Shown here in pieces: positions 1-36,917 of a stretch of 36,917 nucleotides of DNA (position 1 is its first letter; the number at the start of each line of letters is the position of its first letter). The stretch spans positions 1 to 36,917 of the forward strand of contig JAFQFD010000040.1 of NCBI GenBank assembly GCA_017415715.1, in the 5' to 3' direction. A program made the translations under genes and the position numbers. The stretch comes from Bacteroidales bacterium. GTDB taxonomy: Bacteria > Bacteroidota > Bacteroidia > Bacteroidales > UBA932. Under the pieces are notes generated by a model. That model did no database searches and was not told the origin of the DNA. It saw nothing but the letters and a program-made list of their open reading frames with translations.

Positions 1-4
1 AACA

Positions 5-36
5 TTTTAGGGTCGGACAAAAATCCGACCCTAAAA
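5..36. repeat. Perfect 13-bp inverted repeat (hairpin) downstream of floA
   Basis: Two perfect 13-base arms (5-17 and 24-36) face each other across a 6-base loop. The structure lies about 60 bases past the floA stop, on its 3' side. It could end the minus-strand floA operon or a convergent transcript entering from the left. The A/T-rich arm ends could supply a U-rich stretch, but there is no separate T run after the stem, so terminator function is inferred. Positions 37-98 show nothing else I recognise. Confidence 0.5.
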
Positions 37-98
37 CATGTAAATCATTATCAATCTGCGCGTTATGAAAAACGCCAGAACGGCAGGCTGTGCGGAAA

Positions 99-1052
99 TT
101 ACTGCTTTGCGATGTTCTCGCGCATTTCAGTGTCTGCCTGGATGTTCTTCATCCTGTAGTAGTCCATGATGCCGAGGTTTCCTGTACGGAATGCTTCAGC
201 CATTGCGAGAGGTACTTCAGCTTCGGCCTCGATCACGCGTGCGCGTGCCTCCTGAGCCTTCGCCTTCATTTCCTGCTCGAGGGCGACCGCCATGGCGCGG
301 CGCTCCTCTGCGCGGGCCTGGGCGATGTTCTTGTCAGCCTCTGCCTGGTCCATCTGGAGGACTGCACCGATGTTCTTTCCGATGTCGATGTCGGCGATGT
401 CGATGGAGAGGATCTCGAATGCTGTTCCTGCGTCGAGTCCCTTGTTCAATACCACCTTTGAGATGCTGTCAGGATTCTCGAGAACGAGCTTGTGGCTCTC
501 TGCAGAACCGATTGACGAGACGATACCCTCGCCTACTCGTGCGAGCACGGTCTCCTCACCGGCTCCTCCGACGAGCTGCTTGATGTTTGCGCGTACTGTC
601 ACACGCGCCTTTGCGATGAGCTGGATACCGTCTTTTGCAACGGCTGTCACAGGAGGTGTGTTGATGACCTTAGGGTTAACGGACATCTGCACTGCCTCGA
701 ATACGTCACGACCAGCAAGGTCAATGGCTGCAGCCATCTTGAAATCAAGAGAGATATTCGCCTTATCGGCTGATATCAAAGCATTTACAACCTTAGGAAC
801 ATTTCCCTTTGCAAGGTAGTGAGCCTCGAGTTCGTTGGCGTAGAGCTTGAGACCTGCCTTTGTTCCTGTCACCATCGCCATGACGATAGTGTTAGGTGAA
901 ACACCTCTCCAGCGCATGAGAACGAGCTGGATGAGAGAAATGCGTACTCCGGAAATGAGAGCCTGGAACCACAGGGTCACAGGGAAGAACCAGAGGAAAA
1001 TCACGAGGCCGACGATGGCCACGGCAATCCATACAATAATCATAGCGTCCAT
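99..1052 (-). CDS. floA: Flotillin-like protein FloA
   Basis: The 317-residue product matches bacterial FloA (formerly UPF0365) in length and layout. A hydrophobic membrane-associated segment (about residues 4-28, with a further hydrophobic stretch to about 45) is followed by an SPFH/band-7-type region (about 60-215). After that comes an Ala/Glu-rich coiled region (about 235-290) with repeated EA-type motifs, which is typical of flotillins. In other bacteria FloA assembles membrane microdomains. The ATG is 4 bases after the stop of the NfeD-like gene, so the two are translationally close. This floA/nfeD pairing is widely conserved and supports the call. It is the last gene of a three-gene minus-strand operon. 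Confidence 0.9.
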
Positions 1053-1056
1053 AGTA

Positions 1057-1515
1057 TTAGTTTAACTGTTTGACAAAAATCTTGTTATCGTCGATATGGG
1101 AAACCTCTATCTCGGAGCCGGAATCAATGATTCCCTCAAGAGCAGTTACTTCAAGAGTACTGTCTCCGAAACGGGCCATGCCCATAGGGGCAAGCCTTGT
1201 AGTGGCCTTGCCGCGGTCGCCGGGAGCGACAGCGACCTCAGGCACCACTGCCTTGGCTTCAATATTGGTGTCGAGTGCAAGCCTCTTCCAGGTCTTTGCG
1301 CGCAGCACCCAGACCGTAAAGGCCACCAGAAGCACCGAATTGACCGCTGTGACTATGGCACCTGTCTGATTTCCGAATTCCATGAATGCATAGGCACATG
1401 AACCTCCCATGGACAGAAGGCCGAGGATACCGGCCACACCGACTCCCGGAATCAGAAGGATCTCCGCCAGGATCAGTATGAGACCGACCAGTATCAAAGT
1501 GATTATCAATCCCAT
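1057..1515 (-). CDS. Short NfeD-like membrane protein
   Basis: The 152-residue product starts with strongly hydrophobic helices (about 2-22, 25-45 and 52-72). They are followed by a short soluble beta-rich domain (about 90-150) with the pattern of the NfeD C-terminal OB-like fold (GxxGxATTRLxPxGxAxFGD). It lacks the N-terminal ClpP-like serine protease domain of long NfeD proteins, so it belongs to the short class usually paired with flotillin-like proteins. It probably partners FloA in the inner membrane. Only 4 bases separate it from the upstream PD40/SPOR gene and 4 from floA, which indicates one transcript. Confidence 0.85.
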
Positions 1516-1519
1516 ATGT

Positions 1520-3400
1520 TTAGTTTACTATAAGTTCGTTTCCACGCAGCTCGCAGGTCACCTTGCCCGAAATCTTCGAGCGGACATATGCCGCAAGCTC
1601 CTCTGCCATGGCCTTGTTGTCGAACGGACCGACGATGAACACCTGTGTTCCGTCCTCAGCCTCGACGCGGGCTATGTCCTTGCCCATCGCCAGCCTTATC
1701 ATGCCCTCGACAACTTCCTGCTCAAGTTCTCCGGAGTCTGGCATGATCCTTACTTCATACAGGAGCACCTCATTGGAAGCCTTCGCTTCCGCAGTCCTGG
1801 CGGTCACCACGGACACCTCCTGCGAGTCGATGAACGCAGCGATATACGCATCGCTGAAGCCACGTCTTCTGACCTTGTCTATGGCCGCCTTGGCATCTTC
1901 ATATGAACGGAAAAGTCCGACTCTATAAGTATACATTCCGGACGGCGTACGATGCTCATACACAGGACATAAGCCCTTAAGCTCCGCCAGATCGGCCTTA
2001 CGTCCGCCGCTGAAGAGCTGGATCTGGTATACTATACCGGCAGGGAGGTTCTGATCCTCTGCAAATATAGCTTCCGGACCTATCCTGAATGTGTAGTCAA
2101 ACTTCACCTCCGGCACCATTACGTTTATGGCAAGCGAGTCACCCATAGACCTGCGGCGGAACTCATATTCAGGGATTTCAGGACCTTCGTCCTCGTCATC
2201 ACCGCCCGCCATGTCCATGTTCAGGAATATTCCTTCCTTGAGGAACTCCATCTCGATGCCGCGAAGCTCGTTATTCGCCCTGTCCAGGGACCTCTGCAGA
2301 CCAGGAATCACCATCTCCAGAGAGAGGATCTCGTTGGTCAGCCTGACCCTCTCGCCCGGATCGTTGCTGAAAACATATTCATTTCGCAACGCCTCGAGGG
2401 CGGACGAGTTTGACGAGATGGAATCCCTCAGCATCTTGACCTCGTCCATCTTGGACATATACTTGAGTGTCAGCTCGTTATCCGGTATGTCAGGAACCGC
2501 CTCCTCCTTCTTTTCCTTTACTGGGATATCCAGGAGGGAAAGCTGGCGAAGCTCCTCCGGAGAGGTCATCGGCACATGCACCGGATTGGTTTCATAATGA
2601 AGCACATACACATACACGCTGTCGCGCGACGCGCATTCCCTGTTGGACGCGAAGACCGCATATTCTCCGTCCTCAGACTCAGCATACAGGAAGTCGTCGG
2701 CAGGTGACGAATATGGAAATCCCATGTTCTGCGGAGCCGACCACCTGCGGGCGGCGGCATCCCATTCCGACTTATACAAGTCGTAGCCGCCGACGCCATA
2801 GAGGCCTCGGGAGGCGAAGAACACGGTCTTCCTGTCCGGAGAAAGCATCGGGTAGATCTCGTCCGCTGTGGTTGTAGAGAGAACCGAATCGACAACCGGA
2901 GCCGACCATGCGGTGTCCAGCTGCTCAGTCATGAGAATATCCCTTGAACCGCCTTCAGAAGCGGCCGAGAAATATATCATGTCATCCCAGTCGGGAGCAT
3001 AAAGAGCCTTCACAGCGGCATCGGGACCGTTTTTGTCCAGGACATTCGGCACAGGCCTCCAACTCCTGTCCTCGAGAGGATAATACAGGAAGAACTCCTC
3101 GAGCGAGAACTTGCGCTTGCCCGCCACCTTCGGTTTCTGCACGAAGCGGGACATGTTCCTTCCGTTCTCCACCTGGACAAGCTTCTGCTGCACAGATCTC
3201 AGAAGCAGAGAATCTGCCTCAACATCAAGAGAATCAAGCACTTCCATATATATTTCGCGTGCGCCGACAAAGTCGTATGAAACATGAAGCGAGTCGGCAC
3301 GGCGCAGCAGTCCGTCGACCTGCGCAGACGCAGGAAGCACGGAAAGAACGGCCAGAACCGCAGTGAAAATCATATTATGAAAGGCTTTCCCTCTAATCAT
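1520..3400 (-). CDS. Secreted PD40/SPOR-domain envelope protein
   Basis: The 626-residue product has a signal peptide ending near residue 26 (PASAQ). An alpha-helical, TPR-like stretch follows (about 27-75). Residues about 135-265 hold WD40-like PD40 beta-propeller blades, seen as repeated SPD/DGxxxxFxSxR patterns. A Lys/Glu-rich helical coiled-coil candidate spans about 312-390. Two SPOR-like modules close the protein (about 455-528, with YQIQLFSG and YRVGLF, and about 545-626). Related Bacteroidota proteins act in the periplasm and bind cell-wall glycans through SPOR, so a peptidoglycan-associated role is inferred. A second ATG nine codons in (position 3373) is an alternative start. It leads the operon with the NfeD-like gene and floA. 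Confidence 0.75.
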   Translation of the reverse strand: MIRGKAFHNMIFTAVLAVLSVLPASAQVDGLLRRADSLHVSYDFVGAREIYMEVLDSLDVEADSLLLRSVQQKLVQVENGRNMSRFVQKPKVAGKRKFSLEEFFLYYPLEDRSWRPVPNVLDKNGPDAAVKALYAPDWDDMIYFSAASEGGSRDILMTEQLDTAWSAPVVDSVLSTTTADEIYPMLSPDRKTVFFASRGLYGVGGYDLYKSEWDAAARRWSAPQNMGFPYSSPADDFLYAESEDGEYAVFASNRECASRDSVYVYVLHYETNPVHVPMTSPEELRQLSLLDIPVKEKKEEAVPDIPDNELTLKYMSKMDEVKMLRDSISSNSSALEALRNEYVFSNDPGERVRLTNEILSLEMVIPGLQRSLDRANNELRGIEMEFLKEGIFLNMDMAGGDDEDEGPEIPEYEFRRRSMGDSLAINVMVPEVKFDYTFRIGPEAIFAEDQNLPAGIVYQIQLFSGGRKADLAELKGLCPVYEHRTPSGMYTYRVGLFRSYEDAKAAIDKVRRRGFSDAYIAAFIDSQEVSVVTARTAEAKASNEVLLYEVRIMPDSGELEQEVVEGMIRLAMGKDIARVEAEDGTQVFIVGPFDNKAMAEELAAYVRSKISGKVTCELRGNELIVN

Positions 3401-3429
3401 CTTTAGTCTCGCTCACAATTTTCAATCTA

Positions 3430-3437
3430 CAAATTTA
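3430..3437 (-). promoter_or_regulatory. Putative -7 promoter element for the PD40/SPOR-nfeD-floA operon
   Basis: On the minus strand these eight bases read TAAATTTG, an exact match to the Bacteroidota -7 consensus TAnnTTTG, about 30 bases before the ATG at 3400. I find no good TTTG at the right -33 distance, only T-rich sequence, so this is a partial match. Confidence 0.4.
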
Positions 3438-3477
3438 TAAATTTTTACATAAACATAGGATAAAACGTGCCAGTTTC

Positions 3478-3507
3478 TTTATTTATAAGAAAAAAATTGT
3501 AAATTTG
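3478..3507 (+). promoter_or_regulatory. Putative promoter of secDF
   Basis: TAAATTTG at 3500-3507 fits the Bacteroidota -7 element TAnnTTTG. A weak -33 (TTTA, 3478-3481) lies 18 bases upstream. The predicted start site leaves a leader of about 45 bases before the secDF ATG at 3560. The region between the two divergent starts (3401-3559) is strongly A/T-rich, as expected for a shared promoter region. Confidence 0.5.
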
Positions 3508-3559
3508 CACCCTATTTTGCGATAGGTAGAAACAAATAACAACAAAACTATAAAACATT

Positions 3560-6500
3560 ATGCAAAGTAAAGGTGCAATCAGATTTGTAGCGATCCTTCT
3601 CGCTATCGCATCTCTCTGGCAGCTTTCATTCACCCTGGTAAACAGCATTCAGGAGAATAAGGCGGAGAAGTATGCAGAGGCAAAGGCAATCGCTGCAGAG
3701 CAGTCAGCCGCCTTCAGCAAGGTGGCAGATGTGGACAAGGCATTCTATCTTGACTCCATCAGAAAGGTGGCGAACAGAATGTACATTGATTCCATTTCAT
3801 CCAAGAACATCTATCTTGGATACACATTCAAGGACGTTCAGGCGAAGTCAATCAACCTCGGTCTCGACCTCAAGGGAGGTATGAACGTAATGCTGCAGGT
3901 GCAGCTCGAGGACCTCGTCAGAGCACTTTCAAAGAACAACCAGACCAAGGAGTTCAACGACGCAATCGCACTCGCAAAGCAGAACAGCGTTGACTCAAGA
4001 GAGGACTTCATCACCCTCTTCGCAGAGGCTTGGAAGCAGACTTCAAACGGTCTTCCTCTCGCACACGTATTCGGAACAATCGACATGGTCGGCAAGATCG
4101 GCCCCGAGTCTACTGACGCAGAGGTGATCGATGTGATCAGAGCAGAGTCTGAGAGCGCAATCGCAAACTCATTCAACGTCCTCAGAAACCGTATCGACCG
4201 TTTCGGTGTGACACAGCCAAACATCCAGAAGCTCGGAAACAGCGGACGTATCCTCGTCGAGCTCCCAGGTGTGAAGGAGCCTGAGCGTGTAAGAAAGCTC
4301 CTCCAGGGAACTGCATCACTCGAGTTCTGGCCTACATACGACAACACTGAGCTCCAGGGCTACCTCACAGAGGCCAACACTCTCCTCGCTCAGCTTCTCG
4401 AAGACGAGACCGCAGAGGTTGAGGAGGTTGCAGAAGAGACTGCAGAGGTTGACTCACTCCTCGCTGCAGAGCTCGCACAGAAGGACGCAGAGGCTGAGCT
4501 TCTCAAGCAGAACCCTCTCTTCTCTGTCCTCGTTCCTGCACAGTACAAGGGCGCATGCATCGGATATGCTCACTACGCTGACACAGCAAAGATCAACAGA
4601 TACTTCGCTATGCCTCAGGTGAAGGAGCTCTTCCCTGCAGAGTTCAAGCCTATGTGGACAGTTCACGCTTCTCAGATGGATGAGAACATCTATGAGCTCG
4701 TTGCCATCAAGGCTGCTTCAGCAGACGGAAAGGCACCTCTCGACGGAGGATATGTAACTGACGCACGCGTACAGTTCGGCAACACTGCAGGTACTCCTGA
4801 GGTATCTATGTCTATGAACGGTGAGGGCGCAGGCATCTGGGCAAGACTCACCGGCGACAACATCGGAAAGCAGATCGCAATCGTTCTCGACGGCATGGTT
4901 TACTCTTATCCTGTAGTAAACGGCAAGATCGAAGGTGGTTCTTCACAGATCACAGGACAGTTCACCATCGAGGAGGCTGAGGACCTTGCAAACGTCCTCA
5001 AGTCAGGTAAGCTCCCTGCACCTGCAACAATCATCCAGGAGCAGGTTGTAGGACCTTCACTCGGTGCCGAGTCAATCAACGCAGGTATGATCTCATTCAT
5101 CATCGCGTTCATCCTCGTCCTCATCTACATGATCTTCTTCTACGCAGGCGCAGGTCTCGTAGCTGACATCGCACTCCTCTGCAACGTGCTTCTCCTCTTC
5201 GGTACGCTCGTTTCATTCGGAGCAGTGCTTACACTCCCTGGTATCGCCGGTCTCGTACTGACCCTCGGTATGGCAGTGGACGCAAACGTGATCATCTATG
5301 AGCGTGTGAAGGAAGAGCTTCGCGCAGGAAAGGGTCTCAGCAAGGCTATCGCTGACGGTTACTCGAACGCATACTCTGCAATCATCGACGGTCAGGTGAC
5401 TACACTCCTCACCGGTCTCGTGCTCTTCGTGTTCGGTTCAGGTCCTGTACAGGGCTTCGCAACAACCCTCATCATCGGTATCATCACTTCTATGGCGACA
5501 TCTATCTTCATCACAAGAATGATCTTCGATGACAGAGTGACAAAGGGCAAGAACATCACTTTCGACAACAAGCTTACAAGGAACTTCCTCCAGAACACTC
5601 ATGTAGACTTCATCGGCAAGAAGAAGTTCGCTTACATCCTCTCTGGAGCGCTCATCCTCATCTCTATCCTCTCTATCAGCTTCAAGGGCTTCACCTATGG
5701 TGTTGACTTCACAGGTGGACGTACTTACGTTGTAAGATTCGACCAGCCGGCAAACGTTGAGGCTGTACGTGCCGCAGTGAACGAGGCATTCGACAACGCT
5801 GCTGCAAACGATGAGACTGTAGACAACTCTGCAGCTGAGGTGAAGCAGTTCGGTGGTGAGAGCCAGATCAAGATCACTACTACCTATAAGGTGGCAAACG
5901 AATCTTCAGACGTTGACGTTGAGGTTGAGAACATCCTCTACAACGCTCTCAAGGGCTTCTTCGCAGCAGAGGTAAGCCTTGAGGACTTCACTTCTACCCA
6001 GACAAACCCTAACGGTATCATCAGTTCTGACAAGGTAGGTCCTACCATCGCAAACGACATCACAAGAGACGCGATCATCGCTGTGATCCTCGCCCTCATC
6101 GTGATCTTCGGCTACATCGCCATCCGTTTCAAGGGATGGACATGGGGTCTGGGCGGTGTGACAGGTCTTGCACACACTGCGCTTATCGTGATCGGATTCT
6201 TCTCGCTGTTCTCAGGCATCCTTCCATTCAGCCTTGACATCGACCAGACATTCATCGCAGCGATCCTTACCATCATCGGTTACGCAATCAACGATACAGT
6301 GGTTATCTTCGACCGCATCCGTGAGTACAAGGAGATGCATCCTAAGGCAGATCTTCGCCAGAACGTGAACGAGGCCCTCAACAGCACTCTCTCACGTACA
6401 ATGAACACCTCACTCACAACTCTCGTTACCATGCTTGCAATCGCAATCTTCGGCGGCGAGGTGATCAGAGGTCTCGCAGTAGCATTGATCCTCGGTATCA

Positions 6501-6589
6501 TTGTTGGTACTTACGCATCAATCTTCATCGCTACTCCTATCATGTACGACGTGACAAAGAAGGCAGAAGCAAAGAAGGCTAAGAAATAA
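3560..6589 (+). CDS. secDF: SecDF fusion, protein translocase accessory subunit
   Basis: The 1009-residue product is the SecD-SecF fusion common in Bacteroidota. It has an N-terminal membrane helix (about 7-27), the SecD motif GLDLKGG (about 101-107), a large periplasmic region, and a SecD membrane bundle (about 505-670) containing GMAVDANVIIYERVKEE. The SecF half begins near residue 680, with VDFTGGR near 718-724 and a second bundle (about 840-1000) containing AINDTVVIFDRIRE. The complex uses the proton gradient to help SecYEG export proteins. An acidic, low-complexity insert (about 275-320, rich in Glu and Ala) lies in the first periplasmic domain. Its codon choice is strongly biased, as in a highly expressed gene. 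It is followed by an intrinsic terminator. Confidence 0.95.
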   Translation: MQSKGAIRFVAILLAIASLWQLSFTLVNSIQENKAEKYAEAKAIAAEQSAAFSKVADVDKAFYLDSIRKVANRMYIDSISSKNIYLGYTFKDVQAKSINLGLDLKGGMNVMLQVQLEDLVRALSKNNQTKEFNDAIALAKQNSVDSREDFITLFAEAWKQTSNGLPLAHVFGTIDMVGKIGPESTDAEVIDVIRAESESAIANSFNVLRNRIDRFGVTQPNIQKLGNSGRILVELPGVKEPERVRKLLQGTASLEFWPTYDNTELQGYLTEANTLLAQLLEDETAEVEEVAEETAEVDSLLAAELAQKDAEAELLKQNPLFSVLVPAQYKGACIGYAHYADTAKINRYFAMPQVKELFPAEFKPMWTVHASQMDENIYELVAIKAASADGKAPLDGGYVTDARVQFGNTAGTPEVSMSMNGEGAGIWARLTGDNIGKQIAIVLDGMVYSYPVVNGKIEGGSSQITGQFTIEEAEDLANVLKSGKLPAPATIIQEQVVGPSLGAESINAGMISFIIAFILVLIYMIFFYAGAGLVADIALLCNVLLLFGTLVSFGAVLTLPGIAGLVLTLGMAVDANVIIYERVKEELRAGKGLSKAIADGYSNAYSAIIDGQVTTLLTGLVLFVFGSGPVQGFATTLIIGIITSMATSIFITRMIFDDRVTKGKNITFDNKLTRNFLQNTHVDFIGKKKFAYILSGALILISILSISFKGFTYGVDFTGGRTYVVRFDQPANVEAVRAAVNEAFDNAAANDETVDNSAAEVKQFGGESQIKITTTYKVANESSDVDVEVENILYNALKGFFAAEVSLEDFTSTQTNPNGIISSDKVGPTIANDITRDAIIAVILALIVIFGYIAIRFKGWTWGLGGVTGLAHTALIVIGFFSLFSGILPFSLDIDQTFIAAILTIIGYAINDTVVIFDRIREYKEMHPKADLRQNVNEALNSTLSRTMNTSLTTLVTMLAIAIFGGEVIRGLAVALILGIIVGTYASIFIATPIMYDVTKKAEAKKAKK

Positions 6590-6611
6590 TCTGATAATCA
6601 CATAACTCAAG

Positions 6612-6644
6612 CAGAGGCGGTCCAGAAGGATCGCCTCTGTTTTT
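6612..6644 (+). terminator. Intrinsic terminator after secDF
   Basis: A 12-bp stem (6612-6623 with 6628-6639, one G-U pair) with a 4-base AGAA loop is followed directly by a run of five T (6640-6644). It lies 23 bases after the secDF stop codon. Confidence 0.85.
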
Positions 6645-6716
6645 ATTTATTCCTTTTGCAACTATTTCCGACTTTTATGCATCTTATTGAATACAAATAC
6701 TAAAATCAACTGAAAA

Positions 6717-7124
6717 ATGAAAAGATTTTTTATTCTGACGGCGATTCTGACCGTCTTCGGACTCACTTCTTGTGAGAAAGAGCCGTCCAAGGCAATCGTA
6801 GGCACATGGAAAGCAATGAAGATGGAGGCTGCAATAGCCGGAATCAACATGACCATCGACATGGCCGAAAAGGAAATGAACATGGAATTCACTTTCAATG
6901 CAGACGGAACAGGAAGCATGCTTGTAGAAACTGGCGGAAAGAGCGAGAAGAGCACATTCGAATACTCGGTCAACGGCAACCTGCTCTCTCTGATCGAAGG
7001 TGACGACACCACCGGCATTCCTATCTCATTCGACAAGAAGACAATGGTGGCGGAAATGAGCGGAGAGATCTTCGGCCTCGGAAGCGATACGGCAAAGGTG
7101 AAGGTCTATTTCGAGAAGAAATAA
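6717..7124 (+). CDS. Small lipocalin-like lipoprotein
   Basis: The 135-residue product has a lipoprotein signal peptide with lipobox LTSC (Cys19). A small beta-rich domain follows, opening with VGTWK and continuing with EFTFNADGTG and a Y-x-V-x-G-N-x-L strand. This is the pattern of the lipocalin-like domains that are common in small Bacteroidota lipoproteins. Its ligand and function are unknown. It stands alone between two intrinsic terminators, so it is probably monocistronic. The gene at 11760-12140 encodes a similar domain, and the two may be paralogues. I could not find a clear consensus promoter in the A/T-rich 70 bases before it. Confidence 0.65.
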   Translation: MKRFFILTAILTVFGLTSCEKEPSKAIVGTWKAMKMEAAIAGINMTIDMAEKEMNMEFTFNADGTGSMLVETGGKSEKSTFEYSVNGNLLSLIEGDDTTGIPISFDKKTMVAEMSGEIFGLGSDTAKVKVYFEKK

Positions 7125-7147
7125 GCCTTCCGGAATATAAATGAACG

Positions 7148-7180
7148 ACAGGGCGACCCCAAAGGGCCGCTCTGTTTTTT
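7148..7180 (+). terminator. Intrinsic terminator after the lipocalin-like lipoprotein
   Basis: A 12-bp stem (7148-7159 with 7164-7175, one wobble and one mismatch) has a CAAA loop and runs into six T (7175-7180). It lies 23 bases after the stop at 7124 and isolates this gene from dnaE. Confidence 0.8.
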
Positions 7181-7193
7181 GTTGATAAGTTTG

Positions 7194-7225
7194 TTTGATA
7201 CATAAGGGCATTTTGTGTATTTTTG
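7194..7225 (+). promoter_or_regulatory. Promoter of dnaE
   Basis: TTTG at 7194-7197 and TATTTTTG at 7218-7225 match both Bacteroidota promoter boxes, with a 20-base spacer, which is the usual distance. The -7 box ends 29 bases before the dnaE ATG. This is the cleanest promoter in the window. Confidence 0.75.
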
Positions 7226-7254
7226 CTGACCTATATTAAACAGATTTTTCCGCT

Positions 7255-10200
7255 ATGTCATTCGTACATCTTCACGTCCATACACAATATTCGATTCTAG
7301 ACGGTCAAGCGTCCATTTCCGGCCTTTTCGAGAGGGCCAAGGAGCTTGGCATGCCCGCCCTTGCCATCACAGATCACGGCAACATGTATGGTGTGAAGGA
7401 GTTTCTGAAGGTAGCGAAGAAGTTCCCGGAGGTGAAGCCTATCATAGGCTGCGAGATTTATGTGACACGCCACTATGACCATAAGCTCAGGGACAAGGAT
7501 CACAGAGGATACTACCACCTCATCCTGCTCGCGAAGAACTACAACGGATACAAGAACCTCATGAAGATCGTGTCTACAGGACACATCGAGGGTAAGTATT
7601 ATGACAGGCCGCGCGTGTGCCACGAAATCGTGGAACAATACGCGCAGGACCTCATATGCTGCTCCGCATGTATAGCCGGAGAGCTCCCGAGAGCCGTCAT
7701 CGCAGGAGACATGGAAGGGGCCATGAAGGTCATAGAATGGCATAAGAAGGTCTTCGGAGATGACTACTATCTCGAGGTGCAGCAGCACAAGACCGAGATT
7801 CCGGGACAGTCGCAGGAGGTTTATGAGCGCCAGCTCATAGCCAACGCAGGCATATACGAGCTTGCTGAGAAGACCGGCATCAAGGTCATCGCCAGCAACG
7901 ACGTGCACTTTGTGCGCAAGGAGGACGGTCCGGCGCACGACAGGCTTATCTGTCTGACGACCAACGCCGACATCGACGATCCAAACAGAATGAGATACAC
8001 CCAGCAGGAATATCTCAAGAGCGAGGAAGAGATGGCAGACTTGTTCTATGACCATCTCGAGACACTCAGCAACACATTGGAGGTCGCTGACAAGATCGAA
8101 AGCTACAAGGTGGACAAGGACCCTATCCTCCCTAAATTTGACCTTCCGGAGGAGTTCCTTGCACAGATCGACACTCACCTTGAGACATATAAGCATATCA
8201 TTGACGAAGGACGCTGCGACAAGAACGGAAACGAGCGTGGCGAGGAGTTCTGCAACTCCGTAGCATACCTCTGCCACCTTACATACAAGGGAGCGCACTG
8301 GAGATATGGAGAGACGCTTACCGACGAGCAGGCCGAGCGCATAGAGTTCGAGCTCAAGACCATCTGCAAGATGGGTTTCCCTGACTACTTCCTCATAGTC
8401 CAGGATTTCATCGCCGCAGCGCGTTCCGAGGGCATTTCAGTGGGCCCGGGCCGTGGTTCGGCTGCAGGATCGGCGGTAGCATACTGTCTGAAGATCACCA
8501 ATATAGACCCTATCAAGTATGACCTCCTCTTCGAGCGATTTCTCAACCCTGACCGAATCAACATGCCCGATGTGGACATCGATTTCGACGATGACGGCCG
8601 ATACAGGGTATTCCAGTACATAGAGGAAAAATACGGAAAAGACCACATCTCTCATGTGATCACATACGGAACAATGGCGGCGAAGAGCGCCATCAAGGAT
8701 GTGGCGCGCGTGAGCAAGCTGCCCATCGAGGAGTCCAACAGGCTCACCAAACTGGTGCCGGACAAGCCTTTTGAAGCCACTATTGTAGAAGATGGAAAGA
8801 AAGTCACCAAGGAATTCAAGCCGAAACTCAAGTTCTGCATCAAATACGGCGACCTCAAGGCCGAAATGGAGAACGGAACGCCTCTGGTCAAGGAGGTGCT
8901 GACCTACGCGGAGAAGCTCGAGGGCTGCATCCGCCAGACCGGCGTGCACGCCTGCGCGATGATCATCGGAAGAGGAAACCTGACCGAGTTCATTCCTATA
9001 TCCATAGCAAACGACAAGCTCACAGGCGAAGAAGTATGGGTGTCGCAGTATGACGGCCACTACATCGAGGAAGTGGGCATGCTCAAGATGGACTTCCTGG
9101 GTCTGAGGACCCTGTCCATCATCAAGGAATGCCAGGCAAATATCAAGAAGCGCCACGGCATCGAGTTCGACATAGAGCAGATTCCGATCGACGACCCTGA
9201 GACATATGCTTTGTATAGCCGTGGAGACACCACCAGCGTGTTCCAGTTCGAGTCTCCGGGCATGAAGGAGTGGCTCATAAAGCTCCAGCCTACACGATTC
9301 GAGGACCTCATCGCCATGAACGCCCTCTACCGTCCGGGTCCTATGGACTATATTCCGGACTTCGTGGAGCGCAAGCAGGGCCGTCAGGAGATCAAATACG
9401 ATCTTCCGCAGATGGAGGACATTCTCCAGGACACATACGGCATCACGGTATACCAGGAGCAGGTGATGCTCCTGTCCCGCAAGCTTGCGGACTTCACCCG
9501 AGGACAGGCGGATACACTCCGTAAGGCCATGGGTAAGAAGCTCAAGGACGTACTGGACGGCCTCAAGGGCCTGTTCATCGAAGGAGGAACCAAGAACGGA
9601 CACCCTAAGGACATGCTCGAGAAGATATGGGCAGACTGGGAGAAGTTCGCCTCATATGCGTTCAACAAGTCCCACGCGACCTGCTACGCCTGGGTAAGCT
9701 ACCAGACAGGCTGGCTCAAGGCGCACTACCCTGCCGAATTCCAGGCGGCCAACCTCACGAAGAATCTCTCCAACATGGACGAGATCAAGAAGATCATGGA
9801 CGACTGCAAGAAGAACGGCATCAAGGTCCTCAACCCGGACATCAACGAGTCCGATTCGAAGTTCACCGTGAACAAGCAGGGCCAGATCCGCTTCGGACTG
9901 GGAGGCATCAAGGGATTCGGTGACAACATTGTGAAGGCCATCCTGGCCGAGCGCGAAGAAAACGGCATATTCCCTGACATATACAACTTCGTGGAGAGAA
10001 TGTCGGGCGTAGTGAACAGGAAGGCGTTCGAGGCCCTCCTGCACTCGGGAGCATTCGACAGCTTCGGCATCAGCCGCAAGCAGTTCACCACTCCAGGCAA
10101 GAGCGGAGACATCTTCATTGACACTCTCCTCAAATATGGAGAGCTCTACAAGCGCGACGAGATGGAAAGCGCCATATCACTCTTCGGAGATTCCGATGAA

Positions 10201-10926
10201 ATGAAGCCTGAAAGGCCAGAGATTCCGGAACTCGTTGGAGAAGAGGATATTATGGAGAAATTGAAAGCAGAGAAGGAGCTCGTGGGAATGTACCTCTCAG
10301 CTCATCCTCTCGACACCTTCACGTTCGAGATGGAGAACTTCACCACCTGCCAGGTGAGCGAACTTGGAACGCTCATCAGCGAATGCAATGCGACCAGGAC
10401 GCCGGCGAAGGTAAGGGTGGCGGGATTCATCACAGCTGTGCAGGAGACCACGACCAAGAGCGGAAGCCCTATGTCAAAGATGACAGTGGAGGACTATAGC
10501 GGAAGCTATGAATTCGCATTCTTCGGCAAGAACCATGAGGAATTCATGGCATATCTGAAGCTCCATACAGCAATCTTCATTGAAGGAGTCATCGAAGAAA
10601 GGTACAGACCAAACGAGAAGAATCCTAAACCGGACCTGATCTTCAAGCCAAAGGGCATGAAACTGCTTGGAAACGTCACAGAAGAGCTCGTGAAGGGCTT
10701 CTCGATATATGTGACCACACCTATGCTCAGCCCGGACTTCAGAGACAGACTGGTCAAAATGCTGAAGAGGAACAAAGGAAAGGTGCCTCTCACAATGTTC
10801 CTCTTTGATCCTCAGAAGAAATGGAATATAGAATTCCTGTCACACAAGTTCAGCGTGCAGATATCCCAGCCGTTCATCGAAGAACTCAAAAGCCTGGGCA
10901 TCCGCTATTCAGTGTCTAAAAAATAA
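7255..10926 (+). CDS. dnaE: DNA polymerase III alpha subunit
   Basis: The 1223-residue product is a DnaE-type replicative polymerase. It opens with a PHP domain (HLHVHTQYSILDG, residues 5-17). The palm carries the catalytic pair in MPDVDIDF (Asp439 and Asp441) and a third candidate aspartate in MDFLGLRT (Asp613). Fingers, helix-hairpin-helix and a C-terminal OB-fold region (about 1035-1120) follow. No DEDD proofreading domain is inserted, so proofreading would come from a separate subunit. The length is normal for Bacteroidota DnaE. The start is the first ATG after a good promoter. Its last 11 bases overlap the 3' end of the convergent EEP-fold gene. Confidence 0.97.
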   Translation: MSFVHLHVHTQYSILDGQASISGLFERAKELGMPALAITDHGNMYGVKEFLKVAKKFPEVKPIIGCEIYVTRHYDHKLRDKDHRGYYHLILLAKNYNGYKNLMKIVSTGHIEGKYYDRPRVCHEIVEQYAQDLICCSACIAGELPRAVIAGDMEGAMKVIEWHKKVFGDDYYLEVQQHKTEIPGQSQEVYERQLIANAGIYELAEKTGIKVIASNDVHFVRKEDGPAHDRLICLTTNADIDDPNRMRYTQQEYLKSEEEMADLFYDHLETLSNTLEVADKIESYKVDKDPILPKFDLPEEFLAQIDTHLETYKHIIDEGRCDKNGNERGEEFCNSVAYLCHLTYKGAHWRYGETLTDEQAERIEFELKTICKMGFPDYFLIVQDFIAAARSEGISVGPGRGSAAGSAVAYCLKITNIDPIKYDLLFERFLNPDRINMPDVDIDFDDDGRYRVFQYIEEKYGKDHISHVITYGTMAAKSAIKDVARVSKLPIEESNRLTKLVPDKPFEATIVEDGKKVTKEFKPKLKFCIKYGDLKAEMENGTPLVKEVLTYAEKLEGCIRQTGVHACAMIIGRGNLTEFIPISIANDKLTGEEVWVSQYDGHYIEEVGMLKMDFLGLRTLSIIKECQANIKKRHGIEFDIEQIPIDDPETYALYSRGDTTSVFQFESPGMKEWLIKLQPTRFEDLIAMNALYRPGPMDYIPDFVERKQGRQEIKYDLPQMEDILQDTYGITVYQEQVMLLSRKLADFTRGQADTLRKAMGKKLKDVLDGLKGLFIEGGTKNGHPKDMLEKIWADWEKFASYAFNKSHATCYAWVSYQTGWLKAHYPAEFQAANLTKNLSNMDEIKKIMDDCKKNGIKVLNPDINESDSKFTVNKQGQIRFGLGGIKGFGDNIVKAILAEREENGIFPDIYNFVERMSGVVNRKAFEALLHSGAFDSFGISRKQFTTPGKSGDIFIDTLLKYGELYKRDEMESAISLFGDSDEMKPERPEIPELVGEEDIMEKLKAEKELVGMYLSAHPLDTFTFEMENFTTCQVSELGTLISECNATRTPAKVRVAGFITAVQETTTKSGSPMSKMTVEDYSGSYEFAFFGKNHEEFMAYLKLHTAIFIEGVIEERYRPNEKNPKPDLIFKPKGMKLLGNVTEELVKGFSIYVTTPMLSPDFRDRLVKMLKRNKGKVPLTMFLFDPQKKWNIEFLSHKFSVQISQPFIEELKSLGIRYSVSKK

Positions 10927-11755
10927 GTCTTGCGACTATCGGGTAATGATCGGAAACGTACGTCCTCTGGGCGTACTTTTTCGTTACTGTCTGATACTCC
11001 GGGCAGGAGCTGAAGCCTGAGATGTAGATGTAGTCTATCACATCATCTGCCTTTGCCTTTCCCCAGCCGTTGAATGTGTTGTGATTGTCGGTCTTGAGGG
11101 CGACCTTACGGGTACTCTTCATCTTCGCGTCGAGACCCTTGAGTTCCGGTGCTGTCGGCTTGATGTTGAAGTCTCCCGTGAGGACCATAGGATATCCCTC
11201 GGGGTTGATTTCCGCTATCCTGTCTACAATCAGGTCAAGTCCGTTCTTACGCGCCTCGACTCCTACATGATCCAGATGAGTGTTCACGAAGTAGAACTTC
11301 TTTCCTGTCCTCTTGTCCTTCATAAGGGCCCAGGTTGCTGTCCTGTAGCAGGCAGCATCCCAACCCTTGGAAGGCTTGTCCGGAGTCTCTGAGAGCCAGA
11401 AAGTGCCCCATTTGAGCATCTTCACTGTCTTCTTGTTCCAGAATATGGACATATATTCGCCTTTCTTCTTGCCGTCGTCCCTGCCGACACCTACACAGTC
11501 ATAATCCTTGGTGAACTCCTCAAGGAACTTGATCTGGTCGCCAAGCGCCTCCTGCACTCCGAACACATCAGGCTGCTGGTCTTCCAGCATCTCCAGCGTC
11601 GCCGGGCAGCGATACATCCACGAATTGGTACCGTCTTTGGCAATGCCCTGACGGATATTATACGACATTACCTTCAGCTCGGAAGACTGCGCGATAGCAA
11701 ACTGTGGCAGCAATGATAATGCTGCCACAATCATGATATGTAAATACCTTCGCAT
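10916..11755 (-). CDS. Secreted endonuclease/exonuclease/phosphatase-fold hydrolase
   Basis: The 279-residue product has a signal peptide (cleavage probably after IAQ, near residue 23) and a complete EEP-fold domain. Expected motifs are visible: SYNIR (31-35), QEA with metal-binding Glu69, NTHLDH with His160, TGDFN with Asp195 and Asn197, DYIY with Asp241, and SDHYP with Asp269 and His270. This metal-dependent phosphodiesterase superfamily includes nucleases, phosphatases and sphingomyelinase-like enzymes. Exported Bacteroidota members are often annotated only as EEP family, so the substrate cannot be stated. It lies 4 bases after the lipocalin-like gene and ends the minus-strand operon. Its 3' end overlaps dnaE by 11 bases. 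Confidence 0.85.
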   Translation of the reverse strand: MRRYLHIMIVAALSLLPQFAIAQSSELKVMSYNIRQGIAKDGTNSWMYRCPATLEMLEDQQPDVFGVQEALGDQIKFLEEFTKDYDCVGVGRDDGKKKGEYMSIFWNKKTVKMLKWGTFWLSETPDKPSKGWDAACYRTATWALMKDKRTGKKFYFVNTHLDHVGVEARKNGLDLIVDRIAEINPEGYPMVLTGDFNIKPTAPELKGLDAKMKSTRKVALKTDNHNTFNGWGKAKADDVIDYIYISGFSSCPEYQTVTKKYAQRTYVSDHYPIVARLIF

Positions 11756-11759
11756 TCTA

Positions 11760-12140
11760 TTACTTTTCGAAATTCAGACGTACATCCATTCCATCTTCCT
11801 GCATTGTAAGAGAAAGCTTTCCTTTTGCATACTTAAAAGTAATCGTCTCCCCTTCCTCGTCCGTAACCAGAATATCAGTACCATCGACCGCATATACCAT
11901 TTCAGTAGAATCTTCCCTCTCACCTTCTGATATGATTACTCCCGTCACAGTATTGTCAGACTTGAACTTGAATTCCATCGAAAGCCCTGCTTCTTCACAA
12001 TTCATGGACATAATGACCTCGCCATCGCTGAGGACATCTATAGTTGTACTCTTCCATGTTCCAACCAAACCTGCTGGCTGTGCATTGGCTGCAATGCCGA
12101 AGAATGCCAGAACCAATGACACCAAGAAAAACTTTTTCAT
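11760..12140 (-). CDS. Exported lipocalin-like small protein
   Basis: The 126-residue product has a signal peptide ending at ANAQ (about residue 21) with no lipobox, so it is predicted to be free in the periplasm or secreted. The mature part is a small beta domain starting at GLVGTWK, with MEFKFKSDNT and a YAVDGTDI strand. These match the layout of the lipoprotein at 6717-7124 (VGTWK, MEFTFNADGT, YSVNGN). The two are likely paralogous lipocalin-like domains. Function is unknown. It sits 25 bases after the GH3 gene and 4 before the EEP gene, so it is probably cotranscribed with them. Confidence 0.6.
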   Translation of the reverse strand: MKKFFLVSLVLAFFGIAANAQPAGLVGTWKSTTIDVLSDGEVIMSMNCEEAGLSMEFKFKSDNTVTGVIISEGEREDSTEMVYAVDGTDILVTDEEGETITFKYAKGKLSLTMQEDGMDVRLNFEK

Positions 12141-12143
12141 AAT

Positions 12144-12160
12144 CTAAAATTAAATTTTAG
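12144..12160. repeat. Short A/T-rich palindrome between GH3 and lipocalin-like genes
   Basis: CTAAAAT and ATTTTAG form a perfect 7-bp stem around a TAA loop in the 25-base gap. It is too weak to be called a terminator. It may modulate read-through or mRNA processing within the minus-strand operon. Confidence 0.35.
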
Positions 12161-12165
12161 GATTG

Positions 12166-14403
12166 TTAATTCAACATGAAATTTACCATTGTCTGGATAT
12201 CGCCTGCCGACCTTGCGAAGAGGGCCTGGAACTCACCTGGCTCTGCAACCCACTCGTGCTTGTCTGCATCGAACCAGCTGAGGTCTTCAGCATCGATCTC
12301 GAATGTCACCGTCTTCTTCTGGCCTGCCTTGAGGAATACCTTCTCAAAGCCCTTGAGTTCCTTTGCAGGACGGTCGATAGACGCCTCAGGATCAGCGATA
12401 TAGAGCTGAACAACCTCGGCTCCGTCATAGTCTCCGGTATTAGCCACGTCAACAGAAACCTTGAGCGTGCCAGAAGCTGTCATGGACGGTTTTGCCGCCT
12501 TTGCGTTGCTGTACTCGAATGTCGTATAGCTGAGACCATGTCCGAACGGGAACTGGACTGGAATCTCCTTTGTGTCATACCATCTGTATCCTACATAGAC
12601 ACCCTCGTCATAGTGTGTCTGCCAATACTGGTCGCCCGGCTCCTTGATGCCAGGATACTGGCGCTCGGTCTTGATAGGGCCGTCCTCATAGCAGAACGGA
12701 ACAGAGAACGGAAGTCTTCCTGAAGGATTGACCTTACCGGTGAGAACGTCTGCGAGGGCGTTTCCGGTCTCGGTACCGCCATACCAACCCTGAACGATGG
12801 CGCCGACCTTGTCAGCCCATGGCATAGCCACTGCAGAACCTGAAATGTTCACAACCACGAGGTTCTTTGCCACCTCTGCAAGGGCCTCTATGACCTTTTC
12901 CTGACCATATGGAAGAGTGATCTGGAGACGGTCTGTGCTCTCGTTGTCCTGGTGCGCGCTCTTGTTCAGACCGCCGACGAAGATCACATAGTCCGCGTCC
13001 TTTGCAGCCTCTACAGCCTCTGCGATGAGGACTTCAGGAGAACGGTTGTCAGTGAGGTCCTGACCTGTATCAACCGCATTGTATGATGTTGAAGTGTCAC
13101 CCACATAACCGCGAGCCCATACCACCTCAGCCTTGTCGCCATAAGCATTCTGGATACCCTCGAGAGGGTTGACCTCATATGCTGTCTTGAGGTTTGAGCT
13201 TCCGCCGCCCACTACCATCTTCTTCACTACGTTCTCGCCCACGAGGAGGATCTTGCCGCCTTCCGGCACGTTGAGAGGAAGAGTGTTGTTGTCGTTCTTG
13301 AGAAGGACTACACCTGCCGCAGAGATGTCGCGCGCTGCCTGATAGTGCTCAGGGCATACGAAGCGGCCGTAGTTAGGCTCAGGACGCATGCTTGTGCGGA
13401 AGATCGTGCGGAGGATGCGGCGCACCTTGTCGTCGAGCTCCTTTGTGGTGTATGTACCCTCACGGAGACCCTTCAGATATGGGTCAGCCATATGATAGTT
13501 CCTGTAACCGTCGCTTGCTGCGCCTGTGAGGCCGTTTGTCCATGTGCCCATCTCGATGTCAAGACCGTTGAGGACAGCTTCCTCGTCGTCGCGGCATCCG
13601 CCCCAGTCGCTGACTACGACTCCGTCAAAGCCCCATTCGCCCTTGAGGATGTCCACGAGGAGTTTCTTGTTGTGGCAGTTGAACTGGCCGTTGTAGAGGT
13701 TGTATGATCCCATGATGGCCCAGGCATTTCCTTCCTGAACGGCTGCCTTGAAGGCCGGGAGATAGATTTCATAGAGAGTCCTGTCGTCAACCACAGAGTT
13801 AGACTGTGTGCGCTGGAACTCCTGGTTGTTCACTGCATAGTGCTTTACGCAGGCAGCGACACCGTTTTCCTGAACACCTTTTACGTAAGGGACAACCATC
13901 TGACCTGCAAGATATGGGTCCTCACCCATGTACTCGAAGTTACGTCCGTTGAGCGGAGTGCGGCAGATGTTGATGCCAGGTCCCAGGAGGATGTCCTTCT
14001 TGCGGTAGCGCGCCTCCTCACCGATGCTGCGGCCGTAGAGGAGGGACATTTCCTTGTCCCATGTCGCTGCGAGGTTGATGAGCGCTGGGAATGCCGTACA
14101 TGAGTCGTTTGTCCAGCCTGCCTGGTCCCACTCGTCCCAGAGTACCTCAGGACGGATGCCGTGAGGACCGTCTGTATGCCATACTTCAGGAATGCCGAGG
14201 CGCGGAACGCCGCGTGAACTGAACTTTGACTGTGCTGTGGTCATGCCTACCTTCTCCTCGAGGGTCATGCGTGCAAGAGCATCCTCAACCCTCTCCTCAA
14301 CAGGAGCGTTCGGATTGAGATAGGTCGGGCCGTCGAATTTCGGCTGGTTGCAGCAGGCAGCCAGAAGAAGGGCCGCTGCCGACAGGATGATGGTCTTTTT
14401 CAT
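12166..14403 (-). CDS. Family 3 glycoside hydrolase (beta-glucosidase-like lipoprotein)
   Basis: The 745-residue product is a full-length GH3 enzyme. A lipoprotein signal is present (LLLAAC, Cys17). The TIM-barrel domain contains VPRLGIPEVWHTDGPHG (66-82) and VVVSDWGG, whose Asp266 is the expected nucleophile. The second alpha/beta domain contains DNESTDRLQITLP, whose Glu488 is the likely acid/base. A fibronectin III-like domain ends the protein (about 645-740). This layout is typical of periplasmic beta-glucosidases and beta-xylosidases, and exact specificity cannot be read from it. It lies between the mutarotase-like and lipocalin-like genes in the minus arm and probably trims oligosaccharides imported by SusCD. 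Confidence 0.93.
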   Translation of the reverse strand: MKKTIILSAAALLLAACCNQPKFDGPTYLNPNAPVEERVEDALARMTLEEKVGMTTAQSKFSSRGVPRLGIPEVWHTDGPHGIRPEVLWDEWDQAGWTNDSCTAFPALINLAATWDKEMSLLYGRSIGEEARYRKKDILLGPGINICRTPLNGRNFEYMGEDPYLAGQMVVPYVKGVQENGVAACVKHYAVNNQEFQRTQSNSVVDDRTLYEIYLPAFKAAVQEGNAWAIMGSYNLYNGQFNCHNKKLLVDILKGEWGFDGVVVSDWGGCRDDEEAVLNGLDIEMGTWTNGLTGAASDGYRNYHMADPYLKGLREGTYTTKELDDKVRRILRTIFRTSMRPEPNYGRFVCPEHYQAARDISAAGVVLLKNDNNTLPLNVPEGGKILLVGENVVKKMVVGGGSSNLKTAYEVNPLEGIQNAYGDKAEVVWARGYVGDTSTSYNAVDTGQDLTDNRSPEVLIAEAVEAAKDADYVIFVGGLNKSAHQDNESTDRLQITLPYGQEKVIEALAEVAKNLVVVNISGSAVAMPWADKVGAIVQGWYGGTETGNALADVLTGKVNPSGRLPFSVPFCYEDGPIKTERQYPGIKEPGDQYWQTHYDEGVYVGYRWYDTKEIPVQFPFGHGLSYTTFEYSNAKAAKPSMTASGTLKVSVDVANTGDYDGAEVVQLYIADPEASIDRPAKELKGFEKVFLKAGQKKTVTFEIDAEDLSWFDADKHEWVAEPGEFQALFARSAGDIQTMVNFMLN

Positions 14404-14436
14404 ATCTAAGTGTTATTGATTATGCGGTTAATCCTA

Positions 14437-14444
14437 CAAATATA
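14437..14444 (-). promoter_or_regulatory. Putative -7 element upstream of the GH3 gene
   Basis: On the minus strand these bases read TATATTTG, an exact TAnnTTTG match, 33 bases before the GH3 ATG. The -33 region falls inside the palindromic repeat at 14454-14487 and has no clear TTTG. If it is active, the repeat contributes to the promoter. Confidence 0.4.
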
Positions 14445-14453
14445 ATAAAAAGA

Positions 14454-14487
14454 GATTTCTCCACTCACTTTGTTAGGTCGAAATGAC
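14454..14487 (-). repeat. Palindromic repeat, GTCATTTCGA type (copy 1)
   Basis: This 34-base element begins GTCATTTCGA and ends AGAAATC on the minus strand. It matches the copy at 15394-15427 at 29 of 34 positions and in the same orientation. Together the two copies bracket the mutarotase-like gene. Ends and general form resemble REP-like elements dispersed in bacterial genomes. Confidence 0.7.
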
Positions 14488-14508
14488 AATAAAACTGTCT
14501 GGTTGAAG

Positions 14509-15384
14509 TCATGACAGTCTGTATTCTATGGAAAAGGCGAGAGTCTGACCCGGGTCTATGCAGAAGTCTATGTAAGGCTCTATGCATGCTATGCGGTGGT
14601 TGGACCAGAAGACTGCCTTTGTCATAGGCTCGGAACAGGAGGCGTCAACTCCTCTGCCGGTCTGCTCTTCGCGAAGCGCAAACGCATTCGGACTTCCTGA
14701 AAGGCCTTTCCCTGACTCATGAAGATTACCGGTAAACACCGATTCCCCTTTCTGCAATGTCCTTGTAAAGCGGATGCCACTGCCGGAAAACCCGACTTCA
14801 GAGTACTCGGCACGCCAGTCTCCTTCTGGCTTGAACGGGAAATCCAGCTGACGCGACTCTCCCGTCTCAAGGAGGCCGAGAGTGAAGAAGTTATGATTAT
14901 AGACATCGCCCATGAGGGCCTTTCTGCCTGTGTTTCTGAGGCAGTGGCTGATGCGGAATGAATTCTCGCCGGTGATGGTGATCTCCTTCATGTATTCATA
15001 TTCCGAATCTATGAAATGTCCGAACACAGCTGTATTTTCAGTCACGCAGAGCGTCCTGCGACCGGGGTCTATGATCTTGTGCAGCTTGAAACGGTCATAT
15101 GGACCTTCCATCTTTTCAAGCACTCCGACGCCGATCTTCAGAAACGGCTCACCTGGCCGGGCATCATCCAGACCTATGGGGCTGAACTCCTCGGCAGGGC
15201 CGCAGACTGCGTCATGCATCACCGGAGAATAGCTCTCGAACCACTCCTCGGTGTAGTTGCAGCCTTTGTATTCTATGCTATGGAAGACTCCCGCCCAGTC
15301 GAAGCGGGTTCCACGATAATAACCCTTCTCGCCGTCTGGAGCGTGAAGGGTTATCTTCAGGGTATCGTTTTTTATTTCAATCAT
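14509..15384 (-). CDS. Aldose 1-epimerase-like (galactose mutarotase fold) protein
   Basis: The 291-residue product has no signal peptide and is probably cytoplasmic. It shows a galactose-mutarotase-like beta-supersandwich pattern: GTRFDWAG near 25-32, YNHNFF (His164 as candidate catalytic histidine) and CIEPYIDF (Glu269 as candidate base) near the C-terminus. The family interconverts alpha and beta anomers of free sugars, which would help deliver the right anomer to an isomerase or kinase. I place the start at 15384 (MIEIK). An in-frame ATG at 15429 is open, but the extra 15 codons would be read straight through the palindromic repeat at 15394-15427. The exact sugar is unknown. Confidence 0.7.
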   Translation of the reverse strand: MIEIKNDTLKITLHAPDGEKGYYRGTRFDWAGVFHSIEYKGCNYTEEWFESYSPVMHDAVCGPAEEFSPIGLDDARPGEPFLKIGVGVLEKMEGPYDRFKLHKIIDPGRRTLCVTENTAVFGHFIDSEYEYMKEITITGENSFRISHCLRNTGRKALMGDVYNHNFFTLGLLETGESRQLDFPFKPEGDWRAEYSEVGFSGSGIRFTRTLQKGESVFTGNLHESGKGLSGSPNAFALREEQTGRGVDASCSEPMTKAVFWSNHRIACIEPYIDFCIDPGQTLAFSIEYRLS

Positions 15385-15393
15385 GGTTATAAA

Positions 15394-15427
15394 GATTTCT
15401 CCACTCGCTTCGCTCGGTCGAAATGAC
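15394..15427 (-). repeat. Palindromic repeat, GTCATTTCGA type (copy 2)
   Basis: This second 34-base copy ends 9 bases before the mutarotase-like ATG, on its upstream side. It is directly oriented with copy 1 (29/34 identical) and shares outer sequence with the shorter element at 33582-33607. It occupies the translation-initiation region and would fold into a hairpin in the mRNA leader. Confidence 0.7.
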
Positions 15428-15448
15428 AATTGATGCGTAGGATCTGCG

Positions 15449-17464
15449 TCAGAGTCTGGTAGGGAATTCCGCTATGCGGAGGGTTGTGCAGCCGTATGGA
15501 ATGAGCTCTATCCATACTTCTTCGCCTGTGTCGTCTCCGTCTTCACGGTAGTATGCAATCTGGCCTGTGGATCCGTTGTATTCCTTCCATGGCTTGATGA
15601 CAACGGCCTTCGCCCTGATGGTCACAGGGGCATTTTCGAGGTTCCATGGATACAGGCCGGCGTCCTGACGGACTTCTACCTTGAAGTTCTCCGTCATCTT
15701 CTCCGGAGTCATGTCCTTGAGGCGGAAGCCATAGTTCCATGGAGTGTCAGAGACACATGTCCAGTAGTATGGTCCGTATTTTCCTTCATATGAAGACTCG
15801 AATTCGTGCTTCTCCCACTTTTCTTCCATCTTAAGCGCATACACGAGCGGTCCACGCTCCACGACTGTCGCGCCGTCATACCAGTGGCTGATGCGCACTT
15901 CCATAGGGAAAGTGAGTGTGACCACGTCACCCTTTGCCCATACACGCTCTATTCGTACGGCCTCGCCGGCCTTCGGAGCATCACATACTGATTCTCCGTT
16001 CACCTGCACCTGAGCATTCTGACACCACTCGGGAATTCTGAAATATAACGGGAACTCCGCTTTCTTCACCTTCCTTGACGGGTAGCTTACAGTCACTTTC
16101 ACTGTCTCCTCGAACGGGTAGAGAGTCTCCTGCTTCAGGGATACCTCAACGCCGCCCGAGACCTTTGCAGTCACTGTTGACGGAGCATATACGAATGCGG
16201 CCAGACCGCCGTCCTTGCTTGCATACCAGAGGTTCTGGGTGAATTTCGGCCAGCCCTGGTGCATGTTGCATGAGCAGCATGGATATCCGTTCAGGACACC
16301 GAATACATTGTCATTGTCCTCATGCTGGGTCACGAAATTCCTCCACTCGCGGGAGCATGCTATCTGGTTTGTCTGCTGGTAGTATTGGCGTCCGTCATAG
16401 GCGTCCGTCGCCTGGGTCGGAAGGGCGTTGTACGCCACCCTTTCCAGGTGGTCGGCCCACTGGAGGTCTGCCGTGGCCTGGAGCATTTCCTCGAGAGAAT
16501 ACATCATCTCCACTGCGGTGCAGAGCTCTGATCCGCGTGTCGGGTCGCCGAAATGCACCTGCTCGTCGCCGGCCCACAGACCTGTAGGGAGACCGAATGT
16601 GTGCCTCATTATCTTCAGGGCGTTCTTCGGAGCGTTCAGGTCCTTCTCGTCGTGCGACCTCTGCCACCAGATCACCGGCTCCTTGAAGCCGTGAGCGAGG
16701 TTTACCGTGTGCATCGAATTCTGGACTCTTAGTTCGTTGGTCTCGCCCCAGAACATCGCTGTCCAAGGAGTTGTCTGGCTGTGGATCAGGTCGCCGAGCT
16801 CAAGAAGGAACTCGTCTCCTGTGATGTTGTAGAGCCAATATACCATGTCAAGGTTGTCACCACCTCTCCATTCTCCCCAGAATGTCCAGTAGTCGAGCGG
16901 CTTCTCCGGAAGGTTGGCGAGCTGGTACTTGAAGTAGTTGGTCATCACGATGATGACGCGCTCGTCGCCTGTTGCCATGTAATATTGCTTGAGGATCTTC
17001 AGGGCGACCATCTTCGGCCACCAGTCCTCGGCCTTTCCGCGCTGGAACCCTTCTATGTATTTACGCGATATCCTGTTGCCGAAGTATCCGTCCTCGAAGG
17101 TCATGGTGAGCATCGACTCCGTCCAGACCCTTGATTTGGCTATAAGTTCCTCGTCACCAAGAAGATAAGCAAGCGGCACGAGACCGTCAAGCCAGTATGG
17201 ACCACGCTCCCAGGTGTCGCCTTCGCCGCCTATCCAGGCGTTGTCGGCGCCGACCACCTCACTGTAGAGTTCGTCAAGATGTCCGGTCATCCCGTCCTTC
17301 TGACGCACGAGCTGGTCATGGAGCCAGCCATCGGCCTTGATGGCACCGATCGGAAGCTCCGCAAAAGCTGTCGGAGCCAGAGGCGCACGGTTGAAAACAT
17401 ACTCCTGGGCATGAATTGCGGCAGATGCCGCTATAAAAGCAAATATTGCAAGTACTTTTTTCAT
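15449..17464 (-). CDS. GH127-like (DUF1680) glycosidase, candidate beta-L-arabinofuranosidase
   Basis: The 671-residue product has a signal peptide (IHAQ, about 1-20) and the alpha/alpha-barrel pattern of the DUF1680 families (GH127, GH146 and relatives). Key sites are visible. GDEQ carries Glu301 as candidate acid/base. SELC carries Glu313 and Cys315. CCSCNMH carries Cys396 and Cys397. In characterised GH127 enzymes a Glu-x-Cys and a Cys-Cys pair bind zinc, and one cysteine of the pair is the nucleophile. The spacing here (81 residues from Cys315 to Cys396) is close to that arrangement. A beta-sandwich region follows from about 425. It is predicted to be periplasmic and to release an L-arabinofuranose-like sugar, but other DUF1680 specificities are possible. 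Confidence 0.85.
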   Translation of the reverse strand: MKKVLAIFAFIAASAAIHAQEYVFNRAPLAPTAFAELPIGAIKADGWLHDQLVRQKDGMTGHLDELYSEVVGADNAWIGGEGDTWERGPYWLDGLVPLAYLLGDEELIAKSRVWTESMLTMTFEDGYFGNRISRKYIEGFQRGKAEDWWPKMVALKILKQYYMATGDERVIIVMTNYFKYQLANLPEKPLDYWTFWGEWRGGDNLDMVYWLYNITGDEFLLELGDLIHSQTTPWTAMFWGETNELRVQNSMHTVNLAHGFKEPVIWWQRSHDEKDLNAPKNALKIMRHTFGLPTGLWAGDEQVHFGDPTRGSELCTAVEMMYSLEEMLQATADLQWADHLERVAYNALPTQATDAYDGRQYYQQTNQIACSREWRNFVTQHEDNDNVFGVLNGYPCCSCNMHQGWPKFTQNLWYASKDGGLAAFVYAPSTVTAKVSGGVEVSLKQETLYPFEETVKVTVSYPSRKVKKAEFPLYFRIPEWCQNAQVQVNGESVCDAPKAGEAVRIERVWAKGDVVTLTFPMEVRISHWYDGATVVERGPLVYALKMEEKWEKHEFESSYEGKYGPYYWTCVSDTPWNYGFRLKDMTPEKMTENFKVEVRQDAGLYPWNLENAPVTIRAKAVVIKPWKEYNGSTGQIAYYREDGDDTGEEVWIELIPYGCTTLRIAEFPTRL

Positions 17465-17486
17465 CCTGAACTGGCGGTGTTACATA

Positions 17487-17587
17487 AAATGACAATAAAA
17501 TGTCACGCTGGTTAGTAAAATGTACTATTTAAGTCTGATCTGGAGGGCGGCGTAACAAGAAAACACGAATTCATGTCACGCCGCTCC
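17487..17587. repeat. Repeat remnant and long stem-loop between GH127 and phosphodiester-glycosidase genes
   Basis: Within the 128-base gap, the 14 bases from 17487 are identical to the outer end of the repeat at 14454-14487 and its flank (from 14481). This suggests a decayed repeat. Farther on, a GC-rich stem pairs 17547-17553 with 17578-17584, and outer bases also pair with a small bulge. The stem lies just past the stop at 17593 on the minus strand and could stabilise or attenuate the transcript entering the GH127 gene. No T run follows it. Confidence 0.4.
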
Positions 17588-17592
17588 GTCAT

Positions 17593-19263
17593 TTATTTCT
17601 TGAAGAATCCGAGGGTTGATTTCACTGCTCTCCAGCTGCCGTCCATGTGGTTGATCATGCCGGCTCCGCTGACCCACATTCCAGTGGAGCCGCCGCCGTC
17701 AAGGTTCATGGCATGCACGCAGCCGAGACTCTTCATGATCGGGCCGAGCTCCTTCATGTATGCTCCCTGGCTAGCATCAATGCGGCCGTCGCATATGAAG
17801 AGGACGATCTTGCCGTCTGCTGTCACTCCGACAGCAGACCTGTCCGGATGAGCGGAATATACTCCCGACTCGTCCCAGCACTCGTAATTTGTATAATAAT
17901 GAGTGTCGTCGACCATGGTGTTGTCTGCAGAAACCTTTCCGTCATAGAGGACCATAGGGCCGCAGCTGATTGCATAATACGGCTTCCACTCCACAGCATC
18001 CACAGGTGATGTGGCGCTTACTTTTCCATATTTCGCCTGACCTACGACATTTGCCTGCGGGCGGTCATAGTAATAGAATGTGCCCTGCTGAGGGACCCCC
18101 ACCCAGTATGCAGCTGCCTTTCCATCCTTGTCAACGCCTATTATCGGTCTGGTGACCTGATATAGCTGACTGTTTGAGGCCCAGTAACAACCTTCTATCT
18201 CACCATGCCACTCCTGGGTCATCTGACCTTCAGTGAAGATCACTCCGATGTTGTAGTTTCCATATATGGCTCCGTTGATCAGAGCAAGGCAGTCTCCTGC
18301 GGCCTCAGCCTGGGACTGGACAGTCTTCTTTGAGCCTTTGGTTTCAGGATACATAACGCGGAAATCGACCTTGGAAGGGTCTGCAACGGCATACCATGCA
18401 TTGAAATTGCGGCCGTTCAGCTGCGATGTGGTCTTATAGATCTCGACTCCTTCCATACCTTCGTAAGTCTGCTTTTCCCATGCAAGCTGAGGTGTTTCCG
18501 GCTGAGCTTCAAGCTTCACTGTCTGAGGCTCGCTGTAGCGGTATGTGTCGCCGTCCTTGATGAATGCGCTCATCTGATATTCCTTGCCGTCCTCGAGGTA
18601 TGCGTTCGGCACTACCTGGAGGATTTCAGCGTTGGCAGAAATCTGAGGTCCAAGCACCTTTATGTCATCCACAGAAGGCGCGCCAGTCTCGCTGAAGCAG
18701 ATACCATGCTCCGGATTGGCTCCCGCGATCTGCTGTACTTTGTAACTGACTGCTACATAAGCATATGAGGTCTTGACTGACTTTATTTCAGGTATCTTTT
18801 TCGGGTCCGTTTCAGGCACTGCAGGGTCGTCCTTCGGGTCCTCCGGATCTGCAGGTGTTTCGGGGTCTTCAGGATCCTCCGGGTCCTCTGGAATCTCTGG
18901 GGCAGGAAGCTCATAGTTCAGAAGATAAACCACCTGGGAATTCAACTTGAAATCTTCCGAGACGGCCTGGACACCGAAGTCATAGACAGCCCCGGCCTCA
19001 AGCCCCGAAAACTCATATTCAACAGCATCTGCCGCTACGGTTGCCACCGGATCCACATAGTATGAATCCCCTTCTCCACGGAGGAAGAGCCTGTATCCTT
19101 TTTCGCCCTGGGCGTTGTCGGTCCAGGTGAGGACTACGGTCGTAAGGTCTTTCGGCTCCGCCTTGAGACCTGAAGGGTCTGCAAGAGGTGCTGCTTCCGG
19201 AGCCGGCTTCTGACATGAAGAAGCCATCATCACGATGGCAAGAAGTGTAAGGTGAATTTTCAT
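17593..19263 (-). CDS. Phosphodiester glycosidase (NAGPA-type) lipoprotein with FN3-like modules
   Basis: The 556-residue product is a predicted lipoprotein (MMASSC, Cys17). An FN3-like module (about 28-112) is followed by an acidic Pro/Glu/Asp linker (about 115-155, repeated PEDPED units) and a second beta-sandwich module (about 155-252). A C-terminal NAGPA/DUF2233 domain (about 270-556) follows, with the signatures DRSAVGVT, FICDGR and NLDGGGST (520-527). The eukaryotic relative removes GlcNAc from a phosphodiester-linked mannose. Bacterial members are thought to cleave sugar phosphodiesters. I chose ATG 19263 because it immediately precedes the signal peptide. The longer open frame to 19389 would cross both divergent promoters. 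It is the first gene of the minus arm. Confidence 0.82.
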   Translation of the reverse strand: MKIHLTLLAIVMMASSCQKPAPEAAPLADPSGLKAEPKDLTTVVLTWTDNAQGEKGYRLFLRGEGDSYYVDPVATVAADAVEYEFSGLEAGAVYDFGVQAVSEDFKLNSQVVYLLNYELPAPEIPEDPEDPEDPETPADPEDPKDDPAVPETDPKKIPEIKSVKTSYAYVAVSYKVQQIAGANPEHGICFSETGAPSVDDIKVLGPQISANAEILQVVPNAYLEDGKEYQMSAFIKDGDTYRYSEPQTVKLEAQPETPQLAWEKQTYEGMEGVEIYKTTSQLNGRNFNAWYAVADPSKVDFRVMYPETKGSKKTVQSQAEAAGDCLALINGAIYGNYNIGVIFTEGQMTQEWHGEIEGCYWASNSQLYQVTRPIIGVDKDGKAAAYWVGVPQQGTFYYYDRPQANVVGQAKYGKVSATSPVDAVEWKPYYAISCGPMVLYDGKVSADNTMVDDTHYYTNYECWDESGVYSAHPDRSAVGVTADGKIVLFICDGRIDASQGAYMKELGPIMKSLGCVHAMNLDGGGSTGMWVSGAGMINHMDGSWRAVKSTLGFFKK

Positions 19264-19283
19264 AATCACTGAATTATCGGGTG

Positions 19284-19315
19284 CAAAATTAGTAATTTTG
19301 TATTGGATATTGCAA
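19284..19315 (-). promoter_or_regulatory. Promoter of the minus arm
   Basis: On the minus strand TAATTTTG (19291 down to 19284) matches the -7 consensus TAnnTTTG. A TTG (19315 down to 19313) stands 21 bases upstream as the -33 box. The start codon at 19263 follows about 20 bases after the -7 box, so the leader is very short. Confidence 0.6.
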
Positions 19316-19332
19316 GAATTTGCGTACTTTTG
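19303..19332 (+). promoter_or_regulatory. Promoter of the plus arm
   Basis: TTG at 19303-19305 and TACTTTTG at 19325-19332 form a -33/-7 pair with a 19-base spacer. It interlocks with the minus-arm promoter: the two -33 regions lie side by side in the middle, so one regulator site or one bending event could affect both arms. Confidence 0.6.
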
Positions 19333-19378
19333 CACCACACTACACCACACTAAATTAAAAAAACACATTTTCAGCACG

Positions 19379-20755
19379 ATGAAAGGCACTCACAAGTACT
19401 ATAAATGGGAGGTTCTGGGACTCCTCTGGATGGCATATCTGCTCAACCAGGCAGACCGTCAGGTGTTCAATACAGTACTCCCTGCAATCCGTGATTCTCT
19501 CAACCTCACTGACACATCGGTAGGTCTCATCGCCACCGTATTCAACCTCTGCTACGCATTCATGGTGCCGCTCGGAGGAATGGCCGGCGACCGCCTCAGC
19601 CGCAAGTGGGTGACCACCATAGCGATCCTCTTCTGGAGCGTTGCGACCATGTTCACAGGACTTGCAACAGGCGTTGTGATGCTCATACTCATGCGAAGTG
19701 TGGCCACCGGCGGCGGAGAAGCATTCTTCGGACCTGCCAACTATTCGCTCCTGGGTCAGTATCACACAGACACCAGAGCCCGCGCGATGTCCATCCACCA
19801 GACTTCATACTATGTGGGAGTGATCCTCGCAGGATGGCTTGCGGGATATATCGCTGACAAGCTCGGCTGGCAGTACTCGTTCATCATCTTCGGTGCAGCC
19901 GGCATCATCTGGGGCATTGTGATGGCCTTCCGTCTCAAGGATAAGGAGATGCCCGATCAGGTCGGGCATGACGACAATGTGCAGAACTGTAATGACAACG
20001 GGCATGACAGGACGATGGAGGACGTGGAATATGACAACGGGCATGACGACAATATGCTGAACTGTAATGACGAAGAGATATCCGACCGTCATTCCCGACT
20101 TGATCGGGAATCTCAAAAGCCAGGCATCTTCGACGGCTTCAAAACAGTGTTCACCACACCTACAGCCCTCGTTCTGACAATAGGATTCAGCGGATTCATC
20201 TTCGTTATCACAGGCTACATGACCTGGGTGCCTGCCTTCCTCCAGGAGGAGTTCGGCCAGACACAGGCCGCAGCAGGCTTCAACTCGATGTTCTGGACAT
20301 ACCTCGCCGCATTCGCCGGAGTGCTCCTCGCCGGCACGCTTTCAGACAAGTTCGCTGTCCGTGACCGCAAGGTAAGGATGGTAATCCAGGGCGTGGGACT
20401 CATCCTCGGAGCCGCGTTCCTCTTCTTCGTGGGAAGCAACATGACCCTCTGGCTCATCTATCTCTGCTTCGCCGGATGGGGATTCTTCAGGGCATTCTTC
20501 GATGCAAACATATATACAGTGCTCTATGACGTGACGCCGGCAAGACTCCATGCCTCATGCTCAAGCGCCCTCATCACCACAGGATTCGCCGTCGGTGCCC
20601 TCGCTCCGGTGATACTCGGAGCAATGAAGGACAGCATGGGCAGCCTCTCGGCGACATTCCCTGTCCTTGGAGCCGTATGGATCGTATGCGGAATCCTGAT
20701 GCTCATTGTCAGCAGGACGCACTACCAGAAGGATTATGACAAAATAAACAGATAA
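19379..20755 (+). CDS. MFS sugar transporter with a repeat-derived insert in the central loop
   Basis: The 458-residue product is a 12-helix major facilitator protein of the inner membrane. Features include NQADRQVFNTVLPAI after helix 1 and the loop motif GGMAGDRLSRKW (66-77). The closest general resemblance is to the anion:cation symporter group, which carries sugar acids and related solutes, but the substrate is uncertain. Residues about 190-246, between helices 6 and 7, are hydrophilic, rich in Asn and Asp, and encoded by a composite palindromic repeat (19948-20112). Without this insert the protein would be about 403 residues, a common MFS size. The start at 19379 fits the promoter, while the open frame back to 19298 crosses the promoter. 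The next gene starts 2 bases after the stop. Confidence 0.85.
   Translation: MKGTHKYYKWEVLGLLWMAYLLNQADRQVFNTVLPAIRDSLNLTDTSVGLIATVFNLCYAFMVPLGGMAGDRLSRKWVTTIAILFWSVATMFTGLATGVVMLILMRSVATGGGEAFFGPANYSLLGQYHTDTRARAMSIHQTSYYVGVILAGWLAGYIADKLGWQYSFIIFGAAGIIWGIVMAFRLKDKEMPDQVGHDDNVQNCNDNGHDRTMEDVEYDNGHDDNMLNCNDEEISDRHSRLDRESQKPGIFDGFKTVFTTPTALVLTIGFSGFIFVITGYMTWVPAFLQEEFGQTQAAAGFNSMFWTYLAAFAGVLLAGTLSDKFAVRDRKVRMVIQGVGLILGAAFLFFVGSNMTLWLIYLCFAGWGFFRAFFDANIYTVLYDVTPARLHASCSSALITTGFAVGALAPVILGAMKDSMGSLSATFPVLGAVWIVCGILMLIVSRTHYQKDYDKINR
19948..20112. repeat. 165-bp composite palindromic (REPIN-like) insert inside the MFS gene
   Basis: Two inverted copies of one hairpin repeat mark the ends. At 19948-19972, ATGCCCGA pairs with TCGGGCAT. 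At 20088-20112, ATTCCCGA pairs with TCGGGAAT. Both have 5-base loops and flanking GTCAT/ATGAC ends. Between them lie two direct copies of a 34-base block (19963-19996 and 20038-20071, 32/34 identical, offset 75 bases). The block copies surround a 30-base segment (20008-20037) that matches 21489-21518 at 29/30 positions. The total is 55 codons, so the reading frame is kept. Confidence 0.85.
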
Positions 20756-20757
20756 TT

Positions 20758-22221
20758 ATGAAAGCCGAACTTAAAAACAGGAAGCCGAAAGCAGGAGTAC
20801 TTCTGATAGCTTCCCCAAGGTTCAAGAACCTTTCCGGTCCTCAGAGAGGAACATACGGAGAGAGAAAGGAAAAAGCGGTCAAGGAAATCCTCGGAACGAT
20901 GGACTTCCTTGACTTGGTGTATCCGGGCATAACCTATGAAAGAGAGGATGCACAGAAGGCCATGGACATGTTCTACGCTGAAAAAGTAGACTTCATCTAT
21001 GCCGAGTTCCTCTCATGGAGCGAGGACTTCGCATGGATCCGCTTCCTGCGCGACTGCCCTGATATCCCTATCATCTTCTGCAACGTGGCAAAGCCTAAGA
21101 TGACTTTCGAGACCACTCTTGACGAGGATGACTTCGTTGATTATCTATGCGCCGGCACGCTCGTAGGCTCTCTCGAGGCTTCCGGAAGCATCAGGAGGGT
21201 GCCTCGCAAGAACGTGAAGACCGTCATGGGAACACGCGAGGAAGTTACCGAAAAGCTCAAGGTCTATGCAAATGCAGCAAGGACACGCGCAATCCTCCGC
21301 CACTCGAACGTAGGCCTCATGGCCAACATGAACGAGGCGATGTGGAGCACATATTTCGACAATTACGACCTCTTCACCAAGATAGGTCCTGAGATCCATT
21401 ATCTCCCATACAGCGACTACGGCACTGAGATCGACAATCTCACCGACGAGGAGGTGAAGGCATACGCCGACGAGCTCACAGGCAAGTACAGGATGATGGA
21501 GGACGTGGAATATGACAAGTTCATCGGATGCGTCAAGGCGACCCTCGGCATCAAGAAGCTCGCAGAAAAGAACGACATAGACTGCTATGTATATAATGAC
21601 ATAGACCAGGCAACATTCAGGACAGCAGGCTGCCGTGCCGGATTCTATCCTCAGTGGTTCAACGAGAACGTGAGCGTGCTCGTGCCTGAGGCCGACATAG
21701 GAGCAGGTCTTATCACATACATCCTCAAGCTGATGAGCGGCAGGAACGTGAACTTCGTGGAGCCGTTCCACATCGAGGATGAGTTCGGCACATTCGCCGG
21801 AGGACACGCTGGTCCTAACGACCACAACGACCCAGACTGGCAGGAGAACGTCATCATCTCACGCGACGTACGCTTCGCAAAGACCAGCTGGAAGTATGCG
21901 GGAGCTCCATTCGCATGGTACCGCTTCAGCCCGGGAATGAAGACTGTCGCAGGCCTCTACGAGGAGGGTGGAAAGTACAAGCTCATCACCTTCATGGCAG
22001 AGAGTCTCTCGGAGAAGGACACTCCGCAGAGCGACAAGAAGCATCTCCTGGCAACATACAGCCACACTATATTCAGGCCGGTTGTCCCTGCAAAGGAGCT
22101 GTGGGAGCAGGTGCTCCGTATCGGAGCGACACAGCACTACGCCATCGTAGACGGCGACTGGCGCAAGGAGCTCGAGGACTTCGCTGAGATGATGAACTTC
22201 GAATTTTATAGTATAAAATAA
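20758..22221 (+). CDS. L-arabinose/L-fucose isomerase-like sugar isomerase
   Basis: The 487-residue product has no signal peptide and the length and layout of AraA/FucI-fold ketol isomerases. Candidate metal ligands can be lined up with E. coli AraA (Glu306, Glu333, His350, His450): Glu311 in VPEADIGAG, Glu335 in FVEPFHIED, His350 in GGHAG and His460 in ATQHYAIV. The C-terminal HYAIVDG...LEDFAEMMNFE segment resembles the AraA tail. The family converts aldoses to ketoses in the cytoplasm. Overall similarity to classical AraA appears low, so it is probably a divergent subfamily with its own substrate. It is cotranscribed with the MFS gene (2-base gap). Bases 21489-21518 are duplicated inside that MFS gene. 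Confidence 0.75.
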   Translation: MKAELKNRKPKAGVLLIASPRFKNLSGPQRGTYGERKEKAVKEILGTMDFLDLVYPGITYEREDAQKAMDMFYAEKVDFIYAEFLSWSEDFAWIRFLRDCPDIPIIFCNVAKPKMTFETTLDEDDFVDYLCAGTLVGSLEASGSIRRVPRKNVKTVMGTREEVTEKLKVYANAARTRAILRHSNVGLMANMNEAMWSTYFDNYDLFTKIGPEIHYLPYSDYGTEIDNLTDEEVKAYADELTGKYRMMEDVEYDKFIGCVKATLGIKKLAEKNDIDCYVYNDIDQATFRTAGCRAGFYPQWFNENVSVLVPEADIGAGLITYILKLMSGRNVNFVEPFHIEDEFGTFAGGHAGPNDHNDPDWQENVIISRDVRFAKTSWKYAGAPFAWYRFSPGMKTVAGLYEEGGKYKLITFMAESLSEKDTPQSDKKHLLATYSHTIFRPVVPAKELWEQVLRIGATQHYAIVDGDWRKELEDFAEMMNFEFYSIK

Positions 22222-22222
22222 A

Positions 22223-22332
22223 GATTGCCGGTCAAGCCGGCAATGACGACATAAAATAGAAACGTCATCCTCATAAAATAGAAACGTCATCCCCATAAAA
22301 TAGAAACGTCATCCCCGACCTGATCGGGGATC
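22223..22332. repeat. Composite palindromic repeat between isomerase and ManA-like genes
   Basis: A hairpin repeat at 22223-22247 (ATTGCCGG with CCGGCAAT) and one at 22308-22332 (ATCCCCGA with TCGGGGAT) face in opposite orientation. They enclose tandem 22-bp units. The outer bases (GAT...ATGAC, GTCAT...GATC) match those of the insert in the MFS gene, and the stem sequences differ by paired, pairing-preserving changes. The element fills nearly all of the 130-base intergenic gap and ends 20 bases before the ManA-like ATG. Confidence 0.85.
22250..22315 (+). repeat. Three tandem 22-bp units
   Basis: Three head-to-tail units (22250-22271, 22272-22293, 22294-22315) differ only in the last base. 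Each consists of an A/T-rich half (CATAAAATAGAAAC) followed by GTCATCC, which is the outer end of the palindromic repeat. The third unit merges into the complete hairpin at 22308-22332. The array looks like stepwise duplication of the repeat border. Confidence 0.85.
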
Positions 22333-22351
22333 TAAAAAACAGATATCAACA

Positions 22352-24223
22352 ATGAGTTTCATGTACAACCCGTTTCCGTTTGACGATCCGAAACCGATCA
22401 ACAGACCGAAACTTTCAGAAAAGACCATCAACTCCATAGTGGCAGGAGGAACTCCGAATGTCGCAAAGAAATTTGTCGCGCAGATCGCCGACAGGGCAAA
22501 GGCAGAGGGTGTGATCGTCGGTATCGACGGATACACCACAGCCAACTGGAACCTCTTCGTCAACCTTGTGGCAAGAGAGTGCGTCATCAACGGCCTTGAG
22601 CTTGAAGTTGTCGATGCAGCCAAGGCTGTCTTCAAGTCAGGCAAGGAGATCGACGACATGATCGACCCGCTCCTGATCTGGGACACAAAGATCGACCCTA
22701 CCCTCCTCTACGGAAAGCTTTACCACGGAGGTTACATCGGTCTTTTCGACCAGACGAAGATGGAGCAGTTCCGCAATGATGTTCCTGCCATGAAGGCACC
22801 TGGAAAGCTCGTCGTTGTTGCCGGATACGGCTGCATGACCGCAGAGCTCCGCGACCTCTATGACATCAAGTGCTGGTTCGACATCACTCCGATGAAGACC
22901 ATGCTCCGCATCAGAGGCGGTGAATATTCAAACATCGGCAAGGAACGTCCGGGCATCATCAACCGCACCATCCGCCGCTGCTACTACTGCGACTTCGAGT
23001 GCGCGGTGCAGCTGAGAAAGGACCTCTGGAAAAACAACGTTCCAGACTATTTCTTCCTTGACAACGACCCTAAGAAGCTCCAGATGATGCCTTTCGAGGC
23101 TTTCTCGGAGATCTGCGCAGAGCTCGTGAAATATCCGTTCCGAGCAAAGCCATGCTACCTCGAGGGAGTATGGGGCGGTTCATATATGAAGAAGCATCGC
23201 AACCTTCCTGAGGAGATGAGGAACGCCGCATGGGTGTTCGACTTCATCCCAATGGAGGTCAGCGTACTTGTAGAGGCAGGCAAGGAAATGCTCGACATCA
23301 ACTACTGCTCATTCGTTCACAAGGAAGGCATCAACCTCATGGGTGAGAAGTGCGTGAACAAATACCAGGGATACTTCCCTATCCGCTTCAACTGGGACGA
23401 CTCATACCACTCTACAGGCAACATGTCCATCCAGTGCCACTCGGACGGCAAGTTCAACATCGAGAACTACAACGAGTTCGGCCGTCAGGACGAGAGCTAC
23501 TATGTGGTGGTCACAGGCCATGAGGCTAAGACTTTCATCGGATTCCGCGACGATGCGGACATCCCTCAGTTCTTCAAGGAGATCGAGGATGCCGACACAA
23601 AGCAGATCCCATGCGACTACATGAAGTATGTAAGCTATGAGGATTCGGTTCCAGGCCTCCAGGTGATGTTTCCTGCAGGAACAATCCACTCAAGCGGACG
23701 CAACCAGGTGATCCTCGAGATCGGCTCGCTCACTATCGGTTCTTATACATATAAGATGTATGACTACCTCCGCCTCGACTTCGACGGCAAGCAGCGTCCT
23801 ATCCACACTTACCTCGGAGAGAAGTGCGTGAACCAGAACAGAAGGGCTTCCGTGATCCACGATCCGAACAGCCCTGACTACATAGTGCAGAAGCCTCGCC
23901 TCGACGCGAAGGGAGAAGGCTGGGAGGAGTACATCCTCGGCGAGAACCCTCAGATGTACATCTCGCTCCGCCGCCTCGAGTTCGAGAAGATGTGCGAGCA
24001 GGACACAAAGAACGAGAAGTTCCATGTCCTTACTCTCGTAGACGGCGACAGAGCTCGCGTACGCAGCGTGGAGCATCCTGAGCGTCACTATGACATGGAG
24101 TTCATGGACATCGTATGCGTGCCTGCAGACATGGGAAAATATGTTGTGGAAAACCTCGGCAGGGAGCCGATCCGCATCCACAAGACAACCCTTCGTGAAG
24201 GATTTGAAAACGATGAAAAATAG
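22352..24223 (+). CDS. ManA-like (type I phosphomannose isomerase fold) protein with degenerate kinase-like N-terminus
   Basis: The 623-residue product has two parts. Residues about 300-600 resemble the type I phosphomannose isomerase cupin, with candidate zinc ligands Gln361 and His363 (SIQCHSD), Glu381 (DESYY) and His446 (PAGTIH). Residues about 50-260 resemble a uridine-kinase-type P-loop fold. VIVGIDGYTTANWN (54-67) stands where a Walker A would be but has no GKS/T, and VVVAGYGCMTAELRDLYDIKCWFD (154-177) resembles the later strand of that fold. The N-terminal part may therefore be inactive or serve a binding role. The family converts aldose and ketose phosphates. The sugar is unknown here. 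The ROK gene overlaps its last 11 bases. Confidence 0.65.
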   Translation: MSFMYNPFPFDDPKPINRPKLSEKTINSIVAGGTPNVAKKFVAQIADRAKAEGVIVGIDGYTTANWNLFVNLVARECVINGLELEVVDAAKAVFKSGKEIDDMIDPLLIWDTKIDPTLLYGKLYHGGYIGLFDQTKMEQFRNDVPAMKAPGKLVVVAGYGCMTAELRDLYDIKCWFDITPMKTMLRIRGGEYSNIGKERPGIINRTIRRCYYCDFECAVQLRKDLWKNNVPDYFFLDNDPKKLQMMPFEAFSEICAELVKYPFRAKPCYLEGVWGGSYMKKHRNLPEEMRNAAWVFDFIPMEVSVLVEAGKEMLDINYCSFVHKEGINLMGEKCVNKYQGYFPIRFNWDDSYHSTGNMSIQCHSDGKFNIENYNEFGRQDESYYVVVTGHEAKTFIGFRDDADIPQFFKEIEDADTKQIPCDYMKYVSYEDSVPGLQVMFPAGTIHSSGRNQVILEIGSLTIGSYTYKMYDYLRLDFDGKQRPIHTYLGEKCVNQNRRASVIHDPNSPDYIVQKPRLDAKGEGWEEYILGENPQMYISLRRLEFEKMCEQDTKNEKFHVLTLVDGDRARVRSVEHPERHYDMEFMDIVCVPADMGKYVVENLGREPIRIHKTTLREGFENDEK

Positions 24224-25091
24224 CGACATGATTCTCCTTGACGTCGGAGGCACTTTCGTGAAGTCCTCTCTGGGCATCGCTGGCAAAGGCGCTGTCGAGG
24301 GGACCTTTGCGAGCACACCGATGTCATCGGACGGATCTGCGGAGGAGATCGCAGTGGCATTCCGTGCAGCTGTGGCAGGCCAGATGGAAAGGGCTGCGGC
24401 ATGCGGAGCATGCATCAGGACCGTAAGCGTGGTCATGCCAGGGCCGTTTGACTATAAGAACGGCGGCATATTCCTTATGAAGCACAAGTTCGCGGCAGTA
24501 TACGGAAAGACTTTCCGTGAAATACTCGGAGATGTCATCGCTCCCGAGACTCGTCTTGTCTTCGCGCATGACGTGAACGGAGCCCTTGCCGGAGCCCTGA
24601 TGCTGCGTCCCGAGCTGAAGAAAGGAAACGTGGCCATGTCAACCCTCGGAACAGGTCTCGGATTCGCTTATGCAAAGGACGGCGTAATCCAGGAATCCCC
24701 TATGGGCTCACCCGCTGTCGACCTCTGGAATGCACCTTATAATGGTGGCATCCTTGAAGACTTCGTATCAAGGAGAGCCATCCTGCGCTTCTTTGCCGAG
24801 CAGGGCGGAGTCCTTGCCGAAGGAGAGGATGTGAAGGAGGTAGCCGACAAGGCGCGTGAAGGTGACGAGAAGGCTCTCGAGGCATTCCGCTGCGCAGGCA
24901 GGCATTATGCCGCCGGAGCGAAGGATGTCGTGGAGAGGCTTCAGATCGGCCACCTTCTCTTCGCAGGTCAGATAGCGAAATCCTTCGATCTCATGGAGAA
25001 GGAAATCGTAGAAGGACTTGGCGACAATGTGGAAGTGTCCGTGGTGGATGACATCCAGGGCACCGTCCTCGTGGGAATCGCTTCATTGTAA
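24213..25091 (+). CDS. ROK-family sugar kinase
   Basis: The 292-residue product shows the sugar-kinase/actin fold: LLDVGGTFVKSSL at the phosphate-1 site (8-20), VVMPGPFD (about 75), HDVNGALAGAL (about 113) and STLGTGLGF (about 145). These fit ROK kinases, which phosphorylate cytoplasmic sugars with ATP. The usual ROK zinc motif CxCGxxGCxE is absent. The corresponding stretch reads SPAVDLWNAPYNGGILEDF, so it belongs to a zinc-less branch. I chose ATG 24213, which overlaps the previous gene by 11 bases. ATG 24228, just after that gene's stop, is a plausible alternative. It likely phosphorylates the product of the isomerase or a sugar delivered by the MFS protein. Confidence 0.8.
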   Translation: MKNSDMILLDVGGTFVKSSLGIAGKGAVEGTFASTPMSSDGSAEEIAVAFRAAVAGQMERAAACGACIRTVSVVMPGPFDYKNGGIFLMKHKFAAVYGKTFREILGDVIAPETRLVFAHDVNGALAGALMLRPELKKGNVAMSTLGTGLGFAYAKDGVIQESPMGSPAVDLWNAPYNGGILEDFVSRRAILRFFAEQGGVLAEGEDVKEVADKAREGDEKALEAFRCAGRHYAAGAKDVVERLQIGHLLFAGQIAKSFDLMEKEIVEGLGDNVEVSVVDDIQGTVLVGIASL

Positions 25092-25125
25092 ATTCACAGA
25101 AAAATAATAACAAACTAACCTTATT

Positions 25126-28100
25126 ATGATGCTAACAAAACGTATGAACGGATTAAGAAGAGTGCTTGCACTATGCTTCGTATCCGCTTGCGCCATGCTT
25201 TCAGCATTCGCGCAAGACAGAAACGTCTCCGGTGTCATCCTGGATGAAACAGATACAGGAATCGCCGGTGCCTACGTTGTAGTAAAGGGAGAGACCCGCG
25301 GCGCGATGACCGACGACCAGGGTAGATTCAACATCAGCGTCTCTCCATCAGATGTACTCGTCGCATCATTCCTCGGATATCTTGACGAGGAAGTGAAAGT
25401 CGGCGACCAGACTAAAGTGACCATCAAGCTCGTCCCTGCAGAGAACGAACTCGAGGGCGTAGTGAAAGTGGCTTACGGTACACAGAGAAAGGCATCCGTT
25501 ATCGGATCCATCAGTACCGTGGACATGGGAGTCCTCCAGCAGTCACAAGGTAACCTCTCCACCAGCCTTGCCGGTAAACTCGCCGGTGTGGTTGCAATCC
25601 AGAAGACCGGTGAGCCGGGTGCTTCGGCAGATTTCTGGATTCGTGGTGTGAGTACCTTCGGAGCCAACTCTACTCCTCTCATCCTCGTGGATGGCGTAGA
25701 GCGCAGCATGGATATGGTAGACACTGAGGACATCGCTTCCCTCTCTATCCTGAAGGATGCTTCCGCTACAGCTCTTTACGGTGTGCGCGGTGCGAACGGT
25801 ATCGTGCTCATCACGACAAAGCGCGGTGCGGAGTCGAAGCCTCAGCTCACAATAAAGGTGGAGACAGGTATGACTTCTCCTGTGAAGCTTCCTGAAATGG
25901 CAAGCACAGGCGAGTTCATCGACTTCCTCAACAATATGTATGTAAACAGCGGCCAGGCAGCTATCTTCAATGATTTCCAGAAGGAGCAGTATCTTGCTAC
26001 AGCCATGGGACTCGAGGGATGTGATCCTGACCTCTATCCGTCAGTAGACTGGGTGAACGAGACGTTCAAGAACCAGGCGATGACTACAAAGGCAAATGTC
26101 GGAGTATCGGGCGGTACCAAGAACGTACGCTACTATGTCGGCGGTTCATACTATCTCGAGGACGGTATCCTCAACACTGCTGCAAACGACCGTTATGACG
26201 CCCAGATGAGCTATCAGAGGTTCAACTTCCGAACTAATGTCGACATCAACCTTACCAAGTCTACAGTACTCGGTATGAATGTGTCTACTCAGTTCACAGT
26301 GAAAAACTCTCCTGCTGCGGGTCTTGACGCTCTCCTCACTCAGACAATGACCATGACCCCTACTGCGATTCCGCTCAAGTATACAGACGGAACACTTGCT
26401 TCAATCAAGGGTACTCCAAACCCTTACAACCTCCTCAACGAGAGAGGTTATTCAAACACCAGCAGCAACGTAGCGCAGTCTACCGTCTCCCTCACTCAGG
26501 ACTTCTCAGACTTTGTGACAGAGGGTCTTACCGCGCGTGTCGCATTCTCATTCGATGCTACCAACGTAAACACTCTCAACCGCTCTATCCTTCCAAAGAC
26601 ATACAGAGCGATCGGAAGAGATGACGACGGCAATATCCAGTATGAGGTGATCGACGATTATGCAGGTTACATCACCCTTGACACATCACACAGCGGAACA
26701 CGCTATATCAACTTCGAGGGTTCGGTGAACTATGAGCGTCAGTTCGCTTATGCTCACCGCGTGAGCGCAATGGTACTCTACAGCATGAGATCTCTTTCTC
26801 ATACTCACCCTGGCTCCTATATCGCAGCCTTCCCATACAAGTCAATGGGTGTTGCAGCACGTGCGACATACTCATACAAGGACCGCTACTTCTTCGAGTT
26901 CAACATGGGTTACAACGGATCTGAGAACTTCGCTCCAGGACACCGCTTCGGTTTCTTCCCTGCAGTCGCTGTCGGATACATGATCAGCAACGAGCCTTGG
27001 TGGGAGCCTGTTTCAGACGTGATCAACCTCCTCAAGTTCAAGGCTTCATACGGTTCTGTAGGTAATGACCAGATCGGTGGAAGCCGCCGTTTCGCATATA
27101 ACACCACCATCAATACAAGCGCAACAGGCGCTGCATGGGGTACGGTGCCTAACTCTTCTGCTACCGGATATCAGACCGTAGGCGGTATCACGACATCAGA
27201 AATGGGTAACTCCGAGGTCGAGTGGGAGCAGGCAACAAAGAGCAACGTCGGCATCGAGCTCGGTCTCTTCAACGACCTCACCATCCAGGCGGACCTCTTC
27301 CGCGACTACCGTGACGGCATCTTCCTCATGCGTCAGTCCACTCCATCTGCAGTAGGTCTCCAGAAAGACCAGTATGTGAACATCGGAGAGATGCTCAACC
27401 GCGGTTTCGACATGTCTGTAGAGTATGACCACACATTCCTCAACGGCTTCCGCGTTTCTGCAAGAGGAAACTTCACATTCAACCGCAACCGCCTCATCTA
27501 TGACGACCAGCCTACACCGGTCGAGGAATACCTCAGCAACGTAGGATTCGCATACAACCAGAGAAAGGGTCTGATCTCATGCGGTCTCTTCGAGAGCCAG
27601 GAGGACATCGACAACTGGCCTGAGCAGACATTCGGTGACGTTCAGCCGGGTGACATCAAGTATAAGGACATCAACGGTGACGGTTATGTTGACCAGTATG
27701 ACAAGGTGGCCATCGGATATACCGCAATCCCTGAAATCAACTACGGATTCGGTGTCAGCCTCGGCTACAAGGGCTTCGACCTCTCTGTATTCTTCAGCGG
27801 TGTTGCAAACGTTACACGCCAGATCGGAGGTTCCAACCTCTACGGTGCATCATCGTCACCTCAGCTCACAGGACAGGTGTTCAAGGATGTAGCCCTCAAT
27901 CACTGGACAGTAAGCAATCCAAATCCGAACGCACCATATCCAAGACTCGGCACTACACGTTCGAACAACAACGTACAGACTTCAGACTACTGGACTCGCG
28001 ACATGAGCTTCCTCCGTCTGAAGAACGCAGAGTTCGGATACACCTTCCCTAAGAAGTGGACAAAGAAGGCAGGAATCCAGGCCCTCCGCCTCTATGTGGC

Positions 28101-28221
28101 AGGAACCAACCTCCTCACCTTCTCCGAGTTCAAGCTCTGGGATCCTGAGCTTGAGACAGCAACAGGTGCAAGATATCCTATCACACGCAACGTAAGTCTC
28201 GGATTGAACATCAATTTCTAA
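25126..28221 (+). CDS. SusC-like TonB-dependent outer-membrane transporter
   Basis: The 1031-residue product has a signal peptide (about 1-29, ends SAFAQ) and a carboxypeptidase-D-like regulatory beta domain (about 32-112). A plug domain (about 118-235) carries the SusC signatures FWIRGVSTFG and SILKDASATALYGVRGANGIVLITTKRG. A long beta-barrel region closes at the C-terminal Phe (VSLGLNINF). It imports oligosaccharides across the outer membrane with TonB energy and pairs with the SusD lipoprotein that follows. It begins 34 bases after the ROK gene, with no clear new promoter, so it is probably in the same operon. Substrate class cannot be read from the sequence. Confidence 0.95.
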   Translation: MMLTKRMNGLRRVLALCFVSACAMLSAFAQDRNVSGVILDETDTGIAGAYVVVKGETRGAMTDDQGRFNISVSPSDVLVASFLGYLDEEVKVGDQTKVTIKLVPAENELEGVVKVAYGTQRKASVIGSISTVDMGVLQQSQGNLSTSLAGKLAGVVAIQKTGEPGASADFWIRGVSTFGANSTPLILVDGVERSMDMVDTEDIASLSILKDASATALYGVRGANGIVLITTKRGAESKPQLTIKVETGMTSPVKLPEMASTGEFIDFLNNMYVNSGQAAIFNDFQKEQYLATAMGLEGCDPDLYPSVDWVNETFKNQAMTTKANVGVSGGTKNVRYYVGGSYYLEDGILNTAANDRYDAQMSYQRFNFRTNVDINLTKSTVLGMNVSTQFTVKNSPAAGLDALLTQTMTMTPTAIPLKYTDGTLASIKGTPNPYNLLNERGYSNTSSNVAQSTVSLTQDFSDFVTEGLTARVAFSFDATNVNTLNRSILPKTYRAIGRDDDGNIQYEVIDDYAGYITLDTSHSGTRYINFEGSVNYERQFAYAHRVSAMVLYSMRSLSHTHPGSYIAAFPYKSMGVAARATYSYKDRYFFEFNMGYNGSENFAPGHRFGFFPAVAVGYMISNEPWWEPVSDVINLLKFKASYGSVGNDQIGGSRRFAYNTTINTSATGAAWGTVPNSSATGYQTVGGITTSEMGNSEVEWEQATKSNVGIELGLFNDLTIQADLFRDYRDGIFLMRQSTPSAVGLQKDQYVNIGEMLNRGFDMSVEYDHTFLNGFRVSARGNFTFNRNRLIYDDQPTPVEEYLSNVGFAYNQRKGLISCGLFESQEDIDNWPEQTFGDVQPGDIKYKDINGDGYVDQYDKVAIGYTAIPEINYGFGVSLGYKGFDLSVFFSGVANVTRQIGGSNLYGASSSPQLTGQVFKDVALNHWTVSNPNPNAPYPRLGTTRSNNNVQTSDYWTRDMSFLRLKNAEFGYTFPKKWTKKAGIQALRLYVAGTNLLTFSEFKLWDPELETATGARYPITRNVSLGLNINF

Positions 28222-28228
28222 CCAGCGA

Positions 28229-28266
28229 GAAAACTTCAGTTTTCGAAGCCGTCCCGGGTAGGGACG
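28229..28266 (+). promoter_or_regulatory. Two tandem hairpins between susC and susD
   Basis: GAAAAC/GTTTTC (28229-28234 with 28239-28244) and CGTCCC/GGGACG (28250-28255 with 28261-28266) each form a perfect 6-bp stem with a 4- or 5-base loop in the 60-base gap. They have no T run, so they more likely protect or process the mRNA and adjust the susC:susD ratio than end transcription. Confidence 0.45.
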
Positions 28267-28281
28267 AAAAACATATAAAAA

Positions 28282-30267
28282 ATGAAAAAAATCATATATA
28301 CATTATCGACATTCGTAGTGCTTGCGCTCGGCGCCGTGTCTTGCGACTCATACTTCGATGTGGAGCTTCAGGACCAGGCGACCATCGAGGAGATGTTCAG
28401 CAAGAGAGGAACAGCCCGTCAGCTCGCAGCACACATGTATGCTTACCTTCCTAAGGAGGAGAATCCTGTGGATGCCACCACCGAGGGAGGTTTCTCAGGA
28501 CGTACTGATGCACGCCAGGTCAACGCTTCCGCATATGCGAACAACGTATTCGACCTCCGCGTAGGTGACTACAGCCCTGCGTCAATCACAGGCTATCAGC
28601 TTTGGGAGAATTACTACAAGGCAATCGCTCACTGTACTCTCGTCATCGATAACATTCACCTCGACAAGGAGGATAATGAGCAGGTTCGTGATTATATGAA
28701 GGCTGAGGCCCGCTTCATGCGCGCTTTCTACTATTTCTGCCTTTTCCGTACATACGGTCCTGTCATCGTGTGGGGCGACAAAGCCGCTCCTTCAGATGCA
28801 GTGGGTTCTACTCTTGACAGAAACACTCTCGAGGAGAACATCGACTTCATCGTGTCAGAACTTGACAAGGCCATCGAGGTGCTTCCTATGAGCATTACCG
28901 AAGTCGGTCTTCAGGAAGGATCGGACATGGGCCGCGCGACAAAGGGTGCAGCCATGGCCCTCAAGTCAAGAGTGCTCCTTTATGCAGCGTCTCCGCTTTA
29001 CAACGGAAACGAGCTTTATGCCGGCATGACAAACTACTACGGCAAGGAGATATTCCCTCAGACCTATGATGCAAAGAAATGGGAAGAGGCCAAGAAGGCA
29101 GCCAAGGCTGTCATAGACCTCAACTATTACAAGCTCGTTGGTGCAGGTACAGAAGCTACCGGAGACAAGTTCACCGACGGTATCAAGGCATACCAGAACA
29201 TCTTCTTCGAGCAGTGGAACGATGAGACCATCTGGGGATGGTGGATGAACTTCTACACTGACTGGCTCGGCCGTACAGGCGGATTCATCGGTGCTTGCGC
29301 TCCACGTAACATCACCGTCGAGGGATGGCAGTCATGTACTCCTTCATTCAAGCTTGTCGATGCTTATGCAATGTATGAGTCAGGCCGTTATCCTGTGACC
29401 GGTTATGACAGGACTTCGGGAATGGACGACTATTCCAAGCCGATCATTGACGCACAGGCAGGATATGAGGCTGAAGGATTCAGCATGACAACTCAGTACG
29501 AAGCTGAGTGGGCAGGCGAATTCGAGGCACACAACTCTACTCTCGGACGTGAGCCGCGCTACTATGCTTCACTCGTTCCTAACGGATACTACTGGCCATG
29601 CGACCCTAAGCTCAAGACCATGACCAATCCTAAGACATCGTCTACAACATGGACTGCAGAGGACATGAGATGTCATTTCTGGAGAGGTTCAGGCGCGCTT
29701 TGCGAGCGTTGGGACCAGACTTCGTCAAACAACTACTTCGGTTATGCATGGCGCCGTCTCTACAAGGCGGACAACCCTCTTGATGTAGGTGCGGACTACC
29801 AGCAGATAAAGTATGTCTACCCTGCATTCCGTCTTGCCGAGATCTACTTCAACTATGCAGAGTGCTGCATCGAGACAGGTGACTATGCAGAGGCAATCAA
29901 ATACCTCAACATGATCCGTAACCGTTCAGGCCTGAACAACCTCGAAGAGGCTTATCCGGGCATTGCAAGCGATCCTGAGTTCCTCAGATGGTGCTTCCGT
30001 CAGGAGAAGATGATCGAGTTCGCTATCGAGGGTCCTATGCATTTCTATGACAGTTGCCGCTGGATGACCGCCGAGGAGAACTTCCCTGTTCTCAACTGGA
30101 CACTCAACCTCAACGACGCAGTCGACTATCATGATTCATGGGTTCGCTCAAGCGATGACTTCCCTCTTGCAAAGCATGCGAAGTTCACAAAGAGAGACTA
30201 TCTCTTCCCTCTCGATTCGGATCAGCTCGCAGAGATGACAAACTATACACAGAACTACGGATTCTAA
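28282..30267 (+). CDS. SusD-like nutrient-binding outer-membrane lipoprotein
   Basis: The 661-residue product has a lipoprotein signal (GAVSC, Cys21). The helical SusD/RagB framework is visible: repeated Tyr/Trp-rich helices, MKAEARFMRAFYYFCLFRTYG near 139-159 and RLAEIYFNYAECCIETGDYAEAIKYLNMIRNRSGL near 516-550. It is longer than many SusD proteins (500-550 residues), with extra material around residues 290-470. It caps the SusC barrel and binds the glycan at the cell surface. It follows susC and precedes the DUF1735-type lipoprotein by 5 bases, the usual SusC-SusD-SGBP order. Confidence 0.95.
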   Translation: MKKIIYTLSTFVVLALGAVSCDSYFDVELQDQATIEEMFSKRGTARQLAAHMYAYLPKEENPVDATTEGGFSGRTDARQVNASAYANNVFDLRVGDYSPASITGYQLWENYYKAIAHCTLVIDNIHLDKEDNEQVRDYMKAEARFMRAFYYFCLFRTYGPVIVWGDKAAPSDAVGSTLDRNTLEENIDFIVSELDKAIEVLPMSITEVGLQEGSDMGRATKGAAMALKSRVLLYAASPLYNGNELYAGMTNYYGKEIFPQTYDAKKWEEAKKAAKAVIDLNYYKLVGAGTEATGDKFTDGIKAYQNIFFEQWNDETIWGWWMNFYTDWLGRTGGFIGACAPRNITVEGWQSCTPSFKLVDAYAMYESGRYPVTGYDRTSGMDDYSKPIIDAQAGYEAEGFSMTTQYEAEWAGEFEAHNSTLGREPRYYASLVPNGYYWPCDPKLKTMTNPKTSSTTWTAEDMRCHFWRGSGALCERWDQTSSNNYFGYAWRRLYKADNPLDVGADYQQIKYVYPAFRLAEIYFNYAECCIETGDYAEAIKYLNMIRNRSGLNNLEEAYPGIASDPEFLRWCFRQEKMIEFAIEGPMHFYDSCRWMTAEENFPVLNWTLNLNDAVDYHDSWVRSSDDFPLAKHAKFTKRDYLFPLDSDQLAEMTNYTQNYGF

Positions 30268-30272
30268 TCTGA

Positions 30273-32312
30273 ATGAATATGAAGAAGATTTTCAAGAATA
30301 TCTTGCTTTCTGCACTGACGATTGCTGCCGTAGCATCCTGTGCGGATGACAGAAACAACTTTCTGCCTGAAGATTCATTCGGCTTCAACAACAAGGCCGG
30401 TGAAAACGTGCTTACCCTTCCTCTCTACGGAGGTTCATATGACATCGACGTGATCAAGAGCGGAAAGGGACTCAACGAAGGAGTTGTGAACATAACTACT
30501 TCAAACCATGACCTGCTCAACTTCAACAAGCAGTATGGTGTCGAGTACATTCCTCTCCCAAGCGACCAGGACCTTTACTCATTCAGCACCGAGAGTCTGA
30601 CTTTCGGTCTGGACGATGTGACCAAGCCTGTGACCGTGTCATGGGATGTTGCCAAGGTTGCCGCTTTCATGGAGCAGGAGCCTGCAAACCAGTATTGCAT
30701 CCCTGTGGCTCTCCGTTCGGACAATCTTGAAGTGAACGAAGGAAGAGAGGTGTTCATCCTCAACCTCGTGACTTCTACTATCACTGCAGAGCAGACACTC
30801 CTCAGCCGCACTTACGAGTGGGAGTCTGAGCCTGCTTCTGAGACTATGGACATCACAGTACGCATCGACAAGGCCATCCCGGGCATCGACCTCACAGTCG
30901 ATTTCGAGGTTGACAACAGCCTTATCGCCGCATACAACGAGGCTAACGGAACCAACTATGAGGCGGCTCCGGAAGGACTTGTCACCATAGGTGCCGACCC
31001 TGTCCTCAAGGCTGGTGAGGGATATGTCCTTCTCCCTGTGACCATCAACACCGAGGCTATCGCCGAGGATATGGAGATCGAGGTGGACGGTGTGAAGGAA
31101 ACCAGGCATCTTGTGAAGAGAAACTGGGACGGATATGTGGTTCCTCTCAAGCTTTCAGGCATGTCTGTTGACGGCGTGAAGGTCAGCAATGACCTTACTT
31201 ACATCGTAGTGAAGGGTCTCGAGCCTATACCTCCACAGCTCTTCAACCGCGTATGGGGCATCTATGCCACTTCATCTACAAATCCATGGCAGGCTACATT
31301 CGGACTTTCTGACTGCCGTAACTTCACTATGGACGATCAGTATATCTATGTTCCTCAGTCTGCAGGCGGAGACCCTGTATTCAAGGCTATCAGCATCACT
31401 GACCCTACTCAGGTGAAGAACGTGAATGTCGAGGGCGTAGCAGGTGGTACCCACACACTCTCATGCGCCAGAATGATTCCTAACACAGACCCTGCAGTCA
31501 ATAATGGTAAGGACATCCTTTCTGCATGCTGTCTGTCTGTCGGAGACGGTTCACACCTCCACTTCTATGTATGGCTCAACGGCATCGACAACGCTCCTAC
31601 CCTCAGCATGGTAGAGGACTCAGGACGTCGTCTCGGTGACAAGTACATCGTTGTCGGAAGCTGGAACAACGGTGAGGTATACTGCAAGGACTACAACACA
31701 GGAAACATCGTTCGCTACGCAATGCTTGACGGACGCTTCGGTGAATGGCCAGGCGCTGACGGCCTTGCATACGCACGCGGACGTTGCGACTACAACGCAT
31801 CAGTTGCTGACGCTGCAGGCTGCATCGGTTCTGCATACATCTATCCTGGCGCAGCAGGAGCTGTAGCAGGCACAGTTCCAGGATTCCTCGTTTCTTCAAC
31901 TGCAAGTGCTCATTATGTAGCAAATGTTTCAGGTAATGTATACGCATCATCTGCAGACCTCGGCCTGCCGCTGACTCACGGATACAGTTTCTTCAAGGAT
32001 GACAAGACCAACCTGAACTACATCGCATACGTTGCTCTCACTGCAAACCAGGATCAGGGAAGCGTAAAGGTTATCTCAGACTTCAACGGTACAGCTGACG
32101 GATTCATGAGCGTGCTCCAGAAGAACGAGGTCATCTTCGAGGCTCCTGTACAGGATGCAATGGACGCAACTGTGCTTTCACCATGCCCTGCAACCCACTC
32201 TACAGGTGACTGCGTAGTACGTGAAATCAATGGAGAGACCTACATGGCAGTAATGATCCAGAACGTAGGTATCTCTGTATTCAAGATGAACGCAGGCTTC
32301 ATCGCAGAGTAA
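30273..32312 (+). CDS. DUF1735-type surface glycan-binding protein candidate with beta-propeller-like C-terminus
   Basis: The 679-residue product is a predicted lipoprotein (AAVASC, Cys23). Two N-terminal immunoglobulin-like DUF1735 modules are visible (about 40-170 and 175-312). The second has the typical DNSLIAAYNEANGTNYEAAPEG pattern split between helix and loop. The C-terminal region (about 320-675) is beta-rich, with repeated strands such as DKYIVVGSWNNGEVY, and may be a beta propeller of the DUF4623/DUF5018 sort. Position after SusD suggests a SusE/F-like surface glycan-binding protein. An ATG two codons in (30279) is an equally good start. I infer binding, not catalysis. Confidence 0.75.
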   Translation: MNMKKIFKNILLSALTIAAVASCADDRNNFLPEDSFGFNNKAGENVLTLPLYGGSYDIDVIKSGKGLNEGVVNITTSNHDLLNFNKQYGVEYIPLPSDQDLYSFSTESLTFGLDDVTKPVTVSWDVAKVAAFMEQEPANQYCIPVALRSDNLEVNEGREVFILNLVTSTITAEQTLLSRTYEWESEPASETMDITVRIDKAIPGIDLTVDFEVDNSLIAAYNEANGTNYEAAPEGLVTIGADPVLKAGEGYVLLPVTINTEAIAEDMEIEVDGVKETRHLVKRNWDGYVVPLKLSGMSVDGVKVSNDLTYIVVKGLEPIPPQLFNRVWGIYATSSTNPWQATFGLSDCRNFTMDDQYIYVPQSAGGDPVFKAISITDPTQVKNVNVEGVAGGTHTLSCARMIPNTDPAVNNGKDILSACCLSVGDGSHLHFYVWLNGIDNAPTLSMVEDSGRRLGDKYIVVGSWNNGEVYCKDYNTGNIVRYAMLDGRFGEWPGADGLAYARGRCDYNASVADAAGCIGSAYIYPGAAGAVAGTVPGFLVSSTASAHYVANVSGNVYASSADLGLPLTHGYSFFKDDKTNLNYIAYVALTANQDQGSVKVISDFNGTADGFMSVLQKNEVIFEAPVQDAMDATVLSPCPATHSTGDCVVREINGETYMAVMIQNVGISVFKMNAGFIAE

Positions 32313-32347
32313 TCTTTTTGCAGATTTTACTGAATTTTGATAATTTT

Positions 32348-32376
32348 ATGGGACTGAATTCCGTTCAGTCCCATTT
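32348..32376 (+). terminator. Stem-loop after the glycan-binding protein gene
   Basis: A perfect 11-bp stem (32348-32358 with 32364-32374) with a TTCCG loop is followed by a short T stretch and then A-rich sequence. It lies 36 bases after the stop and 15 before the first DUF4855-like gene. The short T run suggests a partial terminator that lowers expression of the downstream lipoprotein genes. Confidence 0.6.
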
Positions 32377-32390
32377 AAAAATATCTTAGT

Positions 32391-33578
32391 ATGAAGAAAT
32401 TGTCATCATATATCATTGCAGCGTTGCTTCTGACAGGCTGCGGAGCACAGAAGAACCTTTACAAGTGGGAGAAGGACGAAATACGTCCGATCGCTGACGC
32501 CACCATATGCTATGGCGGCCACAGCGCCCGCAACCCGTATCTCTGGACACCTGAGCGTTTCGAGAAGAGCGTCATCTACACCGACGAGCAGGGTCAGGAG
32601 CACTGGTTCTTTGACAATATGATAATGATGGAACTGTGGACCGACAACTACGGCGTGACGTATTCCATCGCCAACGACGGCAGATATTCCTCAAGAAAGG
32701 AGCACTGGCAGGAGCAGCTGGACTACTGGTTTGACCCTCAGCATGGATTCGCCGCTCTGGAGCAGTGCATCGCCGATGCAGCGAAGAGGATAGGAAACCC
32801 TCCTGCAAAGCGCGGAATCATATTCTCACTGCCGGATCCTGTCTATTTCGAGCATTACACCAATGCCATGAAAGGCATAAACAGGAATACTGTGTATTGG
32901 GGCGAGATCGACGGCGTGCAGATGGATTTCGCAAAGGCAGAGGACCGCGTCAAGGCATACAAGTGGATGATCGACCAGGTGCGCGCGAAGTTCGCAGAGG
33001 CGAAATATAAGCATATCGAACTCATAGGATTCTATATTCTTTCCGAGGAGCTCTCCGCTCCGGGCAGCTTCCGCTATGAGTACAAGGAGCACGACAAGAC
33101 CATCAAGGCGGCGGCCGATTACTGCCATTCTGTAGGCGAAGGCTTCTACTGGGTGCCGTATGCAATGGCTCCCGGAATCGAAAGCAGCAAGGAATTCGGC
33201 TTCGACCTCGTGGTGATGCAGCCGAACTACTACTGGACTGATGCAAAATGGAGCTGGGACCAGATCGAGAAGAAGATAGAGGACAACGGCCTCGGCATGG
33301 AGCTTGAGTTCGAAGGCACGCATGGCGAGCCGCTGAAGTCATCTATTCTCAGCAAGCTCAAGAACGGCCAGGCCAACCCATACGCTGCGCGCAACAAGGC
33401 GCGTTTCCAGGAATACCTGGACAACGCCAAGGCGCGCGGCATATACGGCACAAGGCCTTTTGTGCTCTACACAGGCACCAACGCGCTCTACGAAATAGCC
33501 GTATCCGAGGATCCGGAGGACCAGAAGATGTACCACCAGCTCGGAAAATTCATCATAGAAAACCCTTTGAAGCATTAA
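32391..33578 (+). CDS. DUF4855-like lipoprotein, candidate glycan-active enzyme (copy 1)
   Basis: The 395-residue product is a predicted lipoprotein (LLTGC, Cys17). The rest resembles DUF4855, a family without a defined activity that I recall from Bacteroidota and Firmicutes. Strand-like motifs suggest a TIM-barrel fold: IIFSLPDPVYFEHY (143-156), LIGFYILSEE (211-220), GFYWVPYAM (251-259), DLVVMQPNYYW (272-282) and GMELEFEGTHGE (302-313). Glu219, Glu304, Glu306, Glu308 and Glu313 are shared with the next gene's product and lie where glycosidase acids would be expected. That enzyme role is inferred. It shares about the whole domain with the following gene and lacks that protein's N-terminal module. 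Confidence 0.65.
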   Translation: MKKLSSYIIAALLLTGCGAQKNLYKWEKDEIRPIADATICYGGHSARNPYLWTPERFEKSVIYTDEQGQEHWFFDNMIMMELWTDNYGVTYSIANDGRYSSRKEHWQEQLDYWFDPQHGFAALEQCIADAAKRIGNPPAKRGIIFSLPDPVYFEHYTNAMKGINRNTVYWGEIDGVQMDFAKAEDRVKAYKWMIDQVRAKFAEAKYKHIELIGFYILSEELSAPGSFRYEYKEHDKTIKAAADYCHSVGEGFYWVPYAMAPGIESSKEFGFDLVVMQPNYYWTDAKWSWDQIEKKIEDNGLGMELEFEGTHGEPLKSSILSKLKNGQANPYAARNKARFQEYLDNAKARGIYGTRPFVLYTGTNALYEIAVSEDPEDQKMYHQLGKFIIENPLKH

Positions 33579-33581
33579 ATT

Positions 33582-33607
33582 GTCATTTCGAGCGAAGTCG
33601 AGAAATC
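33582..33607 (+). repeat. Palindromic repeat, GTCATTTCGA type (copy 3), abutting a start codon
   Basis: This 26-base element begins GTCATTTCGA and ends GAGAAATC. It is a shorter relative of the copies at 14454 and 15394. It begins 4 bases after the previous stop and ends one base before the ATG at 33609. It therefore fills the intergenic space and covers the translation-initiation region of the second DUF4855-like gene. Confidence 0.65.
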
Positions 33608-33608
33608 C

Positions 33609-35150
33609 ATGACAAAGAAATTGATCTACATACTGCCGATGCTTCTCCTCCTTCTTTCCTGCGGAAGGGAGAAGAGACCCGTGTATGTTCCCAACCCTGT
33701 AATCGAACTATCATTCAAGAGTTTTCATGAAGACGGGGTGATCTTGGAGGTCAAAAGCCTCAACACAGACGCAATTCATGTGCTTGTACTGCCTATGGGC
33801 GCAGAAAAGCCTTCAGTGGAACAGATATGCAACGAGGGAAAACCGGCAGAGGAGGAAGATGTCTTCATAGGCGGGCTGGAGTCTGACACTGACTATGCCG
33901 CCTATGCCGTGGGCAGGCTGGAGGACAGATACAGCAAGATATCCGAATGCCTGTTCACCACTCCGTTCAGAAGCACCGAAAGAACAGAGATTCCTGTTTT
34001 TGCAGATCTGGACCTGATTCCAGGAGGCATCACCAACAAGACACCGAACACATGGGATGAGGACAGGATAAAGCCGCATGTGACCTTTACCGACGAGAAC
34101 GGGCAGGAGCAGTGGCTCCACGAGGCATTCCTGCTCATCGGAGGAGAAGATGCCAAGAGGGATATGATCCTGTCCATCGACTCCGGAGGACGGAGGTCGG
34201 GCACTCAGGAAGCATGGACGGATTTCGCTGATTACTGGCTCAAGGACGGCGGCGTTGTGGACGTGCTGGATCAGACCATCACAAATGCCAAGACACGCAT
34301 AGGAAGGCCTTCATTCAGACATAAAGTGGTGATCACCATGCCGGACCCGATAATGCTGGAATACTTCACGGACAAGGGCTCGTCCACCACATATTGGGGC
34401 TCGGTACACGACAGGACACTGGACTTCCAGAACACTGCAGACCAGGTGCTTGCCTATCAGTGGTACATCAACTATGTGATAGAGCAGTGGGAGAAGCTGA
34501 CGCCTCAGAACGTGGAGCTGGCCGGCTTCTATATCCTTTCAGAAATCCTTGTGGCCAAGCCGAGCGGATGGAACTACAAGTATAAAAGGTGGGACAAGAT
34601 CCTCCCTCCGGTGGCTTCATACCTCCATGAGATGAAATATGGCCTATATTGGATCCCATATTACCAGGCGGACGGATATGACATGACAGAAGAGCTCGGC
34701 ATAGATTACACATGGATTCAGCCGAACAAATACTGGGACTATCCTGAAAAGGAGCAGAAGAAGAGCTGGAGCTGGGTGTTCAGCACAATGAACACTTATG
34801 GTCACGGAATGGAGATCGAGTTCGAGGGCTCGCACGGCGAAGCCGGATGGAGCCAGTGGGAAGAAGGAGTCGCAAGGACAAGTTCATCGATACTGGAGAC
34901 CGTCCGCACGAATAATGACGCCCAGGGCACTGCCAAGGGCAAGCCTAACCCGCAGGCGGCGCGCAACAAGCAGCTGCTGCGTGACTATATGGAAGAATTC
35001 AAGAAGGCAGGACACTACGGCAAATCCCGCATAGCGACATATTCAGGCACAAATGCCATGTATGAACTGGCGACATCGCCAGACGAAAAAGACCGCGAAA
35101 TGTACCTTGAATACTGCAGATTCATAGTAGAAAACCCATTGAGACAATAA
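33609..35150 (+). CDS. DUF4855-like lipoprotein with N-terminal beta-sandwich module (copy 2)
   Basis: The 513-residue product is a predicted lipoprotein (LLLLSC, Cys18). Residues about 28-120 form an FN3/Ig-like module (PVIELSFKSF, GLESDTDYAAYAVG). The DUF4855-like domain (about 130-513) parallels the preceding protein: TMPDPIMLEYF (243-253), LAGFYILSE (304-312), GLYWIPYYQ (345-353), WIQPNKYW (369-376), GMEIEFEGSHGE (400-411), YSGTNAMYELA and FIVENPL at the end. A 20- to 30-residue insert rich in Gly, Thr and Asn lies after the GSHGE motif. The pair probably arose by duplication. The start is the ATG directly after a palindromic repeat. The function is unknown, and enzymatic action on a glycan is inferred. 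Confidence 0.65.
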   Translation: MTKKLIYILPMLLLLLSCGREKRPVYVPNPVIELSFKSFHEDGVILEVKSLNTDAIHVLVLPMGAEKPSVEQICNEGKPAEEEDVFIGGLESDTDYAAYAVGRLEDRYSKISECLFTTPFRSTERTEIPVFADLDLIPGGITNKTPNTWDEDRIKPHVTFTDENGQEQWLHEAFLLIGGEDAKRDMILSIDSGGRRSGTQEAWTDFADYWLKDGGVVDVLDQTITNAKTRIGRPSFRHKVVITMPDPIMLEYFTDKGSSTTYWGSVHDRTLDFQNTADQVLAYQWYINYVIEQWEKLTPQNVELAGFYILSEILVAKPSGWNYKYKRWDKILPPVASYLHEMKYGLYWIPYYQADGYDMTEELGIDYTWIQPNKYWDYPEKEQKKSWSWVFSTMNTYGHGMEIEFEGSHGEAGWSQWEEGVARTSSSILETVRTNNDAQGTAKGKPNPQAARNKQLLRDYMEEFKKAGHYGKSRIATYSGTNAMYELATSPDEKDREMYLEYCRFIVENPLRQ

Positions 35151-35151
35151 T

Positions 35152-36917
35152 ATGAAAAGACTGATAACAATCCTGACAATTCTGGTACTGATTCCAGGCT
35201 GCAATGAGCCAGAAGCAACGGAAAACTTAACTGCTGATACTCCCGGCTTCGTCCTCAGTGACGGAAATGTCGAGGTGAAGATCGGAGAAGACGGTGCGCT
35301 CCTGTCGCTTGTCAACAAAGAGACCGGACACAACTACGCTTCCGGAGAAGGCCTCTGGAGGATGTTCTACAACACCCACCAGGAGAAGGAAATGCAGATT
35401 GACGGCACAGAAAACACCCCTGCAGTGTCGCAAGAGGGTGATGTGATCACCATTGCATACAAAGACCTCGTACACAGGGGAAAGGCCCTCAGGATGGACC
35501 TCACCCTCACTGTAGAGGTTGAGGACGGAGCTGTTCGCTTCGGCTCTGTAGTGAGCAATAACGAGCCGGGAACCATAATCCGCGAGCTCCAGTATCCTCT
35601 CGTGGGCAACATGAGACTTCCCGAGGGACATAAACTTCTCACAACTCACACCGGAGGCCAGGTGCACGATGACGCCCTCGACCTCATCGTGAATGTCAAC
35701 CCGAAGACCCTCTACATGAAGCCTGACCAGTATTTCCGTCAGTATGACCTTCAGTACCCCCGTCACGCCGCATCGAACTGCTACGCGTTCTTCGGCGAGA
35801 ACGACGGACTCTACTTCGGAAGCCACGACCAGAGCCTCCAGCAGACATGGCATGGCCTGCGCGCATATCCGTCCGCTCCCAATCAGTTCGACCGTCTCGA
35901 AGCAGGCTTCTACCGCTATCCGAACGCGATGTGCGGCGACACATGGAGCTGCGACGCGAGCGTCGTGAAGCCGTATATGGGCTCATGGACAGAGACATCG
36001 CATATCTATAGAGAGTGGATCAATACATGGTGGGACAAGCAGGATACACCTCAGTGGGTAAAGGAAATGACCGGCTGGCAGCGTATCATATTCAAGCACC
36101 AGTACGGTGAATACCTCCGCAGATACACCGACCTCCCGGGCCGCATCAACGACTGTGGAAAGAGCGTCGGATGCAACGCAGTGCTTGCATTCGGATGGTG
36201 GAGCGACGGCATGGACAACGGATATCCTAACTACTACATAGACGAGACACAGGGTGGCGAAGAGGCATGGAAAAAGGCCATCGCCGAGTATCGTGAAGAC
36301 GGCAACCGCCTCATCCTCTATTACAACGGACGCCTCGTGGACCGCGAGAGCGACTGGTATAAGCATGGGAACGGAAAGAAGGCCGTGAACAGGGACAACA
36401 CAGGCGCCGAGTTCGCCGAACATTATAAGTTCACAGGCGAAGGAACCACCCTCGGATACTATGACACACGCACATTCTCTATAGCCAACATGGCCAACCG
36501 CGAATGGCGTGACATGCTCCTCGACTGGGCCGACAGGGCGATGTCATATGGAGCTGACGCAGTGTTCTATGACCAGCTCGGTGTTGCCGAGGAGTTCCCG
36601 AACTGGGACATTTCAGGAGAATTCCCTGTCCAGGACATATACACCGGCCGTTACAAGGCTGAGGCTCTCAAGGAGATCCGTGACCACATCAAGGCTATAG
36701 ATCCGGAATTCTGCCTCGGCACAGAGTGGCTCAACGACTGCACAGCGCAGTTCTGCGACTTCGTGCATATCGTAGAGTTCACTGCAGAGCCATTCAGCTT
36801 CCCTGAATGGTTCAAGTATACATTCCCTGAAGTCATATGGTCCGACCGCTGCGTACGCGACGACACAGACATCGAGCGCAGGGTCAACAACACCCTCCTG
36901 AAGGGTCTGGTGAACGA
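35152..36917 (+). CDS. TIM-barrel-like lipoprotein (DUF6259-like), cut by the window end
   Basis: The open frame starts at ATG 35152, one base after the previous stop, and runs 588 codons to the window edge with no stop. A lipoprotein signal (LIPGC, Cys17) is followed by a beta-sandwich region (about 30-250) and then a region that looks like a TIM barrel, including WQRIIFKHQYGE (about 318-329) and GADAVFYDQLG (about 467-477), where Asp474 is a candidate active-site residue. The arrangement fits the DUF6259-type putative glycosidases of Bacteroidota, a call made from memory of the family. A catalytic role is inferred. The tight spacing makes it part of the plus arm. The 3' end and full length are not visible. 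Confidence 0.6.
   Translation, partial: MKRLITILTILVLIPGCNEPEATENLTADTPGFVLSDGNVEVKIGEDGALLSLVNKETGHNYASGEGLWRMFYNTHQEKEMQIDGTENTPAVSQEGDVITIAYKDLVHRGKALRMDLTLTVEVEDGAVRFGSVVSNNEPGTIIRELQYPLVGNMRLPEGHKLLTTHTGGQVHDDALDLIVNVNPKTLYMKPDQYFRQYDLQYPRHAASNCYAFFGENDGLYFGSHDQSLQQTWHGLRAYPSAPNQFDRLEAGFYRYPNAMCGDTWSCDASVVKPYMGSWTETSHIYREWINTWWDKQDTPQWVKEMTGWQRIIFKHQYGEYLRRYTDLPGRINDCGKSVGCNAVLAFGWWSDGMDNGYPNYYIDETQGGEEAWKKAIAEYREDGNRLILYYNGRLVDRESDWYKHGNGKKAVNRDNTGAEFAEHYKFTGEGTTLGYYDTRTFSIANMANREWRDMLLDWADRAMSYGADAVFYDQLGVAEEFPNWDISGEFPVQDIYTGRYKAEALKEIRDHIKAIDPEFCLGTEWLNDCTAQFCDFVHIVEFTAEPFSFPEWFKYTFPEVIWSDRCVRDDTDIERRVNNTLLKGLVN

What the first reader, a model, noticed from the sequence alone, without database searches (positions are those of the whole stretch)
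19948..20112. REPIN-like palindromic element coded in frame inside an MFS transporter
Two inverted copies of one hairpin repeat bound a 165-bp insert (55 codons) that keeps the reading frame open and adds a hydrophilic Asn/Asp-rich segment exactly in the cytoplasmic loop between helices 6 and 7. The matching family in the 22223-22332 intergenic gap shows that it is a dispersed element, not native MFS sequence. Repeat elements that become protein segments are known in Rickettsia and some others. I am not aware of a case in a Bacteroidota sugar transporter.
Basis: partly seen in the sequence, partly recalled or inferred. Interest (0 to 1): 0.85.

Follow-up and report, generated by a model that had tools for sequence, protein, structure and literature searches.

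The report
Selfish hairpins written into transporter loop
Small mobile DNA hairpins have inserted in frame into one flexible loop of a transporter protein, and relatives of this gut bacterium carry different hairpin families in the same loop and in loops of other proteins, so selfish DNA keeps rewriting these protein segments.

Summary
Residues 190-245 of an MFS transporter (19379-20755) are encoded by two inverted CGTC-type REP hairpins (19948-19972, 20088-20112) around a ladder of half-repeats. The hairpin has 58 strict copies in the genome; the reversed control pattern has 0. The closest relative's protein does not differ outside the loop (1191 nt, 25 differences, all synonymous), but its loop holds a piece of another palindrome family. 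On a tree of 84 distinct orthologues, 19 carry one of three palindrome families in this loop, needing at least 14 state changes. In this genome RimM, TsaB, TilS, MetH, TrmN and a DPP4-like peptidase also carry such hairpins in frame; at TsaB and DPP4, relatives hold different families in the same loop.

It is not a REPIN in the strict sense: interiors differ, no strict copy lies beside the three Y1-transposase genes, and some comparisons suggest that hairpins arrive singly. About 40 nt of the interior copy the neighbouring gene.

In-frame REPs are known from Rickettsia, Wolbachia and others. What looks new is repeated turnover of several families at the same loops, in Bacteroidales.

The parts
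19379..20755 (+). MFS transporter gene, 458 codons plus stop, carrying the insert
   Evidence: Open frame; Pfam MFS_1 E 1.8e-58
19948..19972 (-). First REP hairpin (tag faces inward), read in the protein as MPDQVGHD
20088..20112 (+). Second REP hairpin (tag faces inward), read in the protein as RHSRLDRES
19963..20071 (+). Interior ladder: a 34-nt stretch twice (19963-19996 and 20038-20071, 94% alike, 75 bp apart), each starting with the half-hairpin CGGGCATGAC
   Evidence: the repeat finder family D4
19998..20037 (+). Interior piece copied from the next gene (source 21478-21518)
   Evidence: 90%, E 2.2e-8, the only strong match outside the insert in the own genome; ungapped core of 31 nt at 97%
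21478..21518 (+). Likely source of the copied piece, inside the downstream gene 20758-22221
   Evidence: the peptide MEDVEYDKFIG is kept in the orthologous genes of relatives printed in full or with small changes
22223..22332 (.). Second element in the gap after the next gene: hairpins 22223-22247 (-) and 22308-22332 (+) around three 22-bp units (22250-22315)
   Evidence: no hairpin at this place in L091

Best explanation
The insert is mobile selfish DNA that became protein. CGTC-type REP hairpins landed in the permissive loop that joins the two halves of the transporter and are tolerated there, because the hairpin consensus has no stop in four of its six frames and encodes short hydrophilic peptides (VIPDLIGD, HSRPDRES, IPDQVGDD, FPIRSGMT; read from the consensus). 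Shown: dispersed family, inverted pair, open frame, a relative that differs only by synonymous changes outside the loop and has another palindrome in it, and repeated occupation of the same loop by several families. Suggested by a few comparisons: hairpins arrive singly, a second one settles in inverted orientation across host sequence, and tag plus spacer then multiply in tandem in whole codons. Inferred: selection removes insertions that break the frame or a fold, so that survivors sit in loops. The copy of about 40 nt of the next gene points to template switching during repair or replication (inferred). What moves the hairpins is not settled; a Y1 (RAYT-like) transposase acting from elsewhere in the genome is possible.
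For: 58 strict copies against 0 for the reversed pattern; 53 of 58 with the CGTC tag and 55 of 58 with all eight stem pairs, the variable stem positions changing together. G000 against G026 outside the loop: 25 synonymous and 0 non-synonymous codon changes; loops 61 against 15 residues. R hairpin with at most two mismatches in 9 of 75 loops and in 0 of 750 equal-length segments elsewhere in the same genes. Tree: 19 of 84 loops with family R, T or A, fewest changes 8, 6, 3, any family 14. The family in the loop is mostly dispersed in the same genome. Six other genes of this genome carry in-frame hairpins, and DPP4 and TsaB hold different families in different relatives. Single arrival: host GAAGGCCAG lies between the two T hairpins of L043 and in the unfilled loop of L137; RimM of G032 shows only the left hairpin. 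Growth: MetH of G026 has one GGCAATGAC unit where G000 has three, one of them with a changed base.
Against: L092 and L095 share nearly the same inverted pair although they are 85.8% identical elsewhere, so pairs can also be inherited or exchanged whole. The family in the loop is not always abundant in its genome: 0 strict R copies for L125, 5 for L142, 5 A copies in G026, and 6 T against 48 R in the genome of L099, whose loop is called T. 32 of 80 inner branches of the tree are drawn open, and gains cannot be told from losses. No transcript or protein data were available, so expression and neutrality are untested.
Confidence: 0.82

Rival explanations
1. A REPIN in the strict sense: the inverted pair with its interior is one mobile unit moved by a RAYT transposase.
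For: The pair is inverted; three Y1-transposase genes are in the genome. Across 200 genus genomes R hairpins and Y1 genes go together: both in 94, hairpins only in 11, Y1 only in 49, neither in 46; Fisher p 2.4e-9, not corrected for relatedness. L092 and L095 share a nearly identical pair.
Against: Interiors of the 13 pairs differ; 32 of 45 clusters have one strict hairpin; no strict copy within 1.5 kb of the Y1 genes; 5 genomes with 10 or more hairpins show no Y1 match, though most of them are incomplete; one-hairpin states are seen in RimM and TilS relatives.
Confidence: 0.12
2. The loop peptide is selected: the hairpins give a useful acidic linker or an RNA hairpin that tunes translation of the transporter.
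For: The loop is filled again and again, the inserts are hydrophilic, and stem pairing is kept in 55 of 58 copies.
Against: Families, lengths, orientations and peptides in the loop vary widely, and many orthologues have 12-17 residues there without a recognised palindrome. The same families sit in unrelated proteins. Pairing is kept genome-wide, which speaks for a constraint on the element, not on this loop.
Confidence: 0.1
3. Native loop sequence that resembles the repeat by chance or by biased composition.
For: The loop is naturally variable in length: 12 to 61 residues in 94 rows.
Against: A 25-nt match to a family with 58 copies and 0 for the reversed pattern; 9 of 75 loops against 0 of 750 control segments.
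Confidence: 0.01
4. Assembly artefact: short repeats misjoined contigs of a metagenome assembly.
For: The genome is fragmentary (56 contigs, 86% complete) and the interior contains a copy of a nearby gene.
Against: The frame is open and the next gene follows in the same order as in relatives. Comparable inserts of several families occur in this loop in other assemblies. The copied piece differs from its source (90%).
Confidence: 0.02

Closest known systems
CGTC-tagged REPs (Di Nocera et al. 2013, PMC3733652; abstract, parts 1-2 of the text, section 15 and part 1 of the discussion seen)
   Same: CGTC tag, stem of 8 pairs beginning with AT, loop of 5, presence in Bacteroidetes stated there, units inside genes, no transposase gene associated with them.
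   Different: Pairs here face inward (10 of 13), rare in that survey; the tail is not CCA; ladder interiors; several families take turns at the same loops.
Rickettsia palindromic elements (RPE) and Wolbachia elements (WPE) (PMC3733652 sections, PMC2635572 and PMC4224334 passages seen; the original Ogata papers recalled only)
   Same: Palindromic repeats inserted in frame in many unrelated genes, taken to leave the proteins working.
   Different: Another phylum, free-living gut bacteria as far as the record titles tell, different consensus sequences, and fast turnover of families at one loop between close relatives.
Intragenic REPs at the same site of recB in two Xanthomonas species (PMC3733652, section 15)
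   Same: Different REPs at about the same site of orthologous genes.
   Different: There one pair of genes; here 19 of 84 orthologues of one gene, with at least 14 changes of state, and loops of further genes.
REPIN / RAYT systems (PMC3116915 and PMC8049555, starts of abstracts in a search listing only)
   Same: Dispersed inverted pairs of REP hairpins.
   Different: No conserved interior, no strict copy beside the Y1 genes, singles dominate, tag CGTC.

Membership tests
CGTC REP (features from PMC3733652) | Terminal CGTC tag (TGTC allowed) | tested here: met
   53 CGTC, 4 TGTC, 1 AGTC of 58
CGTC REP (features from PMC3733652) | Stem of 8-9 pairs starting with AT, loop of 4-5 | tested here: met
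   55 of 58 with 8 of 8 pairs, 3 with 7; loop of 5 nt. The search pattern itself demanded part of this
CGTC REP (features from PMC3733652) | Tail fitting CCA | tested here: not met
   Commonest three bases after ATC: TAA 10, TAT 8, TCC 6, TCA 6 of 58
CGTC REP (features from PMC3733652) | Pairs mostly with tags outside (HH), inward pairs rare | tested here: not met
   10 inward, 3 outward of 13 strict pairs
CGTC REP (features from PMC3733652) | Units inside genes occur | tested here: met
   11 of 58 copies in frame in nine open frames; relatives compared for seven of the nine
CGTC REP (features from PMC3733652) | No associated transposase gene | tested here: inconclusive
   None beside the Y1 genes, but raw co-occurrence with Y1 in the genus
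REPIN (definition recalled) | Two inverted REPs | tested here: met
REPIN (definition recalled) | Conserved interior, moves as a unit | tested here: not met
   Interiors of the 13 pairs differ in length and sequence
REPIN (definition recalled) | RAYT gene flanked by the same REP | tested here: not met
   0 of 3 Y1 genes have a strict copy within 1.5 kb; decayed copies not sought
Rickettsia RPE | In-frame insertion in genes of many functions, protein otherwise intact | tested here: met
Rickettsia RPE | Sequence homology to a named RPE family | not tested
   No RPE sequence was at hand in the calls
MITE | Target-site duplication flanking the element | tested here: inconclusive
   Filled and unfilled loops show a few bases replaced at the joints and no evident duplication by eye; the pairs are too diverged to decide

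The most novel reading that the evidence does not exclude
Loops as landing pads: a palindrome already present in a tolerant protein loop attracts or templates the next one, so that unrelated hairpin families displace one another there, gain inverted partners, multiply in codon-sized units and pick up pieces of neighbouring genes. Selfish hairpins would then be a main engine of loop evolution in this genus, inserted one hairpin at a time without a transposase gene beside them.
Probability: 0.3. Interest if true: 0.8.

Novelty: new variant of a known kind. Interest (0 to 1): 0.62.

Why it matters
In-frame palindromes have been described in Rickettsia, Wolbachia and some other genomes, while it remains open what moves CGTC hairpins and whether the proteins are hit at random. 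A genus of uncultured gut Bacteroidales here offers filled, differently filled and unfilled versions of the same loops at short distances. That makes the order of events, the unit of movement and the tolerance of proteins directly testable, and it shows selfish DNA supplying new protein segments again and again.

Tried and rejected
Chance match: rejected (58 copies against 0 for the reversed pattern). RAYT as the mover: raw co-occurrence in 200 genus genomes is strong but uncorrected for relatedness, and 49 genomes have Y1 genes and no strict hairpin, so no mover is claimed. Clean empty site in the closest relative: not found for the transporter loop, which holds another palindrome's piece there; cleaner contrasts are L043/L137 for the loop and L091 for the gap at 22223-22332. 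Structure of the loop by prediction: not possible. Novelty in print: the searches listed no paper that by title or start of abstract reports in-frame REPs in Bacteroidota. PMC3733652 names Bacteroidetes among CGTC carriers; its table of intragenic REPs (Additional file 3) was not seen, so an earlier case cannot be excluded. Not compared with relatives: the hairpins at the C-terminal ends of FolK and of an unnamed open frame on C5. Hairpins in open frames of doubtful reality (such as C9:3241, C15:11319 and 11398, C28:619) were not counted as coding. Gene names rest on best matches: for RimM and TrmN the NCBIfam score is below the curated cut-off, while RimM passes in Pfam. Rows dropped: searches used 75 of 81 loops (six were not parsed); the tree used 84 distinct of 94 rows. 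The loci of G026 and G021 fetched were not analysed further.

Full report
What is there. The gene at 19379-20755 encodes a 458-residue MFS transporter. Residues 190-245 come from an insert bounded by two inverted copies of one hairpin, 19948-19972 and 20088-20112. The pattern GTCATNNCCGNNNNGNNCGGNNATC occurs 58 times in the genome, its reversed control 0 times. Of the 58 copies 53 carry the CGTC tag and 55 have all eight stem pairs. The variable stem positions change together: CC/GG 36, TG/CA 10, GC/GC 5, TC/GA 4, GG/CC 1, with TC/GG and CC/GA once each as imperfect pairs; the inner position is G-C 32, A-T 25, G-T 1.

Where it sits. A hydropathy scan puts the insert between hydrophobic segments 168-186 and 263-281; the scan finds 10 segments, fewer than the 12 helices of the fold. 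The profile of 15 orthologues aligns this stretch with the long loop between the halves of DgoT, 6e9n. That this loop is cytoplasmic follows from established knowledge of the MFS fold. No structure could be predicted.

Interior. Between the hairpins lie 115 nt with a ladder: a 34-nt stretch occurs twice at 94%, 75 bp apart, each starting with the half-hairpin CGGGCATGAC. Searched against the own genome, the interior has one strong match elsewhere, 21478-21518 in the next gene (90%, E 2.2e-8), with an ungapped core of 31 nt at 97%. Both places are read in the same frame, MEDVEYD. A piece of the neighbouring gene was thus copied into the element. The element at 22223-22332 has the same build, inward hairpins around three 22-bp units.

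The closest relative. The transporter of G026 differs outside the loop by 25 synonymous codons and 0 non-synonymous ones in 1191 nt. Its loop is KEDADAPRNDEKKPG and its DNA contains CGTCATTGCGAGGAGCG at C43:5438-5454, a piece of another dispersed palindrome, here called family A. L091, with the same MFS protein, has no hairpin in the gap after the next gene. The two near relatives therefore hold different palindromes in the same loop, and the change is recent.

Recurrence in this loop. A scan of public genomes returned the best 80 of 212 relatives, titled mostly as Bacteroidales MAGs, many from ruminant gut. With the relatives there are 84 distinct proteins in 94 rows. By fixed rules 19 of 84 loops carry one of three families: R (this one, at most three mismatches) 10, T (GTCATYCTGAG) 6, A (at most one mismatch) 3. 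On a tree built without the loop columns the fewest changes are R 8, T 6, A 3, any 14. Gains cannot be told from losses, and 32 of 80 inner branches are drawn open, so the numbers are approximate. Control: R hairpins with at most two mismatches in 9 of 75 loops, in 0 of 750 equal-length segments elsewhere in the same genes and in 0 of 750 shuffled loops; at five mismatches the control segments reach 17 of 750.

Are they dispersed in their own genomes? T pattern matches: 86 in G027 (L043), 37, 130, 52, 19 and 6 in the genomes of L129, L135, L118, L119, L099; 0 in G000. A, up to one mismatch: 5 in G026, 29 and 46 in those of L094 and L104, and 8 in G000; one control match, in G006. R: 58 in G000 and 49 in G019; 23, 55, 23, 41, 77, 41, 5 and 0 in those of L092, L093, L095, L115, L128, L155, L142 and L125. 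So mostly yes, with weak cases: L125, L142, G026 and L099, whose genome has 48 R against 6 T.

Other genes. Of the 58 copies 11 lie in frame in nine open frames of this genome: the transporter (2), RimM, TsaB, TilS (2), MetH, TrmN, a DPP4-like peptidase, the end of FolK, and the end of an unnamed frame. Six of these genes were compared with two to four relatives. DPP4: R in G000, A in G021, a palindrome resembling T in G032, none in G026 and G034. TsaB: R in G000, a decayed R in G026, R in the other orientation in G032, A in G021, none seen in G034; in a second TsaB loop another tag ladder in G000, A in G021, none in G026. TilS: A in one loop of G000 and not in G021; an R pair in another loop where G021 has one R-like hairpin. 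RimM: two hairpins in G000, one without its tag in G032, none in G021 and G034. MetH: one hairpin shared by G000 and G026. TrmN: R in G000; G032 has no strict copy, though a similar palindrome is visible by eye.

How it probably grows. In L043 the two T hairpins lie on either side of GAAGGCCAG, which the unfilled loop of L137 also has; outside the loop the two genes are 91.9% identical with 92 synonymous and 3 non-synonymous codon changes. RimM shows a one-hairpin state in G032 and TilS in G021. MetH of G026 has one GGCAATGAC unit where G000 has three at 18-bp steps, one with a changed base. These few cases suggest single arrival, then an inverted partner, then tandem growth in whole codons. 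Against it, L092 and L095 share nearly the same pair although they are 85.8% identical elsewhere.

What moves it. Three Y1-transposase genes are present, none with a strict copy within 1.5 kb. In 200 genus genomes R hairpins occur in 105 and Y1 genes in 143: both 94, hairpins only 11, Y1 only 49, neither 46; Fisher p 2.4e-9 without correction for relatedness; five genomes have 10 or more hairpins and no Y1 match. The 2013 survey saw no transposase gene with CGTC REPs (PMC3733652). The question stays open.

Comparison with the known. Tag, stem and loop fit the CGTC class; the inward pairing (10 of 13) and the tail do not, so I call the hairpin CGTC-type and do not file it in a named family. In-frame palindromes are known as RPE in Rickettsia, in Wolbachia (PMC4224334, passages seen) and as intragenic REPs of several genera, and different REPs at about one site were noted for recB of two Xanthomonas species (PMC3733652, section 15). 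New, as far as can tell, are the frequency of turnover by several families at the same loops, its presence in Bacteroidales, the ladder interior and the copied neighbour sequence. Most subscription papers and the supplement of the 2013 survey were not seen.

Noticed in passing
window 17593-19389: A gene with a phosphodiester glycosidase domain (NAGPA) and an fn3 domain lies beside the transporter on the other strand.
   Followed up: no
window 20758-22221 and 22352-24223: The two genes after the transporter have no Pfam match at E 0.001; the first has only a weak NCBIfam resemblance to L-arabinose isomerase, the second none. Relatives keep the order.
   Followed up: partly
G000 C22, C34, C56, C21, C30: All 8 family A matches in this genome lie on the + strand of their contigs, 0 on the - strand. 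Contig orientation is arbitrary, so this may be chance.
   Followed up: no
L092 and L095, transporter loop: Nearly the same inverted hairpin pair and spacer in two genes that are 85.8% identical elsewhere: long kept, or exchanged by recombination.
   Followed up: partly
L138 and L044/L140, transporter loop: Another shared, longer segment (ADRPDRVF.AQPEIRKGEKAAGG) in this loop that belongs to none of the three families and may be a further dispersed element.
   Followed up: no
L009, L010, L011: Three Y1-transposase-like genes of about 300-350 open codons in this genome, without a strict hairpin nearby.
   Followed up: partly
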